Source: Palleronia pontilimi
GTDB taxonomy: Bacteria > Pseudomonadota > Alphaproteobacteria > Rhodobacterales > Rhodobacteraceae
Assembly: GCF_016412875.1 (NCBI RefSeq)
Contig: NZ_JAEKPD010000002.1
Location: forward strand, 124,001 to 188,000
Length of the DNA stretch: 64,000 nucleotides
Direction: 5' to 3'
Notes under the pieces: generated by a model
Told to the model about the DNA's origin: nothing
The model's database searches: none
Seen by the model: the letters and a program-made list of their open reading frames with translations, nothing else
Shown: piece after piece, positions 1 to 64,000 of the stretch
How positions within the stretch are numbered: the stretch's first letter is position 1
Layout of the letters: every line of letters begins with the position of its first letter
Program-made: the position numbers and the translations under genes

Positions 1-773
1 TGCAGATGCTCCGCGCCGCCGTCGATCAGATCCGAACACAGCTCGGTCGCCAGCGCGGTGGACAGCAGATCCTCGCGCCCGTCGCGGATCGCCGCGTCAT
101 AGGCCTGGTCCAGCCAATCGGGGATCGGCGTGCCGCAGGCGGTCGCGAATTTTCGCACGCCAGTCCAGCTTTCGATGGGAAGGATGCCGGGGATGATCGG
201 CGCGTCGATCCCGGCCGCGACGCAGCGGTCGCGGAACCGAAAGAAGGTGTCGGCCTCGAAGAAGAACTGGGTGATCGCGGCGGACGCACCCGCGTCGATC
301 TTGCGCTTGAGGTAATCCACATCCGCCGTGTCGCTGGCCGCTTCGGGGTGACGGTTGGGATAGGCCCCCACCCGCAGGGTGAACTTCCCGGTCTGCGCCA
401 GCGCCTCGACCAGTTCGACCGAGCTCGCGAAGCCGTCCGCATGCGGCTGGAACGCCCCGCCGCCCGGCATGTCACCGCGCAACGCGACGATATCTGTCAC
501 GCCTGCGGATGCGTAGCTTTCGGCGATCTCAAGCGTTTCCGCGCGACTGGCGTTCACGCAGGTCAGGTGGGCCGCTACCCGCAGGCCGGTGGTCTTGCCG
601 ATGGTCGTGACCGCTTCGTGGGTCAGCGCCCGGGTCGTGCCGCCCGCGCCGTAGGTGACGCTGACGAAATCGGGCTCCAGCGGTGCCAGCGTGTGCATCG
701 TGTCCCACAGCCGGAACGACGCTTCGAGCGATTTGGGCGGGAAGAATTCGAACGAAATGGCAGGCGCGGTCAT
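1..773 (-). CDS. metF: 5,10-methylenetetrahydrofolate reductase (partial, 3' end cut)
   Basis: MetF is the flavoprotein that reduces methylenetetrahydrofolate to methyl-THF, the methyl donor for methionine synthesis. About 257 codons are visible; the C-terminus lies beyond the left end of the window. The start MTAPAISFEFFPP carries the family's FEFFPP motif. It is followed by SVTYGAGG, HLTCVN, ALRGD and AITQFFF, all in the expected order of the MetF TIM barrel. The gene diverges from a metR-type regulator, which is a classic arrangement for MetR-activated metF. A MetR-like palindrome lies between them. Family assignment is firm; the length cannot be judged. Confidence 0.95.
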   Translation of the reverse strand, partial: MTAPAISFEFFPPKSLEASFRLWDTMHTLAPLEPDFVSVTYGAGGTTRALTHEAVTTIGKTTGLRVAAHLTCVNASRAETLEIAESYASAGVTDIVALRGDMPGGGAFQPHADGFASSVELVEALAQTGKFTLRVGAYPNRHPEAASDTADVDYLKRKIDAGASAAITQFFFEADTFFRFRDRCVAAGIDAPIIPGILPIESWTGVRKFATACGTPIPDWLDQAYDAAIRDGREDLLSTALATELCSDLIDGGAEHL

Positions 774-799
774 GGTGTGATCCTTTGCGGTATCAGACC

Positions 800-832
800 T
801 TGTCTCACGCCGCGTGCCATGAGACAAATTCA
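800..832. promoter_or_regulatory. MetR-like palindrome and inverted repeat between metF and metR
   Basis: TGAGACAAATTCA at 820-832 matches the enterobacterial MetR consensus TGAA-N5-TTCA at all but one position. An 8-bp perfect inverted repeat, TTGTCTCA (800-807) and TGAGACAA (820-827) with a 12-nt spacer, overlaps it. Both lie in the 93-bp gap between the divergent metF and metR genes. A role as the MetR operator is inferred from position and sequence. Confidence 0.55.
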
Positions 833-866
833 TAACTTTCAAGTTTAACATGAGGCCTGCTTCAGG

Positions 867-1796
867 ATGCATATCGAGTTCCGCCACCTGCGGACCATCA
901 AGGCGATCCATGACGAAGGCGGGCTTGCCCGCGCCGCCGATCGGCTGAACATCACCCAAAGCGCGCTGTCGCACCAGGTCAAGGGGCTCGAGGACCAGGC
1001 GGGCGTCGAGCTGTTCGTGCGCCGCTCGAAGCCCATGAAACTGTCCGCGGCGGGAATGCGCCTGCTACGCGCGGCCGAGAAGATCCTGCCGGAAGTGGCT
1101 GCTTTGGAAGCGGAATTCCAGGGGTTGCAGTCTGGCAAGGCGGGTCGTCTGCATATCGCCATCGAGTGTCACGCCTGTTTCGAATGGCTGCTGCCGGTGC
1201 TCGAGAAGTTCCGCCAGGCATGGCCCGACGTGGACGTGGATATCCGCCCCGGGCTTGCCTTCGGCGCGCTGCCCGCGCTGCACCGCGAAGAGGTCGACCT
1301 GGTGGTCAGCTCAGACCCCGAGGACATCGCGGGCATCGATTTCACGCCGCTTTTCGACTACGCGCCGGTCTTCGTGGCGTCCTCGCGCCACCCGCTCGCC
1401 GAGAAACCTTTCATCGAGGCCGAGGATTTCCGCGACCAGACGCTGATCACCTATCCCGTTGACCGGACCCGGCTGGACGTGTTCACCGAGCTGCTTACCC
1501 CCGCCAAGGTCGAGCCCGCTGCCATCCGGCAGGTGGAACTGACGGCGGTGATCCTGTTGCTGGTGGCCAGCCTGCGCGGTGTCGCGGTTCTGCCGGACTG
1601 GGTGGTGCGCGACGTGCAATTCCAAAGCGACTACGTCACCCGGCCGCTGACCGCCACGGGCCTGACGCGTCGTCTTTATGCCGCGACACGATCGGACGAC
1701 ACCACCATGCCGTATATGTCCCACCTGCTGCGCCTGGCCCGCACGGAGCCGGTGAAGCTGCAACGCAAGGCACCTGCATCGGCCTCCGCCGACTGA
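867..1796 (+). CDS. metR: LysR-family transcriptional regulator, MetR type
   Basis: 309 residues, the usual LysR length. Residues 1-60 are the LysR winged helix-turn-helix (RAADRLNITQSALSHQVKGL). Residues about 90-295 form the two-lobed effector domain. The N-terminus MHIEFRHLRTIKAIHDEGG is typical of MetR, which uses homocysteine as co-inducer to activate methionine genes. Divergence from metF supports the same job here. The start is the first ATG, 93 bp from the metF start. The effector itself cannot be read from the sequence. Confidence 0.9.
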   Translation: MHIEFRHLRTIKAIHDEGGLARAADRLNITQSALSHQVKGLEDQAGVELFVRRSKPMKLSAAGMRLLRAAEKILPEVAALEAEFQGLQSGKAGRLHIAIECHACFEWLLPVLEKFRQAWPDVDVDIRPGLAFGALPALHREEVDLVVSSDPEDIAGIDFTPLFDYAPVFVASSRHPLAEKPFIEAEDFRDQTLITYPVDRTRLDVFTELLTPAKVEPAAIRQVELTAVILLLVASLRGVAVLPDWVVRDVQFQSDYVTRPLTATGLTRRLYAATRSDDTTMPYMSHLLRLARTEPVKLQRKAPASASAD

Positions 1797-1870
1797 GCCG
1801 GAGCGGGCACCCTTGGCATCCCGCGTCCCCTCGCGTATGCGCCAAGCCGAACGACCGGACGGAGACGACC

Positions 1871-2659
1871 ATGCAAGGCAGTGCCAATCTCAACATCATG
1901 ATGAAAGCCGCCCGGACCGCCGCGCGCGGCCTGGTCAAGGATTTCCGCGAGGTCGAGAACCTGCAGGTCTCGTCGAAGGGTGCGGGGGATTTCGTCAGCC
2001 GCGCCGACATCGCGGCCGAGCGCACGATCCGCGACATGCTGATGGGCGAACGGCCCAATTACGGCTGGCTTGGCGAGGAATCCGAGCCGGTCGAGGGCAA
2101 GGACCCCACCCGCCGCTGGATCGTCGATCCGCTGGACGGCACGACCAACTACCTGCACGGGCTGCCGCACTGGGCGGTGTCCATCGCATTGGAACACAAG
2201 GGCGAAATCGTTGCGGGCGTGATCTATGACGCGGCCAAGGACGAGATGTTCGTCGCCGAAAAGGGCCAGGGTGCGTTCCTCAATGCCAGCCGCTTGCGGG
2301 TGTCCGATCGGCACCGGATGATCGAGGCGATCTTCGCCACCGGCCTGCCCTTCGGCGGGCGGCCCGAACTGCCCGCTGTCCTGAAGGACCTGGGCCGCCT
2401 GCTGCCCGCCACCGCGGGCGTGCGCCGCATGGGGGCCGCGGCGCTGGACCTGGCCTACGTGGCCGCGGGCCGCTACGAGGGCTACTGGGAGCGCGGCATC
2501 CACGCGTGGGACGTGGCCGCCGGACTTCTGATCGTGCGCGAAGCGGGCGGCATGGTCGGACCCATCGGCGCGGCGGGCTCGATCTTCGACAGCCGGACCG
2601 TGATCGCCGCGAACTCGGCCATCTTCGACGATTTCGCCAAGACCATTCGCGCCACCTGA
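1871..2659 (+). CDS. suhB: Inositol monophosphatase family protein
   Basis: 262 residues, full family length. It carries the metal and phosphate motifs of the lithium-sensitive phosphatase superfamily: GEES near residue 75, DPLDGTTNY near 94-102 and HAWDVAAG near 215. Members hydrolyse inositol-1-phosphate; in bacteria SuhB also binds RNA polymerase antitermination complexes. An SD-like GGAG stands seven bases before the ATG. The gene follows metR in the same direction with a 74-bp gap and converges on the rhomboid gene, sharing a bidirectional hairpin at the two stop codons. Substrate is not certain. Confidence 0.9.
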   Translation: MQGSANLNIMMKAARTAARGLVKDFREVENLQVSSKGAGDFVSRADIAAERTIRDMLMGERPNYGWLGEESEPVEGKDPTRRWIVDPLDGTTNYLHGLPHWAVSIALEHKGEIVAGVIYDAAKDEMFVAEKGQGAFLNASRLRVSDRHRMIEAIFATGLPFGGRPELPAVLKDLGRLLPATAGVRRMGAAALDLAYVAAGRYEGYWERGIHAWDVAAGLLIVREAGGMVGPIGAAGSIFDSRTVIAANSAIFDDFAKTIRAT

Positions 2660-2695
2660 GCGGGGCGCGATTTTTCGGCGAAAAATCGTCGCTCA
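2657..2695. terminator. Bidirectional hairpin terminator spanning both stop codons
   Basis: The inner stem is CGATTTTT (2668-2675) with AAAAATCG (2681-2688) around the loop CGGCG. The outer stem TGAGCG (2657-2662) pairs with CGCTCA (2690-2695). The outer arms contain the TGA of the plus-strand phosphatase gene and the TGA of the minus-strand rhomboid gene, so one structure closes both convergent genes. The T-tract is inside the stem rather than after it, so termination strength is uncertain. Confidence 0.6.
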
Positions 2696-3427
2696 GCGGC
2701 GGCGGCCCGCTTTCGGGATCGGCGTGCGCCGCGTGGTGTAGCGCGCTTCGGGGTGGGGCGGGTGGCCATGGGTCCGCTCCCAGAACGCGCGCCCGCCCAG
2801 CTTCCGCCAGAGCGGCCAGGTCAGCGCCAGGCCCGCGATGAAGCCGCCCGCATGGGCCCAGTAGGCCACGCCGCCCATCCCGGCGGGTGTCGCCGCACCC
2901 GACAGGATCTGGATCGCGAACCACAGGCCCAGGACCAGCCAGGCCGGGACCGGGAACACCCGGAAGAACACCAGCAGGATCACCAGGATGTCGATGCGCG
3001 CCTTCGGGAAGAGCAGCAGGTAGCCGCCCATGACGCCCGCGATGGCGCCCGAGGCGCCGACCATGGGAATGGTCGAGGCCGGATCGGACAGCGTCTGCGC
3101 CAGCGCCGCGCCGATCCCGCAGGCAAGATAGAAGCCCAGGAAGCGCAACGGCCCCATCTCGTCTTCCAGGTTGTCACCGTAGAGCCAGAGAAACCACATG
3201 TTGCCCGCCAGGTGCATGAAGCCGCCGTGCAGGAATTGCGAGGTCAGAAAGGTCAGCGGCGCCGAGATCGCGGGGATCAGCGCCCAATCCGCCAGAAATG
3301 GCAGGGCCGTCGTTTCGGATGCCAGGATCGGCAGCGTGCCCAGGAACACCGCGACGTTGATCGCGATCAGCGTGAGGGTGACCCAGGGTGTCGCGGTGGA
3401 CGGGTTATGGTCGCGGATCGGAAACAT
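2693..3427 (-). CDS. Rhomboid family intramembrane serine protease
   Basis: 244 residues. A first hydrophobic segment near residues 15-35 is followed by HGGFMHLAGNMWFLWLYGD, the conserved rhomboid HxxxxHxxxN element in TM2. The catalytic Ser lies in VGASGAIAGVMGGY (TM4) and the catalytic His in YWAHAGGFIAG (TM6). The protein is predicted to be an inner-membrane protease that cleaves transmembrane substrates. The C-terminus is a short basic tail. The gene lies 10 bp downstream of hom on the same strand, so the two may be co-transcribed. The substrate is unknown. Confidence 0.92.
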   Translation of the reverse strand: MFPIRDHNPSTATPWVTLTLIAINVAVFLGTLPILASETTALPFLADWALIPAISAPLTFLTSQFLHGGFMHLAGNMWFLWLYGDNLEDEMGPLRFLGFYLACGIGAALAQTLSDPASTIPMVGASGAIAGVMGGYLLLFPKARIDILVILLVFFRVFPVPAWLVLGLWFAIQILSGAATPAGMGGVAYWAHAGGFIAGLALTWPLWRKLGGRAFWERTHGHPPHPEARYTTRRTPIPKAGRRR

Positions 3428-3437
3428 GGCGCGAGCC

Positions 3438-4724
3438 TCAGACGTCCTCGATCCTGAGCGCGACCGGATCGCTTTCCAGCACGCCCGTCCCGGACATGGC
3501 CGCGATGGCGCTGTCGAGGGACTGGCGCATGGCCTTGTGGGTCACGATCAACACGGGCGCACTGCCTGCCGCGTGGTCGTATTGGCGCATCCGGTCGATG
3601 GAAATCCCGGCCTCGCCCAGGCAGGACGCGATCTTGGCCAGCGCGCCGGGCTTATCGGTGAGCACCATGCGCAAATAGAACGGCGCGGGCACGTTCGCGT
3701 CGGCGCGCTTGGGCTTGGCCAGGCTTGCGGCGGGCCGCCCGAACGTGGGCAGCCGGATGCCGCGCGCGATGTCCATCACGTCGCCCATCACCGCGCTGGC
3801 GGTCGGGCCTTCGCCCGCGCCCGCGCCGCGCAGCACGACCTGGCCCACGCTGTCGCCTTCCAGGACCACCATGTTGGTCGCGCCCTCCAACTGGCCCAAG
3901 GGCGACGAGGCGGGCACAAGGCAGGGGGACATGCGGGCCTCGAGCCCGCGGCCGGTCATCTGCGCCACGCCCAGCAGCTTCACCCGGAAGCCCATGTCGG
4001 CGGCATGGTTGATGTCGTCGATCGCGATCCGCTCGATCCCTTCCAGCGCGACCCCGTCGAAATCGACCTGGCAGCCGAAGGCCAGCGAGGCCAGCAGCGC
4101 CAGCTTGTGGCCCGCGTCGATGCCGCCCACGTCCAGGGTCGGGTCGGCTTCCAGGTATCCCAGGTCGGACGCTTCCTGGAACACCGTGTCGTAGGCCAGC
4201 CCGGCGCTTTCCATGCGGGTCAGGATGTAGTTGCAGGTCCCGTTCATGACGCCCATGACGCGGGTGATCTCGTTGCCCGAAAGCCCTTCGCCGAGCGCCT
4301 TGATGCACGGGATGCCGCCTGCCACCGCCGCCTCGAAACGGATTACGGCGCCGTTCGCCTCGGCCAGTTCGGCCAGCGCCTGGCCGTGATGGGCCAGCAG
4401 CGCCTTGTTGGCGGTGACCACGTCCTTGCCCGCCTTCAGCGCCGCCTCGACCGCGTCCTTCGCGGGGCCGGTGTCGCCGCCCACGAGTTCGACGAACACA
4501 TCCACGTCATCGCGCCCGGCCAGCGTCACGGGATCGTCTTCCCACGCATAATCCCCCAGGCGCACGCCGCGATCCTTGTTGCGCGCGCGCGCCGAGACCG
4601 CGCTGATCGTGACAGGGCGGCCGCTGCGCGCGGTCAGCATGTCCGCGTGGCGCTGGACGATGCGGATCACGCCGACACCCACGGTGCCGATCCCGGCGAT
4701 GCCGAGGCGAAGGGGGGAGGTCAT
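3438..4724 (-). CDS. hom: Homoserine dehydrogenase
   Basis: 428 residues, the usual length of the monofunctional enzyme with a C-terminal ACT domain. It reduces aspartate semialdehyde to homoserine, the branch point to methionine and threonine. The N-terminal Rossmann motif is GIAGIGTVGVGV. The catalytic-region motif GIDAGHKLALLASLAF is near residues 215-230. The ACT domain covers about residues 350-425 (YLRMVLTDKPGALAKI). The ACT domain usually gives threonine feedback control. The ATG is preceded by an AGGGGGGAG-like purine run on the coding-strand complement. Confidence 0.96.
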   Translation of the reverse strand: MTSPLRLGIAGIGTVGVGVIRIVQRHADMLTARSGRPVTISAVSARARNKDRGVRLGDYAWEDDPVTLAGRDDVDVFVELVGGDTGPAKDAVEAALKAGKDVVTANKALLAHHGQALAELAEANGAVIRFEAAVAGGIPCIKALGEGLSGNEITRVMGVMNGTCNYILTRMESAGLAYDTVFQEASDLGYLEADPTLDVGGIDAGHKLALLASLAFGCQVDFDGVALEGIERIAIDDINHAADMGFRVKLLGVAQMTGRGLEARMSPCLVPASSPLGQLEGATNMVVLEGDSVGQVVLRGAGAGEGPTASAVMGDVMDIARGIRLPTFGRPAASLAKPKRADANVPAPFYLRMVLTDKPGALAKIASCLGEAGISIDRMRQYDHAAGSAPVLIVTHKAMRQSLDSAIAAMSGTGVLESDPVALRIEDV

Positions 4725-4793
4725 GGGATGCGGGCTCCTGCAGGCGGTTGGTGCTGCCGGGCTTAGCGGGTTTGGCGACCGCGGGCCAGAGGG

Positions 4794-5108
4794 TCAGGTG
4801 CCATCGGTGCGGGCGCGAAGCCGCCCCAGCGCGCCGCGCAGGCGTTCGCGCTCGGCGGCCGTCAGGGCGCTTTGTCGCAGCAGACCGGCGCGGGCGCGCA
4901 GGTTCGCGGCGCGAGCTTCCAGACCGGCGGTGGTCTGCGGCGTGATCCGGGCGGGGATGGCGCCGGCGCGGGCGCTGATCTGCGACGTGGGCAACAGCTG
5001 CGGCGGATCCTGACGCGCAAGGGCCGCGGCATTGGGCACATCTAGCTGCGGGATGTCGCACGCGGTTGTCAGAAGTGCGGCAAGGAGGAAGGCGGGCAGG
5101 GCACGCAT
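4794..5108 (-). CDS. Small putative lipoprotein, unknown function
   Basis: 104 residues from ATG 5108. The N-terminus MRALPAFLLAALLTTAC ends in a lipobox-like TTAC, so export and lipid attachment at Cys17 are likely. The rest is Ala/Arg-rich and predicted helical (RAANLRARAGLLRQSALT). I recognise no domain. It lies 69 bp upstream of hom on the same strand. A longer reading frame from 5255 exists, but its extra residues are Arg-rich and would bury the signal sequence. Confidence 0.7.
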   Translation of the reverse strand: MRALPAFLLAALLTTACDIPQLDVPNAAALARQDPPQLLPTSQISARAGAIPARITPQTTAGLEARAANLRARAGLLRQSALTAAERERLRGALGRLRARTDGT

Positions 5109-5234
5109 GGGGATCGGACCTATCGGGGTCGGTTGCCCGCGACGATAGCGCCCGGCGGCGGCGCAGGGCAACGCCGCTTTTCGCCGTCGCGCGAAGCGTC
5201 TAAGGAAGGGCCAGCCGCGAGGAGCCGTCCGCCC

Positions 5235-5732
5235 ATGTCCCACCTGCAGATCCACGGTCCCCCCGGCCAGCCCCTGACCGAGCTGCGCGCGTCGCCCACG
5301 CGGCGCTTCATCGGTGTCTTCATGATCGGCGCGCTGGGCGTCCTGCTGTTGTGGATCGCGGTGTCGCAGCCGGCGTCGCCGTTGTGGCGGGTCGTTCTGG
5401 GGGCAGGCGGGATCGGGGTGCTGTGGTGCGGCTTCGAGCTGTGGCGGGCCACGGGCGGCGCGGTGGTCCTGAAGCCCGAGGGGCTGTTCACCGAGACCGA
5501 CGCCCCGCTTGCCCCGCTGGACCAGATCGAGACCATCGAGCGCGGCGCGTTCGCGTTCAAGCCGTCCAACGGGTTCAGCGTGAAGTTGAAGACCCGCGTG
5601 CCGTTCGGCTGGGCGCCCGGGATGTGGTGGCGCCTGGGGCGCCGGGTGGGCGTGGGTGGCGTGACGTCGCCGGGCGAGGCCAAGGCCATCGCCGAGCTGT
5701 TGCAGGTCCTGATGGCCGAACGGACCGAGTGA
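5235..5732 (+). CDS. Small inner-membrane protein, unknown function
   Basis: 165 residues from ATG 5235. Two hydrophobic segments, about residues 25-45 (FIGVFMIGALGVLLLWIAV) and 50-68, are followed by a soluble C-terminal part with beta-rich character (VVLKPEGLFTETDAPLAPLD). This layout resembles small bacterial proteins with a membrane hairpin and a PH-like domain, but no motif proves it. The gene diverges from the lipoprotein gene and converges, with a 3-bp gap, on the first pseudopilin module. Confidence 0.75.
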   Translation: MSHLQIHGPPGQPLTELRASPTRRFIGVFMIGALGVLLLWIAVSQPASPLWRVVLGAGGIGVLWCGFELWRATGGAVVLKPEGLFTETDAPLAPLDQIETIERGAFAFKPSNGFSVKLKTRVPFGWAPGMWWRLGRRVGVGGVTSPGEAKAIAELLQVLMAERTE

Positions 5733-5735
5733 GCC

Positions 5736-6293
5736 CTACTTGGCGGGATCGTATTTCAGCTGCGGCGTGAAGCGCGGCGACGTGACCACGCGGTTGTAGA
5801 AGCGGTTGGGTTTCAGGCCGATATTGAAGGCGGGCACGTAGTCCATCCAGGTCTCGACGATGATGGCCGAGTCGCCGTTGGCCATGGTCGGAATGGCGCC
5901 CGCGATCGAGTTCAGCGTTTCCTGGGTGACCTCGGTGGGGCCGTCATCGGTGCTGTCGGACCAGACCAGCTTGTGTTCTTCGTCGATGGCGTCCCAATAG
6001 GCGACGGTGACGCGCAGGTAGGTCTCGTCGTCGCTTTCGGTCAGGTGATCGTGCACGCGGCCCAGCCCGTCGATGAACTTGGGGCCGACCGGGTCCCACT
6101 GGCGCGACAGCATGTCCGACAGCGCGTAGGTGGTGCGCAGGTTCATGGTCTGCTGGCGGTAGCCGTCCACGTAGGTGAGCGACGACAGGCCAGCCCAGAT
6201 CAGTGTCGGCAGGACCAGCGCGGCCTCGATCGAGTAGGCGCCGGAGGTGTCGCGCGCGAAGCGCTTCAGCGATGTTGTGATCGTCGAGAGCAT
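5736..6293 (-). CDS. TadE/TadF-like pseudopilin (module A, third gene)
   Basis: 185 residues. A prepilin-type N-terminus is present: a basic leader, then SG|AYSIEAALVLPTLIW with Glu at position +5 after the Gly, followed by a hydrophobic helix. This is the class of minor pseudopilins processed by TadV-type prepilin peptidase. The remainder is a periplasmic domain with no recognised fold. It is the last gene of a three-gene minus-strand operon, four bases after the preceding one. It has a clear paralogue at 8792-9361, sharing the SIE..L.LPTL helix start, the .LSR element and the FIDG/YIDG element. Confidence 0.8.
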   Translation of the reverse strand: MLSTITTSLKRFARDTSGAYSIEAALVLPTLIWAGLSSLTYVDGYRQQTMNLRTTYALSDMLSRQWDPVGPKFIDGLGRVHDHLTESDDETYLRVTVAYWDAIDEEHKLVWSDSTDDGPTEVTQETLNSIAGAIPTMANGDSAIIVETWMDYVPAFNIGLKPNRFYNRVVTSPRFTPQLKYDPAK

Positions 6294-6297
6294 GGTT

Positions 6298-6825
6298 CTA
6301 GTCCCTTGGCTCGTTCACGAAAAAGGTCGACGCGGTCAGGGCGAAGCCGCCGCCCGCTTCGCGAGGCAGGATCTTGCCAAGACCCACCGCGGGCAGGATC
6401 GGGTCGTGCAGGATGCAAAACCGCAGCAGCATCATCTCGTTGGTCGCACCGGGCGTGTAGTTGGTGACCGGGTTCACCTCTTTCTGGCGGTCGGCGCAGG
6501 CCTGGCGCGTGGTCGGGCCTTCGAAATCGGCGACCTGGACCGGGCCCATCTCGAGCATGATGTCACGCTCGCAATCGCCCATGATCAGCACTTCGGCACA
6601 CAGCGCGGCCTTCAGCTTTTCGCCCGTGTCCAGATCGGGGTTGCCCAGCCGCAGGTCGCGGACCACCACGTCCATCGCGCGTTCGAGCATCACCTGGCGG
6701 ATCTGGATCAGGCCCGTCTCCATGGCCAGCATGAAGGGCCAGAGCACGGCGGGAAACAGCAGCGCGACTTCGGCGGTTGCGTAGCCATCCTCGCGCCGGA
6801 GAAACTTCTTGAGAAAGCCGATCAT
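6298..6825 (-). CDS. TadE-like pseudopilin (module A, second gene)
   Basis: 175 residues from ATG 6825, which overlaps the stop of the upstream TadG-like gene by four bases. The N-terminus has DG|YATAEVALLFPAVLW, the prepilin-type Gly plus Glu+5 signature, then a hydrophobic helix. The periplasmic part contains several Cys (LKAALCAE, GDCERD, RQACADR, RFCILHD), which could form disulfides. The C-terminus FFVNEPRD matches the AFVNEPR end of its paralogue at 9371-9916. TadE proteins are minor pilins of Flp/Tad pili, but no Tad ATPase or platform gene is in view. Confidence 0.82.
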   Translation of the reverse strand: MIGFLKKFLRREDGYATAEVALLFPAVLWPFMLAMETGLIQIRQVMLERAMDVVVRDLRLGNPDLDTGEKLKAALCAEVLIMGDCERDIMLEMGPVQVADFEGPTTRQACADRQKEVNPVTNYTPGATNEMMLLRFCILHDPILPAVGLGKILPREAGGGFALTASTFFVNEPRD

Positions 6826-8483
6826 TGGACGAGCCTCAGCTGGTTGATGGTGCTGGCGATCGCGGCGAAGGCGTAGTTGATCTCGGTGCCGGTCACGTTG
6901 AAGTAGTGATTTTCCGAGCTGGCGCATTCCTTCATCCGGACCGCGTTGGTCTCGGCGATATCGAGCGCGATCGAGAAGATCAGGATGCCCTCGGCCTTGG
7001 CCAGGCGGCACATGTCTTCCATGCGCGGATCCTTGGTCGAGGGGCCGATCGTCCAGTAGGGCGTCTGCTTCCAGCCGTAATAGGTGTTGGCGTTGTTGTA
7101 CTGCTTGTAGCGGCCCCAGTAGGCGTGCCAGCCCAGCGACGACACGTTCCACAGCTCGGCGTAGGTCAGCCGCTTGGCGGCCGCACCGCCCCAGTTGCCG
7201 TTGTACCACTGGCCGCGATTGGGGATCCACCAGGTTTCTTCGAAGCGGCCGTCGCCGTCGCGGTCCTGGATCTCGCGGTCGGCGATGGACAAGCGGTAGC
7301 CGTTGTCGGACGCGTTGGTGGCGTTGGTGATGTCGGCGCCGTAGACGTCCGTCAGCGTGTCGCCCGCATATTCGTCCTTCAGCTTGTACTGGGTCGTGTT
7401 TTCCCCGTCGGTCATCACCACGAGGACCTTCATGGAGTTGTTGCGATCATGCGCGTAGGGGCGGTCGGCGAAGGCCAGGTCGGCCTTGCCCAGCACGCCG
7501 AGCGCGGCGATGGCGGGACGCGTCGACGGGTCGAGCAGTGCGGCGCCCCATTTCAGGCCCACGTCGATGGAGGTGTTGCCGCCGGGCGTCAGGGCGTCGA
7601 TGCGGTTGTGCAGGTCGACTTCGTTCTGCGAGAAATACGTGATCTCGGACGCCGCATCGTCGCGGCACGGCAGGCTGAGCGGGTTCGGCGACCGGGTGTT
7701 CCAGTCGAATCCGTCCGACCAGGGGTCGAAATGGCCCGTCTGGTTGCGCACGGTGGTGAAATCCAGGGAGATCGCGTCGAAATCCGAGGCCACGAAATCG
7801 ACGCAGCTGGAATAGGGGTGCGTTTCGGTCAGTGAAAAGAGGCTCAGCATCTCGTCGCCGATCGCGACCTCGGTCGCGTAGGGGACGAGCGAAATCGAAA
7901 CCTCGTTCTCGCGGCCCTGGCTTTTGCCGCTGAGCACGGTCGAGACGAAATCCTTGGCCGCGATCTTCAGGTTCTGGATGCGGTTGGCGTTGTCCATCGA
8001 CCCCGAGATGTCGAGCACCATGCTGACCTCGATGTCGCGGATATCCTCGCGCGCCATGCCGCCCGAATGGGCGCCGATGTAATCGTAGCCGATCGAGCGG
8101 ATGAACATGGTGCCCACGTTCATGGACGCGGTCGCGGACACCATCCGCGAGTTGATGTCTTCGACCACGGTCACGTTGTCGAGCCGGTCCAGCACGCCCG
8201 CCTTGCGGAAATGGTCGCGGACCACTTCTTCGGGGTCCAGCTGCTGGTCCAGGTCGGCGGCGGCCAGGATGGCGCTGTCGACCACGCCCTGCATGCGCAG
8301 ACGTTCGAAGTCGTGGCGGATGATGTCGACGCCAAGGCCGCCCACCAGCAGCATGACGATCAGAAGGTAGATGCCGAACAGGACGAAGGATCCGTCCTCG
8401 TCGCGCTGGAAGCGTGTGGCAGCTCCACGCTGGAAGCGCGCTTTGGCATCGCGCGAAGATTGTGATGTGATCATTTTCAGCAT
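6822..8483 (-). CDS. TadG-like protein with von Willebrand factor A domain (module A, first gene)
   Basis: About 553 residues from ATG 8483; a TTG at 8507 would add eight residues and is less likely. A basic N-terminal stretch leads to DEDGSFVLFGIYLLIVML, the Tad-domain membrane helix. The vWA domain begins near residue 145 with the MIDAS motif VLDISGSMDN, and VVMTDGENTTQYK comes later. A long Trp/Tyr-rich insertion lies near residues 420-470. The protein is probably anchored in the inner membrane with a periplasmic metal-dependent adhesion domain. It heads a three-gene operon and is paralogous to 9913-11565; both end in IxxLRLxQ. Confidence 0.85.
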   Translation of the reverse strand: MLKMITSQSSRDAKARFQRGAATRFQRDEDGSFVLFGIYLLIVMLLVGGLGVDIIRHDFERLRMQGVVDSAILAAADLDQQLDPEEVVRDHFRKAGVLDRLDNVTVVEDINSRMVSATASMNVGTMFIRSIGYDYIGAHSGGMAREDIRDIEVSMVLDISGSMDNANRIQNLKIAAKDFVSTVLSGKSQGRENEVSISLVPYATEVAIGDEMLSLFSLTETHPYSSCVDFVASDFDAISLDFTTVRNQTGHFDPWSDGFDWNTRSPNPLSLPCRDDAASEITYFSQNEVDLHNRIDALTPGGNTSIDVGLKWGAALLDPSTRPAIAALGVLGKADLAFADRPYAHDRNNSMKVLVVMTDGENTTQYKLKDEYAGDTLTDVYGADITNATNASDNGYRLSIADREIQDRDGDGRFEETWWIPNRGQWYNGNWGGAAAKRLTYAELWNVSSLGWHAYWGRYKQYNNANTYYGWKQTPYWTIGPSTKDPRMEDMCRLAKAEGILIFSIALDIAETNAVRMKECASSENHYFNVTGTEINYAFAAIASTINQLRLVQ

Positions 8484-8791
8484 CGGTTCGGGTTCCCTCA
8501 GGTGCAAGCAGACGCAACGGTTTGCGTTGCGAGTCTTATGGAGGGGGAAGGCGGCGGCATTGAGACGGGGATTCGGTCAAAATCGCGAGGAACGGTCACA
8601 ATTAGAGTGAATTGTGGCCGCATCCGCCTTTGCAGAAAGCCTGTTAACCAAGGGGACTCGCACGGGATGGCGCGGCGGGAATGTGGCACGATCGGCACCA
8701 CTTCGCGTCAAGCGGCCCGCGGCGGGACGCAAAACGCCCCGCCGGGCGATCTGCGCGGCGGGGCGTTCGGATGGGTGTGCAGCTGCGCGTG
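8484..8791. other. Intergenic region between the two pseudopilin modules
   Basis: This 308-bp gap should hold the promoter of module A (minus strand) and the terminator of module B. I see no gene. A TTAACCA (8644-8650) resembles a CtrA half-site, and GANTC sites are at about 8570 and 8655, but none of these is convincing on its own. A strong hairpin at 8733-8767 is listed separately. Confidence 0.5.
8733..8767 (-). terminator. Rho-independent-type terminator of module B
   Basis: An 11-bp perfect stem, AACGCCCCGCC (8733-8743) with GGCGGGGCGTT (8757-8767), encloses a 13-nt loop. Read on the minus strand, the stem is followed by a TTTT run. It lies about 25-60 bp past the stop of the last gene of module B and so should end that operon before module A begins. 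Confidence 0.75.
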
Positions 8792-9361
8792 TCAGCTTGT
8801 TTCGGTCATGTCCTTGTGGCCGAGCTCGGGCACGAAGCGCAGGCGCGTGACCAGGAAGTTCGTCAGCGTCTGGTCGCCCACGCCGAAGATGAAGGGCGCC
8901 TTGTGGTCGACGGCCGTCTCGACCACGATCAGCTGCGAGCCGCCGAAAGCCTGGGGCAGGCGGTCGGTGATCTCGTTCAAGCTGTCGGGGGTCAGCGCCT
9001 TGCCGCCGCCCCGCACTTCGGACCATTTCAGCTCGAACGCGTCGTCGCCGCTGTCATAGGCCACGACCGAGATCCGCATCCGCGGATCGCCATCGGCGCG
9101 GACCAGGAATTTCAGGACGTCGTGCATCCCGTCGATGTAGTCGTCGTCGACCAGCTCGGTCTCGCGCGACAGCAGGTCGCCCATCGTGTGCGCGGCCTTG
9201 ATGTTCACGTTGTACTGCCGCAGCCCGTCGAAATACGAGAACATCGCCAGCAGCGCCCAGGCCAGGGTCGGCAGGGTCAGGACCGATTCGATCGACAATC
9301 CGCCGTGTTCGCGGCGACGGAAGCGCGCGAGCAGGGCTTTCAGTTTGAATGCAGTCATCAT
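8792..9361 (-). CDS. TadE/TadF-like pseudopilin (module B, third gene)
   Basis: 189 residues. The N-terminus has HG|GLSIESVLTLPTLAW, the prepilin-type Gly and Glu+5 signature, after a basic leader (KLKALLARFRRRE). It is the paralogue of 5736-6293: both keep SIE..L.LPTL, a GLRQ/GYRQ element and the LSR stretch. The rest is a periplasmic domain of unknown fold. Two adjacent ATGs (9361, 9358) could start it; GGGGA upstream fits either. It is the last gene of module B and is followed by a strong terminator hairpin. Confidence 0.8.
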   Translation of the reverse strand: MMTAFKLKALLARFRRREHGGLSIESVLTLPTLAWALLAMFSYFDGLRQYNVNIKAAHTMGDLLSRETELVDDDYIDGMHDVLKFLVRADGDPRMRISVVAYDSGDDAFELKWSEVRGGGKALTPDSLNEITDRLPQAFGGSQLIVVETAVDHKAPFIFGVGDQTLTNFLVTRLRFVPELGHKDMTETS

Positions 9362-9370
9362 CGGTGTCCC

Positions 9371-9916
9371 CTATCTGGGTTCGTTGACAAAGGCCGAAGT
9401 CGCGACCGCGGCGTAGTCGCCGTTGCCGTCCTTGACCATGGCCGCGCCCAGCCCGGCGGTCGGGAAGATTGGACGGGCCTTGACGCAGGCCCGCACGAGC
9501 ACGAGCTCGGATTGGGCGGCGGGATTGTAGTGCTTGGGCGGCTTCACCTCTTCCGAGCGATCCCGGCAGATGGCCGCTTCCTGCAACACGTCCCACTTGT
9601 CCTTGGCGACAGCGCGCATTTCCACCGACAGGGCGTTTTCGCAATCGGGGATCAGCAGCGCCTGGTCGCAGATCATCTTCTTGATCTGGGCGTGGTCGGG
9701 CGGCGTGTCGGGGCTGAGCCGCACCGCGCGGATGGCGACGTCGACGCCGCGTTCCAGCATGGCGTGGCGCAGGTTCAGCAGGCCCGCCTCGGCGCCCATG
9801 AGCATCATCATCACCATGGGGGTGAACAGGATCACGAACTCGATCGTGGCTGCCCCGTCATCGTTCCGGCGAAACCGGACGACGCGGGAGGCGGCTTTGC
9901 GCAGAAGGCGGCTCAT
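9371..9916 (-). CDS. TadE-like pseudopilin (module B, second gene)
   Basis: 181 residues. DDG|AATIEFVILFTPMVMMM gives the prepilin-type Gly and Glu+5 motif and hydrophobic helix. The periplasmic part carries Cys residues (KKMICDQ, IPDCENA, AAICRDR, RACVKAR) in an order similar to its paralogue at 6298-6825. Both end in FVNEPR. The start overlaps the upstream TadG-like stop by four bases, the same coupling as in module A. Its role is probably assembly or tip composition of a Tad-type fibre or a secretion structure. Confidence 0.82.
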   Translation of the reverse strand: MSRLLRKAASRVVRFRRNDDGAATIEFVILFTPMVMMMLMGAEAGLLNLRHAMLERGVDVAIRAVRLSPDTPPDHAQIKKMICDQALLIPDCENALSVEMRAVAKDKWDVLQEAAICRDRSEEVKPPKHYNPAAQSELVLVRACVKARPIFPTAGLGAAMVKDGNGDYAAVATSAFVNEPR

Positions 9917-11565
9917 TGGGTCAACCTCAGCTTGGTGATGGAGGTGGCGATTGAGACGAACTTGTCCTCCAGGTCATCGCCGACGACGTTCACGAAGGTG
10001 TTCGCATTGCTCGCGCAGCGGCCCATGATGTCCTTGGCGTGGTCGTTGATCTCGAACCCGATCGTGTAGACCGCGACGCCCGCGTCGCGCAGACCGTTGC
10101 AGGTCTGCAGCAGCCGGTCGTCCTTTTCGGGACCCGAGACATTGGCCCAGATCTCGTTGAGGAAGGCGTCGCCATCGGCGGTATTCTCGGTCGCGTCGGC
10201 GATGTAGGCATAGGCGTAGTGTCGCGGGTTCATCTCGGCCCAGAGCTCGGACCAGCTCAGGCGGACCGGGTCCAACGTGGTGTTGAAGATGGATGCCAGG
10301 AAGGGCGGCAACGGTGCGCTCGAAAACTGGTCGGGCCAGGTCACGCCCATGTAGGTGCCGCCCTTGATCCAGAACTGCTCGTTCTGGAAGCCGTCGCCGT
10401 CCTGGTCGCCGACTTCCTTGATCCGGGCGGCGTAGAAATCCAGCGACTGGTCCGCGAAGATGCGCCAGACCGGGGATTCGCCGGACATGTATTCGGGGCG
10501 GATGCGCTTCTGGTCGGTGTTGATGCCGTCGGTGAGCAGCACGATCACCTTCTGCGAGTTGCCGGTCCCGTAATCCAGGGGGCGGTTCGCCATGTTCGGC
10601 GCGACCTCGCCCGCGGCGGCCAGCGCGGCGGTGACCGGGCGGCTGGCGGGATCGAGGAAGCCGGCGGCCCATTTCAGACCGATCTCGGACGAGGTGTTGC
10701 CATGCGCGCTGAGCGCGTCGAGCTGGGTCTTGATGACATCGGGATTGCTTTGGTGCAGCTTGATCTGCTGGTTGGCGCCGGTGCGGCACACGTTCACCAC
10801 CGGATCTTCGCTGCTGTACCACTGGTCGAAATGCGCGGCCTGGTCATACTGGCCCCCCGCCGACAGGCTGAGCGTGCCGTAATCGCCGCTCGAGAATTCC
10901 GCGCAGTGGCTGTAATCGTGGACCTGCGGCACGTTGAGCGCCGTCAGGATGGATTTGCCCGCGTTCACCTGCGTGTTGTAGGGCACCAGCGTGATCGTGA
11001 TGCTGTCGTTTTCGCTCTGCGCGAAAACGATGTCGACGAACCGCTTGGCGGCGCCTTTCATGTCGTCCAGCTTCGTCGGGATGCCCGGGACGCTGGACGG
11101 GTTGTTCATCGAATTCGACACGTCGAGCACCAGCGCGATTTCCAGGTCGCCCTGGCCTTCGGCTGCCGTGGCCGACGCGCGGGGCGTCATCTGCGTGACG
11201 CCGGTCATGTTCATGAACATGGTGCGCATGGGGTTGGATGTCTGCACCGATACCGAGCGGGTCAGAAGGCCGTTCTGGACCTGGATGGCGTCGAGCTTGT
11301 CGGCCAGACCCGCCTTCTCGAAATAGCTGCGCACGACTCCTTCGGGATCGCCAGACTGTTCCATGTCCGCCGCGGCCAGGACGGCCCGGTCGGTCAGGCT
11401 TTGAAGCCGCGTGCGGTTGTTCTCGAACACCATGATGTCGACCGACAGACCGCCGATCATGATCATGCAAATGAAGAAGAACAATGCCATGATCGTGAGT
11501 GAGCCGTCCTGGTCCCTGCGGAAGCGGGACAGCGAAGGAAGTATCTTGGCAAGCGAGCGTTCCAT
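9913..11565 (-). CDS. TadG-like protein with von Willebrand factor A domain (module B, first gene)
   Basis: 550 residues from ATG 11565, which has a good GAGGA Shine-Dalgarno five bases upstream; a TTG at 11607 would add 14 residues. DQDGSLTIMALFFFICMIMI is the Tad-domain membrane segment. The vWA MIDAS motif is VLDVSNSMNN near residue 145, followed later by VIVLLTDGINTDQ. The overall order matches the module A TadG-like protein, and both end in ITKLRLTQ/INQLRLVQ. The protein is likely anchored in the inner membrane with the vWA domain outside the cytoplasm. Confidence 0.85.
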   Translation of the reverse strand: MERSLAKILPSLSRFRRDQDGSLTIMALFFFICMIMIGGLSVDIMVFENNRTRLQSLTDRAVLAAADMEQSGDPEGVVRSYFEKAGLADKLDAIQVQNGLLTRSVSVQTSNPMRTMFMNMTGVTQMTPRASATAAEGQGDLEIALVLDVSNSMNNPSSVPGIPTKLDDMKGAAKRFVDIVFAQSENDSITITLVPYNTQVNAGKSILTALNVPQVHDYSHCAEFSSGDYGTLSLSAGGQYDQAAHFDQWYSSEDPVVNVCRTGANQQIKLHQSNPDVIKTQLDALSAHGNTSSEIGLKWAAGFLDPASRPVTAALAAAGEVAPNMANRPLDYGTGNSQKVIVLLTDGINTDQKRIRPEYMSGESPVWRIFADQSLDFYAARIKEVGDQDGDGFQNEQFWIKGGTYMGVTWPDQFSSAPLPPFLASIFNTTLDPVRLSWSELWAEMNPRHYAYAYIADATENTADGDAFLNEIWANVSGPEKDDRLLQTCNGLRDAGVAVYTIGFEINDHAKDIMGRCASNANTFVNVVGDDLEDKFVSIATSITKLRLTQ

Positions 11566-12020
11566 GTGGATCCTCGATGTCTGTAGGCCCCTCGGATGGA
11601 CGGACAAAGTCCTGAGGGATTTGGTTCAATTTGATTGCTTCTGCTTCAATTGGGGCAGGATTGGGGCACGACCCGGATCGGATTTTGTCATTGAAGCGGG
11701 CTTGGCGACATCGGGTGAAGCGGCTTGCGATTGGCCCGTCGAACGCAACAATAAGGGGCGAAAAATGACGCCCGAGCGCGGGTAAGCCATTTGAATTGTG
11801 GTAAATATTGGGGAATTGACGTTAACGACGGGATATGGTGCCCCACCCCGAATCGGGTGAACGCCCTCTTGGCGGCAGGGCGGCGCACACGTCTGGCTGG
11901 ACCGGCTCGAAACCGGCGTGGGTCCGATGGACGAGGAAAACACGACCTGCATCAGGCCGCTTGCGGATCGCGGACGGTCGGCACAGTCTGCGCGGGAACA
12001 AGACGACGGAAGGAAGTCAC
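11566..12020. other. Intergenic region, no gene seen
   Basis: This 455-bp stretch is AT-richer than its surroundings near 11620-11830 and lies between two divergent transcription units, so it probably holds promoters for module B and for the lipoprotein gene. Short frames here have no start signal or recognisable protein. A TTGACG at 11816-11821 resembles a -35 element, but I see no well-placed -10. Confidence 0.5.
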
Positions 12021-12443
12021 ATGAAGCCATTTCTGACGGGCGCGCTGGGCGCGCTGGCGCTGGCGGGATGCATGCAACAGCCGATGCCCGAGATCGATCC
12101 GCAGGAGGCGGCCAATGCGACGGCCAACCCGCCCGAGCTATCGGCGGTCCTGGCCCAGCTCGAGCCCGCCGAGGGCAAGCCGCTGGGCGAAGGCCTGACC
12201 CTGCGCGATGCGCGCGGCGAGGGGGGACGCCTGGTCTTGGACATGGCGCTGGACAGCGACGCGGCCATCGCGACGCCGCAGACGCGGGCGGAATTCATCG
12301 CCGGGTTCGAAGACAGCTTCGGCCAGCAGCTTTGCGCCGTGCCTGCCCTGCGCGCCTTCATCCAGACGCGGGGCGGTGTGACGGCGACGGTGGCCGCCCC
12401 CGACGGCACACCCGTCGCGTCGCGCAGCATCGACGCCTGCTAG
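12021..12443 (+). CDS. Small putative lipoprotein, unknown function
   Basis: 140 residues from ATG 12021, with GGAAGGAAG upstream. MKPFLTGALGALALAGC is a lipoprotein signal with lipobox LAGC. The mature part has three Cys in total, including one near residue 112 (QQLCAVP) and the C-terminal Cys, which might pair. A central segment (RLVLDMALDSDAAIAT) looks like a small alpha/beta domain, but I recognise no family. It is followed by a GC hairpin. Confidence 0.75.
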   Translation: MKPFLTGALGALALAGCMQQPMPEIDPQEAANATANPPELSAVLAQLEPAEGKPLGEGLTLRDARGEGGRLVLDMALDSDAAIATPQTRAEFIAGFEDSFGQQLCAVPALRAFIQTRGGVTATVAAPDGTPVASRSIDAC

Positions 12444-12457
12444 CGGTCCGTTGGGGT

Positions 12458-12480
12458 GCCCGGCCCGCGCCGGGCCGGGC
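12458..12480 (+). terminator. GC-rich hairpin after the lipoprotein gene
   Basis: GCCCGGCCC (12458-12466) and GGGCCGGGC (12472-12480) form a perfect 9-bp stem with a 5-nt loop, 15 bp after the stop codon. No T-run follows, so it is a probable but not typical terminator. Confidence 0.5.
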
Positions 12481-12590
12481 GTGGCCGCACGGACTGTGCC
12501 GACGCGGCCATCTGGCAGGACGGCAGGATGAGCTTCGGTCTCGGCTGAGGCCTGGCGCGGTGTAGTGGCAGCGGCACGGAGATCTTTCCG

Positions 12591-12633
12591 GACCAGTGAT
12601 GACAGGAATGCGGCACCTTGGTCATCACTGGTC
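12591..12633. repeat. Perfect 13-bp inverted repeat upstream of dnaG
   Basis: GACCAGTGATGAC (12591-12603) and GTCATCACTGGTC (12621-12633) are exact reverse complements separated by 17 nt. The right arm ends 78 bp before the dnaG start. It could be an operator for a dimeric regulator or an RNA hairpin in the dnaG leader. No T-run follows on either side, so a simple terminator is less likely. Confidence 0.7.
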
Positions 12634-12711
12634 TGAAAATACCTGAAAGAGGGCCCTTACCGGCGCGCGCGCCCTCTCGACTCTGGGCGCGCGCGGACCG
12701 ATATTGAAGCG

Positions 12712-14655
12712 ATGAGCTTGCCCCCCGGATTTCTGGACGAATTGCGCGGCCGACTGAGCCTGTCCCAGGTGGTCGGTCGCAAGGTCATGTGGGATAGCCG
12801 TAAGTCCAACCAGGGCAAGGGCGACATGTGGGCGCCGTGTCCGTTCCACCAGGAAAAGACCGCCAGCTTCCACGTGGATGACCGCAAGGGGTTCTACTAT
12901 TGCTTCGGCTGCCACGAGAAGGGCGATGCCATCGGTTTCGTGATGGCGACCGAGAACCTGTCCTTCATCGAGGCGGTGAAGCTCTTGGCGGACGAGGCCG
13001 GGATGCAGATGCCCGACCGCGATCCGCGCGCGGCCGAGCGGGCCGAAATGCGCGATACGCTGGTCGACGTGATGGAGGCGGCGCAGCGCTTCTACCAGAT
13101 GCAGCTGGCGGGGGGCGGCGGTGCCGCGGCGCGGCGCTATCTCGAAGGCCGCGGCCTGGACCGCGCCGCGCAGGAGCGGTGGGGTCTTGGCTTCGCGCCC
13201 GAGGCCTGGGAGGCGCTGCGCGAGCACCTGGTCGGCAAGGGCATCGCGGTCGAAAAGCTGGTGGAAGCCGGGCTGGCGAAGACATCGCAGAAGGGCAAGG
13301 CGCCCTACGATACCTTCCGCAACCGCATCATGTATCCCATCCGGGACGCGCGCGGGCGCTGCATCGCCTTCGGGGGCCGCGCCATGGACCCCGACGACAA
13401 CGCGAAATACCTGAACTCGCCCGAGACGCCGCTGTTCGACAAGGGCCGCACGCTTTACAACATCGGGCCCGCGCGCGCCGCGGCGGGCAAGGCGCAGCTG
13501 ATCGTGGCCGAAGGCTACATGGACGTGATCGCGCTGGCCGAGGCGGGCTTCGCCGCCACCGTCGCCCCGCTCGGCACGGCCATCACCGAGGACCAGTTGC
13601 GCCTGATGTGGCGGATCAGCCCCGAGCCGATCATCGCGCTGGACGGCGATGCGGCGGGCCAGCGCGCGGCGCTCCGGGCGCTGGACCTGGCGCTGCCCTT
13701 GATCGAGGCGGGGCAGAGCCTTCGGTTCTGCCTGATGCCGAAGGGCAAGGATCCCGACGACGTGCTGAAGGATGGCGGCGCGCCCGCGATGCAGAAGCTG
13801 CTCGACGCCGCGCAGCCCATGGTGGACCTGCTGTGGAAATCCGAAACCGAGGGCCGCGACCTGGCGACGCCCGAAGCGCGCGCGGCCTTGGACAAGTCCC
13901 TGCGCCAGCGGCTGGGCCGCATCGCCGATCCGTCGCTGAAGCGGCATTACGGCGACGCCATCAAGGAACGGCGTTGGCAGCTTTTCAATCCCCGCAAGCC
14001 CAGAAGCACCTGGCAGCCGGGCAGGGGTCGTGTCGCGCCGCAGATCCCGGCCACGACGACGCGCGCGTCGGTCCTGGTCGCGGGCGGCGAGGCGGTCGAG
14101 CAGGGATTGCGCGAACAGGTCGTGTTGGCGATCCTGCTGCGGTTCGGCGGATTGGTCGCCCGGGTCGAGGATGCGCTGGGGTCGGTCGACTTTCGCGGCG
14201 ACGGCCACGCGGGGCTGCTTCGTGCCATCCTGAGCGCCGACGGGCTGCCGGTCGACGAGCGCGATGTTGCGATTGCCCGGGACGCACCGTCCGGTGCCCT
14301 TGAAAAGCTGCAATCCGCGGGCCATCTGCGCGTAGTACCGGCGCTGAAGGTCAACGATCCCGACCTGGCGGCCGTGTGCCTGGGCGAAGAGCTGGCCAAG
14401 ATGCTGGCAGCGCAAGGTGCCGCGCGCGAGATCGCCGAAGCGATGGAGGATTTCGCGCAGGAAACCAGCGAGTCGCTGACGTGGCGGCTGGGCCAGGTGG
14501 CCTTCGCCCGCGACCAGGCGCAGTCGGGTCAGGCCGAAGATACGGCCGAATACGAAGAGGCCCCGAACGGGGTGAAGATGAGTCGGGCCGAGCGCAATGC
14601 GCTGGACGGGCTTTTGGACAAGATCGGGCTATCTGGTCACTCGAAAAAGAAGTGA
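12712..14655 (+). CDS. dnaG: DNA primase
   Basis: 647 residues, the normal DnaG length. The N-terminal zinc-binding domain has CPFHQEKTASFHV and YYCFGCHEKGDAIGF (Cys-His-Cys-Cys). The catalytic core includes the TOPRIM motif VAEGYMDVIAL near residue 265 and ALDGDAAG near 310. The C-terminal third is the DnaB-helicase-binding region. It makes RNA primers for replication. The gene is the first of a dnaG-rpoD pair, as in the classical macromolecular synthesis operon but without rpsU in view. The start is the ATG that opens MSLPPGFLDELRGR. Confidence 0.97.
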   Translation: MSLPPGFLDELRGRLSLSQVVGRKVMWDSRKSNQGKGDMWAPCPFHQEKTASFHVDDRKGFYYCFGCHEKGDAIGFVMATENLSFIEAVKLLADEAGMQMPDRDPRAAERAEMRDTLVDVMEAAQRFYQMQLAGGGGAAARRYLEGRGLDRAAQERWGLGFAPEAWEALREHLVGKGIAVEKLVEAGLAKTSQKGKAPYDTFRNRIMYPIRDARGRCIAFGGRAMDPDDNAKYLNSPETPLFDKGRTLYNIGPARAAAGKAQLIVAEGYMDVIALAEAGFAATVAPLGTAITEDQLRLMWRISPEPIIALDGDAAGQRAALRALDLALPLIEAGQSLRFCLMPKGKDPDDVLKDGGAPAMQKLLDAAQPMVDLLWKSETEGRDLATPEARAALDKSLRQRLGRIADPSLKRHYGDAIKERRWQLFNPRKPRSTWQPGRGRVAPQIPATTTRASVLVAGGEAVEQGLREQVVLAILLRFGGLVARVEDALGSVDFRGDGHAGLLRAILSADGLPVDERDVAIARDAPSGALEKLQSAGHLRVVPALKVNDPDLAAVCLGEELAKMLAAQGAAREIAEAMEDFAQETSESLTWRLGQVAFARDQAQSGQAEDTAEYEEAPNGVKMSRAERNALDGLLDKIGLSGHSKKK

Positions 14656-14693
14656 TGGTGCAAAGCTGGGAAGTTGCTGGGTAATTTGGTAAT

Positions 14694-14741
14694 CGAATCA
14701 CGGTAAACATTTCGCGAATCACCCGATTCGGTTGATTCGCG
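14694..14741. promoter_or_regulatory. GANTC cluster and hairpin before rpoD
   Basis: Four GANTC sites, the target of the alphaproteobacterial CcrM methylase, lie within 44 bp: GAATC 14695-14699, GAATC 14716-14720, GATTC 14725-14729 and GATTC 14734-14738. CGAATCAC occurs twice exactly 21 bp apart (14694 and 14715). CGCGAATCA (14713-14721) and TGATTCGCG (14733-14741) form a perfect 9-bp stem with an inner CCG/CGG pairing. The site is in the 148-bp gap before rpoD. A regulatory role is inferred. Confidence 0.6.
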
Positions 14742-14803
14742 GGTAGCCGGATGCGCCGGGGGACGCAGGGTGCATCTGGGCTCAGGGGTTAAGGGAGTGG
14801 CGC

Positions 14804-16795
<1,992 letters not shown>

Positions 16796-16796
16796 G

Positions 16797-17378
16797 TTAA
16801 CGGCGCGCCGTCCGGGCGCGCCTGACCCGCCGCACGATCCGCCGCATCGACCAGGTGACGACGAAGAGCGCTAGTCCGGCCGCGAACAGGATCTGCAGCC
16901 AGACTGGCATTTCCGCGCGCAACTTGCCCAGGAACAGCGAGATGTCCTTGCCCAGCGTGACGGCGATGAGCGCCCAGAGCTGGCAGGTGACGAAAGTGAT
17001 CGCCGCGTAAATCGGGAAGGCGATGCGGGATCCGGCGCCAAGGGCCACCGGTGCCAACGTGCGCGTGCCTGGCACGAAGCGGAAGGCCACCGCCAGTGCC
17101 ACCGGGCGTTTCAGGTATTTCGCGGCGAATTCGGTCGCACGCGGCCCGTCGAGCACGCGGCGGGTACGTGGATGGTGGCGCGAGGATCGCGCGACGGTGA
17201 AGAGCCCCATATCCGACGTCCAGCCGCCAAGCCCGGCGGCGACGATCGTGGCCGTGTAGGGCAGCACGCCCTGATGGGCCAGCACACCCGCGCTGACGGC
17301 GACCGCGTCGCCTTCGATCATGCAACCGAAGGCCACGAAAAGCAGGCCGTATTGGTCCAGAAGGCTCGCGATATCCAT
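16797..17378 (-). CDS. DedA family membrane protein
   Basis: 193 residues from ATG 17378; a GTG at 17387 would add three. The DedA/SNARE-associated pattern is present: GYLLFVAFGCMIEGDAV-like start, a glycine-rich GLGGWTSDMGLFTVARS stretch, and RFVPGTRTLAPVALGAGSR, the conserved F.R..PG.R motif with functional arginines. Several hydrophobic segments and a basic tail (RRIVRRVRRARTARR) fit an inner-membrane protein. DedA proteins are thought to act in lipid or proton-linked transport. The gene is convergent with rpoD, and its 3' end carries a GGCGCGCC repeat near the shared stop region. Confidence 0.85.
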   Translation of the reverse strand: MDIASLLDQYGLLFVAFGCMIEGDAVAVSAGVLAHQGVLPYTATIVAAGLGGWTSDMGLFTVARSSRHHPRTRRVLDGPRATEFAAKYLKRPVALAVAFRFVPGTRTLAPVALGAGSRIAFPIYAAITFVTCQLWALIAVTLGKDISLFLGKLRAEMPVWLQILFAAGLALFVVTWSMRRIVRRVRRARTARR

Positions 17379-17430
17379 CGCGTCCACATTAACCAGCCTG
17401 CCCGCGTGGAAAAGCGGATATCGCCCGGCT

Positions 17431-17634
17431 TCAGTCTTCGAGCAGGAAGGTTACCATAAGGTTGACTTGGTAGTGCTGGATCTGGCCGTTCTCGACCCCG
17501 ACGCGCTGCTCCTTGATCCAAGCGCTGACGACGTTGCGCAGCGTCTTGGACGCGCGGTTCACGCCTTTTTCGACGGCATCTTCGAAACTGACGGATGAGG
17601 TGGATGAGATTTCGGTCACGCGGGCCACGGACAT
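17431..17634 (-). CDS. Dodecin family flavin-binding protein
   Basis: 67 residues, the exact dodecin size. The sequence MSVARVTEISSTSSVSFEDA followed by a single helix and WIKEQRVGVENGQIQHYQV matches the family's beta-alpha-beta-beta fold, including the Trp and the Gln of GQIQHYQV that stack on bound flavin. Dodecins form hollow dodecamers that store and buffer riboflavin or FMN in the cytoplasm. The gene is a short unit upstream of DedA on the same strand, with a GAGGCTCC sequence before its ATG. Confidence 0.92.
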   Translation of the reverse strand: MSVARVTEISSTSSVSFEDAVEKGVNRASKTLRNVVSAWIKEQRVGVENGQIQHYQVNLMVTFLLED

Positions 17635-17717
17635 GGGAGCCTCCTTTGCTGGTGTGTTCCGCCAGCATTGCAGGCCTGCCCGCCGCCCGGGTTGATCTTG
17701 CGCAATCGGTCGGTCGC

Positions 17718-17915
17718 TCAGGTGCGGTTCGCCTGGTTCGGATCCGACGTGGTGCCCGGACCGGTCGTGGGATCGTCGGGGCGGTCCGTCGTGGCGCCGT
17801 CGTTTGCTTCGGGCGGTGTGACATCCGGCGTCTCGGGCGTTTTTTCGGGAAGGCCGGTCTTGTTGGCCTGGTTCGGGTCATTGGTCGTGCCGGGGCCGGT
17901 CGTTGCTTTGGTCAT
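17718..17915 (-). CDS. 65-residue hydrophilic protein with duplicated motif, unknown function
   Basis: From ATG 17915, with a good AGGAG Shine-Dalgarno seven bases upstream (ACACAGGAGCGTTCC). Residues 5-20 (TTGPGTTNDPNQANKT) recur at residues 50-65 (TTGPGTTSDPNQANRT) with two conservative changes. The middle is Pro/Thr/Asp-rich and predicted disordered. The two DNA copies differ at several silent positions, which suggests that the peptide is what is kept. No signal sequence, Cys or aromatic residues. I recognise no family. It could be a small stress-related or surface-linked protein, but this is a guess. Confidence 0.65.
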   Translation of the reverse strand: MTKATTGPGTTNDPNQANKTGLPEKTPETPDVTPPEANDGATTDRPDDPTTGPGTTSDPNQANRT

Positions 17916-17996
17916 GGAACGCTCCTGTGTCATGTGCCACGTCAACGGCTGCGGCGTGTCTTGCGTTCCGGGCGCGTCTTGCCGCAGGGTTCGGGC

Positions 17997-18410
17997 ATGC
18001 AAAGTGACCTCTTCTTGCAGACACGCGGTCCCGGCCTGGTCGAGATCACCAGCCAGGTGGCCGCCGAACTGCCCCGGAAAAGCGGCTTGCTGACGCTTTT
18101 CGTGCGCCATACTTCCTGTTCGCTGCTGATCCAGGAAAACGCCGATCCCGCGGTTCGGCGCGACCTGCTGGCGTGGTTGGGGCACTTCGTGCCCCGCTCG
18201 GATACGGACGAGATGGCGTTTATCACCCATCGCGCCGAGGGGCCCGATGACATGCCCGCCCATATAAAGGCCGCGCATCTGCCTGTCAGCCTTCAGATCC
18301 CGGTGCAGGATGGCCGAATGCGGCTGGGCACCTGGCAGGGGATCTATCTTGTCGAGCATCGGGACGCGCCGCACCGCCGCGAGGTCGCGTTGCATTTCGC
18401 GCCGGATTAG
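17997..18410 (+). CDS. YjbQ family protein (secondary thiamine-phosphate synthase enzyme)
   Basis: 137 residues. The family motif HTSCSLLIQENADPAVRRDL is near residues 38-57, and GTWQGIYLVEHRD near the C-terminus is the conserved end of UPF0047/YjbQ proteins. Members have weak thiamine-phosphate synthase activity; the real role is uncertain. ATG 17997 gives the family's usual N-terminus. An open frame continues upstream to 17595, but that part overlaps the antisense of two small genes and resembles no protein. Single-gene unit. Confidence 0.88.
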   Translation: MQSDLFLQTRGPGLVEITSQVAAELPRKSGLLTLFVRHTSCSLLIQENADPAVRRDLLAWLGHFVPRSDTDEMAFITHRAEGPDDMPAHIKAAHLPVSLQIPVQDGRMRLGTWQGIYLVEHRDAPHRREVALHFAPD

Positions 18411-18502
18411 GTCGCACCAGATGACGGTTGGGTATGGCCGGGGCCCGTTGCCCGGCCATACGTTCAGGGCGTGTGGGATGGTCGCAGGCGTCAGACCGAG
18501 GG

Positions 18503-19360
18503 TCAGGACGCTGCGAGCACGGACGCCGTTTGTTGGCCCAGGCCGTCGATGCCCAGGCTCACGACTTCGCCGCCCTTCAGGAACCGCGGGGGCTTCTGGC
18601 CCATGCCGACACCCGGCGGCGTGCCCGTGGAAATCACGTCCCCCGGCTGCAGGCTCATGAAACGGCTGCAATAGGCGACCAGGTGCGGCACCCGGAAGAT
18701 CAGGGTCGAGGTGTTGCCCGATTGCTGGCGCGCGCCATCGACGTCGAGCCACATTTCAAGGTTGTCCATGTCCGCCACCTCGTCGCGCGTGACGAGCCAC
18801 GGCCCGGTCGGCCCGAACGTATCGCAGCCCTTTCCCTTGTCCCAGCTGCCGCCCCGTTCCAGTTGGTATTCACGCTCGGACACGTCGTTGATGACGCAAA
18901 AGCCCGCCACGTGGTTCATTGCATCGGCCTCGTCGATATAGGCGCCCGGGTCTCCGATCACGACGCCCAGCTCGACCTCCCAGTCGGTCTTTGTCGAGCC
19001 GCGTGGGATCTGGATGGGATCGTCGGGGCCCTGCACGGACGAGGTCCACTTGTTGAAGATGATCGGCTCGTCCGGGATCGGCATCCCGGCCTCTGCGGCG
19101 TGATCGGCGTAGTTCAGGCCGATGCAGATGAACTTGCCGATGCCGCCCACGCAGGCGCCGAGCCGCAGATCCTTCTGCGGGGTGCCGTCGACCACGGGCA
19201 GGGTGCCTGGATCGAGGTCCCGGAGCGCCTGAAGGCCGTCCGAGCGGAGCGTGTCGCCGCCAATGTCGGCCACGACGTTGGAGAGGTCCCGGACCCGGCC
19301 ATCCGCATCGAGCAGGCCCGGTTTCTCGGCACCGGGGGGGCCATAGCGAAGAAGTTTCAT
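18503..19360 (-). CDS. Fumarylacetoacetate hydrolase family protein, 2,4-diketo-3-deoxy-acid hydrolase type
   Basis: 285 residues. The fold has an N-terminal cap of about 70 residues and a C-terminal FAH domain starting at GKFICIGLNYADHAAE. Metal ligands are in TDWEVELGVVIG (two Glu) and in INDVSEREYQ (Asp). STGTPPGVGMGQKPP is the C-terminal family signature. The full-length protein with its cap resembles 2,4-diketo-3-deoxy-L-fuconate hydrolase, which cleaves the diketo acid to pyruvate and lactate. The position downstream of the sugar ABC importer and the presence of a lactate-dehydrogenase-type gene in the cluster support that reading. The exact substrate is inferred. Confidence 0.82.
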   Translation of the reverse strand: MKLLRYGPPGAEKPGLLDADGRVRDLSNVVADIGGDTLRSDGLQALRDLDPGTLPVVDGTPQKDLRLGACVGGIGKFICIGLNYADHAAEAGMPIPDEPIIFNKWTSSVQGPDDPIQIPRGSTKTDWEVELGVVIGDPGAYIDEADAMNHVAGFCVINDVSEREYQLERGGSWDKGKGCDTFGPTGPWLVTRDEVADMDNLEMWLDVDGARQQSGNTSTLIFRVPHLVAYCSRFMSLQPGDVISTGTPPGVGMGQKPPRFLKGGEVVSLGIDGLGQQTASVLAAS

Positions 19361-19450
19361 GGAATTACCCTCGTTTGTCGGAATGTTTCTTGTGTCGGTG
19401 GTCGTGCCACCTTGTGCCAGGTTCGACCCGCGGCCGCCCGGCGATCAGGT

Positions 19451-19558
19451 TCAGCAGGCCACCTTCCTGCCGCCGTCGGCCAGCGCGCTTCCTGCGCGGG
19501 CAGGGTTGAGCGCCATCGGATTACCCACCCGCCCCGATCCTGCAAGGCCGAGCCGCAT
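19451..19558 (-). pseudogene. Remnant of a 6PGDH/HIBADH-type NAD-dependent dehydrogenase
   Basis: A 35-codon frame starts with an ATG that overlaps the stop of the ABC ATPase gene. It reads MRLGLAGSGRVGNPMALNPA, which resembles the NAD-binding start of 3-hydroxyisobutyrate or 6-phosphogluconate dehydrogenases (GxGxxGxPMAxNLAxAG). It then stops at 19451, and nothing dehydrogenase-like follows in the remaining 90 bp before the hydrolase start. I read it as the leftover 5' end of a gene that was deleted. A chance short frame is possible. Confidence 0.45.
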
Positions 19559-21069
19559 CACGCCGCCTGGTCGGCCTTGATCCCGGAAATGGCCTGGATC
19601 AGGTTGTCTTCCGTCACCTCGTCGGACGTGAAGGTCCGCATGATCCGGCCCGAATACATGGCAACGATCCGGTCCGAGACGTGCAGCACCTCGGGCATTT
19701 CCGAGCTGATCACCATGACGGCATAGCCTTTCGCCGCGAGCGCCCTGAGCAGCTTGTGGATCTCGGACTTGCTGCCCACGTCGATGCCGCGGGTGGGCTC
19801 GTCCACGATCAGCAGGCTCGGGTGCATGGACAGCCACTTGCCGATGACGATCTTCTGCTGGTTGCCGCCCGACAGGTTGCCGACCTGCTGGCGCCAGCTG
19901 GGCGTGCGGATGTCGAGCTGGTCGCGATACTGGTCGAAGATCGCGATCTCGGCGCCCTCGGCCACGAAAGGACCGGCTTTCAGGTCGTCGACCTGGGGCA
20001 GGGTCATGTTGTCGCGACAGTTCATCCCCAGCACCAGTCCCTGGCCCTTGCGATCCTCGGGCACTAGGCTGATGCCGCGTGTGATCGCATCGGCGGGCGA
20101 GCTGATCCGGACCTCTTGGCCGTCCAGGAAGATCTGCCCCGCGCTGGGGTCGCGCAGACCGAACAGGGTCTCAGCGATTTCGGTCCGGCCCGCCCCGACG
20201 AGGCCGTAGAAGCCCACGACCTCGCCACGCCGCACCTCGAAACTGATATCCTTGTAGAGCTTGCCGCAGCTGAGATTGCGCACTTCCAGCGCCACATCGC
20301 CGATCTCGTGGTGCGATGCGTTGCGGGTCAGGTCCAGCTTGCGGCCGATCATCAACTGGGTGACGGATTCTTCGTTGGTTTCCCGGGTGTTGACCGTGCC
20401 TTGGTACTGGCCGTCGCGCAGGACGGTGATGCGGTCGGTGATCTTGAAGATCTCTTCCATCCGGTGCGAGATATAGATGATCCCCACGCCATCGGCCTGC
20501 AGGTCCGAGATCACGTCGAAGAGCACGCTTTTCTCGGCATCGGTCAGCGACGCCGTGGGCTCGTCGAAGATCACAGCCTTGGCGTCCACCGTCAGCGCGC
20601 GGGCGATTTCCACCATCTGCTGGTTGGCGATGGACAGATCCCCCACCAGCGTGTTGGCGTCGAAGCCCACGTTCAGCTTCTTCAGGATCGCGTTGGTCTT
20701 GTCGGTCAGGGTGGTCCAGTCGACACGGCCGAAGCTTTTGCGCGGCAACTCGCCCAAGTAGATGTTCTCGGCCACGCTGAGTTCTTCGGCAAGGCTGAGT
20801 TCCTGGTGGATGAACACGATGCCCTTGGCCTTGGCCTCCAAGGGTCCGGCCATGACGACCCGGTCGTCGCCCATGTAGATCGCGCCCTCGTCGGGCTGGT
20901 GGATGCCCCCCAGCACCTTCATCAGCGTGGACTTGCCCGCCCCGTTTTCACCCATCAGGGCGTGGACTTCGCCGGGCATGACGCTGAAGGACACGCCGTC
21001 GAGCGCGCGCACGCCGGGGAAGGTTTTCACGATACCGTCGAGGCGCAGGATTGGCTTTGCGTCGGTCAT
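19558..21069 (-). CDS. Sugar ABC transporter ATP-binding protein (ribose type, two ATPase domains)
   Basis: 503 residues with two fused nucleotide-binding domains, the layout of RbsA/XylG-class ATPases. The first has Walker A GENGAGKST, a signature at LSIANQQMVEIARAL and Walker B VIFDEPTASL. The second has a degenerate Walker A (GLVGAGRTEIAE), the signature LSGGNQQKIVIGKW and Walker B LLIVDEPTRGIDVGSK. The degenerate second Walker A is normal for the class. It powers the importer made with the two neighbouring permeases and the binding protein. The start overlaps the upstream permease stop by four bases, so the genes are translationally coupled. Confidence 0.95.
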   Translation of the reverse strand: MTDAKPILRLDGIVKTFPGVRALDGVSFSVMPGEVHALMGENGAGKSTLMKVLGGIHQPDEGAIYMGDDRVVMAGPLEAKAKGIVFIHQELSLAEELSVAENIYLGELPRKSFGRVDWTTLTDKTNAILKKLNVGFDANTLVGDLSIANQQMVEIARALTVDAKAVIFDEPTASLTDAEKSVLFDVISDLQADGVGIIYISHRMEEIFKITDRITVLRDGQYQGTVNTRETNEESVTQLMIGRKLDLTRNASHHEIGDVALEVRNLSCGKLYKDISFEVRRGEVVGFYGLVGAGRTEIAETLFGLRDPSAGQIFLDGQEVRISSPADAITRGISLVPEDRKGQGLVLGMNCRDNMTLPQVDDLKAGPFVAEGAEIAIFDQYRDQLDIRTPSWRQQVGNLSGGNQQKIVIGKWLSMHPSLLIVDEPTRGIDVGSKSEIHKLLRALAAKGYAVMVISSEMPEVLHVSDRIVAMYSGRIMRTFTSDEVTEDNLIQAISGIKADQAA

Positions 21070-22067
21070 ACTTTCAGCTCCTCTTTGCCCTTCACGTTCA
21101 GCTGGCGATCCAGGAACAGCACGGCGATCAGGATCAGGCCGATCACCAGATTCACGGTCGATGTGTCGGCGCCGATATGGCCCAGCCCCTTGCGCAGCAG
21201 CTGGATCGCGATGACGCCGCCGAAGGTGCCGATAACGGACCCCGCGCCGCCGGTGATCTTGGTGCCGCCAAGGACGACGGCGGTGATAACCCATAGCTCG
21301 TAGAGCTGGCCGTCATTGGGGTTCACCGATCCGGATTCTGAGTAGAAGACGACCGCCGACAGCGCCGCCAAGAAGCCGATGATCGCGAAGTTGATCATCA
21401 TGTGCGGACCCACCCGGATGCCGGCGTTGACGGCCGCGTCGCGGTTGTCGCCGATGGCATAGGCGTTGCGGCCGTGCACGGTCCTGGTCATCAGGAACCA
21501 GACCACCCCCGTGACCGCCAGAAGGAACCATGACGCGGTGGCGAGGCCCAGGAATTCGGCCTCGGCCAGGTCGACCAGCGTCCAGTTCAGGTGGCTGGTC
21601 GGATTCTCGCCGTTGAACATGAAGACGATGCCGCGATAGCCCAGCATCGAGCCCAGCGTGACGATGAAGGCGTCGACGCCGGTCTTCCAGACGATCAGCC
21701 CGTTCAGCGCGCCAAGGGCGGTGCCCACGGTCAGCGCCAGCAGCCAGGCCACCGGGATCACCCAGTCGCCCAGGCCCGCGAAGATCGGCCAGGTCATGCT
21801 GTCCAGCAGCACGATGGCGGCGATGGCGTAGGTGGCGCCGACGCTCAGGTCGATATTGCCGTTTACCATCACGATGGTCATGCCCATCGCGATGATCCCG
21901 ATCGGCGCCGACTGCTTGAGCAGCAGCAGCATGTTTTCCCAATCCATGAAGGCCGTGTCGCTGAGCGACATGTACGACCCCGCCACGGAGAAGAAGATCA
22001 GTTCCAGAACGATGAAGCCCCAGATCGCGCCGCTTTTCAGCGCCTTGGACAGTGCACCCGGTTGCAT
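21066..22067 (-). CDS. Sugar ABC transporter permease (ribose type), second subunit
   Basis: 333 residues from ATG 22067, preceded by ACGGAGGGGAACC. About eight to ten hydrophobic segments; the family element MVNGNIDLSVGATYAIAAIV is near residues 80-100 and AVVLGGTKITGGAGSVIGT is near 265. This is the BPD_transp_2 fold of RbsC-type permeases. It sits 13 bp after the other permease gene and overlaps the ATPase start, so all three are one operon. Two different permeases suggest a heterodimeric channel. Confidence 0.93.
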   Translation of the reverse strand: MQPGALSKALKSGAIWGFIVLELIFFSVAGSYMSLSDTAFMDWENMLLLLKQSAPIGIIAMGMTIVMVNGNIDLSVGATYAIAAIVLLDSMTWPIFAGLGDWVIPVAWLLALTVGTALGALNGLIVWKTGVDAFIVTLGSMLGYRGIVFMFNGENPTSHLNWTLVDLAEAEFLGLATASWFLLAVTGVVWFLMTRTVHGRNAYAIGDNRDAAVNAGIRVGPHMMINFAIIGFLAALSAVVFYSESGSVNPNDGQLYELWVITAVVLGGTKITGGAGSVIGTFGGVIAIQLLRKGLGHIGADTSTVNLVIGLILIAVLFLDRQLNVKGKEELKV

Positions 22068-22080
22068 GGTTCCCCTCCGT

Positions 22081-23055
22081 TCAAGCGATTGGTGACATGA
22101 GCTTGCCGCGCTTGGCCGCGATATCGAGCCAGACAGCAAGGATGATGATGATCCACGTCACGACGAACTGGACGTAGAATTGCAGACCCAGAAGCAGCAG
22201 GCCGTTCTGGATGAAGCCCAGGATCAGCACGCCGATGACGGTCTTGAAGATCGTGCCCGAGCCGCCCATCAACGAGGCGCCGCCAAGGATGACGGCGGCC
22301 AGGACCTCGAGCTCCAGCCCCTGTCCCACGGTGTTTTGCGAGCCCAGCGATCGGCTGGCCTGGATCAACCCCGCGGTCGCCACGCAGGCGGACGAGATGA
22401 TGTAGCAGAAGAAGACGGTGCGCGCCCGGCGGATGCCCGAGAAGGTGGCCGCCGTGCCGTTGCCGCCCACCGCGTAGACCTTGCGCCCGAACGGCGTCTT
22501 GGACAGCACCAGTCCCAGGAATGCGGCCAGCAGCAGGAAGATCAGGATCGGCACGGGAATGCCCAGCGCCGAGCCCTGTCCGAAGACGCTGAACCAGGTG
22601 CCTTCCTTGTCGGCGATGTCCATGTTCTTGCCGCCCGAATAGGTCAGCGTCAGGCCGTGGATGGCCGATAGCATACCTAGAGTCACGATCAGCGAATTGA
22701 GCTTGAGATAGCCGACGAGAAAGCCGATCAGCGCGCCCAGCGCCAGGGTCATGGCAAACATCGCCGGGATCGCGAGGAACGGTCCGATCTTGTCGTGCAA
22801 ATCGAGCACGACGATGGTCGAGAACGACATCATCGAGCCCACCGACAGGTCAAGATTACCGCTGATGACCACGAAGGTGACGCCCAGCGCCATGACCCCC
22901 AGGATCGCCGAGGACCGAACCACGCTGAAGACGTTGTCCACGGTCAGGAACTTCGAGTTCGCGAACGTGAAGGCCACGATGAAGACCGCGAAGGCGATCA
23001 GGATCCCCTGCTTCGCCAGAACGCTGCCGATCTGTTGCTTCGAAACTGTCGCCAT
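22081..23055 (-). CDS. Sugar ABC transporter permease (ribose type), first subunit
   Basis: 324 residues from ATG 23055 with GGGAGGAAT upstream. The family signatures are VISGNLDLSVGSMMSFSTIV near residues 60-80 and AVILGGASLMGGSGTIFKTV near 250-270, in an otherwise hydrophobic chain. It is related to but distinct from the second permease. The gene follows the SDR gene by 56 bp on the minus strand. It forms the inner-membrane pore for the sugar or polyol delivered by the periplasmic binding protein. Confidence 0.93.
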   Translation of the reverse strand: MATVSKQQIGSVLAKQGILIAFAVFIVAFTFANSKFLTVDNVFSVVRSSAILGVMALGVTFVVISGNLDLSVGSMMSFSTIVVLDLHDKIGPFLAIPAMFAMTLALGALIGFLVGYLKLNSLIVTLGMLSAIHGLTLTYSGGKNMDIADKEGTWFSVFGQGSALGIPVPILIFLLLAAFLGLVLSKTPFGRKVYAVGGNGTAATFSGIRRARTVFFCYIISSACVATAGLIQASRSLGSQNTVGQGLELEVLAAVILGGASLMGGSGTIFKTVIGVLILGFIQNGLLLLGLQFYVQFVVTWIIIILAVWLDIAAKRGKLMSPIA

Positions 23056-23111
23056 AATTCCTCCCTTGGGCTTTCGGGCCGGTCGCTGGCCCTTGACCCG
23101 ATGAATGTCGT

Positions 23112-23903
23112 TCAAACCAGTGTCATGCCTCCGTCGATCATGACGATCTGGCCGGTCATGTAGTCGCTGTCCTTCGACGCAAGGAACGTCGTCGTCCCCG
23201 TGATGTCGGCGGGTTTCGCGACGCGGCCCTTCAGAATCTCGGCGCTGAATTCCTCCATCGCCTGGCCGGGACGCTCGGACGCCCCGATTTCCAGCAGGTC
23301 CTTGTCGACCTGGTCCCACATCTCGGTCGCCACCACGCCCGGCGCGAAGCCGGTCACGGTGATGTTGTGCTTGGCGAGGCCCCGGGCGCCCGATTGCGTC
23401 AGCGACACCACAGCCCATTTCGATGCGCAGTATGGGGCCACGTTGTCGAACCCCTGGCGGCTGGCGATGGACGCGGTGTTGACGATCTTGCCGCCGGTGC
23501 CCTGGTCGATCATCTGGCGCGCGGCTTCCTGCATGCCGATCATGCAGCCCAGACCGTTCACGCCCATGATGAAATTCCAGTTGTCTTCCGTCACGTCGAG
23601 AAAGTTCATGGGCTTGTTGACGCCCGCATTGTTGAACTTGACGTCGAGCTGTCCGAACGTCTCGACCGTGTGCGCGATCATGGCGCGGACGGCGTCGCGG
23701 TCGGTCACGTCGACCCGCGTCGAGGTGACGGCATCCTTGTGACCATTGCTGCGGGCCGCTTCGGCCACTTCGGCCACCTTGTCGCCGTTGATATCGGCGA
23801 AGCAGACCTTGGCGCCTTCGCTCAGCAAAGCCTCGCCGATGGCGCGGCCTATGCCCTGCGCGGCACCCGTCACGATGCAGACCCGTCCTGATACGCGTCC
23901 CAT
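23112..23903 (-). CDS. SDR family NAD(P)-dependent oxidoreductase, sorbitol-dehydrogenase-like
   Basis: 263 residues, classical SDR. The cofactor motif is TGAAQGIGRAIG. NNAG is present at FNNAGVNK. The catalytic Ser is in NTASIASRQG and the pair YCASK (Tyr, Lys) follows. APGVVATEMWDQVDKDL resembles the SmoS/polyol dehydrogenase subgroup. It is clearly paralogous to the SDR at 27031-27840 on the other side of the divergent promoter: both have NKP..F.D..EDNW, HNITV.G.APGVV, W.Q.DKDL.EIG and DSDYMTGQ. It lies between the binding-protein and permease genes, so its substrate is probably what the importer brings in. Confidence 0.88.
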   Translation of the reverse strand: MGRVSGRVCIVTGAAQGIGRAIGEALLSEGAKVCFADINGDKVAEVAEAARSNGHKDAVTSTRVDVTDRDAVRAMIAHTVETFGQLDVKFNNAGVNKPMNFLDVTEDNWNFIMGVNGLGCMIGMQEAARQMIDQGTGGKIVNTASIASRQGFDNVAPYCASKWAVVSLTQSGARGLAKHNITVTGFAPGVVATEMWDQVDKDLLEIGASERPGQAMEEFSAEILKGRVAKPADITGTTTFLASKDSDYMTGQIVMIDGGMTLV

Positions 23904-23991
23904 GGCGCACCTCCCTTGATTGCCGTTTGTCCTTCGGGGACGTGCGGGGCGCGTGGTCGGTCCACGCGCCCCGCATTTTGGGAGGGGCCGA

Positions 23992-24957
23992 TCAGAAGAC
24001 CGGCTTGGAGAACTCGCTCATGTTCTCTTGGGTGATCTTCGGCGTGTCGAAGTAGTTCAGCTTCGGCACTTCCTTGCCTTCGAGCACGTCGATCGCGGTT
24101 TGCAGGGCGGCCTCGGCGTCATCGACCGGCGACTGGTAGATCGAGCCCCAGTAATCGCCCGCTTCCATCGCTTCGTAGCCGACCGAGAAGTTCGTCGCGC
24201 CGACGAAGATGATGCCGTCGCGGCCCGCGGCCTTGGCGGCGTTCAGCGCGCCCACGCCCATGTTGTCGTCGCCGGCATAGACGCCGTCGATGTCGTCATA
24301 CTTGACCAGGAAGGCTTCCATCACCTGCTGCGACTTCTCGCGGTTCCAGTCGCCAGGCTGGGTTTCGACCAGCGTCACGTCCGGGCAGACCTCGGGCAGG
24401 CGATCCTCGAAGCCCTTGGCGCGCTCGATCGCGGTGGTGTAGCCGGGCTGGCCGCTGATCTGCACGACACGGGCTTCGCTTTCGATGCCCATTTCCTTGA
24501 ACTTGTCGCACATGATCTCGGCCGAACGCGATCCTTGGGTGATGTTGTCGGGGCCCGAGAACGAGGCAATGAAATCCTGTCCCTGCTCGGCGATGTTCGA
24601 ATTGGTGACGATCACCGGGATGTCGGCCTGCGACGCTTTGCGGACAGCGGGGATCACGGCCTCGCCGTTGGTCGGCCAGATGATGATGGCGTCCACATCC
24701 TGCTGGATCAGGTCTTCCATCTGGGCAATCTGGCGAGCCACGTCGCCGCCCGCGTCCAGCACGACCGTCTCGACCATGTCGTTGGCCTCGGCCGCGGCAA
24801 TGAAGGCCTGTTCGTAGGTGGTCTGGTAGCTGTCGACGCCGACATTGTTCTGCGTGATGCCGATCTTCATGGTCTCGCTGTGGCTGGCGGCCATGGCGGC
24901 GCCGGCGAACATGGCGGTTGCCGCGGTGGTGGCAACAAGGGCATTGCGAAGTTTCAT
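23992..24957 (-). CDS. Periplasmic sugar-binding protein (ribose type)
   Basis: 321 residues from ATG 24957, with CCGGGAGGAAACCAG upstream. The N-terminus MKLRNALVATTAATAMFAGA ends in a Sec signal with AMAASHS cleavage. The mature part has two lobes of the Peripla_BP_4 type, with DAIIIWPTNGEAVIPAV and DGVYAGDDNMGVGALNA as ligand-hinge elements of the RbsB/xylose-binding group. It is the first gene of the minus-strand importer operon, next to the divergent control region with two palindromes. The ligand is unknown. Confidence 0.93.
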   Translation of the reverse strand: MKLRNALVATTAATAMFAGAAMAASHSETMKIGITQNNVGVDSYQTTYEQAFIAAAEANDMVETVVLDAGGDVARQIAQMEDLIQQDVDAIIIWPTNGEAVIPAVRKASQADIPVIVTNSNIAEQGQDFIASFSGPDNITQGSRSAEIMCDKFKEMGIESEARVVQISGQPGYTTAIERAKGFEDRLPEVCPDVTLVETQPGDWNREKSQQVMEAFLVKYDDIDGVYAGDDNMGVGALNAAKAAGRDGIIFVGATNFSVGYEAMEAGDYWGSIYQSPVDDAEAALQTAIDVLEGKEVPKLNYFDTPKITQENMSEFSKPVF

Positions 24958-25028
24958 CTGGTTTCCTCCCGGAACTTCTTGGTTTCTGGTCGTTCGTTGT
25001 CTCGGACGTCTCATCCGTGCGTCCGCAC

Positions 25029-25050
25029 ATCATTCCTTGAGACGAATGAT
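25029..25050. repeat. 7-bp inverted repeat in the leader of the binding-protein gene
   Basis: ATCATTC (25029-25035) and GAATGAT (25044-25050) are perfect inverted copies with an 8-nt spacer, about 70 bp upstream of the binding-protein start. It may be an operator or leader hairpin. It does not match the neighbouring ATCCA-N3-TGGAT palindromes. Confidence 0.4.
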
Positions 25051-25096
25051 CCCCGACATCTTGGCGCATCCAAACTGATCAATCTGCACGAGAAAT

Positions 25097-25130
25097 ATCC
25101 ATATTGGACAAAATAATATCCAATCTGGAT
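25097..25130. promoter_or_regulatory. Tandem palindromic operator pair in the divergent promoter
   Basis: Copy 1 is ATCCATATTGGAC (25097-25109) and copy 2 is ATCCAATCTGGAT (25118-25130). Both have the form ATCCA-N3-TGGA. The centres (25103 and 25124) are 21 bp apart, two DNA turns, which would place two dimers on the same face. They lie in the AT-rich centre of the 226-bp gap between the importer operon and the regulator gene. Binding by the adjacent regulator is inferred. Confidence 0.6.
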
Positions 25131-25183
25131 GAATCGGCGGTATCGTGGCGCTGTCAATTTGAACAATTCTTGGAGGTGCAATC

Positions 25184-27013
25184 GTGACTCGGCCGAAATC
25201 GTCCAGATCGGACAGGGCTGCGACAGCGCGGTCGGTCAGGAACCAGGAAAGAACAGCGACATCCATGAATGCAATGGCTGCACATATGGACAAGACACAT
25301 CGCTCGCCAAGCAGCGCGACCGAGATGCTTGACCTGCTGTCGTTCCTGGAAGAGTTCAGCGACGAGCTTGAAGGCTCGTTCGACCTGGTGGGTCCCAACC
25401 CGCATCTGCGGATGATGCTGCATCTTCTGCGCGGCCATGTGGAGGCGCGCGTGATCACGCCCACATCGGCCATCGGTGCCAGCCGCGTGCCCTACGCGAC
25501 AGCCAACCGGCGGCTGAAGGAAATGGTCGCCGCCGGGCTGGTCGAACAGCGCCCGCGCACCGCCAGCGGCAAGAGCTTCTCGATTCACCCCAGCGACGCG
25601 CTTTTGTCCCAGTGGACGCAGCTTTCGGGCCGCATCCGTCGGATGTGCCAGGCGCGTTTCGGCGGCGAGACGCAGATCGACGATACCAAGGATTACTACT
25701 TCGGCGGCAGCTACAGCGCGGCGCGGTCAATCCCGCCGCTGAGCGTCCTGACAGAACCGCTGCGGGTGGCCGGGGGCTTGCGCGTGCTGGCGCATGGCGA
25801 TCCGACCTTCATGGTGATGGTCAACCTGAAGCGGCAATTCGAACAGGCCATCGGCGTGCGGATCAACCAGCGCGCCTTTTCCATCGACCGGCTGCGCCAG
25901 GAAGCGTTGCGCAACGCGGAAAAGGCCGCCAGCCGCTATGACATCATCGCTGTCGATCTGCCGTGGATCGGGGAATTCGCCGAGCGCGGCGTGCTGATGC
26001 CGCTGGATCAAGTGATGGATATCGCGCGGCTGGATCCGGCCGATTTCCACACCGCAGGCTGGACCGCCGCGCATTGGGGCGGCCGGGCCTACGGCGTGCC
26101 TGCCCAGACCACGCCCGAACTGCTGTTCTATCGGCGCGACCTTTTCGCCGATGCTGGGCTGGAGCCGCCGCGCACCACGGACGACCTGTTGGTGGCTGCG
26201 AAGACGTTGCACCAGCCGCATCGCGGCCGCTACGGGATCGCCTGGAACGCCGCGCGCGGCACGGCGCTTGGCCATACGGTCCTGATGGCGATGGCCGATT
26301 TCGGCCAGCCGGTCCTGGACCTGCCGCGGATCGCGGGCGGCTTCGACGCGGCGCACCTGGCGCGCGGCGGCTACCGTCCCACCATCGACACCGAGGCCGG
26401 TCTGCAAGCCGCCGAGTTCCTGCTGGAGCTGCTGAACTATTCGCCGCCCGACATCCTGTCGATGTCCTGGTACGAACGGGTCCGCCCCTATGCGGCGGGC
26501 AAGGCCGCTATGGCCTATGGCTACACGCTGCTGGCGCCGTATTTCGAAGGCGACGACCGCTCGCCCGCTTGCGGGCAGACCGGATACTTGCCGCATCCCG
26601 CGGGTCCGGGCGGGCGCACCATCGCGCCCGTCGGCGGCTACGTGCTGGGCATCCCCGCCAACCTGCCGCCCGAACGGGTGCCTGCCGCGGTCGATGCCTT
26701 GGCGGTCTTCACGTCGCCCGAAGCGCAAAAGCTGTTCGTGCAGAACGGCAGCCGAACCAACCCGCGCTATTCCGTGGCCGCCGATCCCGAAGTGCGCCGC
26801 GCCTCGACCATCTTCGAGGCTGTGGACGAGATGTCCTGGCGCGACGAGCTGCAATTCTGGCCGCGCCCGCCGGTGCCCGAAATCGGCGGTATCGTGCAGA
26901 TCTGCGGCGAGGAATTCCACGACATGCTGCGCGGCTCCGTTTCGCCGCGACAGGCTTTGCGCAACGCCCAAGGACGGGCCGACGCGCTGATACGATCTGA
27001 CCAGACAAAGTGA
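25184..27013 (+). CDS. Winged-helix regulator fused to a family-1 solute-binding-protein domain
   Basis: 609 residues from GTG 25184, which has a strong GGAGGT Shine-Dalgarno. No signal peptide; the first 45 residues are basic and Ser-rich. Residues about 60-150 form a MarR/GntR-like winged helix (SRVPYATANRRLKEMVAAGL, then a VEQRP...GKSFSIHP wing). Residues about 185-605 look like a type-1 extracellular solute-binding fold: LRVLAHGDPTFMV, DIIAVDLPWIGEFAERG, YGVPAQTTPELLFYRRDLF, VGGYVLGIP, AVDALAVFTSPEAQK. The protein should be a cytoplasmic one-component sensor for a small ligand. It diverges from the importer operon and leads the plus-strand catabolic genes, so it probably controls both. 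The domain pairing is unusual; the ligand is unknown. Confidence 0.8.
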   Translation: MTRPKSSRSDRAATARSVRNQERTATSMNAMAAHMDKTHRSPSSATEMLDLLSFLEEFSDELEGSFDLVGPNPHLRMMLHLLRGHVEARVITPTSAIGASRVPYATANRRLKEMVAAGLVEQRPRTASGKSFSIHPSDALLSQWTQLSGRIRRMCQARFGGETQIDDTKDYYFGGSYSAARSIPPLSVLTEPLRVAGGLRVLAHGDPTFMVMVNLKRQFEQAIGVRINQRAFSIDRLRQEALRNAEKAASRYDIIAVDLPWIGEFAERGVLMPLDQVMDIARLDPADFHTAGWTAAHWGGRAYGVPAQTTPELLFYRRDLFADAGLEPPRTTDDLLVAAKTLHQPHRGRYGIAWNAARGTALGHTVLMAMADFGQPVLDLPRIAGGFDAAHLARGGYRPTIDTEAGLQAAEFLLELLNYSPPDILSMSWYERVRPYAAGKAAMAYGYTLLAPYFEGDDRSPACGQTGYLPHPAGPGGRTIAPVGGYVLGIPANLPPERVPAAVDALAVFTSPEAQKLFVQNGSRTNPRYSVAADPEVRRASTIFEAVDEMSWRDELQFWPRPPVPEIGGIVQICGEEFHDMLRGSVSPRQALRNAQGRADALIRSDQTK

Positions 27014-27030
27014 CACGAGGAGGAAAGTCC

Positions 27031-27840
27031 ATGGACCCTGATCGCCTGAAGGGAAAGAACATTCTGATCACCGGTGCCGCCCGCGGCATGGGGGCGGCGA
27101 ACGCCGAAAGCTTCGCGGCTCAGGGGGCCAACGTGTGCCTGGGCGACCTCGACGAGGCCGAGGCGCAGAAGGTCGTCGACAGGATCAACGCCGAGGGCAA
27201 CGGCAAGGCGATCGCGGCCAAGATGGACGTGACCAAGCGCGCGGACAATGCCGCCGCCGTCAAGGCCACCGTCGACGCGTTCGGTTCGATCAACGTGGGC
27301 CTGTTCAACGCGGGCCTCAACAAGCCCCGGTTCTTTATGGATATCGACGAAGACAACTGGGACATGATCATGAACGTCAACACCAAGGCCATGTGGCTGG
27401 GCATGCAGGAAACCGCCCGCCAGATGATCGCGCAGGGCCCGATGGAGGATCATCCCTACAAGCTGATCAACGTGGGCTCGATCGCGTCGCGCAAGCCGCT
27501 TGTCGATGTAACGGTCTATTGCACGTCGAAATACGGCTGCCTTGCGCTGACCCATTGCGGCGCCATCGGCCTCGCCGAGCACAACATCACCGTGAACGGC
27601 TACGCCCCCGGCGTCGTCGTCACCCCGCTCTGGGAACAGCTGGACAAGGACCTGGTCGAAATCGGCTTCAAGGAAAAGGAAGGCCAGGCTTATGACGACA
27701 TCGTGCGCGACGCGCTGCAGATCAAGCGCGTGTCCTATCCCAAGGACATCGTCGGCACCGCGTCGTTCCTTGCGTCCGACGACAGCGACTACATGACCGG
27801 CCAGATGATCCATATCGATGGCGGCTGGTGTATCCAGTAA
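27031..27840 (+). CDS. SDR family oxidoreductase, polyol-dehydrogenase-like
   Basis: 269 residues from ATG 27031 with CACGAGGAGGAAAGTCC upstream; an ATG-less extension to 27010 is not needed. The cofactor motif is TGAARGMGAANAE. The usual NNAG is FNAG here (LFNAGLNKP). The catalytic Ser is in NVGSIASRK and Tyr/Lys in YCTSK. It is a close paralogue of the SDR at 23112-23903. It follows the regulator by 17 bp and starts the plus-strand catabolic operon. It likely oxidises a polyol or sugar acid, but the exact reaction is not known. Confidence 0.86.
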   Translation: MDPDRLKGKNILITGAARGMGAANAESFAAQGANVCLGDLDEAEAQKVVDRINAEGNGKAIAAKMDVTKRADNAAAVKATVDAFGSINVGLFNAGLNKPRFFMDIDEDNWDMIMNVNTKAMWLGMQETARQMIAQGPMEDHPYKLINVGSIASRKPLVDVTVYCTSKYGCLALTHCGAIGLAEHNITVNGYAPGVVVTPLWEQLDKDLVEIGFKEKEGQAYDDIVRDALQIKRVSYPKDIVGTASFLASDDSDYMTGQMIHIDGGWCIQ

Positions 27841-27906
27841 AGGTGCCGACTTTTTCAATTTCAATCGCAAACGGGTGCCGAACCGGTGCACCCGAAGGAG
27901 GACCCC

Positions 27907-29205
27907 ATGTCTCGCGCACTCATGCCCAACCTGCTGACACCGCAGGATCTTGAACCGAACTGGCGCTGGGAGGGCCGCTTGCCCGCGTCCGGCCACATGT
28001 CGGTGGATTTCGAACGCCGCATCGACCACGACCGGCTGCGCCGCTACCGGCTGGCGCGGACCCGCCAGGCCCTGCAGGCGTCCAACGCAGGCACGCTGCT
28101 GCTGTTCGACGTGAACAACATCCGCTACGTCAGCGCCACCAAGATCGGCGAATGGGAGCGGGACAAGATGTGCCGCTTCTGCCTGCTGACGGGTGACGAC
28201 AGCCCCTATGTTTGGGACTTCGGCTCGGCCGCGATGCACCACAAGAAGTTCTCGGACTGGCTCGAGCCCGAGCACTGCCTGGCCGGCGTGGTCGGCATGC
28301 GCGGCACCATTCCGCCCGAGTTCGGCCTGATGAAGAAATACGCCCACCAGATCGCGGGCCTGATCCGCGACGCGGGCATGGGCGATATGCCGGTGGGCGT
28401 GGATTACGCCGAAACGGCGATGTTCCACGCGCTCAAGGAAGAGGGCCTGAACATCGTCGACGGCCAGCAGATCATGCTGGCGGCGCGCGAGATCAAGAAC
28501 TGGGACGAGATCCAGCTGCTGACCCAGGCGGCCAGCATGGTCGATGGCGTCTACCACATGATCTACGAAGAGCTGAAGCCGGGCGTGCGCGAGAACGACA
28601 TCGTCGCGCTCAGCAACAAGATGCTTTACGAGATGGGCTCGGACGACGTGGAGGCGATCAACGCCATCTCGGGCGAGCGGTGCAACCCGCATCCGCACAA
28701 CTTCACCGACCGCTATTTCCGCCCCGGCGACCAGGCGTTCTTCGACATCTTGCAAAGCTACCAGGGGTACCGGACCTGCTATTACCGGACCTTCAACATC
28801 GGCCGGGCGACCAGCGGGCAGAACGACGCCTACGTGAAGGCGCGCGAATGGATCGACGCGTCCATCGACCTGATCCGCCCGGGCGTTTCCACCGACACGG
28901 TGGCGCAGGCCTGGCCCAAGGCCGAAGAATTCGGCTTTCCCGACGAAGACAGTGCCTTCGGCCTGCAATTCGGCCACGGGCTGGGCCTGGCCTTGCACGA
29001 ACGGCCCATCATCAGCCGCGCCGTGTCGCTGGATCACCCGATGGAGATCAAGACCGGAATGGTCTTCGCGCTGGAAACCTACTGCCCGGCCAGCGACGGC
29101 TATTCGGCCGCGCGGATCGAGGAAGAGGTGGTCGTCACCGAAACGGGATGCGAGGTCATCAGCCTGTTCCCGGCCGAAGAACTGCCCATCGCGAACCGGT
29201 ACTGA
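27907..29205 (+). CDS. M24 (creatinase/aminopeptidase P) family protein with altered metal site
   Basis: 432 residues from ATG 27907 with GAAGGAGGACCCC upstream. A creatinase-type N-terminal domain (about 1-180) precedes the pita-bread domain (about 195-425). Four of five metal positions are present: Asp in GDQAFFDI, His in QFGHGLGLALHE, Glu in VFALETYCP and Glu in RIEEEVVV. The second Asp of the usual D-x10-D pair is Cys (GYRTCYYRTF in place of GYxSDITRTF). It may bind metal differently or act as a hydrolase or lyase like creatinase or DddP. It sits among sugar-type dehydrogenases with no peptide transporter, so a peptidase role is doubtful. Confidence 0.82.
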   Translation: MSRALMPNLLTPQDLEPNWRWEGRLPASGHMSVDFERRIDHDRLRRYRLARTRQALQASNAGTLLLFDVNNIRYVSATKIGEWERDKMCRFCLLTGDDSPYVWDFGSAAMHHKKFSDWLEPEHCLAGVVGMRGTIPPEFGLMKKYAHQIAGLIRDAGMGDMPVGVDYAETAMFHALKEEGLNIVDGQQIMLAAREIKNWDEIQLLTQAASMVDGVYHMIYEELKPGVRENDIVALSNKMLYEMGSDDVEAINAISGERCNPHPHNFTDRYFRPGDQAFFDILQSYQGYRTCYYRTFNIGRATSGQNDAYVKAREWIDASIDLIRPGVSTDTVAQAWPKAEEFGFPDEDSAFGLQFGHGLGLALHERPIISRAVSLDHPMEIKTGMVFALETYCPASDGYSAARIEEEVVVTETGCEVISLFPAEELPIANRY

Positions 29206-29208
29206 GCG

Positions 29209-29973
29209 ATGGCCAATCCGTTCGACCTGACGGGCCGCAAGGCGCTGGTCACCGGCGGGGCCACCGGCATCGGCGAGGGCATTGCCCTCGGCCTTGCCGC
29301 CGCCGGGGCCGACGTGGCGCTGACCTATCGCAGCCACCAGCCCGACGACACGCTGAAGGCCATCGAGGCGCATGGCGTGAAGGCCGCCGCCGTGCGGGCC
29401 GATTTCGACGGCATGGATGCCGCGCAGGCCGACGAGGTGGTAAGCTTCGCCTCGGACGCGCTGGGCGGGCTCGATATCCTGGTCAACAACGCGGGCATCA
29501 TCCACCGGGGCGACTCGACCGAGACGGAGTTCGAGGACTGGCGCCGCGTGCTGGCCGTCAACCTGGATTCCGTCTGGCTGCTGTCGCAAGCCGCCGGTCG
29601 CCGGATGGTGGCCCAGGGCAGCGGCAAGATCATCACGGTGTCGTCGGTGCTGGGCTCGCAAGGGGGGCTGTACGTGCCCGCCTACGCGTCCAGCAAGCAC
29701 GCCGCGATCGGGCTGACCCGTGCCTTGTGCAACGAATGGGCGTCGAAGGGCGTGAATGTGAACGCCATCGCGCCTGGCTATACCGCAACCGACAACACGC
29801 AGGCGTTGCGCGACGATCCCGACCGCTCGGCGGCCTTGCTGGACCGCATTCCGGCGGGTCGTTTCGCCGAGCCGTCCGAGATCGCCGGCGCCGCCGTTTT
29901 CCTGGCCTCCGACGCAGCCGCCTATTGCCATGGCAGCGTCGTGACCGTGGATGGCGGCTGGCTTGTACGTTGA
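29209..29973 (+). CDS. SDR family oxidoreductase, KduD-like (2-deoxy-D-gluconate 3-dehydrogenase type)
   Basis: 254 residues. NPFDLTGRKALVTGGATGIG at the start is typical of KduD-like enzymes acting on ketodeoxy sugar acids. NNAG is in LVNNAGIIH, the catalytic Ser in TVSSVLGSQGG and Tyr/Lys in YASSK. GAAVFLASDAAAYCHGSVV is the C-terminal family pattern. It starts three bases after the M24 gene stop and is followed 13 bp later by another SDR, so the genes form one operon. Its substrate is likely a sugar acid or keto sugar acid, by homology only. Confidence 0.87.
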   Translation: MANPFDLTGRKALVTGGATGIGEGIALGLAAAGADVALTYRSHQPDDTLKAIEAHGVKAAAVRADFDGMDAAQADEVVSFASDALGGLDILVNNAGIIHRGDSTETEFEDWRRVLAVNLDSVWLLSQAAGRRMVAQGSGKIITVSSVLGSQGGLYVPAYASSKHAAIGLTRALCNEWASKGVNVNAIAPGYTATDNTQALRDDPDRSAALLDRIPAGRFAEPSEIAGAAVFLASDAAAYCHGSVVTVDGGWLVR

Positions 29974-29986
29974 GAGAGGACAGCAG

Positions 29987-30730
29987 ATGGAACAGACATT
30001 GCAGGGAAAGACGGCGCTGGTGACCGCCGCGGGGGCGGGCATCGGCCGCGCCTCGGCCGAGGCACTGGCCGCGCGCGGGGCCAGCGTGATCGCCACCGAC
30101 ATCGACGGCGCGGCGATCGAGGATCTGGCATCCACCACCGAGAATATCACCGCCCGCAAGCTCGACGTGATGGATGCCGACGCCGTGTCGGCGCTGGTCG
30201 CCGAGGTGTCGCCGGTGCAGATCCTTGTGAACTGCGCGGGCTGGGTGCACAGCGGCAGCATCCTGGACTGCGACGAAGCCGCCTGGGACCGGTCGTTCGA
30301 TCTGAATGCCAAGGCGATGTATCGCGTCACCAAGGCGGTGCTGCCCGGCATGTTGAAGACCGGCTCGGGCTCGATCGTCAATATCGCGTCGATCGTCTCG
30401 AGCCTGAAGGGCGCACCGAACCGTTTTGCCTATGGCGCGTCCAAGGCCGCGATCATCGGCATGACCAAAGCCATTGCCGCCGATTTCGTCAAGGACGGCG
30501 TCCGCTGCAACGCGATCTGCCCTGGCACCGTAGAAAGCCCGTCGCTGAAGGACCGGCTGGCGGCCACCGGCGACTACGAAAAGGCCCACGCCGAGTTCAC
30601 CGCGCGCCAGCCCATGGGCCGCCTGGGCAAGCCCGAGGAGATCGCCGAGATGGTGTGCTACCTGGCGGGCGACCTGTCGGCCTTCACCACGGGCCAGGCG
30701 TTCGCCATCGACGGCGGGTGGTCGACCTGA
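29987..30730 (+). CDS. SDR family oxidoreductase, BDH2 / 2-keto-3-deoxy-L-fuconate dehydrogenase-like
   Basis: 247 residues from ATG 29987 with GAGAGGACAGCAG upstream. The sequence parallels the BDH2 / 2-keto-3-deoxy-L-fuconate dehydrogenase group: VIATDIDGAAIEDL, ITARKLDVMD, LVNCAGWVHSGSILDC, IASIVSSLKGAPNRFAYGAS, and CPGTVESPSLKDRL. Catalytic Ser, Tyr (FAYGASK) and Lys are present. In the L-fucose route this enzyme makes the 2,4-diketo acid cleaved by the FAH hydrolase, and this cluster contains such a hydrolase at 18503-19360. Its stop overlaps the next start by one base (TGATG). Confidence 0.88.
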   Translation: MEQTLQGKTALVTAAGAGIGRASAEALAARGASVIATDIDGAAIEDLASTTENITARKLDVMDADAVSALVAEVSPVQILVNCAGWVHSGSILDCDEAAWDRSFDLNAKAMYRVTKAVLPGMLKTGSGSIVNIASIVSSLKGAPNRFAYGASKAAIIGMTKAIAADFVKDGVRCNAICPGTVESPSLKDRLAATGDYEKAHAEFTARQPMGRLGKPEEIAEMVCYLAGDLSAFTTGQAFAIDGGWST

Positions 30731-31878
30731 TGCGGCTGGACCGTGCGGCTTCCATCGGCGACCTCAGGGCCATGGCCCAGCGTCGGATCCCCCGCTTCGC
30801 CTTCGATCTGGTCGATGGCGGGGCGGAATCCGAGCGCAACATGCGCCGCAACGTCGAAGCCTTCGAAGAGGTCGAGCTGACGCCGCGCTACATGACGGAT
30901 GTGGGCCAAATCGACATGCGCGCCGAGATCTTCGGCCAGACCTTCGACGTGCCCTTCGGCATGGCGCCCATCGGGATGTTGAACGCCTTTTGGCCCGGGG
31001 CCGACCTGATCCTTGCGCGGCTTTGCAAGCGCGAAAACATTCCTTACGTGGCCAGCTCCGCCGCCTCGACGACACTGGAACAGCTGGCCGAGGCCGCCGA
31101 CGGCAATGGCTGGTTCCAGCTCTACGTGTCGGGCGATCCGGACGTGACCGCCGGGCTGGTCGACCGGGCCGAGGCGGCGGGATACCCGGTGATGATGGTC
31201 ACCGCCGACGTGCCCGCCGCGGGCAAGCGCGACCGCGACATCCGCAACCAGCTGAGCGTGCCCTTCAAGATCACGCCCGAAATCCTGGTCCAACTGGCGC
31301 TGCATCCACGCTGGTCGATGGAAAGCCTGGCGCAGGGTAAGCCCAACATCGCCAACTATGCCGATCTGCTGAAGGCGGCGACGTCCTATGCCGACGTGCA
31401 GAAGACGCTGATTACGCCCAGCTTCACCTGGGACGACCTGGAACGCCTGCGCGAGCGCTGGAAGGGCAAGCTGGTGGTCAAGGGCATCCTGCACCCCGCG
31501 GACGCCGTGCGATGCGCCGAACTGGGATGCGATGGGATCATCGTGTCGAACCATGGCGGTCGGCAGGTCGCTTTCGGCCCGCCGACGGTCGAGGTCTTGC
31601 CGCGCGTCGCCGAGGCGCTGAAGGGCCGGATCAAGATCATGCTGGACAGCGGCGTGCGCCGTGGCGCCGATGTCCTGCGCGCCAAGGCGCTGGGCGCGGA
31701 CTTCACCTTTGCGGGCCGCGCGCTGGCCTTCGGTGTCGGGGCCGGTGGCGCCGCGGGTGCGCAGCGCGCCATGGAAATCCTGAAGCTGGAGCTGGAGCGG
31801 GCGCTGGGCCAGCTCGGCGTGTCGTCCTACGGGGATGTCGGGGCGTCCGAATTGACCGTGCAACCCACGCGGGGGTGA
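30730..31878 (+). CDS. FMN-dependent alpha-hydroxy-acid dehydrogenase (LldD family)
   Basis: 382 residues from ATG 30730, overlapping the SDR stop. It is a full-length (S)-2-hydroxyacid oxidase/dehydrogenase TIM barrel: GMAPIGMLNAFWP, GWFQLYVSGDPDV, VTADVPAAGKRDRDIRN, the active-site His and Arg in VSNHGGRQV, and LDSGVRRGADVLRAKALGAD near the end. It oxidises a 2-hydroxyacid such as L-lactate at the inner membrane face, feeding electrons to the respiratory chain. The residue after HGGRQ differs from the usual LD(G/Y) (here VAFG). As last gene of the cluster it could remove the lactate made by the diketo-acid hydrolase. Confidence 0.85.
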   Translation: MRLDRAASIGDLRAMAQRRIPRFAFDLVDGGAESERNMRRNVEAFEEVELTPRYMTDVGQIDMRAEIFGQTFDVPFGMAPIGMLNAFWPGADLILARLCKRENIPYVASSAASTTLEQLAEAADGNGWFQLYVSGDPDVTAGLVDRAEAAGYPVMMVTADVPAAGKRDRDIRNQLSVPFKITPEILVQLALHPRWSMESLAQGKPNIANYADLLKAATSYADVQKTLITPSFTWDDLERLRERWKGKLVVKGILHPADAVRCAELGCDGIIVSNHGGRQVAFGPPTVEVLPRVAEALKGRIKIMLDSGVRRGADVLRAKALGADFTFAGRALAFGVGAGGAAGAQRAMEILKLELERALGQLGVSSYGDVGASELTVQPTRG

Positions 31879-32063
31879 AGAGCCGCGCCGAGGAGCGGTT
31901 TCCGAAAGCGCGCCCCGGATGCGCCCGCGGGATCAAGTCCGGTAGTCATAGTAAAGAATCCAGGCGACCGTGTGCCCTTCGCGCCGGGATCGGGCAAAGT
32001 ACTCGGACCGTTTATGGGAAGTGATTTCCAGGTGAGCCGCGGAGGTGGCTCATCCGAAAGAGG

Positions 32064-32137
32064 TGGAGGCGAGTACCGGAATCGAACCGGTGTACACGGA
32101 TTTGCAATCCGCTGCGTCACCACTCCGCCAACTCGCC
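32064..32137 (-). tRNA. tRNA-Cys (GCA)
   Basis: On the minus strand the gene begins GGCGAGTTGGCGGAGTGG and ends ...TACTCGCC-T-CCA, so the 7-bp acceptor stem pairs, discriminator is U (typical for Cys) and the CCA is encoded. The anticodon GCA sits in GATTGCAAATCC at plus 32103-32105. The T-loop has GGTTCGATTCC. 74 nt with CCA. Confidence 0.95.
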
Positions 32138-32331
32138 GCCGGTGGTGGTGCATGCTCTTAGCGCGGGATTTGCAGGGCTGCAAGACAAGCTGCCGGATCC
32201 ACGCCGACGACGCGCGCGAAAACCGTGTCGGCCGGGCGATCCAGGCCCATTTCGATCTGGGCAGACTTCGATCTTCCTGCTAGTGGCGCGAAGCGATCCA
32301 GCGTTCCACCCATGCGATCAGGAGACACCGT

Positions 32332-33585
32332 ATGTTCAAGGTTCTGGCCGCCGCCTGGGCGCTTTTCCTGGGCATGGGCTTGCTCATGATCGGCAACGGG
32401 ATGCAGGGCACGCTGCTGGGCGTGCGCGGCGAGATCGAGGGTTTTTCGACCTTCCAGCTGTCGCTGATCATGTCGGCCTATTTCGTGGGCTTCTTGGGCG
32501 GATCGCGCCTGGCGCCCGAGATGATCCGCCGCGTGGGCCATGTCCGCGTCTTCGCGGCGCTGGCGTCGTTCATCTCGGCGGTGCTGATCCTGTATCCGAC
32601 GATTACCGATGCCTGGGCATGGACCTTGCTGCGGGTTGTCATCGGGTTCTGCTTTTCCGGCGTCTATGTCACCGCGGAATCCTGGCTGAACAACTCGGTC
32701 ACCAACGAGCGGCGCGGCCAGGCGCTGTCGGTCTACATGATCATCCAGATGGCGGGCATCCTGACCGCGCAGGGCCTGCTGGTGCTGGGCGATCCGTCGG
32801 GTTTCGTGCTGTTCGTGATCCCGTCGGTCCTGGTGTCCATGTCCTTCGCGCCGATCCTGCTGTCGGTCAGCCCGACGCCGGCCTTTGAGTCCACCAAGCC
32901 CATGAGCCTGCGGCGGCTGTTCCAGTCGTCCCCGCTGGGCTGCGTGGGCATCTTCCTGACCGGCGGCGTGTTTTCGGCGCAGTTCGGCATGGCGTCCGTC
33001 TATGCCACGCAGATCGGTCTGCCGGTGGCGCAGGTGGCGCTGTTCGTGGGCACGTTCTACGCGGGCGGAATGGTGTTCCAATACCCGATCGGCTTCATGT
33101 CCGACCGTTTGGACCGACGCTTGATCATCGTGGTGTCGTCGGCCCTGGGCGGCGTGGTGTGTTTTCTTGGATTATGGCCCGATCCCAGCCTGACGACGCT
33201 CTGCGTCGCCGGGTTCCTTCTGGGCGGCCTGGCCAATCCGCTTTACGCGCTGCTGATCGCCTATACCAACGATTACCTGGACTATGAGGACATGTCGGCT
33301 GCCTCGGGCGGTTTGCTGTTCATCAACGGCCTTGGCGCCGTGGCGGGACCGCTGATCACCGGCGCGCTCATCGGTTCGTTGGGGCCCCAAGGGTTCTGGG
33401 TCTTCCTGATGGTTCTGATGTTCATCCTTGCGGCCTATGCGGGATATCGCATGACCCGCCGCCCGGCACCCGACCGAAGCGAATACGGCGCCTACATCGC
33501 CGTCACGCCGTCGAGCACATTGGTGACACTTGACGCCGCTCAGGACTGGCTACAGGAGCAGGCGGAAGAAGACGACGAGGCCTAG
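32332..33585 (+). CDS. MFS transporter (YcaD-like)
   Basis: 417 residues with about twelve hydrophobic segments. The MFS loop motif is present between helices 2 and 3 (GFLGGSRLAPEMIRRVGHVR) and again in the second half (GFMSDRLDRRLII). It resembles the YcaD group of drug/metabolite transporters. The C-terminal tail is soluble and acidic (QEQAEEDDEA), perhaps cytoplasmic. It is separated from the tRNA-Cys gene by about 190 bp with no other gene. Substrate unknown. Confidence 0.88.
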   Translation: MFKVLAAAWALFLGMGLLMIGNGMQGTLLGVRGEIEGFSTFQLSLIMSAYFVGFLGGSRLAPEMIRRVGHVRVFAALASFISAVLILYPTITDAWAWTLLRVVIGFCFSGVYVTAESWLNNSVTNERRGQALSVYMIIQMAGILTAQGLLVLGDPSGFVLFVIPSVLVSMSFAPILLSVSPTPAFESTKPMSLRRLFQSSPLGCVGIFLTGGVFSAQFGMASVYATQIGLPVAQVALFVGTFYAGGMVFQYPIGFMSDRLDRRLIIVVSSALGGVVCFLGLWPDPSLTTLCVAGFLLGGLANPLYALLIAYTNDYLDYEDMSAASGGLLFINGLGAVAGPLITGALIGSLGPQGFWVFLMVLMFILAAYAGYRMTRRPAPDRSEYGAYIAVTPSSTLVTLDAAQDWLQEQAEEDDEA

Positions 33586-33666
33586 ATCGGCCAAGGCGGT
33601 TGCGAAACGGAACCCTTTGCGTCACTCTTGAAACACGCGTGGGGGCGCTTGAGCGAGGAGAGAGCG

Positions 33667-34242
33667 ATGTCCACACCCGAAGAAGTTCTGTCCTTCTGGC
33701 TCGACGAGGTCGGCCCGTCAGGATGGTACGCGACCGACGACGCGCTCGACAGCAAGATCGTCGAACAGTTCGGCGAAACGTGGGAACGCGCTTCGGAAGG
33801 CGGGTTGTCGCTGTGGCTGACCTATCCCACCGGCACGCTGGCTTACCTGATCGTCACCGACCAGTTCCCGCGCAACATGTTCCGGGGCGATCCGCGCGCC
33901 TTCGCCATGGACCGCTTCGCCCTGGCGGCCGCCAAGATCGCCATCGCGCGCGGCTGGGACCTGCGGATCGATCCGCCCGCTCGGCAATTCTTCTACCTGC
34001 CGCTGATGCATTCGGAAAACCTGTCCGACCAGGACCGCTGTGTGCGGCTGTTCCTGACCCGGATGCCCGAGGCCGAGAACAACCTGCTGCACGCCCGCGC
34101 CCATCGCGAAGTGATCCGCGATTTCGGCCGCTTCCCGCACCGCAACGCGGTGCTCGGTCGGGCGACGACCCCGTCCGAGCGCACCTTCATGGACGAAGGC
34201 GGCTATGGCGCCACGGTGCGGGCCCTGCAGAACGCCGCCTGA
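33667..34242 (+). CDS. DUF924 family protein
   Basis: 191 residues from ATG 33667, with GAGCGAGGAGAGAGCG upstream; an earlier ATG at 33628 lacks such a site. The family pattern is clear: VLSFWLDEVGPSGWYA, TYPTGTLAYLIVTDQFPRNM, FRGDPRAFAMD, YLPLMHSENLSDQDRCV and FGRFPHRNAVLGR. DUF924 proteins are soluble, predicted all-helical and TPR-like, with no established activity. The gene stands alone between two MFS genes on the same strand. Confidence 0.9.
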   Translation: MSTPEEVLSFWLDEVGPSGWYATDDALDSKIVEQFGETWERASEGGLSLWLTYPTGTLAYLIVTDQFPRNMFRGDPRAFAMDRFALAAAKIAIARGWDLRIDPPARQFFYLPLMHSENLSDQDRCVRLFLTRMPEAENNLLHARAHREVIRDFGRFPHRNAVLGRATTPSERTFMDEGGYGATVRALQNAA

Positions 34243-34291
34243 GCCCGGCCGGGCGCTTGTGCCCGCGCGGCTCGGGTGATCTGCACGCACC

Positions 34292-35440
34292 ATGTCCGAC
34301 AGATCCATCACTGACTGGCCGCTGATCGCCGCGCTGTTCACGGCCGGGCTTCTGGCGGCGGCGCAATTTGCCAAGGTTGCGTTGGTGCTTCCGCAGGTTG
34401 CCGACCATTTCGACCGGCCGGTGGCGGCGGTGGCGTACCTGGTGTCGATGCTCGGGATCATCGGTATCCTGGGTGGCGTGCTGGCCGGTGGCGTCGTGGC
34501 CGCGTTGGGGGCGCGTCGCGTGATCCTTGGATCGCTGGTTCTTGGGGCAGGGGTGTCGGCCTGCGAGGCGTTCCTGCCGCCGCTGCCCGTCTTCAGCCTG
34601 CTGCGCGTGGTCGAGGGGGCATCGCACCTGGGCATCGTGGTCGCCGCGCCGCCGCTGATGGCTGGGGCGGCATCCGATCGGGACCGGCCCGTCGTGATGG
34701 CCATCTGGGCCGCTTTCTTCGGCCTGTCCTTCACGCTGTCGGCGCTGATCGTGCCATCGGTTCTGGGCGCCGGTGGATTGCCGCTTCTGCTGGGTCTGCA
34801 CGGGGCGGGACTGCTCGCCATCGCGGTGCCGCTTGCACGGCGATTGGAGCGGCAGACGCGAACGCCGATGACCCTGGACCCGGTGTCGCTGCATCGGCGG
34901 ATCTACAGCACCCCGCGGCTGGCCGCGCCGGGGGCGGGTTTCATGTTCTACACGCTGGTCTTCGTGGCCTTTGTCACGCTGCTGCCCGTGGCGACCGGCA
35001 AGGCGTGGCTGGCCGTCGCGCTGCCGCTATGCGGCCTGGCGGGGACCTTCCTGTCCGGACCGCTTCTGACACGTGTCACTCCGGACCAGGTGGCCGCCGC
35101 GGCCTTCGGGGCGGTCCTGGCCGGGGCGCTGGCGTTGCTGGTCGCACCCGTCCTGCTCGTGCTGCCGGTCTTCGTGGTGATGGGCCTGATCCCCGGCGCC
35201 TCTTTCGCGATGATCCCGCATCTCAACGGCAGCACCGCCGATCGCGCGCGCGCCTCGGGCTGCATCGCGCAACTGGGCAACGTGGGCACGGTCCTGGGCA
35301 CGCCGCTATTCGCGCTCTGCCTTGCGGCTGGCGGCACGCCCTTCCTGTTTGGTGCCTGCGCTGCGAGCGCGGCCTGCGGATTGGCGGTCGTGCTCGGGAT
35401 GCGACGGATTGTCCGTGCATCGGACCGGATAATGTCTTAA
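34292..35440 (+). CDS. MFS transporter
   Basis: 382 residues with about twelve hydrophobic segments and an MFS pattern. Helix 4 region reads LRVVEGASHLGIVVAAPPLM; the second half has a conserved GxxPG-like element (MGLIPGASFAMIPHLNG). It is not closely similar to the MFS gene at 32332. It lies 49 bp after the DUF924 gene. Substrate cannot be inferred; members with this layout export small drugs or metabolites. Confidence 0.85.
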   Translation: MSDRSITDWPLIAALFTAGLLAAAQFAKVALVLPQVADHFDRPVAAVAYLVSMLGIIGILGGVLAGGVVAALGARRVILGSLVLGAGVSACEAFLPPLPVFSLLRVVEGASHLGIVVAAPPLMAGAASDRDRPVVMAIWAAFFGLSFTLSALIVPSVLGAGGLPLLLGLHGAGLLAIAVPLARRLERQTRTPMTLDPVSLHRRIYSTPRLAAPGAGFMFYTLVFVAFVTLLPVATGKAWLAVALPLCGLAGTFLSGPLLTRVTPDQVAAAAFGAVLAGALALLVAPVLLVLPVFVVMGLIPGASFAMIPHLNGSTADRARASGCIAQLGNVGTVLGTPLFALCLAAGGTPFLFGACAASAACGLAVVLGMRRIVRASDRIMS

Positions 35441-35441
35441 T

Positions 35442-35456
35442 GTTCCCCTAATGTTC
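35442..35456 (+). promoter_or_regulatory. LexA (SOS) box upstream of uvrA
   Basis: GTTC-N7-GTTC is the alphaproteobacterial LexA consensus. Here GTTC (35442-35445), seven bases, GTTC (35453-35456) match it exactly. It lies 65 bp before the uvrA start, where a repressor would block transcription. uvrA is an SOS gene in many bacteria, so function and site agree. Confidence 0.8.
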
Positions 35457-35520
35457 GTATTTCGCGTTTGCGAAAGGCGGGACTGATCCTATGTCACAGG
35501 TTCAGGCGACGAGGGGTGTC

Positions 35521-38379
35521 ATGGCCGAGCTTAAGAACATCGAGGTGCGCGGCGCGCGCGAGCACAATCTGAAAAACATCGACGTGGACATCCCCCGCGA
35601 CCAGCTGGTCGTCATCACGGGACTGTCTGGGTCGGGGAAATCGTCGCTGGCCTTCGACACGATCTATGCCGAAGGACAGCGCCGCTATGTCGAATCGCTG
35701 TCGGCCTATGCGCGGCAGTTCCTGGACATGATGCAGAAGCCCGACGTGGACCATATCAGCGGCCTGTCGCCCGCGATTTCGATCGAGCAGAAGACCACGT
35801 CGAAGAACCCCCGCTCGACCGTGGGCACGGTGACGGAAATCTACGACTACATGCGGCTTCTCTTCGCCCGCGTCGGCACGCCCTATTCCCCCGCCACCGG
35901 TCTGCCCATCGAGGCGCAGCAGGTGCAGGACATGGTCGACCGGGTCATGGAGATGGACGAGGGCACGCGCGGCTACCTGCTGGCGCCCATCATCCGCGAC
36001 CGCAAGGGCGAGTATCGCAAGGAATTTCTGGACCTGCGCAAGCAGGGCTTCCAGCGGGTGAAGGTGGACGGCGAATTCTACGAGCTGGACGAGCCGCCGA
36101 CGCTGGACAAGAAGTTTCGCCACGACATCGACGTGGTCGTGGACCGCATCGTGGTGCGCGAAGGGCTCGAGACACGGCTGGCGGATTCGTTCCGCACGGC
36201 GCTGGACCTGGCCGACGGGATCGCCATCCTCGAGACCGCGCCCGGCGAAGGCGAGCCCGAGCGGCACACGTTTTCCGAGAAATTCGCCTGCCCCGTCAGT
36301 GGCTTCACCATCCCCGAGATCGAGCCGCGGCTGTTTTCCTTCAACGCCCCCTTCGGCGCCTGTCCGTCCTGCGACGGGCTGGGGGTCGAGCTGTTCTTCG
36401 ACGAACGGCTGGTGGTCCCCGACCAGAACCTGAAGATCGCCGACGGTGCGCTGGCGCCCTGGCGCAAGGGCAAAAGCCCGTATTTCCTGCAGACGATCGA
36501 GGCCATCGCCAAGCACTATAAGTTCAAGCAATCGGCCAAGTGGGTGGACCTGTCCGACGAGGTGAAGGCCGTCTTCCTGTTCGGCTCGGGCGACACGCAG
36601 ATCAAGTTCCGCTACGACGAAGGCGGCCGCGTCTACGAGGTCACGCGCCCCTTCGAAGGCGTCATTCCCAACATGGAGCGCCGCTACCGCGAGACGGATT
36701 CGAGCTGGATCCGCGAGGAATTTGAGCGTTACCAGAACAATCGCCCCTGCGGCACCTGCCACGGCTTCCGGCTGCGTCCCGAGGCGCTGGCCGTGAAGAT
36801 CGACGGTCTGCACGTGGGCGAGGTGGTCCAGATGTCGATCCGCGAGGCTTACGAGTGGTGCGAGCGGGTGCCGGGCAGCCTGTCGAAGCAGAAGAACGAG
36901 ATCGCGCGCGCCATTCTCAAGGAAATCCGCGAACGGCTGGGATTCCTGAATAACGTCGGTCTGGAATACCTGACCCTGTCGCGCAACGCGGGCACCCTGT
37001 CGGGTGGCGAGAGCCAGCGCATCCGGCTGGCGAGCCAGATCGGCTCGGGTCTGACCGGCGTGCTTTACGTGCTGGACGAGCCGTCGATCGGCCTGCACCA
37101 GCGCGACAACGACCGGTTGCTGACCACGCTGAAGAACCTGCGCGACCAGGGCAACACGGTGATCGTCGTCGAGCATGACGAGGAAGCGATCCGCGAGGCC
37201 GATTACGTCTTCGATATCGGCCCCGGTGCCGGCGTGCATGGCGGGCAGGTGGTCGCCCACGGCACCCCCGCCGAGATCATCGCGCAGCCGCAAAGCGTGA
37301 CCGGCGACTACCTGGCCGGTCGGCGCGAGATCCCGGTGCCCGCCGAGCGGCGCAAGGGCAAGAAGAAGGCGGTGAAGGTCGTCAAGGCCAGCGGCAACAA
37401 CCTGCGCGACGTGACGGTCGAATACCCGCTGGGCAAGTTCGTTTGCGTGACGGGCGTCAGCGGCGGCGGCAAGTCGACGCTGACCATCGAGACGCTTTTC
37501 AAGACCGCCTCCATGCGGCTGAACGGCGCCCGCCAGACGCCCGCGCCCTGCGAGACGATCAAGGGGCTCGAGCATCTGGACAAGGTCATCGACATCGACC
37601 AGCGGCCCATCGGGCGCACCCCGCGCTCGAACCCGGCCACCTATACCGGCGCTTTCACCCCGATCCGTGACTGGTTCGCGGGGCTGCCTGAGGCGAAGGC
37701 GCGCGGCTACAAGCCCGGGCGGTTCAGCTTCAACGTGAAGGGCGGGCGGTGCGAAGCGTGCCAGGGCGACGGTGTCATCAAGATCGAGATGCACTTTCTG
37801 CCCGACGTCTATGTGGAATGCGAGACCTGCAAGGGGGCGCGCTACAACCGCGAGACCTTGGAAATTCGCTTCAAGGGCAAGAGCATAGCCGACGTTCTTG
37901 ATATGACGGTGGAAGACGCGCAGGACTTCTTCAAGGCGGTGCCGAGCATCCGCGAGAAGATGGACGCTCTGGTGCGCGTGGGCCTCGGCTATATCAAGGT
38001 GGGCCAGCAGGCCACGACCCTGTCAGGCGGCGAGGCGCAGCGCGTGAAGCTGTCGAAGGAACTTGCCAAGCGGTCCACGGGCCGCACGCTCTACATCCTG
38101 GACGAGCCGACCACGGGACTGCATTTCGAGGACGTGCGCAAGCTGCTGGAGGTGCTGCACGAGCTGGTGGACCAGGGCAATTCGGTCGTGGTGATCGAAC
38201 ATAACCTGGACGTCATCAAGACCGCCGACTGGCTGATCGATATCGGACCCGAAGGCGGCGATGGCGGCGGGATGGTCGTGGCGGTCGGCACGCCCGAAGA
38301 CGTGGCCGAGAATGCGGAAAGCCATACCGGCCGCTATCTGAAGCCGATGCTCGGGCTTGGGAAGGTGGCGGCGGAGTAA
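35521..38379 (+). CDS. uvrA: Excinuclease ABC subunit A
   Basis: 952 residues from ATG 35521, which has GAGGGG five bases upstream and gives the usual [19 protein letters not shown] start; ATG 35491 would add ten residues. It has Walker A motifs GLSGSGKSS and GVSGGGKST, signatures LSGGE in both halves, and two zinc modules: CPSCDGLG near the middle and CEACQGDG...CETCKGAR in the second half. UvrA scans DNA for bulky damage and loads UvrB for nucleotide excision repair. A perfect SOS box precedes it. Cytoplasmic. Confidence 0.98.
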
Positions 38380-38439
38380 GAGCCACGATCTGGTCGAAAT
38401 CCATTGCTAGGCTGCGCTGGGATGCCAAGGAGAAACCCA

Positions 38440-38823
38440 GTGAGCCATGCAACGGGGTTGAAATTCACCCCGTTCCTTCTGCTTGCTGCGCTTGCCCCGG
38501 CGCAGGCAAGCCAGCCGATCCACGAAAGCCTTGTGGAACGTGGCGTTCTGGTCGATGCGATGATCGGCCAGCAGACGCCCATAGTGGGCTCGTCCGACTT
38601 TCTGGATATGTATGTGCATGCCGCAGAGCAGTTTCGCCTAGAGGCGACGCGGCGCAGCGACGCCGCCTATGTCGGCGAGATGTCGCGCCGGAAGCTGCAC
38701 GTCTGGGAGGATCGGTGGGACGCAGGCGATTGGGACGATCCGGCAAACCGTGGTGAGCTTGTCGATTGGTGGACCTACTGCTTCAAGCTCTACGATCACG
38801 TGGGTCTGACCGGGCCACGATAG
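38440..38823 (+). CDS. Secreted hypothetical protein
   Basis: 127 residues from GTG 38440, which has AAGGAG seven bases upstream; ATG 38422 in the same frame lacks this spacing. The start includes a hydrophobic signal (TPFLLLAALAPAQASQP) with AQA|S cleavage. The mature part is about 100 residues with acidic and Trp-rich stretches (HVWEDRWDAGDWDD) and a single Cys. I recognise no domain. It is followed by a convergent small secreted protein gene. Confidence 0.65.
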   Translation: MSHATGLKFTPFLLLAALAPAQASQPIHESLVERGVLVDAMIGQQTPIVGSSDFLDMYVHAAEQFRLEATRRSDAAYVGEMSRRKLHVWEDRWDAGDWDDPANRGELVDWWTYCFKLYDHVGLTGPR

Positions 38824-38860
38824 GCCCGGGCGATCTTCGTTGGATCGGTGTGCGGACGCG

Positions 38861-39247
38861 TCAGTTCAGGACCAGGTCCGCCAGGCGGAGGATATCCAGG
38901 ATTTCGCGGCTGTCACGCTGCACGCGGTAGATCATGTCGTCGCGGCGATAGAAGCGCTCGCCATCGTTCAACCGGACGCCGTACCGCTCGTAGTCGCGCC
39001 AGCGATCGAAGTCGCGATCAAGGGTGTCACCGATCCGGTAGTCGCGTCTGACGCCCTTCTTGGCCAGGCCGGGCGGGACGCAGGCGGGCGATTTCTTGGC
39101 CAGGCCCGGCGGGCAGCCCTGCGCGGCCTGGAAGTTGCCGTGCTTGTTCCCGCCGTTGCCCTTGTGACCGTTGGACTTGTGGTTCCCGGCCAAAGCGGGG
39201 GCGGCAGCAAGCGCGAGGGCTAGGGTGGCAGTGACGATGCGGTTCAT
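38861..39247 (-). CDS. Secreted hypothetical protein with PPGLAKK repeats
   Basis: 128 residues. Signal peptide MNRIVTATLALALAAAPALAG. The mature start is Gly/Asn/His/Lys-rich. Then comes the repeat CPPGLAKKSPACVPPGLAKKG, the pattern seen in periplasmic proteins of Rhodobacterales with RcnB-like or excalibur-like regions. The C-terminal RRDDMIYRVQRDSREILDIL is similar to the end of the next gene at 39345-39686 (RDIYRVDRTSLEILERI). Function is unknown; the Asn/His-rich part might bind metal. Confidence 0.75.
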   Translation of the reverse strand: MNRIVTATLALALAAAPALAGNHKSNGHKGNGGNKHGNFQAAQGCPPGLAKKSPACVPPGLAKKGVRRDYRIGDTLDRDFDRWRDYERYGVRLNDGERFYRRDDMIYRVQRDSREILDILRLADLVLN

Positions 39248-39344
39248 GGCGGGCCTCGATTGGGTTCGGGATTGGCTTGGACACTCTCAACGCAGATTGC
39301 GAGGCGAATGTCCCGTCACGGTGGCGCGATCGGCAGGGATTTGC

Positions 39345-39686
39345 CTAATCGCGGATGCGTTCGAGGATTTCGAGCGATGTGCGGTCCACCCGGTAAATGT
39401 CACGGTCGAGCTTCACGTAAACCCAGCCGTCGCGCACGGGTGGTAAGCCCAGATACGCCGTGCCCAGCAGGATGTTGAAGTCTTCGCGCGGCAGGACGCT
39501 GCCAATCTCGGGACCGCGTGGGGCAGTGCGCACGCTGACGGGCACGCTGCGCCAGGATCCCGCCTGACGGTCGATCGTCCGCTCGAAGGCAGACGTGCTG
39601 CGACACTCGACCTCGCCCACGCTTTTGAAGCACGCATGGGCCGGTGAGGAAAAGACGATTGCGATCAGGACGATGAGATGGCGCAT
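39345..39686 (-). CDS. Secreted hypothetical protein
   Basis: 113 residues from ATG 39686; MRHLIVLIAIVFSSPAHACF is a Sec signal peptide. The mature part has two Cys (ACFKSVGEVECRS) that could pair. The C-terminal part (VRDGWVYVKLDRDIYRVDRT) resembles an SH3-like surface repeat, and its last 17 residues resemble the end of the neighbouring 38861-39247 protein. No family recognised. The two genes are tandem on the minus strand 97 bp apart. Confidence 0.65.
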   Translation of the reverse strand: MRHLIVLIAIVFSSPAHACFKSVGEVECRSTSAFERTIDRQAGSWRSVPVSVRTAPRGPEIGSVLPREDFNILLGTAYLGLPPVRDGWVYVKLDRDIYRVDRTSLEILERIRD

Positions 39687-39721
39687 GAGATCAAAACGCC
39701 GATTCCGCGGTGCGGTTCCGC

Positions 39722-40501
39722 TCAGGCGTCGAGCTCGACCCAGACGGGGACGTGATCGCTGGGCTTTTCCCGAGCGCGCACGTCCTTTTCGATCCAGCAG
39801 TCGCGCAGCAGGTCGGCGGCCTGCGGGGTCATCAGGTGGTGATCGATCCGGATGCCGTCGTTGCGGTCGAAGGCGTTGGCCTGGTAGTCCCAGAAGCTGT
39901 AATGGCCGCCGCCTTGGTGACAGGCCCGGAAGGCGTCGGTCAGGCCCAGGTGAAGGCATCGCCGGAACGCCTCGCGCGAGGGCTGCATCGCCAGCGCATC
40001 GTCACGCCAGGCGTCGGGGCGCGCGGCGTCTTCGTCCTGCGGGATCACGTTGAAGTCGCCGCAGAAGATCGCGGGCTCTTCGGTCGCCAGGACCTGCTCC
40101 ATCCGGTCGTGCAGACGGTCCATCCAAGCCAGCTTGTAGTCGTATTTCGGCCCCGGGGCGGGGTTGCCGTTGGGCAGGTAGAGCCCGCAGACCCGCACGG
40201 CGCGGTCGCCCATCACCGTGGCTTCGATATAGCGGGCCTGTTCGTCGTTCTCGTCGCCGGGCAGGCCGCGCGTGATATCCTCGAGCGGCAGTTTCGACAG
40301 GATAGCGACGCCGTTGAAGCCCTTCTGGCCATGGGTCTCGACGGTGTAGCCCAGATCCTCGATCACCGCGCGCGGGAAGCCATCGTCGACCGACTTGATC
40401 TCTTGCAAGAGGGCCACGTCGGGCGCGCTGTCCGACAGCCAGTGGGTCAGGCCGTCGATCCGCGCCTTGATGCCGTTGATGTTGAAGGTGGCGATTTTCA
40501 T
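39722..40501 (-). CDS. xthA: Exodeoxyribonuclease III
   Basis: 259 residues, the usual length. The catalytic pattern is complete: MKIATFNINGIKARI, Glu in LLQEIKSVDD, YLPNGNP, CGDFNVIPQDEDAARPD, and SDHVPVWVEL at the C-terminus. XthA is an AP endonuclease and 3'-5' exonuclease in base excision repair. It lies 35 bp upstream of the secreted protein gene and is separated by 43 bp from erpA on the same strand. Confidence 0.96.
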   Translation of the reverse strand: MKIATFNINGIKARIDGLTHWLSDSAPDVALLQEIKSVDDGFPRAVIEDLGYTVETHGQKGFNGVAILSKLPLEDITRGLPGDENDEQARYIEATVMGDRAVRVCGLYLPNGNPAPGPKYDYKLAWMDRLHDRMEQVLATEEPAIFCGDFNVIPQDEDAARPDAWRDDALAMQPSREAFRRCLHLGLTDAFRACHQGGGHYSFWDYQANAFDRNDGIRIDHHLMTPQAADLLRDCWIEKDVRAREKPSDHVPVWVELDA

Positions 40502-40544
40502 GGCCCGGTTCTGGCCGAAAGACCGGGCCGGGGCAAGCCGGGTA

Positions 40545-40868
40545 TCACATGGAAAACGACGTGCCGCAGCCGCAGGACGAGGTGGCGTTGGGATTTTCGA
40601 TCACGAAGCGCGCGCCGATCAGCTCGTCGCTGAAATCGATCACAGCGCCCGCGAGGAAAGGCAGGGACACGCTGTCGACCAGCACCCGCTCGCCGTCCTT
40701 TTCGAGCACCAGGTCGTCATCGGCAGGGGCGTCGAGCTTGATTTCATACTGGAAACCCGAGCAGCCGCCCCCTTCGACCGCGACGCGCAGGGCCTGACCC
40801 TGCTCGGATGCGCCGATCTCGGACAGGCGGGCAAAAGCGCGATCGGTGACTTTCGGCGGAAGGTTCAT
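40545..40868 (-). CDS. erpA: Iron-sulfur cluster insertion protein ErpA (A-type carrier)
   Basis: 107 residues from ATG 40868. The A-type HesB/IscA signature is present: GGGCSGFQYEI near residue 35 and SSCGCGTSF at the end, giving the three cluster-binding Cys. The protein delivers Fe-S clusters to target enzymes. The gene diverges from the dGTPase-family gene with 75 bp between starts, which includes an AT-rich AAATATAAGG likely to hold promoter elements. Confidence 0.93.
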   Translation of the reverse strand: MNLPPKVTDRAFARLSEIGASEQGQALRVAVEGGGCSGFQYEIKLDAPADDDLVLEKDGERVLVDSVSLPFLAGAVIDFSDELIGARFVIENPNATSSCGCGTSFSM

Positions 40869-40943
40869 GCTGTGTTCGCCCTGCATTGGTGGAGCATTGC
40901 AAATATAAGGGGCACCAAGAGCGACAACAAGATTGGCTTGGAC

Positions 40944-42095
40944 ATGCAGGCGATATTTGCGGCGGATCCCGAGCGATCTCGCGGGCGGCTTCACGCGGAA
41001 GAAGAAAGCGCGCACCGGTCGTGTTTTCAGCGCGACCGCGACCGGATCATCCACGCAAGCGCCTTTCGGCGGCTGAAACACAAGACTCAGGTCTTCATCG
41101 AGCACGAGGGCGATTATTTCCGGACGCGGCTGACCCATTCCATCGAGGTGGGGCAGGTGGCGCGGACGATCGCCGGCGTGCTCGGGCTGAACATCGCGCT
41201 GACAGAAGCCGTGGCACTGGCCCACGACCTGGGGCATCCGCCCTTTGGGCATACGGGCGAGGATGCGCTGGAACGGCTGATGGCACCCTATGGCGGGTTC
41301 GATCACAACGCGCAGGCTATCCGGATCGTGACGTCTCTGGAGCGTCATTACGCCGAATTCGACGGTCTGAACCTGACCTGGGAAACGCTGGAAGGGATCG
41401 CCAAGCACAATGGCCCTGTATCCGAACCGATCCCCTACGCGCTGGCCGATTACAACCTGCGCCACGATCTGGAACTGCACACCCATGCCAGCGCCGAGGC
41501 CCAGGTGGCCGCGCTGGCCGACGACATCGCCTATAACAACCACGATCTGCACGACGGGCTGAGGGCAGAGTTGTTTTCGACCGACGAGCTGGCCGAGCTT
41601 CCGCTGCTGCAGGGGTGTTTCGCGCGGGTGGACGCGCTTTATCCCGGTCTGAACTACTACCGCCGACGGCATGAAGCCCTGCGCCGCTTCTTCGGTCTGC
41701 TGGTCGAGGACGTGATCGCCGAAGCGCGGCAGCGCTTGGCCGCGCTCGATCCGCAAAGTGCCGCGGAGGTTCGGATGGCGGGCGCGCCGATCATCCGCTT
41801 TTCGCAGCCGGTCTGGCACGATCTGCAGGTGATCCGCGATTTCCTGTTTCACCGGATGTACCGGGCCCCCGGCGTGGTCGAGATGCGCGCCAAGGTCACG
41901 CAGGTGGTCGAGGGCCTGTTCCCGCTGTTCATGGAGCGCACCGACCTTCTGCCGAAGCAATGGCGCAAGGATGTCGAGGACGCGCGCGACGAGACCGCGC
42001 TGGCGCGGATCGTGCTGGATTACATCGCGGGCATGACAGACCGCTTCGCGATCCAGGAGCACGAACGGCTGGTGGGCGATCACCTGGAAATCTGA
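40944..42095 (+). CDS. dgt: Deoxyguanosinetriphosphate triphosphohydrolase family protein
   Basis: 383 residues from ATG 40944; the open frame upstream overlaps erpA and is not part of it. The HD motifs are HSIEVGQVARTI, AHDLGHPPFGHTGEDALE and ALADDIAYNNHDLHDGL. Residues DRDRIIHASAFRRLKHKTQV form the conserved N-terminal substrate-side element. It hydrolyses dNTPs to deoxynucleosides and triphosphate, setting pool levels. Short type 2-like form, common in alphaproteobacteria. Convergent with the GH13 gene. Confidence 0.9.
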   Translation: MQAIFAADPERSRGRLHAEEESAHRSCFQRDRDRIIHASAFRRLKHKTQVFIEHEGDYFRTRLTHSIEVGQVARTIAGVLGLNIALTEAVALAHDLGHPPFGHTGEDALERLMAPYGGFDHNAQAIRIVTSLERHYAEFDGLNLTWETLEGIAKHNGPVSEPIPYALADYNLRHDLELHTHASAEAQVAALADDIAYNNHDLHDGLRAELFSTDELAELPLLQGCFARVDALYPGLNYYRRRHEALRRFFGLLVEDVIAEARQRLAALDPQSAAEVRMAGAPIIRFSQPVWHDLQVIRDFLFHRMYRAPGVVEMRAKVTQVVEGLFPLFMERTDLLPKQWRKDVEDARDETALARIVLDYIAGMTDRFAIQEHERLVGDHLEI

Positions 42096-42125
42096 CACCG
42101 TCGATTGGCTCTCGGGACGCCGCCG

Positions 42126-43694
42126 TCAGGCCGACAGGATCACCCCTTCGTTCGGCCGCAGGCTCTGAGCGCCATTTTCGCCCAGGCCATCGGGATGCGT
42201 CGACAGCAGCGGCGTGCCGGGGCAGGGCATGGGTTGATCGCGGTCGGTGAAGTTCAGAGCGACGTTCAGCGTCCGGCCTTGGTGGCTGCGGGCATAGGCC
42301 AGCGTGGCGTCGTCGGCGTGGAGCAGCGACCAGTCCCCGGCCGACAGGGCGGGTTCGCGCCGCCGCAGGTCGATCAGCGCGCGATGAAGCGTCAGCATTG
42401 AGCGCGGATCGTCGCCTTGCGCCGCGGCGGACGGGACCGAGGACAGCGGCAGCCACGGCGTGCCGGTGGTGAAGCCGCGGCCTGGACCGTCGTCCCACGG
42501 CATCGGAATGCGCACGGGATCGCGTCCCAGCCCGCTTCCGGGGTTGTTCAGCGCCCAGGGGTCCTGGATCAGGTGGTCCGGCACGGCTTCGTTGACCATC
42601 CCCAGCTCGTCGCCCTGCCAGATCGTCGGCGTGCCGCGCAAGGTCAGCAAGAGCATCGCAGCCGCGCGGGCCACATCGTGTCCCCACCGGGTGGCGACCC
42701 GGTCGCGGTCGTGGTTGCCCAGCACCCAATTGGGCCAGCCGCCGGGCGGCAGGGCGGCTTCGTAGGTCTGGATGAAGTCGGCGATCTTGCGCGGATCCCA
42801 AGCCGATTCGATGAGCTGGAAGTTGAACGGCAAGTGGAAGCCGTCCAGGTCGTCGCCGTAATAGCGCATGACCTCGTCCAGCGTGCCGTAGGCTTCGCCG
42901 ACCAGCACGCGCTCGGGGAATGCGTCGGCCACGGCGCGCATTTCGGTCACGGCGTCGAAGCCCGCGGGCTGGTGCGACGACCACTTGCGCAGCAGCGACC
43001 GGGCGGGGCCCTGGCCGGGCTGCCAGTCGGGGTTCGGCGGGTTGTCGCGGCACTGGTCGTCCGGGGCCAGGTGTTCGACCGCATCGACCCGGAACCCGTC
43101 CACGCCGCGGTCGAACCAGGTCCGCATCGCGTCGTGGATCGCCGCGCGCACCTGCGGGTTGCGCCAGTTCAGCGCGGGCTGCTCGACCATGTAGATATGC
43201 AAGTAATACTGCCCGGTCGCCTCGTCCCATTCCCAGGCCGAGCCGCCGAATTCCGCGATCCAGTTGGAGGGCGGGCCGCCATCGGGGCCGGGATCGCGCC
43301 AGACATACCAGTCGCGCTTGGGCGCCGTGCGCGAGCTGCGCGCCTCGACGAACCAGGGGTGCTGGTCCGAGCTGTGCGACGGCACCAGGTCCAGCAGCAG
43401 TTTCAGACCGTGGTCCTTGGCGGCGCGGACCAAAGTTTCGAAATCCTCGAGCGTGCCGAACAGGGGCTCGACTTCGGTATAGTCGCTCACGTCGTAGCCC
43501 GCATCCTTCATGGGTGACGGGTAGATCGGCGAGATCCAGATCGCATCCACGCCGAGGGACTTCACGTGCGGCAGGCGCTGCACGATGCCCGGCAGATCCC
43601 CCACGCCGCTGCCCGACGAATCCTGGAACGACCGCGGGTAGATCTGGTAGATGATGCCGTCCTTCCACCACTCGCGGCGGGCTGGGTCTGTCAT
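42126..43694 (-). CDS. Glycoside hydrolase family 13 alpha-glucosidase
   Basis: 522 residues from ATG 43694 with AAGGAG six bases upstream. The GH13 regions are in order: DLVPSHSSDQHPWF (region I), GFRVDAVEHL with the nucleophile Asp (II), VLVGEAYG with the acid/base Glu (III), and VLGNHDRDRVATRWG (IV). The start WWKDGIIYQIYPRSFQDS is typical of oligo-1,6-glucosidase and alpha-glucosidase members. It is a cytoplasmic enzyme with no signal peptide. It diverges from the antiporter gene. Exact linkage preference cannot be read. Confidence 0.92.
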   Translation of the reverse strand: MTDPARREWWKDGIIYQIYPRSFQDSSGSGVGDLPGIVQRLPHVKSLGVDAIWISPIYPSPMKDAGYDVSDYTEVEPLFGTLEDFETLVRAAKDHGLKLLLDLVPSHSSDQHPWFVEARSSRTAPKRDWYVWRDPGPDGGPPSNWIAEFGGSAWEWDEATGQYYLHIYMVEQPALNWRNPQVRAAIHDAMRTWFDRGVDGFRVDAVEHLAPDDQCRDNPPNPDWQPGQGPARSLLRKWSSHQPAGFDAVTEMRAVADAFPERVLVGEAYGTLDEVMRYYGDDLDGFHLPFNFQLIESAWDPRKIADFIQTYEAALPPGGWPNWVLGNHDRDRVATRWGHDVARAAAMLLLTLRGTPTIWQGDELGMVNEAVPDHLIQDPWALNNPGSGLGRDPVRIPMPWDDGPGRGFTTGTPWLPLSSVPSAAAQGDDPRSMLTLHRALIDLRRREPALSAGDWSLLHADDATLAYARSHQGRTLNVALNFTDRDQPMPCPGTPLLSTHPDGLGENGAQSLRPNEGVILSA

Positions 43695-43828
43695 TTGGGG
43701 CTCCTTGACGTTCGGTTCGATCTAAAAGCGTGGACTTCGGGGTGCAAGCAGGCTCGCCCCCACCGTGGTTTGCGCTAAATAGGGGTCCGTATGTGCGTGT
43801 GTGCGCGGCAAAAAGGACGGACAAGCGG

Positions 43829-45682
43829 ATGGCGACAGGAGTGGAAGGTGCGTTGAGCCCGGTGGCAGCGATCGCGCTGGTGGGCGTGCTTGGCGTCGGA
43901 AGCCAGTGGCTGGCCTGGGTGCTGCGGATGCCCGCCATCGTGCTGATGCTCGCGGCTGGCATTATCGCGGGCCCGCTTCTGGGCATCTTCGATCCCGCGC
44001 GTGACATCGGGCCGTTATACGGGCCTATGATCTCGATCGCGGTGGCGATTATCCTGTTCGAAGGCGGCCTGACCCTGAACTTCCACACGTTGCGCGATGC
44101 GGCGGAAGGGGTGAAACGGCTGGTCTTCATCGGCGCGCCGCTGGGCTGGCTGCTGAGCACGCTGGCCCTGCGTTACGGCGCGGGCACCACGTGGGAAACG
44201 GCGGCGGTCTTCGGCGGCATCATGATCGTGACCGGCCCGACGGTGATCGCGCCGCTCCTGCGCTCGGCCCGGCTGGCGCGCAGGCCCGCGGCCCTGCTGC
44301 AATGGGAAGCGATCCTGAACGATCCCATCGGAGCGCTGGCGGCCGTGCTGGCCTTCGAGGTGGTGTTGGTCCTGCGCACCGCCGAGCAGGCGGGCGAGGC
44401 CGTGTTTTCGCTGGTATCGGGCATCCTGATCGCCTGCGCGCTGGGCGTGGCGGGCGGCTATGGCATGGCGTGGGCCTATCGGCGGGCGAAGGTGCCGGAA
44501 TACATGAAGGTGCCGGTCCTTTTCGCGAGTCTCTTGGCCGTCTTCGCGGTCTCGAACGAGATCCTGCACGAATCCGGCCTGCTGGCCGTGACGATTATGG
44601 GCGTCGTGATCGCGAATGCGAACCTGCCGTCCTACGAAGAGCTGCGCCGCTTCAAGGAGCACGCGACGATCCTGCTGGTGTCGGGCGTCTTCATCCTGCT
44701 GGCCGCATCGCTGGATTTCAACGCGCTGAGCCAACTGACATGGCGCGCGGGCGTGTTCGTGGTGGTGGTGCTGTCCATCGCGCGGCCGGTGACGGTGCTG
44801 GCGGCGCTGGCGACGACCAAGATCCCGTGGAAGGAACAGATCCTGGTGGCGACGACCGGCCCGCGCGGCGTGGTGCTGATCGCGGTCGCGGGCCTTTTCG
44901 GCGAGCGGCTGGTCGAGTTGGGCGTCGAAGACGGTGGCATCATCGGTCCGCTGGCCTTCATCCTGGTGGCCGCATCGGTGGTGGTGCACGGCTTCACGCT
45001 GAAGCCCTTCGCCAAGTTCCTTGGGCTCACGGCGGCCGAGACACCCGGCGTCCTTCTGGTGGGCGGATCCCGCTGGACGACGGCGCTGGCCGAGACGCTG
45101 AAAAAGGCCGAGATCCCGGTGCTCATCACCGACCCGAACCGCGGCCATCTGCGGCGCGCGCGCGAGGCGGGCATCGACACGTTCTTCGGCGATATCCTGT
45201 CGGAAGCCGCCGAGATGCGGATCGAGCTGAACGGCTACAAGATCGTCGTCGCCGCCACCGACAACGACGCCTACAACACGCTGGTCGCCACCGATCTGGG
45301 CCCGCATTTCGGGCGCGAGAACGTGTACCAGATCGCGCGCGACAAGGCAGGCTACGCGCGCCACGCGCTGCCCTCGACGCTTGGCGGACGCTCACTGGCG
45401 TCGGAGGCCACGTATAACGAGCTCAACCGCCTGATGTGGAACGACTGGGCGTTCAGCGTCACCAAGCTGACCGAGGAATATACCCGCGAGAAATGGCGCG
45501 CGGACCGCCCCGAGGCACGGCTTCTGGCGTGGATCGACACCGAAGGCGAGCCGCATTTCGTCACCGACGACGAAGAAGCGAAAGCGGGCCCGGGCGTCCG
45601 GCTGGTGTCGATGCTGCCGCCCGGCGAGACCGAGCAGGAAGGCGACGCGCCCGCCCCCGATGCCGAGGCCAGTGCCGCGTGA
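43829..45682 (+). CDS. Cation:proton antiporter with C-terminal TrkA-N (RCK) domain
   Basis: 617 residues from ATG 43829 (weak AAGGACGG upstream); earlier starts add only low-complexity residues. Residues about 1-395 form a CPA1-type antiporter with many hydrophobic segments; GPTVIAPLLRS and NDPIGALAAVLAFEVVL are characteristic. From about residue 412 a Rossmann-like RCK domain begins (GVLLVGGSRWTTALAETL), with VAATDNDAYNTLVA later. The nucleotide-binding domain probably gates exchange. The C-terminus is acidic. It could serve Na+ or K+ and pH balance at the inner membrane. Confidence 0.9.
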   Translation: MATGVEGALSPVAAIALVGVLGVGSQWLAWVLRMPAIVLMLAAGIIAGPLLGIFDPARDIGPLYGPMISIAVAIILFEGGLTLNFHTLRDAAEGVKRLVFIGAPLGWLLSTLALRYGAGTTWETAAVFGGIMIVTGPTVIAPLLRSARLARRPAALLQWEAILNDPIGALAAVLAFEVVLVLRTAEQAGEAVFSLVSGILIACALGVAGGYGMAWAYRRAKVPEYMKVPVLFASLLAVFAVSNEILHESGLLAVTIMGVVIANANLPSYEELRRFKEHATILLVSGVFILLAASLDFNALSQLTWRAGVFVVVVLSIARPVTVLAALATTKIPWKEQILVATTGPRGVVLIAVAGLFGERLVELGVEDGGIIGPLAFILVAASVVVHGFTLKPFAKFLGLTAAETPGVLLVGGSRWTTALAETLKKAEIPVLITDPNRGHLRRAREAGIDTFFGDILSEAAEMRIELNGYKIVVAATDNDAYNTLVATDLGPHFGRENVYQIARDKAGYARHALPSTLGGRSLASEATYNELNRLMWNDWAFSVTKLTEEYTREKWRADRPEARLLAWIDTEGEPHFVTDDEEAKAGPGVRLVSMLPPGETEQEGDAPAPDAEASAA

Positions 45683-45747
45683 GCGATTGACCCGGTGGCG
45701 CGGGGTGGTATGACCGCCCGCGACAACGCGCCCTGAGGATTGATGTG

Positions 45748-47466
45748 ATGAACCTGTTTGCGCAGATGCGCGACGATGTGCTGGACGCGCTGCGTGCCAT
45801 GGTGGCGGACGGCGCCTTGCCCGAAGGCCTGGGCTTCGACAACGTGACCGTCGAGCCGCCCCGCGACGCCGCCCATGGCGACATGGCGACCAATGCCGCG
45901 ATGGTCCTGGCCAAGCCTGCCGGGCTGAAGCCGCGCGACATAGCCGCCGACCTGGCCGTACGACTGGAAGGTCTTGAACGCGTCGCTTCGGCCGAGGTGG
46001 CGGGGCCCGGATTTCTGAACCTGCGGCTGGACGCATCGGTCTGGACGCAAGTGGTCGAAACCATCTTGCAGGACCAGGCCTACGGCCGCTCGGATACGGG
46101 GCAGGGCGCCCGCGTCAACGTGGAATATGTCAGCGCGAACCCGACCGGTCCCTTGCATGTGGGCCACACGCGCGGGGCCGTGTTCGGCGACGCGCTGGCC
46201 AATCTGCTGGATTTCACCGGCTGGGACGTGACGCGCGAATATTACATCAACGACGGCGGCGCGCAGGTCGATGTGCTCGCGCGCTCGGTCTATCTGCGGT
46301 ATCTCGAAGCGCACGGACAGGACGTGGCCTTCGCCGACGGCACCTATCCCGGCGACTACCTGAAGAAGGTGGGCGCGGACCTGAAAGAACAGGTCGGCGA
46401 CCGCTTCGTGGGCACGGGCGAAGAGGTCTGGCTGGAAAGCATCCGCGACTTCGCGACCGACGCGATGATGGATCTGATCCGCGAGGACTTGGCCAGCCTG
46501 GGCGTCGAGATGGACAATTTCTTCAGCGAGAAGTCTCTATACGGCACGGGCCGGATCGAAGCGGCGCTGCAGGCGCTGGACGACAAGGGCCTGATCTATC
46601 GTGGCACGCTCGAGCCGCCGAAGGGCAAGCTGCCCGAGGATTGGGAAGAGCGCGAGCAGACGCTGTTCCGCTCGACCGCGCATGGCGACGACGTGGACCG
46701 CCCGGTGAAGAAATCCGACGGCTCGTGGACGTATTTCGCGCCCGACATCGCCTATCACTACGACAAGATCGAGCGCGGCTTCGATGCATTGATCGACGTC
46801 TTCGGCGCCGACCATGGCGGCTACGTCAAGCGGATGAAGGCGGCCGTTTCGGCGCTGTCGGACGGCAAGGTGCCGCTCGACGTCAAGCTGTGCCAGCTGG
46901 TGAAGCTCTGGAAGAACGGCGAGCCGTTCACGATGTCCAAGCGCTCGGGCAATTTCGTCACCCTGCGCGACGTGGTGGACGAGGTGGGCGCGGATGTTAC
47001 CCGCTTCACGATGCTGACCCGCAAGAACGATGCGCCCCTCGATTTCGATTTCGCCAAGGCGGTCGAGCAGTCGAAGGACAACCCGGTCTTCTACGTGCAA
47101 TACGCCCATGCCCGCATCCGGTCGGTCCAGCGCAAGGCCGACGCGCTGGAAATCGCCACGGGGGTGCCGCAGCTCACCGACCCGGCAGAGGTCGACGTGG
47201 CGCGCAAGCTGGCCGAATGGCCGCGCCTGGTGGAAATCGCCGCGCGCAACCACGAGCCGCACCGCATCGCCTTCTACCTGTACGAGCTGGCCAGCAGCTT
47301 CCACGCCCTTTGGAACAGGGGCAATGACGACGCGTCGCTGCGCTTCGTGCAGGAGGATGACGTGATCGCCAGCGCGGGCAAGCTCGCGCTGCCCGCCGCC
47401 GTCGCGGCCGTGCTGACGTCTGGTCTTGGCATCCTGGGGGTCACCCCCCTGGAAGAGCTACGCTGA
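45748..47466 (+). CDS. argS: Arginyl-tRNA synthetase
   Basis: 572 residues from ATG 45748 with a GAGGA-like site upstream; a GTG at 45745 is one codon earlier. The N-terminal additional domain is followed by the HIGH-type motif [15 protein letters not shown] and the KMSK-type motif [13 protein letters not shown]. The C-terminal anticodon-binding domain starts near residue 455. It charges tRNA-Arg. It is the first gene of a run of five or six same-strand genes (argS, SPOR, nagZ, scpA, scpB). Confidence 0.97.
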
Positions 47467-47676
47467 GCCCCTGCGCCCCGCGTGCCCTGCGCGTGACAGG
47501 CGGCGGAAAATGGCGAATGCGCGGGCTTTACAGTGGGATCGGCGCACCGGATTTGCTAGCCTCTGGCGATGGGTCGTCCGACCGAGCATCCCGCCCAACG
47601 AGGATGCCGAGACAGCCCAAGAGGCAGTTCAAGCAGACGGCACGCGGCAAGTCCCCGCGTCCGCGATGAGGCAGGC

Positions 47677-48648
47677 ATGGCAGAAATCGACTATATGGAA
47701 GAATATGGCGGGCACAGCTCGACCGGATCGGGACTGGATGTGAGCCGCTGGGTGAACCTGTCGGGCGCACTTGTTTCGCTGGCGCTGATCGGCGGGCTGT
47801 CGGTCTGGGGCTACAAGCTGCTGGTCCGCGACGTGACGGGTGTGCCGGTGGTCCAGGCCATGGAAGGCGCGTTCCGCGTGGCCCCCGACGATCCTGGCGG
47901 CATGCGCGCGCCGCATCAGGGGCTCGCGGTCAACGAGATCGCCGCGCTTGGCGAGGCGTCGGGACCCGTGGACGAGGTGCGGCTGGCACCGCCCACGGTC
48001 GGGCTGACCGACGAAGATCGCGCGGCAGCCGTGCTGGAATTGCTGGCGGCCGAGGACAGCGAGGAAGTGCCGGTTCCGAGCATGCCGGCCATGGCCGAGC
48101 CGATCCAGCCCGAGCCGGTGGCGCTGAGCAGCGATATCGACGAGATCGAGCTCGAGAACCAGGTGCCCGATGGCGCCCTGGCCACGGATGCCGCGGTCGC
48201 CGAGGCGCTGAACATGCCCGAAGATTTCGGCGCGGAAGACGAATCCGAACGTGTGGCGCAGATCGGAGCGGTTTCGCCGCGTCCGCTCCCCAGGCCCGCC
48301 CGCGCGGCAGCGGTTGTGGCGACCCAGCCGACGGGGATTCCCGAAGCGATGCCCGTCGCCGCGGTCGCCGGTGAGGTCGACGTGGCATCGCTGGCGCAGG
48401 GCACGCGCCTGGTCCAGCTCGGCGCCTTTGCCAGCGGTGACGTGGCCCGGGCCGAGTGGGACAAGATCGCGGCGCGCTTCCCGGATTATTTCGACGGCAA
48501 GCGCCGGGTGGTGCAAAGGGCGGAGTCCGGCGGCAAGACCTTCTTCCGCCTGCGCGCCGAGGGCTTCACCGACCTGGCCGATACACGCCGCTTCTGCACC
48601 GCGCTGGTGGCCGGACAGGCCGATTGCATCCCGGTCGAGCTGCGGTGA
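47677..48648 (+). CDS. SPOR domain-containing protein
   Basis: 323 residues from ATG 47677 (GAGGCAGGC upstream). One membrane helix is near residues 25-50 (LVSLALIGGLSVWGYKLLV). A long Pro/Ala/acidic linker follows. The C-terminal SPOR domain (about 240-323) reads LAQGTRLVQLGAFASGDVAR and FFRLRAEGFTDLADTR and binds denuded peptidoglycan at division sites. The stop overlaps the nagZ GTG by four bases (GTGA). An open frame to 47569 is possible but has no family support. Confidence 0.88.
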   Translation: MAEIDYMEEYGGHSSTGSGLDVSRWVNLSGALVSLALIGGLSVWGYKLLVRDVTGVPVVQAMEGAFRVAPDDPGGMRAPHQGLAVNEIAALGEASGPVDEVRLAPPTVGLTDEDRAAAVLELLAAEDSEEVPVPSMPAMAEPIQPEPVALSSDIDEIELENQVPDGALATDAAVAEALNMPEDFGAEDESERVAQIGAVSPRPLPRPARAAAVVATQPTGIPEAMPVAAVAGEVDVASLAQGTRLVQLGAFASGDVARAEWDKIAARFPDYFDGKRRVVQRAESGGKTFFRLRAEGFTDLADTRRFCTALVAGQADCIPVELR

Positions 48649-49640
48649 CCAGCGCCTGCATCCTGGGCTGCGCCGGAGCCACCCTGTCGCCCGACGAGGT
48701 GGCGTTTTTCCGCGACGCGCAGCCCTGGGGCTTTATCCTGTTCTCCAGGAATGTCGAAGATCCCGCGCAGGTGACCCGGCTGACCCAGGCGTTGCGGGAC
48801 AGCGTCGGCCGCGAGGCGCCGATCCTCGTGGACCAGGAAGGCGGACGCGTGCAGCGGCTGGGCCCGCGCCATTGGCGCCAATTCGCGCCACCGCTCGACG
48901 ATGTGACAGCGGCGCGCGATCCCGCCCGCGCGATGTGGATCCGGGGGCGCCTGATCGCGGACGAGCTGCGCGCGGTGGGCATCGACGTGGACTGTGCCCC
49001 CACCGCCGACATCGCGCGAGACGAAACCCATCCGTTCCTGCGCAATCGCTGTCTCGGGCTGGATGCGGATGCGGTCACGCGCAACGCCCGGGCCATGGCG
49101 GACGGCCTGATGGCGGGGGGCGTGCTGCCCGTGATGAAGCACCTGCCGGGCCACGGGCGAGCGGTGGCCGACAGTCACAAGCGCCTGCCGGTGGTCAAGG
49201 CATCGAAGGCCGCGCTCGAGGAAGACTTCGCCCCGTTCCGCGCGCTCAGCGACCTGCCCATGGCGATGACGGCGCATATCGTCTTCGCCGCGCTGTCGGA
49301 CCGTCCGGCCACCCAGGATCCGCAGATGATCGCGCTGATCCGCGATCTGATCGGCTTCCAGGGCCTGCTGATGAGCGACGATATCTCGATGCAGGCGCTG
49401 TCCGGCGACATTTCCGAGCGCACCCGGGCGTCGATCCGGGCGGGCTGCGATCTGGTCCTGCACTGCAACGGCATCCGCGACGAGATGGTGGATTGCCTGG
49501 GCGCCTGCGGCACCCTGGACGGCACCGCGCTTCGCCGGGCCGACAAGGCGCTGGCCGCCCGGCGCGCGCCCGAGCCTGTTGACATTCCCGCCCTCGAAGC
49601 GGAGCTTTCAGCCCTTCTGGGTGGAAAGGTCCATGGCTGA
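48645..49640 (+). CDS. nagZ: Beta-N-acetylhexosaminidase
   Basis: 331 residues from GTG 48645, coupled to the SPOR gene. Glycoside hydrolase family 3: PWGFILFSRNV, DQEGGRVQRL, KHLPGHGRAVADSHKRLP with the catalytic His/Asp dyad region, and LLMSDDISMQAL with the nucleophile Asp. NagZ removes terminal GlcNAc from peptidoglycan fragments during recycling in the cytoplasm. It overlaps the scpA start by eight bases. Placement next to a SPOR protein fits cell-wall work. Confidence 0.92.
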   Translation: MTSACILGCAGATLSPDEVAFFRDAQPWGFILFSRNVEDPAQVTRLTQALRDSVGREAPILVDQEGGRVQRLGPRHWRQFAPPLDDVTAARDPARAMWIRGRLIADELRAVGIDVDCAPTADIARDETHPFLRNRCLGLDADAVTRNARAMADGLMAGGVLPVMKHLPGHGRAVADSHKRLPVVKASKAALEEDFAPFRALSDLPMAMTAHIVFAALSDRPATQDPQMIALIRDLIGFQGLLMSDDISMQALSGDISERTRASIRAGCDLVLHCNGIRDEMVDCLGACGTLDGTALRRADKALAARRAPEPVDIPALEAELSALLGGKVHG

Positions 49641-50415
49641 CATCGAACATCTGCACGGACCTGTGGGCGAGCGGCTGGCGGCCGAGGCGCTGATCGTCGA
49701 CGTGGACGGGTTCGAGGGGCCGCTGGACCTTCTGCTGACCATGAGCCGGACGCAGAAGGTGGACCTGCGCCAGATCTCGGTGCTGGCACTGGCGCGGCAA
49801 TACCTGGCTTTCGTCGAGAAAGCCGCCGCGCTGCGGATCGAGCTGGCGGCGGATTACCTGGTGATGGCCGCCTGGCTCGCCTTTCTGAAGTCGCGGCTGT
49901 TGTTGCCGCCAGACCCCGCCGACGATGGCCCTTCGGGCGAGGATCTGGCCGCGCACCTGGCGTTCCAGCTCGAACGCCTCGAGGCCATGCGCGAGGCCGC
50001 CGCGAAGCTGATGGCGCGCGACCAGCTGGGCCGCGATTTCTTCGCGCGCGGCATTCCCGAAAGCCTGGAGCGGGTTCGCAGGGTTAAGTATACGGCCACG
50101 CTGATGGACCTGATGCAGGGCTATGCCCGGATCCGCACCAAGGACGAATTCCGCCCCTTCGTGATGGACCGCGAACGGGTGATGACGATGGAAGAAGCGC
50201 TGGACCGGATGCGCGGCCTGATCGGCTTCGCGGGGACGTGGACCGACCTGGCGTCGTATATGCCCGAGGGCTGGTCCAGCGATCCGGTCCGCCGCCGTTC
50301 GGCCACCGCGTCGCATTTCGCGGCCTCGCTCGAGCTGGTCAAGGCGGGCAAGATCCAGATCCGGCAGGGCGACACGTTCGCCCCCATCGAGATCAGGCGT
50401 CGCGACGATGAGTGA
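49633..50415 (+). CDS. scpA: Segregation and condensation protein A
   Basis: 260 residues from ATG 49633. The kleisin N-terminus is DGFEGPLDLLLTMSRTQKVD. The helical core has DYLVMAAWLAFLKSRLLLP. The C-terminal winged-helix part ends in FAPIEIRRRDDE. ScpA joins SMC heads and with ScpB organises and separates chromosomes. It overlaps nagZ and scpB, so the three are translationally linked. Confidence 0.95.
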   Translation: MADIEHLHGPVGERLAAEALIVDVDGFEGPLDLLLTMSRTQKVDLRQISVLALARQYLAFVEKAAALRIELAADYLVMAAWLAFLKSRLLLPPDPADDGPSGEDLAAHLAFQLERLEAMREAAAKLMARDQLGRDFFARGIPESLERVRRVKYTATLMDLMQGYARIRTKDEFRPFVMDRERVMTMEEALDRMRGLIGFAGTWTDLASYMPEGWSSDPVRRRSATASHFAASLELVKAGKIQIRQGDTFAPIEIRRRDDE

Positions 50416-51070
50416 TGCGCCGCGCGAGGACCCGTCGCTTTTCGAAGCGCCCCCGCTGGCCGAGCAGGAGCGCATGGTCGAAGCGATCCTGTTCGCCAGC
50501 GCCGAGCCGGTGGGCGTGCCCGAACTGAACGCCCGGATGCCCCATGGCTGCGACGCGGTCGCGGCCCTTGAACTGCTGCGCAAACGCTACGACGGGCGCG
50601 GGGTGCAGTTGATGAAGGTGGGCGACGCGTGGGTCATGCGCACCGCCGCCGACTTGGGATACCTGATGCAGCGCGAAACGGTCGAAACCCGAAAACTCAG
50701 CCGCGCGGCGATCGAGACCTTGGCGATCGTGGCCTACCATCAGCCCTGCACCCGCGCCGAGATCGAAGAGATCCGGGGCGTCAGCGTCAGCCGTGGTACG
50801 ATCGACCAGTTGCTGGAACTGGAATGGATTCGTTTCGGACGACGCCGGGCCACGCCCGGTCGCCCGGTCACGTTTGTCGTCACGCAAGGATTTCTTGACC
50901 ATTTCGGGTTGGAATCGGCGCGGGATCTGCCAGGGCTGAAGGATCTGCGCGCTTCGGGGCTGCTTGAATCGCGCCCCGTGCCGGGCACGCCGTCCGAAAA
51001 CGATGGCGAGGGTGAAGATCAGGTCGATATGTTCGATACGACCGACGAAGAATGCGAGGATTCGACATGA
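50408..51070 (+). CDS. scpB: Segregation and condensation protein B
   Basis: 220 residues. Two winged-helix domains are visible: ERMVEAILFASAEPVGVPEL and RAAIETLAIVAYHQPCTRAE with EIRGVSVSRGTIDQLLEL. This is the ScpB family. It binds ScpA and regulates SMC activity. The ATG overlaps the scpA end by eight bases, and its stop overlaps the next small gene by four bases. The acidic C-terminal tail (EDQVDMFDTTDEECEDST) is common. Confidence 0.95.
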   Translation: MSDAPREDPSLFEAPPLAEQERMVEAILFASAEPVGVPELNARMPHGCDAVAALELLRKRYDGRGVQLMKVGDAWVMRTAADLGYLMQRETVETRKLSRAAIETLAIVAYHQPCTRAEIEEIRGVSVSRGTIDQLLELEWIRFGRRRATPGRPVTFVVTQGFLDHFGLESARDLPGLKDLRASGLLESRPVPGTPSENDGEGEDQVDMFDTTDEECEDST

Positions 51071-51270
51071 ACGTGAACCGGATGATCGGGTTCTTCCTGC
51101 GCCGCGTGATGCATCACGGTATCAACGCGGGCATCGACAGTGCCTTCGGCGGCGCGAAGGATCCCAAGGACATGACGCCCGAAGAGCGTAAGAAGCATCA
51201 GGCGGCGAAGCAGAACGCGAAGCGCTCGAAACAGGCTTTGCGGATGATGCGGCGTTTCGGGCGGTTCTAG
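51067..51270 (+). CDS. Small conserved-type hypothetical protein after scpB
   Basis: 67 residues from ATG 51067, which overlaps the scpB stop (ATGA). The start MNVNRMIGFFLRRVMHHGIN is amphipathic. The C-terminus is strongly basic (KQNAKRSKQALRMMRRFGRF). No membrane helix of normal length. It is not TatA, which often lies after scpB in this order. Coupling to scpB suggests it is translated. Function unknown. Confidence 0.75.
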   Translation: MNVNRMIGFFLRRVMHHGINAGIDSAFGGAKDPKDMTPEERKKHQAAKQNAKRSKQALRMMRRFGRF

Positions 51271-51334
51271 GAGCGTTCGGGCGCGACTGCTCAAAAGGGT
51301 TTGTCGACGCCCGCCCAAGACCTCACACGCAGCG

Positions 51335-52405
51335 CTAGACGAAATGCTTGGCCAGCTTCAGGCCCTGGCCCTGGTAGTTCGACTTGATCTCGCGCCCGTA
51401 CAGGCGTTCGGGTGACTCTGCCATGCGTTCGTAGATCAGGCGTCCGACGATCTGGCCGTGTTCGAGCACGAAGGGCGCTTCGTGGCAGCGCACTTCAAGC
51501 ACGCCGCGCGCGCCGTTGCCCCCCGCGGAGGCATGCCCGAAGCCCGGATCGAAGAAGCCCGCGTAATGGACGCGGAATTCGCCGACCATCGCCAGGTAGG
51601 GCGCCATTTCGGCGGCGTAATCCGGTGGGATGGTGACGGCTTCGCGGCTGACGAGGATATAGAACGCCCCGGGGTCCAGGATGATGCGGCCCTGGTCGGT
51701 ATGCAGCTCCTCCCAGAATTCGCGGGCGGGATAGTGGGCGATCTTGGCCAGGTCGATGACGCCCGTATGCGGCTTGGCGCGATACCCGACCAGCGTGTCA
51801 TCGCGCGGCCTGAGGTCGACCGAGAAGCCGAGGCCGTCGTCGATATGGGGCGTGCCATCGACCAACGTCTCTTCCGCGTGCAGGGCGGTTAGCTGCGCGT
51901 CGTCCAGCACCGCCTTGCCCTCGCGAAAGCGGATCTGGTTCAGCGCCATGCCGGGGCGCACGAGGACCGAGAAGGATCTGGGGCAGATCTCGGCGTAAAG
52001 GGGGCCGTGATAGCCGTCGGCCACACGATCGAATTCGGTCCCGCCATCGGTGATCGTGCGGGTCAGCAGGTCCAGCCGACCGGTCGAGCTTTTGGCGTTG
52101 GCCACGGCGCGCAGGCCCGGCGGCAGCGACAGGGACTCCATCAGCGGAACCAGGTACACGCAGCCCTTTTCCAGAACCGCTCCGCCGGTCAGGTCGATCT
52201 GGTGCATCGAGAATTCGGGCAGGCGTTCGGCCACCGTCTTGCCGTGCCCGGTCAGGAAGGAGGCGCGCACCCGATAGGCGGTGGTCCCCAGCCGCAGGTC
52301 AAGCGACGCGGGCTGGATCTGGGCGGGTGTCACGGGCGTGGCCGAGACGATGGTGCCGTCGGCAATCATCCGGGTCAGCGTCTGCGAAGGAATCACGCCG
52401 GGCAT
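51335..52405 (-). CDS. dcd: 2'-deoxycytidine 5'-triphosphate deaminase (double-length form)
   Basis: 356 residues, about twice the E. coli length, as in alphaproteobacteria. The first half has PASLDLRLG, VANAKSSTGRLDLLTR and RSFSVLVRPGMALNQIRF. The second half repeats the fold: FSVDLRPRDDTLVGY, IPPDYAAEM, GFFDPGFGHASAG, FVLEHGQIVGRLIYERM. This is consistent with two fused dUTPase-like domains. It makes dUTP for thymidylate synthesis. The gene lies between scpB and tRNA-Pro on the minus strand. Confidence 0.9.
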   Translation of the reverse strand: MPGVIPSQTLTRMIADGTIVSATPVTPAQIQPASLDLRLGTTAYRVRASFLTGHGKTVAERLPEFSMHQIDLTGGAVLEKGCVYLVPLMESLSLPPGLRAVANAKSSTGRLDLLTRTITDGGTEFDRVADGYHGPLYAEICPRSFSVLVRPGMALNQIRFREGKAVLDDAQLTALHAEETLVDGTPHIDDGLGFSVDLRPRDDTLVGYRAKPHTGVIDLAKIAHYPAREFWEELHTDQGRIILDPGAFYILVSREAVTIPPDYAAEMAPYLAMVGEFRVHYAGFFDPGFGHASAGGNGARGVLEVRCHEAPFVLEHGQIVGRLIYERMAESPERLYGREIKSNYQGQGLKLAKHFV

Positions 52406-52451
52406 GTCGGCTCCGGTCGGTGGGTCTGCCGGGGGGGCGGCAGGATCTTGT

Positions 52452-52528
52452 TGGTCGGGCTAGCAGGACTCGAACCTGCGACCTTCCGTCCCCCAGACGG
52501 ACGCGCTACCAGGCTGCGCCATAGCCCG
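52452..52528 (-). tRNA. tRNA-Pro (GGG)
   Basis: On the minus strand the gene runs CGGGCTATGGCGCAGCC...GCTAGCCCG-A-CCA. The acceptor stem CGGGCTA/TAGCCCG pairs. The anticodon loop is CTGGGGG with anticodon GGG. T-loop GGTTCGAGTCC. The CCA is encoded. 77 nt. Confidence 0.95.
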
Positions 52529-52594
52529 ACTGAGGTGCCTTCTACCGATTGGGTCGGCAGGGGCAAGAGGGAATGCGTGAAAAATCCGCGTGGC

Positions 52595-53353
52595 TCAACC
52601 ATCCAGCCGGTCCATGGCGCGCTTCAGGGCCTGGCCGCGATCGAGCGCCTGATCGAACAGGTCGCGGTGGGCACGGACCTGCCGCGGCGTGATCCGGCTG
52701 AGCCCGGCGACCACCCGCGGACCCGCGAAGTAGATCGCGGTTTCGTCGAAAAGTGGCGGCCCGCTCAGCGGGGGGCGCTCGGATGCTTCGGCGGCGGGCG
52801 CTGCCGTGTCCGGCGCGGCTTCGGTCACCGCCTCGGCCGCGGTCTCCTGCTGGGCGTCGTCGGGAACCGGCATGTCGGCTTCGGTATGCGCCGCGTAATC
52901 GGCCGCAGCGGCTTCCGCGGCGGTCGTCTCATCCGTCTCGCTTTCCGCGGGCGTGGGTTCGGGCGCCGGGTCGTCGTCGACGAAGGGCCAGCGGCTCAGC
53001 GCGGCTTCGGGATCGGCGTCCTTCCTGGTCATCGAGACCACGTTGTCGCCCCCGGTCCCGCGCTGGTCGGGGCGTCCGTCCAAGGGCGGCGCGAGGGATG
53101 CCACATGCCGCACGCCTTCTTCGCGCAGCAGCTTCTGCACGCCGCGGATCGTCAGGCCGTCATCGTGCAGAAGCCGCTTGATCCCGCCCAGAAGCTCCAT
53201 GTCGGTGGGCCGGTAATAGCGCCGTCCGCCCGCACGTTTCACGGGCTTCACCTGGCTGAAGCGCGACTCCCAGAAACGCAGGACGTGCGTCGGCACGTTC
53301 AGCCAATCTGCGACTTCGCTGATCGTTCGGAAGGCGTCGGGCGACTTCGCCAT
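52595..53353 (-). CDS. MerR family transcriptional regulator
   Basis: 252 residues. The MerR helix-turn-helix and wing cover residues 1-80: [40 protein letters not shown]. The middle (about 115-185) is Ala/Glu/Asp/Pro-rich and predicted disordered. The C-terminal 60 residues ([20 protein letters not shown]) are another structured part. It is four bases downstream of ihfA and ends the rpmF-plsX-fabH-ihfA-merR run, a typical place in Rhodobacterales. Effector unknown; no Cys metal-binding motif is seen. Confidence 0.9.
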
Positions 53354-53357
53354 ACTT

Positions 53358-53660
53358 TCAGGCCTTGTTGCCCGCCGCCACGCGGTCCTTCATCAGATGC
53401 GACGGACGGAATGTCAGGACGCGGCGCGGCAGGATCGGAACCTCTTCGCCGGTCTTTGGGTTGCGCCCGATGCGGGCGGCCTTGTCGCGCACCGAGAATG
53501 TGCCGAAGGACGAGATCTTGACCGTCTCGCCCGTGGCAAGCGCGTCGGACATATGGCCCAGCACGGCTTCGACCAGTTGAGCGGATTCGTTGCGCGACAG
53601 GCCCACTTCGTTGAACACGGCCTCGCTCAGATCCATCCGGGTCAGCGTCTTGTCGGCCAT
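53358..53660 (-). CDS. ihfA: Integration host factor subunit alpha
   Basis: 100 residues from ATG 53660; upstream residues in the frame are not part of the family. The HU/IHF fold shows [20 protein letters not shown] with the beta-arm [20 protein letters not shown]. IhfA with IhfB bends DNA at promoters and recombination sites. It lies between merR and fabH on the minus strand, with about 106 bp before fabH. Confidence 0.96.
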
Positions 53661-53766
53661 GTCTAAATCCCCCCTGTTCAATACGCGCGAACAATGGCCG
53701 CGAGGCAAAACAAAGTCAATAACAGCGGCTTGGAAGGTGGCATGGAGGTGCCGATTGAAGTCGGGG

Positions 53767-54738
53767 CTACCAGCGCAATAGCACCGATCCCCAGGCCAGG
53801 CCGCCGCCGATCGCCTCGGTCACCAGAAGATCGCCCGGCTTGATCTGGCCGCGTTGCTTGCCCACCGACAGGGCCAGCGGGATGGAGGCTGCCGAGGTGT
53901 TGCCGTGGTCCTGCACGGTCACGACGACCCGGTCCATGTCCAGCCCCATGCGCTGCGCGGTGGCCTTGATGATGCGCAGGTTGGCCTGGTGCGGCACGAT
54001 CCAGTCGACATCGTCCGGCCCGAGGCCTGCCTTCTCCAGCGCGCTGTGGGCCGTGGCGGCGAGCTTTTCGACGGCGTGGCGGAAGACTTCCTTGCCCTGC
54101 ATGCGCAGGTAGCCCGTGTTCTGGGTCGACACCCCGCCATCGACGTAAAGGATATCGCGATAGGTGCCGTCCGAGTGCAGATCGGAGGCCAGGATGCCGC
54201 GGTCGTCGGTGGTGCCGGTGCCTTCGGCGGCTTCCAGAACCAGCGCACCGGCCCCGTCGCCGAAGAGCACGCAGGTGGTGCGGTCATTCCAGTCCATGAT
54301 CCGGCTGAAGGTCTCGGCGCCGATCACCAGCACGCGCTTGGCCTGTCCGGACAGGATCATGGCATTGGCCGTCGACAGCGCGAAGACGAACCCGGCGCAG
54401 ACCGCCTGGATATCGAATGCGAAACCCTGCTGCATCCCGATCTTGGCCTGGACCATGGTCGCGGCGGACGGAAAGGTCAGGTCTGCGGTGGACGTGGCCA
54501 CGATCAGCGCGTCAATGTCGGTGGCCTTGAGGCCCGCGTCGGTCAAAGCGGCCTCGGCGGCCTTCGCGGCCAGATCGGACGTATGCTCGGATTCGGCGGC
54601 GAAGTGGCGCCGTTCGATGCCCGAACGGGTGCGGATCCATTCGTCGGACGTGTCGACCCAGCCTTCGAGTTCGGTGTTTTCGACGATACGTTCGGGCAGG
54701 TAATGCCCGACGCCACGAACCTGAGCGCGAAGGGTCAT
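53767..54738 (-). CDS. fabH: 3-oxoacyl-ACP synthase III (beta-ketoacyl-ACP synthase III)
   Basis: 323 residues from ATG 54738. The catalytic triad is complete: Cys in VCAGFVFAL, His in [11 protein letters not shown] and Asn in [11 protein letters not shown]. The N-terminus is [14 protein letters not shown]. It condenses acetyl-CoA with malonyl-ACP to start fatty acid synthesis. The ATG overlaps the plsX stop by four bases, so the two lipid genes are coupled. Confidence 0.97.
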
Positions 54739-55826
54739 GGCGCGTGCTCCTGCACCGGGTGACCTTCGGCCGAGGCGACGCGCGCCGCGAGACGTTCGTT
54801 GAAATTGCCTTCGGCCAGTGTCACCGCCAGCTTGATCGCCGCCGAGACCCCGGTGGCGTCGGCCGATCCGTGGCTTTTGACCACGGTGCCGTTCAGGCCC
54901 AGGAAGATGCCGCCATTGACGCGGCGCGGGTCGATGCGCTTTTGCAGGCGCTTCAACGACCCCAGGGCCAGCACGGCGGCCAGCTTCGACAGGATCGAGT
55001 GGTTGAACGCCTCGCGCAGCAGGTCGCGGATCAGCGCGGCGGTGCCTTCGCCGGTTTTCAGCGCCACGTTGCCGGTGAAGCCGTCGGTGACGATCACGTC
55101 GACCCGGTCCGACGGGATATCGCCGCCCTCGACGAAGCCCACGAAGTCGAACTCGGCGCTTCTTGCGTTCTTTTCGATCAAGTCATGGGCGACCTTCAGC
55201 TCGGCGCGGCCCTTGTGTTCCTCGGTGCCCACGTTCAGCAGACCGATCCGCGGGCGCGTCAGGCCCAGCCCGTTGCGCGCGTAGGACGCGCCCATCAGCG
55301 CGTATTGCAGCAGGTCGTCCTGGTCGGCCCGGATATCGGCACCCACGTCGAGCATCACGTTGAAGCCAGACGGGTTGCGCGACGGCCAGAGGCAGGCGAT
55401 GGCGGGGCGGTTCACGCCTTCGAGCTTGCGCAGCCGGATCATGCTGATCGCCATCAGCGCGCCGGTATTGCCGCAGCTGACCGCCACCTGCGCGTCGTTC
55501 TGGCGCACGGATTCGATGGCGGACCACATGGACGTGTCCTTGCCGTTGCGCATGACGTGGCTGGGCTTGTCGTCCATGCTGACCACGTCTTGCGCGTCGG
55601 CTATGGTCACGCGATGGCCGAGCTTGCGTTTCGCGACCAGCGGTTCCAGTTCGGACGCGCGTCCGTGCAGGATGAAGGACACGTCGGGATTGATCGCGGC
55701 GGATTTGGCGATCCCGTCCACGACGACCGCGGGGCCATTGTCGCTGCCCATGCCATCCACGGACACGACAACGCGCCCCCGGTGCGAAGGCGCGTCTGCG
55801 GTTTTATCGGCGTGACCTGTCGGCAA
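54735..55826 (-). CDS. plsX: Phosphate acyltransferase
   Basis: About 363 residues from a TTG at 55826; no in-frame ATG gives the full VVVSVDGMGSDNGP start, although internal GTG codons could shorten it by about 20 residues. Conserved elements: SVDGMGSDNGPAVVVDG, CGNTGALMA and VTDGFTGNVALKTGEG. PlsX makes acyl-phosphate for phospholipid synthesis from acyl-ACP. It follows rpmF by 11 bp and is coupled to fabH. Confidence 0.95.
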   Translation of the reverse strand: MPTGHADKTADAPSHRGRVVVSVDGMGSDNGPAVVVDGIAKSAAINPDVSFILHGRASELEPLVAKRKLGHRVTIADAQDVVSMDDKPSHVMRNGKDTSMWSAIESVRQNDAQVAVSCGNTGALMAISMIRLRKLEGVNRPAIACLWPSRNPSGFNVMLDVGADIRADQDDLLQYALMGASYARNGLGLTRPRIGLLNVGTEEHKGRAELKVAHDLIEKNARSAEFDFVGFVEGGDIPSDRVDVIVTDGFTGNVALKTGEGTAALIRDLLREAFNHSILSKLAAVLALGSLKRLQKRIDPRRVNGGIFLGLNGTVVKSHGSADATGVSAAIKLAVTLAEGNFNERLAARVASAEGHPVQEHAP

Positions 55827-55837
55827 GCCCGGGCAGC

Positions 55838-56044
55838 TTACGCTGCGTCGTCGTCGAGATCGATCTCGTCGGCTTGGGCGACGATTTCACGCTCGGCATA
55901 ATGGCCGCAGGCACCGCAGACGTGGTGCGGGCGCTTCAGCTCGCCGCAATTTGGGCATTCGGCCGGATTGGCGGCCGTCAGGCCGTCATGGGCCCGGCGC
56001 ATGTTGCGACGCGACTTGGTGATCTTGTTCTGGGGGACAGCCAT
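55838..56044 (-). CDS. rpmF: 50S ribosomal protein L32
   Basis: 68 residues from ATG 56044. The start [20 protein letters not shown] and the zinc-ribbon-like [20 protein letters not shown] identify L32. First gene of the rpmF-plsX-fabH-ihfA-merR run. The DUF177/YceD gene that usually precedes rpmF is not directly upstream here; instead a divergent FAH-family gene starts 221 bp away. Confidence 0.97.
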
Positions 56045-56265
56045 GTCTCGTGACCTTCGTATCTGTGGGGCGATTGGACGCCCCTGAACAGGCCTGTCGC
56101 GGCCCTTGGATTTCATTTGAAGCCGCGCAATACGCCGATCGTCGGGAAGGATCAAGCCCCGTGGCGGTGCGATCCCGCAGAATCCGTGGCGTCCGGCACG
56201 GCAGGGTGTTTTCCCGATCCCATGCCGTCTAGAACGTCCGCGGACCCATGTGAAGGAGATGCGCC

Positions 56266-56916
56266 ATGGCATATCTGTTCGACCCCGCTCCGCAGCCGGT
56301 GATCGAAGTCGAGGGGCAGGTTGATCTACCGATCCACCGGGTCTTTTGCGTCGGACGCAACTACGCCGCGCACGCAGCCGAGATGGGCAACGAGGTCGAT
56401 CGCGCGGCCCCGTTCTATTTCACGAAATCTGCGCATTCCGTGACGTGTGCGGGGGCCGAGGTCGCATATCCGCCGCGCACCGCAGACCTGCATCACGAGG
56501 TCGAGTTGGTGGTCGCCCTGGGTGCAGGCGGGCAGGTCATCGCCCACGGGGTTGGCCTGGACATGACGCGGCGCGACTTGCAGGCGGTCGCCAAGGACAA
56601 GCGGCGTCCGTGGGACGTGGCCAAGGATTTCGAGCAATCCGCCGTGCTGGCGCCCATGCGCGCGGTGTCCGGGGATGCGCTTGGAAATGCCAAGATCGCG
56701 CTCGATGTGAATGGTGTCGCGCGGCAGCGGGGCCGGATCGCCGACATGGTCTGGAGCGTCGACGAACTGGTGGGCGATCTGTCCGGGCTCTACCAACTGC
56801 GGGCCGGCGATCTGATCATGACAGGAACGCCGTCGGGCGTGGGCCCGGTGTCGCGCGGGGACCGGATCGTGGCGCGCATCGACGGGCTGCCCGAGCTGAC
56901 GGCGCGGATCGTCTGA
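56266..56916 (+). CDS. Fumarylacetoacetate hydrolase family protein, fumarylpyruvate-hydrolase-like
   Basis: 216 residues, the short FAH form without a cap. The pattern is [30 protein letters not shown] (metal Glu pair), [16 protein letters not shown] and [15 protein letters not shown]. The short form with KSAHSVT... resembles fumarylpyruvate hydrolase of the gentisate route and related acylpyruvases. No aromatic-degradation genes are in view. It is distinct from the capped FAH protein at 18503-19360. Confidence 0.85.
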
Positions 56917-57062
56917 CCCGGACGTCACAAAATCATCATAACGAACTCAAAATGTGGGGCTTGCCAGCTTTCGGTCGCCATATATAGTCGCATCAGCACC
57001 GGGGCTCTTTCCCCGCCCCGCTGCCGATGTTTGACCCGCTGGGACGAAGGATGACACGGCTC

Positions 57063-57647
57063 ATGGATGGCGATTTCAGGACGGCGTTCGTCCGCGAACC
57101 CAATTCGCTCAGGCATCATCCCGCTTTGGTGCTGAACGCGGATTATCGCCCGCTCAGCTATTATCCGTTGTCGCTTTGGCCCTGGCAGGACGCCATCAAG
57201 GCGGCTTACTTGGACCGGGTGTCCATCGTCGCCGAGTATGACGCAACGGTGCGCTCGCCCACGACCGAGATCAAGATCCCGTCCGTCGTCGTTCTGAAAG
57301 ACTACGTCCAGCCCCAGAAACGGGTGGCCTTCACCCGGTTCAACCTGTTCCTGCGCGATGAATTCCTGTGCCAGTACTGCGGCAGCACCGGCGATCTGAC
57401 CTTCGATCATGTCGTCCCGCGCGCGCGCGGCGGCAGGACAAGCTGGGAAAACGTGGTCGCCGCCTGCTCGAAGTGCAATCTGAGCAAGGGATCGCGCGCG
57501 CTGAGTGCCACGGGCCTGAGCCTGCGCAAGCCTCCACGTCAGCCCGGCGCGGAAGAGCTGAAGAACATGGGGCGAAAGTTCCCGCCCAACCACCTGCACG
57601 AGACCTGGCGCGATTTTCTGTATTGGGACGCCGAGCTGGAAGCCTGA
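57063..57647 (+). CDS. HNH endonuclease
   Basis: 194 residues from ATG 57063 (MDGDFRTAFVREPNSL); ATGs at 57051 and 57027 are in the same frame and possible. The HNH core is FLCQYCGSTGDLTFDHVVPR with the following ENVVAACSKCNLSKGSR, giving the zinc Cys pairs and the catalytic DH. Long conserved N-terminal half (ALVLNADYRPLSYYPLSLWP). Such proteins are common, single-copy and not tied to a restriction system in this group; no methylase is nearby. Role unknown, perhaps DNA repair or RNA-linked. Confidence 0.88.
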   Translation: MDGDFRTAFVREPNSLRHHPALVLNADYRPLSYYPLSLWPWQDAIKAAYLDRVSIVAEYDATVRSPTTEIKIPSVVVLKDYVQPQKRVAFTRFNLFLRDEFLCQYCGSTGDLTFDHVVPRARGGRTSWENVVAACSKCNLSKGSRALSATGLSLRKPPRQPGAEELKNMGRKFPPNHLHETWRDFLYWDAELEA

Positions 57648-57769
57648 GCGCCCCTGCCCACGTGCAACGGACGTGCGAGGAGTTATGTTAGCGCCCAAAG
57701 TTCGGCTTGACCCCGCGCGCCAGCGGTCCAATGTCTGATCCGACACCCGCGCTTGGAAAGGATATCTCC

Positions 57770-59230
57770 ATGGTTTCTCGCGTCATTCCCGTCGATCCTT
57801 TCGACCTGGTCATCTTCGGCGGTACCGGCGACCTGGCGCGGCGCAAGATCCTTCCCGGCCTCTATCGCCGGTTCATCGCGGGGCAGATGCCGGAAGACGC
57901 GCGCGTGATCGGTGCCGCGCGTTCCGAGTTGGACGACGAGGGCTATCGCAAGGACGTGCGCGATGCGCTGAAGGAATTCGTTTCGAAGCGCGCGCTCAGC
58001 GAAGAGAATATCGCCGCCTTCCTGTCGCGGCTGCACTACGTGTCCATCGACGCCAAGGGCGAGGGCGGCTGGAAGAAGCTGGCGCAGACCATGCGCGACG
58101 ATGACGACGTCGTCCGGGCGTTCTACTTCTCGGTCGCGCCGTCCCTGTTCGGGGACCTGGCCGAACGGCTGCATCTCCACAAGATCGCGGGGGCAAATTC
58201 GCGGATCGTGGTCGAAAAGCCCTTTGGCCGGGATCTGGAATCGGCCAAGGCGCTGAACGCGACGCTTGCCGAGCATTTCGACGAGACGCAGATCTACCGG
58301 ATCGACCATTACCTGGGCAAGGAAACGGTGCAGAACCTGATGGCCGTGCGCTTCGGCAACGTCCTGTTCGAGCCGCTCTGGAACGCGCAATACGTCGATC
58401 ACATCCAGATCACCGTGGCCGAGACGGTGGGTGTCGGCGGGCGCGGCGGCTATTACGACAAGTCGGGCGCCATGCGGGACATGGTGCAGAACCATCTGAT
58501 GCAGCTGCTGTGCCTGATCGCCATGGAGCCGCCATCGCGGTTCGAGCCCGACGCCGTGCGCGACGAAAAGCTGAAGGTGATCCGGGCGCTCGAGCCCGTC
58601 GAGCCCGGCGACATCGTGCGCGGTCAGTACGAAGGCAAGGGCAAGACCCCGTCCTATCACGACGATGTCGAGGACGGCGAAAGCCGCACCGAGTCGTTCA
58701 TCGCCATGAAGCTGCATGTCTCGAACTGGCGCTGGGCGGGCACCCCGTTCTACGTGCGCACCGGCAAGCGGCTGAAAGCGCGCCAGTCCGAGATCGCGGT
58801 GGTGTTCAAGGACGCGCCGCATTCGATCTTCGGCGAAGCGGCGGGGCGGCACCGCAACATCCTGACGATCCGGCTGCAACCCAACGAGGGCATGACCCTG
58901 GGCGTCACCATCAAGGAACCCGGTCCGGGTGGCATGCGGCTGGTGGATGTGCCGCTGGACATGAGCTTTGCCGACGCGCTGGGCCCCGAAGGCGACGAGA
59001 TCCCGGAAGCCTATGAGCGGCTGGTCATGGACGTGGTCCGCGGCAACCAGACGCTGTTCATGCGCGGCGACGAGGTGGAAGCCGCCTGGGCCTGGACCGA
59101 CCCGATCATCGAGGGCTGGACCAAGCGCGACGAGCGCCCATTTGCCTACGAGCCGGGCACGGCGGGCCCCGAGGAATCTGCCATGCTGCTGCACCGCGAA
59201 GACCGCCGCTGGCGCGAGATCAAGGAATAG
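57770..59230 (+). CDS. zwf: Glucose-6-phosphate 1-dehydrogenase
   Basis: 486 residues from ATG 57770 with an AAAGGA site seven bases upstream; ATG 57731 would add 13 residues. GGTGDLARRKILPGLYRRF is the cofactor motif, and RIDHYLGKETVQNLMAVRFG holds the active-site region. It oxidises glucose-6-phosphate to 6-phosphogluconolactone, making NADPH. Start of the zwf-pgl-pgi run; pgl follows by 121 bp. Confidence 0.97.
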   Translation: MVSRVIPVDPFDLVIFGGTGDLARRKILPGLYRRFIAGQMPEDARVIGAARSELDDEGYRKDVRDALKEFVSKRALSEENIAAFLSRLHYVSIDAKGEGGWKKLAQTMRDDDDVVRAFYFSVAPSLFGDLAERLHLHKIAGANSRIVVEKPFGRDLESAKALNATLAEHFDETQIYRIDHYLGKETVQNLMAVRFGNVLFEPLWNAQYVDHIQITVAETVGVGGRGGYYDKSGAMRDMVQNHLMQLLCLIAMEPPSRFEPDAVRDEKLKVIRALEPVEPGDIVRGQYEGKGKTPSYHDDVEDGESRTESFIAMKLHVSNWRWAGTPFYVRTGKRLKARQSEIAVVFKDAPHSIFGEAAGRHRNILTIRLQPNEGMTLGVTIKEPGPGGMRLVDVPLDMSFADALGPEGDEIPEAYERLVMDVVRGNQTLFMRGDEVEAAWAWTDPIIEGWTKRDERPFAYEPGTAGPEESAMLLHREDRRWREIKE

Positions 59231-59351
59231 GGCAGGGTTGTTGCGCTGACTGACGACGCGCGGGTCCGGGGGTCGCGGTGACTGCCGCGCGACGCATCTG
59301 CGATGGACACCGTATCGCAGGTTGCTAGCTTAGATGCGGAAAGGATGCGCC

Positions 59352-60017
59352 ATGGACCTTATCGAATACTCGGACGCCGAGATGATGATGATGACGCTGG
59401 CCGACAAGCTGGCCAGCGAGATCTCGAACTGCCTGGCCGCCCACGATCACGCGTCGCTGGCGGTGCCGGGCGGGACGACGCCGGGCCCGATCTTCGACAC
59501 CCTGTCGGGGGCGGATCTGCACTGGGACCGCGTCCACGTCCTGCTGACCGACGAACGGCGCGTGCCGCCCGATCACGAACGCTCGAACGAACGGCTCCTG
59601 CGCGAGCGGTTGCTGACCGACAAGGCCGCGGCGGCAACATTCCTGCGGCTGGTCCCGGACGAGCGCGCGGATATGGACGCGCTGGTCCAGCGGCTGACAC
59701 CCGAGCTTCCGCTGTCGATCCTGCTTCTGGGCATGGGGGCCGACATGCATTGCGCGTCGCTGTTCCCCGGCTCGCCGCAATTGGAAGCGGCGCTGGCCAA
59801 GGACGCGCCGCCGCTGATGGAGGTCGACGCCCCCGAGGGGCTCGAGCCGCGCATCACCCTGACCGCGCCGGTCTTGCGTGCCGCGATGTCGACCCATGTG
59901 GTCATCACGGGCGACGAAAAACGCCGCGCGCTCGACGCCGCTGCGCGGTTGAGCGCCGTTGAGGCTCCGATCGCGACGGTCCTGCCGGAAGCGACAGTGC
60001 ATTGGGCAAAGGACTGA
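59352..60017 (+). CDS. pgl: 6-phosphogluconolactonase
   Basis: 221 residues from ATG 59352 with GGAAAGGA upstream. SugarP-isomerase fold: [50 protein letters not shown] (the GMG.DGH.ASLFPG motif with D-M in place of D-G). It hydrolyses 6-phosphogluconolactone. Five bases separate it from pgi. With zwf it feeds the pentose phosphate or Entner-Doudoroff route. Confidence 0.95.
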
Positions 60018-60022
60018 TTTCG

Positions 60023-61630
60023 ATGAAGAAAATGTGGAGCGACCTGGCCCGTATGGGCAAAGAGGCCGAGGGCCGCAGCATCAAGGGCCTGATTTCGCCC
60101 GAGCGTGTGGCCACCTTCAGTGTCGATGCTTGCGACATGCGCTTCGACTATTCCAAGACGACGATGGATCCGGCCGCCCGCGATCACCTGCTGGCCATGT
60201 GCGACAAGGCCGGGCTGGAGGACAAGCGCCGCGCCATGTTCGGGGCCGAGCCGATCAACGAGACCGAGAACCGCGCGGTCTTGCACACCGCCTTGCGCAA
60301 TCTCGACGGTGGCGCGGTGATGCTGGACGAGCGTGACGTGATGCCCAAGGTGCTGGGCACGCTGGCGCGGATGGAAGGCTTCGCGCGGGCGGTGCGCGAG
60401 GGCAATTTCCGCGGCGAGGGCGGCACCATCACGGATGTGGTCAATATCGGCATCGGCGGCTCGGACCTGGGCCCCGCCATGGCGACGCTGGCGCTGGCAC
60501 CCTATCACGACGGCCCGAACTGCCACTTCGTCAGCAACGTGGACGGCGCGCATATCGCCGACGTGCTCGGACCGCTCGATCCCACGCGCACGCTGATCAT
60601 CGTGGCGTCCAAGACCTTCACCACCATCGAGACGATGACCAACGCCGCCACCGCGAAAGCCTGGATGGCCGAGCGGGTGCGCGATCCGTCGGCGCAATTC
60701 GCGGCGCTGTCGACGGCCCAGGACAAGACCAGCGCGTTCGGGATCGCCGAGACGCGGGTCTTCGGCTTCGAGGACTGGGTCGGCGGGCGCTATTCGATGT
60801 GGGGCCCGATCGGGCTGTCGCTGCTGATCGCCATCGGACCCGAAGCGTTCCGCGCCTTCCTGCGCGGGGCCGAAGCCATGGACAACCACTTCCGCGCGGC
60901 CGAGCCCGCCCAGAACATGCCGGTGATGCTGGCGCTTGCGGGCATCTGGCACAACCAGGGCTGCGGCCACGCCACCCGCGCGGTGCTGCCCTACGAGCAG
61001 CGCCTGTCGCGGCTGCCCGCGTATCTTCAGCAGCTCGAGATGGAAAGTAACGGCAAGCGCGTATCGATGGACGGCAAGGATCTGGCGGTCGACAGTGGCC
61101 CCGTAGTCTGGGGCGAGCCGGGCACCAACGGGCAGCACGCGTTCTACCAGCTGATCCACCAGGGCACCCGCGTGGTCCCTTGCGAATTCATGGTTGGTGC
61201 CGAGGGGTTCGAGGAAGAGCTGCCGCACCAGCACCGCCTGTTGATCGCCAATTGCCTGGCCCAGGCCGAGGCATTGATGAAAGGCCGCACGCTGGACGAG
61301 GCGAAGGACCTGATCCGCGACCAGTTCAAGGGCGACGAGCTGGAACGCCAGGCGCGCCACCGGGTCTTCCCCGGCAACCGGCCGTCGACCATGTTGCTCT
61401 ATCCCAAGTTGACGCCCGAAACCTTCGGCAAGATCGTGGCACTTTACGAACATCGCGTCTTCGTCGAAGGGGTGCTGCTGGGCATCAATTCGTTCGACCA
61501 ATGGGGGGTCGAGCTGGGCAAGGAACTGGCCAAGGCGCTCGAGCCCGTGGTCTCGGGCGAGCAGGGGACCGACGGCAAGGACGCGTCGACCGCAACGCTT
61601 GTGGAGTGGTTGCAGAAGAACGGTGCCTGA
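60023..61630 (+). CDS. pgi: Glucose-6-phosphate isomerase
   Basis: 535 residues from ATG 60023; a TTG at 60002 would overlap pgl. PGI signatures: [54 protein letters not shown] and [17 protein letters not shown]. It interconverts glucose-6-phosphate and fructose-6-phosphate. Third gene of zwf-pgl-pgi. It converges on a DUF3047 gene with a GC hairpin between. Confidence 0.97.
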
Positions 61631-61670
61631 CCGGCACCGCGCCCCTCGCATCACTGTTCCGGAAATGCTC

Positions 61671-61693
61671 CGGGGTGCGGGGCCCGCACCCCG
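61671..61693. terminator. Hairpin between convergent pgi and DUF3047 genes
   Basis: CGGGGTGCG (61671-61679) and CGCACCCCG (61685-61693) form a 9-bp stem with a 5-nt loop in the 75-bp gap between the two stop codons. It may serve both strands. No long T-run follows on either side. Confidence 0.55.
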
Positions 61694-61705
61694 CGGTCCG
61701 ATATT

Positions 61706-62347
61706 CTATTCCAGCGTGAGGTTCGAGATCTGCGCGTCGATGGACGTGTCGGTGTCGTCGCTGTCGGCACTGACGGCGATGCCCAGCAGTTCGGACGGAC
61801 GCGCGCCGAAGGCCTTTTCGAGATCGGCCGCGAAATCCACCGTCTCGCTGTAGCTGCCGTCGCCCGCGCCGCGCAGCACGATGGTCTTGCCCTTGTCGCC
61901 CAGATACGGGCTGTCCAGGAAACTGCCCGGCTCGGCGTCGCCGCCCCAGACATAGATCAGGATCCGCACGTCGTCGGCCCCCATAAGGCCGCGCAATTCG
62001 GCCCCTTCAAGCGCCGCGGCCTGCTCGGGGTCGGCGAAGACGAAATACAGCGACAGGTTGCGGTCATCGCCGCCTTTTTGCGTCAGGTCGGTGGGGGGCA
62101 CGCCCTGGCTCACCGACCAGTCCCAGCTGGCGCCGGTGGCATCGGTCGCGTCGTCGGTGCGCAGATAGACCAGCGACACCGTGCCGTCGGACGTCACGCC
62201 CAGCGTATCGCCATTCAGCGCGTAGTCGTTGTCCGGCTGGAACGGAAATTTCTGGAACTTCCAGCTGTCGTCGAAGACCAGCTGCATGGCGGATGCGGGC
62301 AGGGCAAGCGCGGTCAGCGCGATGGCGAGGGGGCGGAATAGCGTCAT
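61706..62347 (-). CDS. DUF3047 domain-containing secreted protein
   Basis: 213 residues. Signal peptide MTLFRPLAIALTALALPASA. The mature part begins MQLVFDDSWKFQKFPFQPDN and contains ATGASWDWSVSQGVPPTDLT, YFVFADPEQAAALEG and ILIYVWGGDAEPGSF, which match the beta-rich DUF3047 pattern. Probably periplasmic; function unknown. It sits alone between pgi and tkt. Confidence 0.8.
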   Translation of the reverse strand: MTLFRPLAIALTALALPASAMQLVFDDSWKFQKFPFQPDNDYALNGDTLGVTSDGTVSLVYLRTDDATDATGASWDWSVSQGVPPTDLTQKGGDDRNLSLYFVFADPEQAAALEGAELRGLMGADDVRILIYVWGGDAEPGSFLDSPYLGDKGKTIVLRGAGDGSYSETVDFAADLEKAFGARPSELLGIAVSADSDDTDTSIDAQISNLTLE

Positions 62348-62436
62348 GGATAACCTCCGTTTGCGGGGAAGCTAGCACGCGTGCGGTCGGCAGAAAGGAC
62401 ATGTCACCGGCCTCGCAGAACAGTGACCGAACGCGG

Positions 62437-62461
62437 ACGGCCCGACGCGGGGCCGGGCCGT
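62437..62461 (-). terminator. Hairpin downstream of transketolase
   Basis: ACGGCCCG (62437-62444) and CGGGCCGT (62454-62461) form an 8-bp stem with a 9-nt loop, 55 bp past the transketolase stop. No T-run is seen, so it is only a candidate terminator. Confidence 0.4.
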
Positions 62462-62515
62462 GTCGATTTGCGTCGCGCAGCCCGGACTAGCTCCGGGGTG
62501 TCGCGGCCCAAGAGT

Positions 62516-64000
62516 TCAGAGCAGGGATTTCACCTTCTCGACGACGGCGTCGGCGGTGATGCCGAACTTCTCGAACAACTCTTCGGCCGGGGCCGACGCG
62601 CCGAAGCTGGACATGCCGACAAAGCCCGCCTTGGCCTCGCGTCCGCGCTCGCCCAGAAGCCAGCGATCCCAGCCCTGGCGCACGCCGGCCTCGATGCCCA
62701 CGCGCACGGCGGACGCGGGCAGGACGCGGCGGCGATAGCTTTCGTCCTGCTGCTCGAAAAGCTCCCAGCAGGGCATGGAGACGACGCGGGTGCCGATGCC
62801 TTCGGCCTGAAGCTTTTCGCGCGCTTCCATGGCGATGGACACTTCCGAACCGGTGGCAAGCAGCACCGCCTGGCGCTTGCCGTCGGCATCGGCCAGAACG
62901 TAGGCGCCTTGGGCGGTCAGGTTGCGGGTCTTGTGCTCGCGGCGCACGGTGGGCAGCCCTTGGCGCGTCAGTGCCAGGACCGACGGCGAGTCCTTAACCG
63001 ATAGCGCGATTTCCCAGGCCTCGGCCGTTTCCACCGTGTCCGCGGGACGGAAGACCAAGGTGTTCGGCGTGGCGCGGCACATGGCCAGGTGCTCGACCGG
63101 CTGGTGCGTGGGCCCGTCTTCGCCCAGGCCGATGGAATCGTGCGTCATCACGTAGACGACGGGGATACCCATCAGGGCCGACAGGCGCATGGCGGGGCGG
63201 GCGTAGTCGGTGAAGACGAAGAACGTCCCGCCATAGGGCCGGATGCCGCCGTGCAGCGCCAGGCCGTTCAGACAGGCAGCCATGCCATGCTCGCGGATGC
63301 CGTAATAGACGTAGCGGCCCTTGCGATCCTCGGCGGTGAAGGTGCCCAGATCGGCGGTCAGCGTGTTGTTCGAGCCGGTGAGGTCGGCCGAGCCGCCGAT
63401 GGTTTCGGGCATCACCGGGTTCACGACCTCCAGCACCATTTCGCTGGATTTGCGGGTGGCGACCTTCGGGCCGCTTTCGCTGATCTGCTTTTTCAGCGCG
63501 CGGATGGTGCCGGACAGCTTTTTCGGGGCTTCGCCGCTTTGCATCCGGTCGAACAGCGCGCGCTTGTTGGCCGATAGCTCTTCGACGCGGTCGTTCCACG
63601 CCTCGCGCGCTTCGGCACCGCGCGATCCGACCTTTTCCCACCACGACTTGATGTCTGCGGGGATATCGAAGGGCGCATGGTTCCAGCCATAGACCTCGCG
63701 CGTGTCGGAGATCAGTTGCGGATCGGTCAGCGCGCCGTGGCCCTTAGACGTGTCCTGCGCCGATGAGCCCAGGGCGATGTTGGTCTTGCAGGCGATCATC
63801 GACGGCTTGCCCGCCTTTTTCGCGGCCTCGATGGCCGCGTCGATCGCGTCGGGATCGTGGCCGTCGATTTCCTGGGTGTGCCAGTTGGCGGCATCGAAAC
63901 GCTTCACCTGGTCGGTGCTGTCGGACAGGCCGACCTTGCCGTCGATGGTGATGCCGTTGTTGTCCCAGAAGACGATCAGGTTTCCCAGCTTCAGGTGACC
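62516..64000 (-). CDS. tkt: Transketolase (partial, 5' end cut)
   Basis: 494 codons plus the stop are visible; the N-terminus lies beyond the right end of the window. The visible part begins within the thiamine-diphosphate domain ([20 protein letters not shown]). It continues with [32 protein letters not shown] and [20 protein letters not shown] of the Pyr domain, and ends in the C-terminal domain. Transketolase moves two-carbon units in the pentose phosphate and Calvin-type cycles. Minus strand, upstream of the DUF3047 gene. Confidence 0.96.

Follow-up and report, generated by a model that had tools for sequence, protein, structure and literature searches.

The gene at positions 25184-27013 (plus strand) of the window, by which we mean the whole 64,000-nucleotide stretch of Palleronia pontilimi DNA analysed, encodes a MarR-like winged helix (wHTH) fused to a complete family-1 (maltose-type) solute-binding protein (SBP), without signal peptide. 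Databases label such a gene as coding for an exported sugar-binding protein; very probably it is instead a switch that remains in the cell, with a DNA-binding head and a borrowed sugar-binding sensor, and governs the adjacent nutrient-uptake genes in many marine bacteria. We regard it as highly likely that the fusion protein regulates the divergent promoter ahead of it, where it would bind a predicted operator, and as likely that it stays in the cytoplasm as a one-component regulator which senses a ligand and controls, probably by repression, both operons served by that promoter. A single open frame of 609 codons (609 aa) runs from GTG 25184 to a stop ending at 27013, with an alternative ATG at codon 28, and the Shine-Dalgarno sequence noted earlier in front of the GTG is present as GGAGG at 25172-25176 (plus strand). 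The preliminary description had placed a winged helix at residues ~60-150 and a family-1 SBP domain at ~185-605; both domains were recovered by AF2 modelling and Foldseek, and the second also by Pfam, with boundaries now set at residues about 46-160 (25319-25663) and 199-605 (25778-26998), respectively. The linker between them (residues 161-198, 25664-25777) carries a DYYFGGSY-like motif conserved in the alignments. The full-length AF2 model, built on an alignment of 80 sequences, reached a mean pLDDT of 70.4 and a pTM of 0.62, with low pLDDT at the protein start and in the linker.

The assignment of the C-terminal part is straightforward. It matches SBP_bac_1 (PF01547) over residues 219-516 with an E of 5.4e-29 and 102.6 bits against a cut-off of 26, and SBP_bac_8 with an E of 6.1e-25, the two models together spanning residues 217-541. 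In a phmmer search of PDB sequences the best match was 5iai, named as a sugar ABC transporter protein (E 1.2e-27, residues 199-601), followed by the trehalose/maltose-binding protein 1eu8, and both entries reappeared as Foldseek neighbours of the full AF2 model (5iai with E 1.5e-27; TM 0.86 when normalised to target length, 0.58 to query length). Within this part of the model many blocks have pLDDT values of 83-96 and others of 53-79, while residues 521-538 stay under 50. Eleven residues common to the fusion and 5iai (D206, P207, D258, W261, Y316, R317, N355, W429, R432, G484 and G485) are identical in all 80 rows of an alignment of the best 80 of 547 relatives (alignment A3, from which L061 was left out, its frame stopping near the C-terminus; A4 keeps 77 of these 80 rows, without two identical heads and L097). 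In the same rows, mean column identity is 0.86 in the SBP domain and 0.74 in the head, and this better conservation, together with the invariant 5iai-shared residues, is what would be expected if a solute were still bound. Like the family-1 SBPs 5iai, 1eu8, 4rya and L043 (the last an exported protein in genome G027), the fusion contains a whole SBP domain; unlike them, it carries a DNA-binding head and no signal peptide.

The head is less readily classified. As an N-terminal piece it stays below the Pfam cut-offs, with only sub-threshold HTH matches at residues 99-126 (MarR_2, HTH_20 and TrmB), and the MarR_2 score of 17.1 bits against 27 leaves it outside the MarR family by the Pfam MarR/MarR_2 cut-off; in the head alignment, 12 of 14 members touch MarR_2 at E ≤ 0.5, the best E being 0.00064. 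Modelled poorly in the full-length run (block pLDDT 47-64), the head folded alone gave a confident topology, with a mean pLDDT of 82.4 and core blocks of 94-96. Its secondary-structure order, H-H-H-H-E-E-H, matches that of MarR proteins, with a putative recognition helix at residues 104-116 and wing strands at 120-124 and 132-136. Nine PDB matches were returned by Foldseek at E ≤ 0.001 (best E 1.6e-4), comprising PefR (five chains), MexR, HpaR, BpsR and a Silicibacter MarR protein; all of these we take to be MarR family members, in one case by title. The predicted structure therefore places the head in the MarR fold, though TM values are only about 0.5 (about 0.46-0.55 across the nine) and the superpositions have large rmsd, mostly 7-12 Å for the best matches. 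MarR proteins are single-domain regulators that bind their ligand within that domain. The fusion shares with them the head topology, the best Foldseek matches and a palindromic operator, and differs in a head that falls below the Pfam cut-offs and in the 400-residue SBP attached to it. When a profile of the head was run against 385 genomes of the class, 38 had a match at E ≤ 0.001, the fusions appearing at E < 1e-30 and the others more weakly. Among the frames read at 22 inspected weaker loci were receiver-wHTH response regulators and short lone wHTH proteins. The former (L134, L140, L144 and L147, all from Alphaproteobacteria) contain a related winged helix, with head-profile E values of 9e-9 to 1e-12, placed behind a phosphoreceiver (Response_reg) and not an SBP. 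In Pfam this HTH stays below every MarR cut-off, and a separate family may be warranted for it.

The wHTH-SBP architecture is a widespread family. In a whole-protein search of 100 genomes (the own genome and relatives), 61 had some match, mostly to plain SBPs, and besides the window's own protein 14 matches in 12 of the 100 genomes spanned head and SBP; together with L043, which matches the SBP part only (42% identical), they make up 15 places (L031-L045). A scan of a larger genome collection returned 547 relatives of any kind, and the best 80 of these, at 69-80% identity, all match both parts of the protein. Outside Rhodobacteraceae and Roseobacteraceae, these best 80 include Stappia, Roseibium, Hoeflea, Chelativorans, Zhengella and Roseitalea. 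Among 295 genomes of the family to which the window belongs, 51 match the head profile at E ≤ 1e-12 (own included, and counting the partial or cut frames of G527 and G553), with up to three copies, as do 6 of 398 genomes of the phylum (own included), of which G806 lies outside the class. The combination proposed from the first reading of the sequence, a winged helix and a cytoplasmic family-1 SBP in one protein, is supported by these searches, which also show that it is no one-off.

Database labels tell another story, that of an ordinary exported SBP whose N-terminus has been misread. Among plasmid records, 34 of 760 matches cover at least 80% of the query, and the 30 plasmid matches listed include 25 under the name 'extracellular solute-binding protein' and one under 'periplasmic component'. 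Against these names stand the conservation of the wHTH in frame in every one of the 80 loci mentioned above and the leader of the 25184-27013 frame, in which, in agreement with the preliminary description, no signal-peptide-like segment is visible by sequence reading. What a real leader looks like is illustrated by the exported relative L043, whose maximum 15-residue hydropathy is 1.97, compared with a median of 0.99 for leader plus head in the best 80 of 547 loci; since the highest fusion value is 1.83, the hydropathy number alone does not fully separate the fusions from L043. Moreover, ten neighbours were scanned, and both permeases among them are of the ribose type (BPD_transp_2), not of family 1. 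We consider an exported SBP with a wrongly assigned start extremely improbable, and rejected it because the frame has no leader and the wHTH is conserved within it.

A reason to believe that the fusion protein binds DNA comes from the paired, conserved predicted operator in the divergent promoter. There, the palindrome TATCCA-N3-TGGATA occurs twice, as TATCCATATTGGACA at 25096-25110 and TATCCAATCTGGATG at 25117-25131, each agreeing with 11 of the 12 consensus positions and lying exactly 21 bp apart, with centres about 81 and 60 bp before GTG 25184. A possible third operator, CGTCCAGATCGGACA (8/12), is found inside the start of the ORF at 25200-25214, 83 bp from operator 2. For comparison, 96 stretches were taken (the window, 80 loci and 15 genome stretches), 89 of which contain both genes, and 83 promoters remained once five duplicates and the empty L041 region had been removed. 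All 83 have a site of at least 9/12, against 13% of 4150 first-order shuffles; 79 have one of at least 10/12, against 1.5% of the shuffles; and a pair at exactly 21 bp occurs in 69 of the 83, against none of the 4150 shuffles. Being related by descent and not independent, with some near-identical ones remaining, these promoters provide numbers that measure conservation and not independent events. Within them, spacer letters and promoter lengths vary while the half-sites and the 21-bp spacing stay. Of the 69 promoters with the pair, 48 have a third site (≥8/12) 80-87 bp further downstream. As no shuffle had a pair, the shuffles are mute on this third site, for which the proper control is the set of fourteen other 8-bp windows, where 0 to 11 of 69 (or 68) promoters had a further site. 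The third palindrome of the window overlaps the first codons of the regulator, whose N-terminal residues may be shaped by the operator and not by protein function.

Operators 1 and 2 also draw on a separate comparison of 84 promoter regions, from which one empty region and four duplicate loci had been taken out. In a further count, 36 kb of promoter contained 68 copies of TCCAN3TGGA and the remaining 1.36 Mb of locus DNA 16; for spaced double sites the figures are 28 and none. Across the 3.72 Mb of the window's genome, only the promoter at 25096-25131 matches the double site exactly, once, and the next best places have 2 mismatches; allowing up to 3 mismatches gave 30 places, which look like coding DNA, compared with 4 when the reversed pattern served as control. 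Single sites with flanking W are near background (eight places against four for the reversed control). Distant fusions are accompanied by palindromes of their own, namely TATCCGATCTGGATA in L041, TATTCAAATTGAATA or TATTCAATTTGAATA in L130/L045, L131 and L132 (three genomes), where they lie almost equally far ahead of the head, and TGTCCGGAGTGGACA in L044. In L039 the fusion gene sits in the middle of an operon, and a pair 20 bp apart (10/12 each) is found at the operon's own promoter. Judging from these sequences, the palindrome frame appears to go with the fusion protein, distant members included. At other loci the sites are weak (9/12 at best in L042 and L166, 9/12 in L040 and 8/12 in L133), L165 has a single site of 10/12 downstream of the gene, and site scans returned no convincing pair near L133, L165, L166, L042 or L040.

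The promoter lies between two operons. On the minus strand, a divergent importer operon begins with an exported binding protein of the ribose type (23992-24957; its start was inferred at an internal ATG before the signal peptide, the mechanical ORF beginning at 25014) and continues through 19558-23903 with SDR1 (23112-23903), two BPD_transp_2 permeases (22081-23049 and 21066-22064) and an ATPase (19558-21222), after which comes a gene (18503-19360) that we presume from its sequence to be FAH-like. On the plus strand, the regulator is followed at 27031-31878 by SDR2, an M24 hydrolase, SDR3 (KduD-like), SDR4 and an FMN-dependent dehydrogenase. The importer binding protein matches Peripla_BP_4 with an E of 1.1e-54, whereas the sensor is an SBP_bac_1 domain; the earlier remark that the adjacent importer uses a different, ribose-type binding protein therefore holds, and a sensor copied from this importer was rejected, as had been suspected. 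In the best 80 of 547 loci the ribose-type SBP gene lies divergently beside the fusion in 79 (the exception, L101, is at a contig end), SDR2 is next downstream in 78 (L105 and L123 are at contig ends) and M24 is downstream on the same strand in 74, being on the other side in L081 and missed elsewhere mostly on short contigs; the FMN dehydrogenase is present in 29. In Phaeobacter (L164:19053-26055) a 2-oxo-acid-dehydrogenase set with an aldehyde dehydrogenase replaces the last genes, from which the core emerges as importer, SDR1, SDR2 and M24, with exchangeable lower pathways; in the window the exchangeable part corresponds to SDR3, SDR4 and the FMN dehydrogenase (29209-31878), plus the FAH-like gene. 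Distant fusions sit in other sugar-type operons, with other enzymes and importers. The nearest NCBIfam model of the M24 hydrolase (27904-29202) is that of the DMSP lyase DddP, with 115.6 bits where the cut-off asks for 600, and the protein also matches M24 peptidase entries in the PDB; both matches are too weak for a substrate to be named, and it is perhaps a non-peptidase M24 enzyme in a sugar-type operon.

Taken together, the data suggest how the switch may operate. The MarR-like winged helix would bind the predicted operator as a dimer, probably with a pair of dimers on the two palindromes; an arrangement with one dimer on each palindrome and two helical turns between the dimers agrees with the 21-bp spacing. 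From this shared promoter the importer operon and the regulator-SDR2-M24 operon would be controlled. In the cytoplasm, the SBP domain, which may go back to a single capture of an exported binding protein with loss of the signal peptide, would close on a small molecule, either the solute brought in by import or an early product, and the linker would relay the hinge motion to the head. Sensing through the SBP domain seems to us probable. The domain might conversely serve as a dimerisation or docking module, contacting for instance the inner face of the importer, and no longer sense a free solute, since the importer uses another type of binding protein and a ligand match to it is not guaranteed. 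The stronger conservation of the SBP domain than of the head, the invariance of the residues shared with 5iai and the association of distant fusions with other enzymes and importers all argue against such a module, which we deem unlikely. As to the ligand that would be sensed, we offer a polyol-like compound as a tentative guess: 4rya, among the closer PDB relatives, is named as a sorbitol-binding protein, and the best NCBIfam models of SDR1 and SDR2, all below their cut-offs, include acetoin reductase and L-iditol 2-dehydrogenase.

The sign of regulation calls for more caution. Both operons, the regulator's own included, would most likely be repressed until the ligand binds, a reading that we favour with some reserve on the basis of the head type, since MarR-type heads are mostly repressors, and of the third site just inside the gene, whose position resembles roadblock or looping repression; neither point is decisive. 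No sigma-70-like promoter was found by scanning 24950-25300, so that the sign is not readable from the operator position. The same protein, acting on the same predicted operators, might instead be a ligand-dependent activator with autorepression at most, to which we give a lesser but substantial weight. The upstream position of the operator pair is compatible with activation, and what keeps this alternative alive is that the closest described analogues activate their targets: according to PMC13060122, SgrR represses itself, the first paper's title calling it an activator, and DsvR of Vibrio cholerae activates its target promoter.

With SgrR of E. coli and DsvR, the fusion shares a one-component layout of N-terminal HTH and C-terminal solute-binding domain, but its building blocks are different, SgrR consisting of SgrR_N plus SBP_bac_5 and the fusion of a MarR-like head plus SBP_bac_1. 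SgrR_N (PF12793) is absent from the fusion up to an E of 1, whereas E. coli SgrR scores 147.8 bits, and none was found in the window's genome; no similarity between SgrR and the fusion was detected by BLAST or HHalign (HHalign probability 0.1%), nor does the fusion have an SBP_bac_5 domain. Membership of the SgrR family was accordingly rejected, and the fusion reads, on these sequence comparisons, as an independent invention of the SgrR-like layout. Among other regulators, LysR effector domains and LacI sensors have binding-protein-like folds, and Btr of Bacillus joins AraC to a binding-protein domain. The fusion resembles the LacI and LysR families in this respect and differs in having as its sensor a true SBP_bac_1 member; a Pfam scan up to an E of 1 found no LacI, Peripla_BP or LysR model in it. 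The earlier view that a maltose-like fold joined to a winged helix is unusual is therefore only partly upheld: a true SBP_bac_1 domain in this position is unusual, while type-II binding folds are not rare in regulators, given the LysR effector domains and SgrR. By title, no openly licensed paper on such HTH and SBP_bac_1 fusions was found, an absence that weighs little.

When 44 SBP domains were placed in a tree, the 29 fusion domains all fell on one side of one branch, with the exported L043 as the next branch beside them, an arrangement that fits one capture of an exported SBP. The uniting branch has a support of 93/79, below the starred level, and recurs in 92% of 200 bootstrap trees; with only 15 plain SBPs in the tree, the fusion SBP domains thus appear, with moderate support, to form one clade. 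L043 (8746-10095) is an exported family-1 SBP with a typical leader, 42% identical to the sensor domain, and adjoins permease-like and ATPase-like genes; close by are two genes of oxidoreductase type, all of these names being read from sequence. What L043 binds would be a clue to the ancestral ligand of the regulator. More broadly, we see an even chance that a single captured, once exported SBP gave rise to a whole family of cytoplasmic regulators in Proteobacteria, chiefly in Alphaproteobacteria. These would act as dimers of dimers on operators separated by two helical turns, the MarR head being switched when a full transport-type SBP closes like a Venus flytrap. The family would then have spread to different catabolic operons, with up to three copies per genome and each member sensing its own solute independently of the importer SBP, and would lie hidden in databases under the name 'extracellular solute-binding protein'.

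With these findings, genes that carry transport-protein annotations become probable transcription regulators whose sensor fold is well understood and whose operator is predicted; for this family, present in many marine roseobacters, both regulons and ligands can now be tested directly. Beside SgrR, the family would be an independent case of a transport SBP recruited into a transcription factor, and it would offer a natural model for the coupling of flytrap closure to DNA binding, useful for biosensors.
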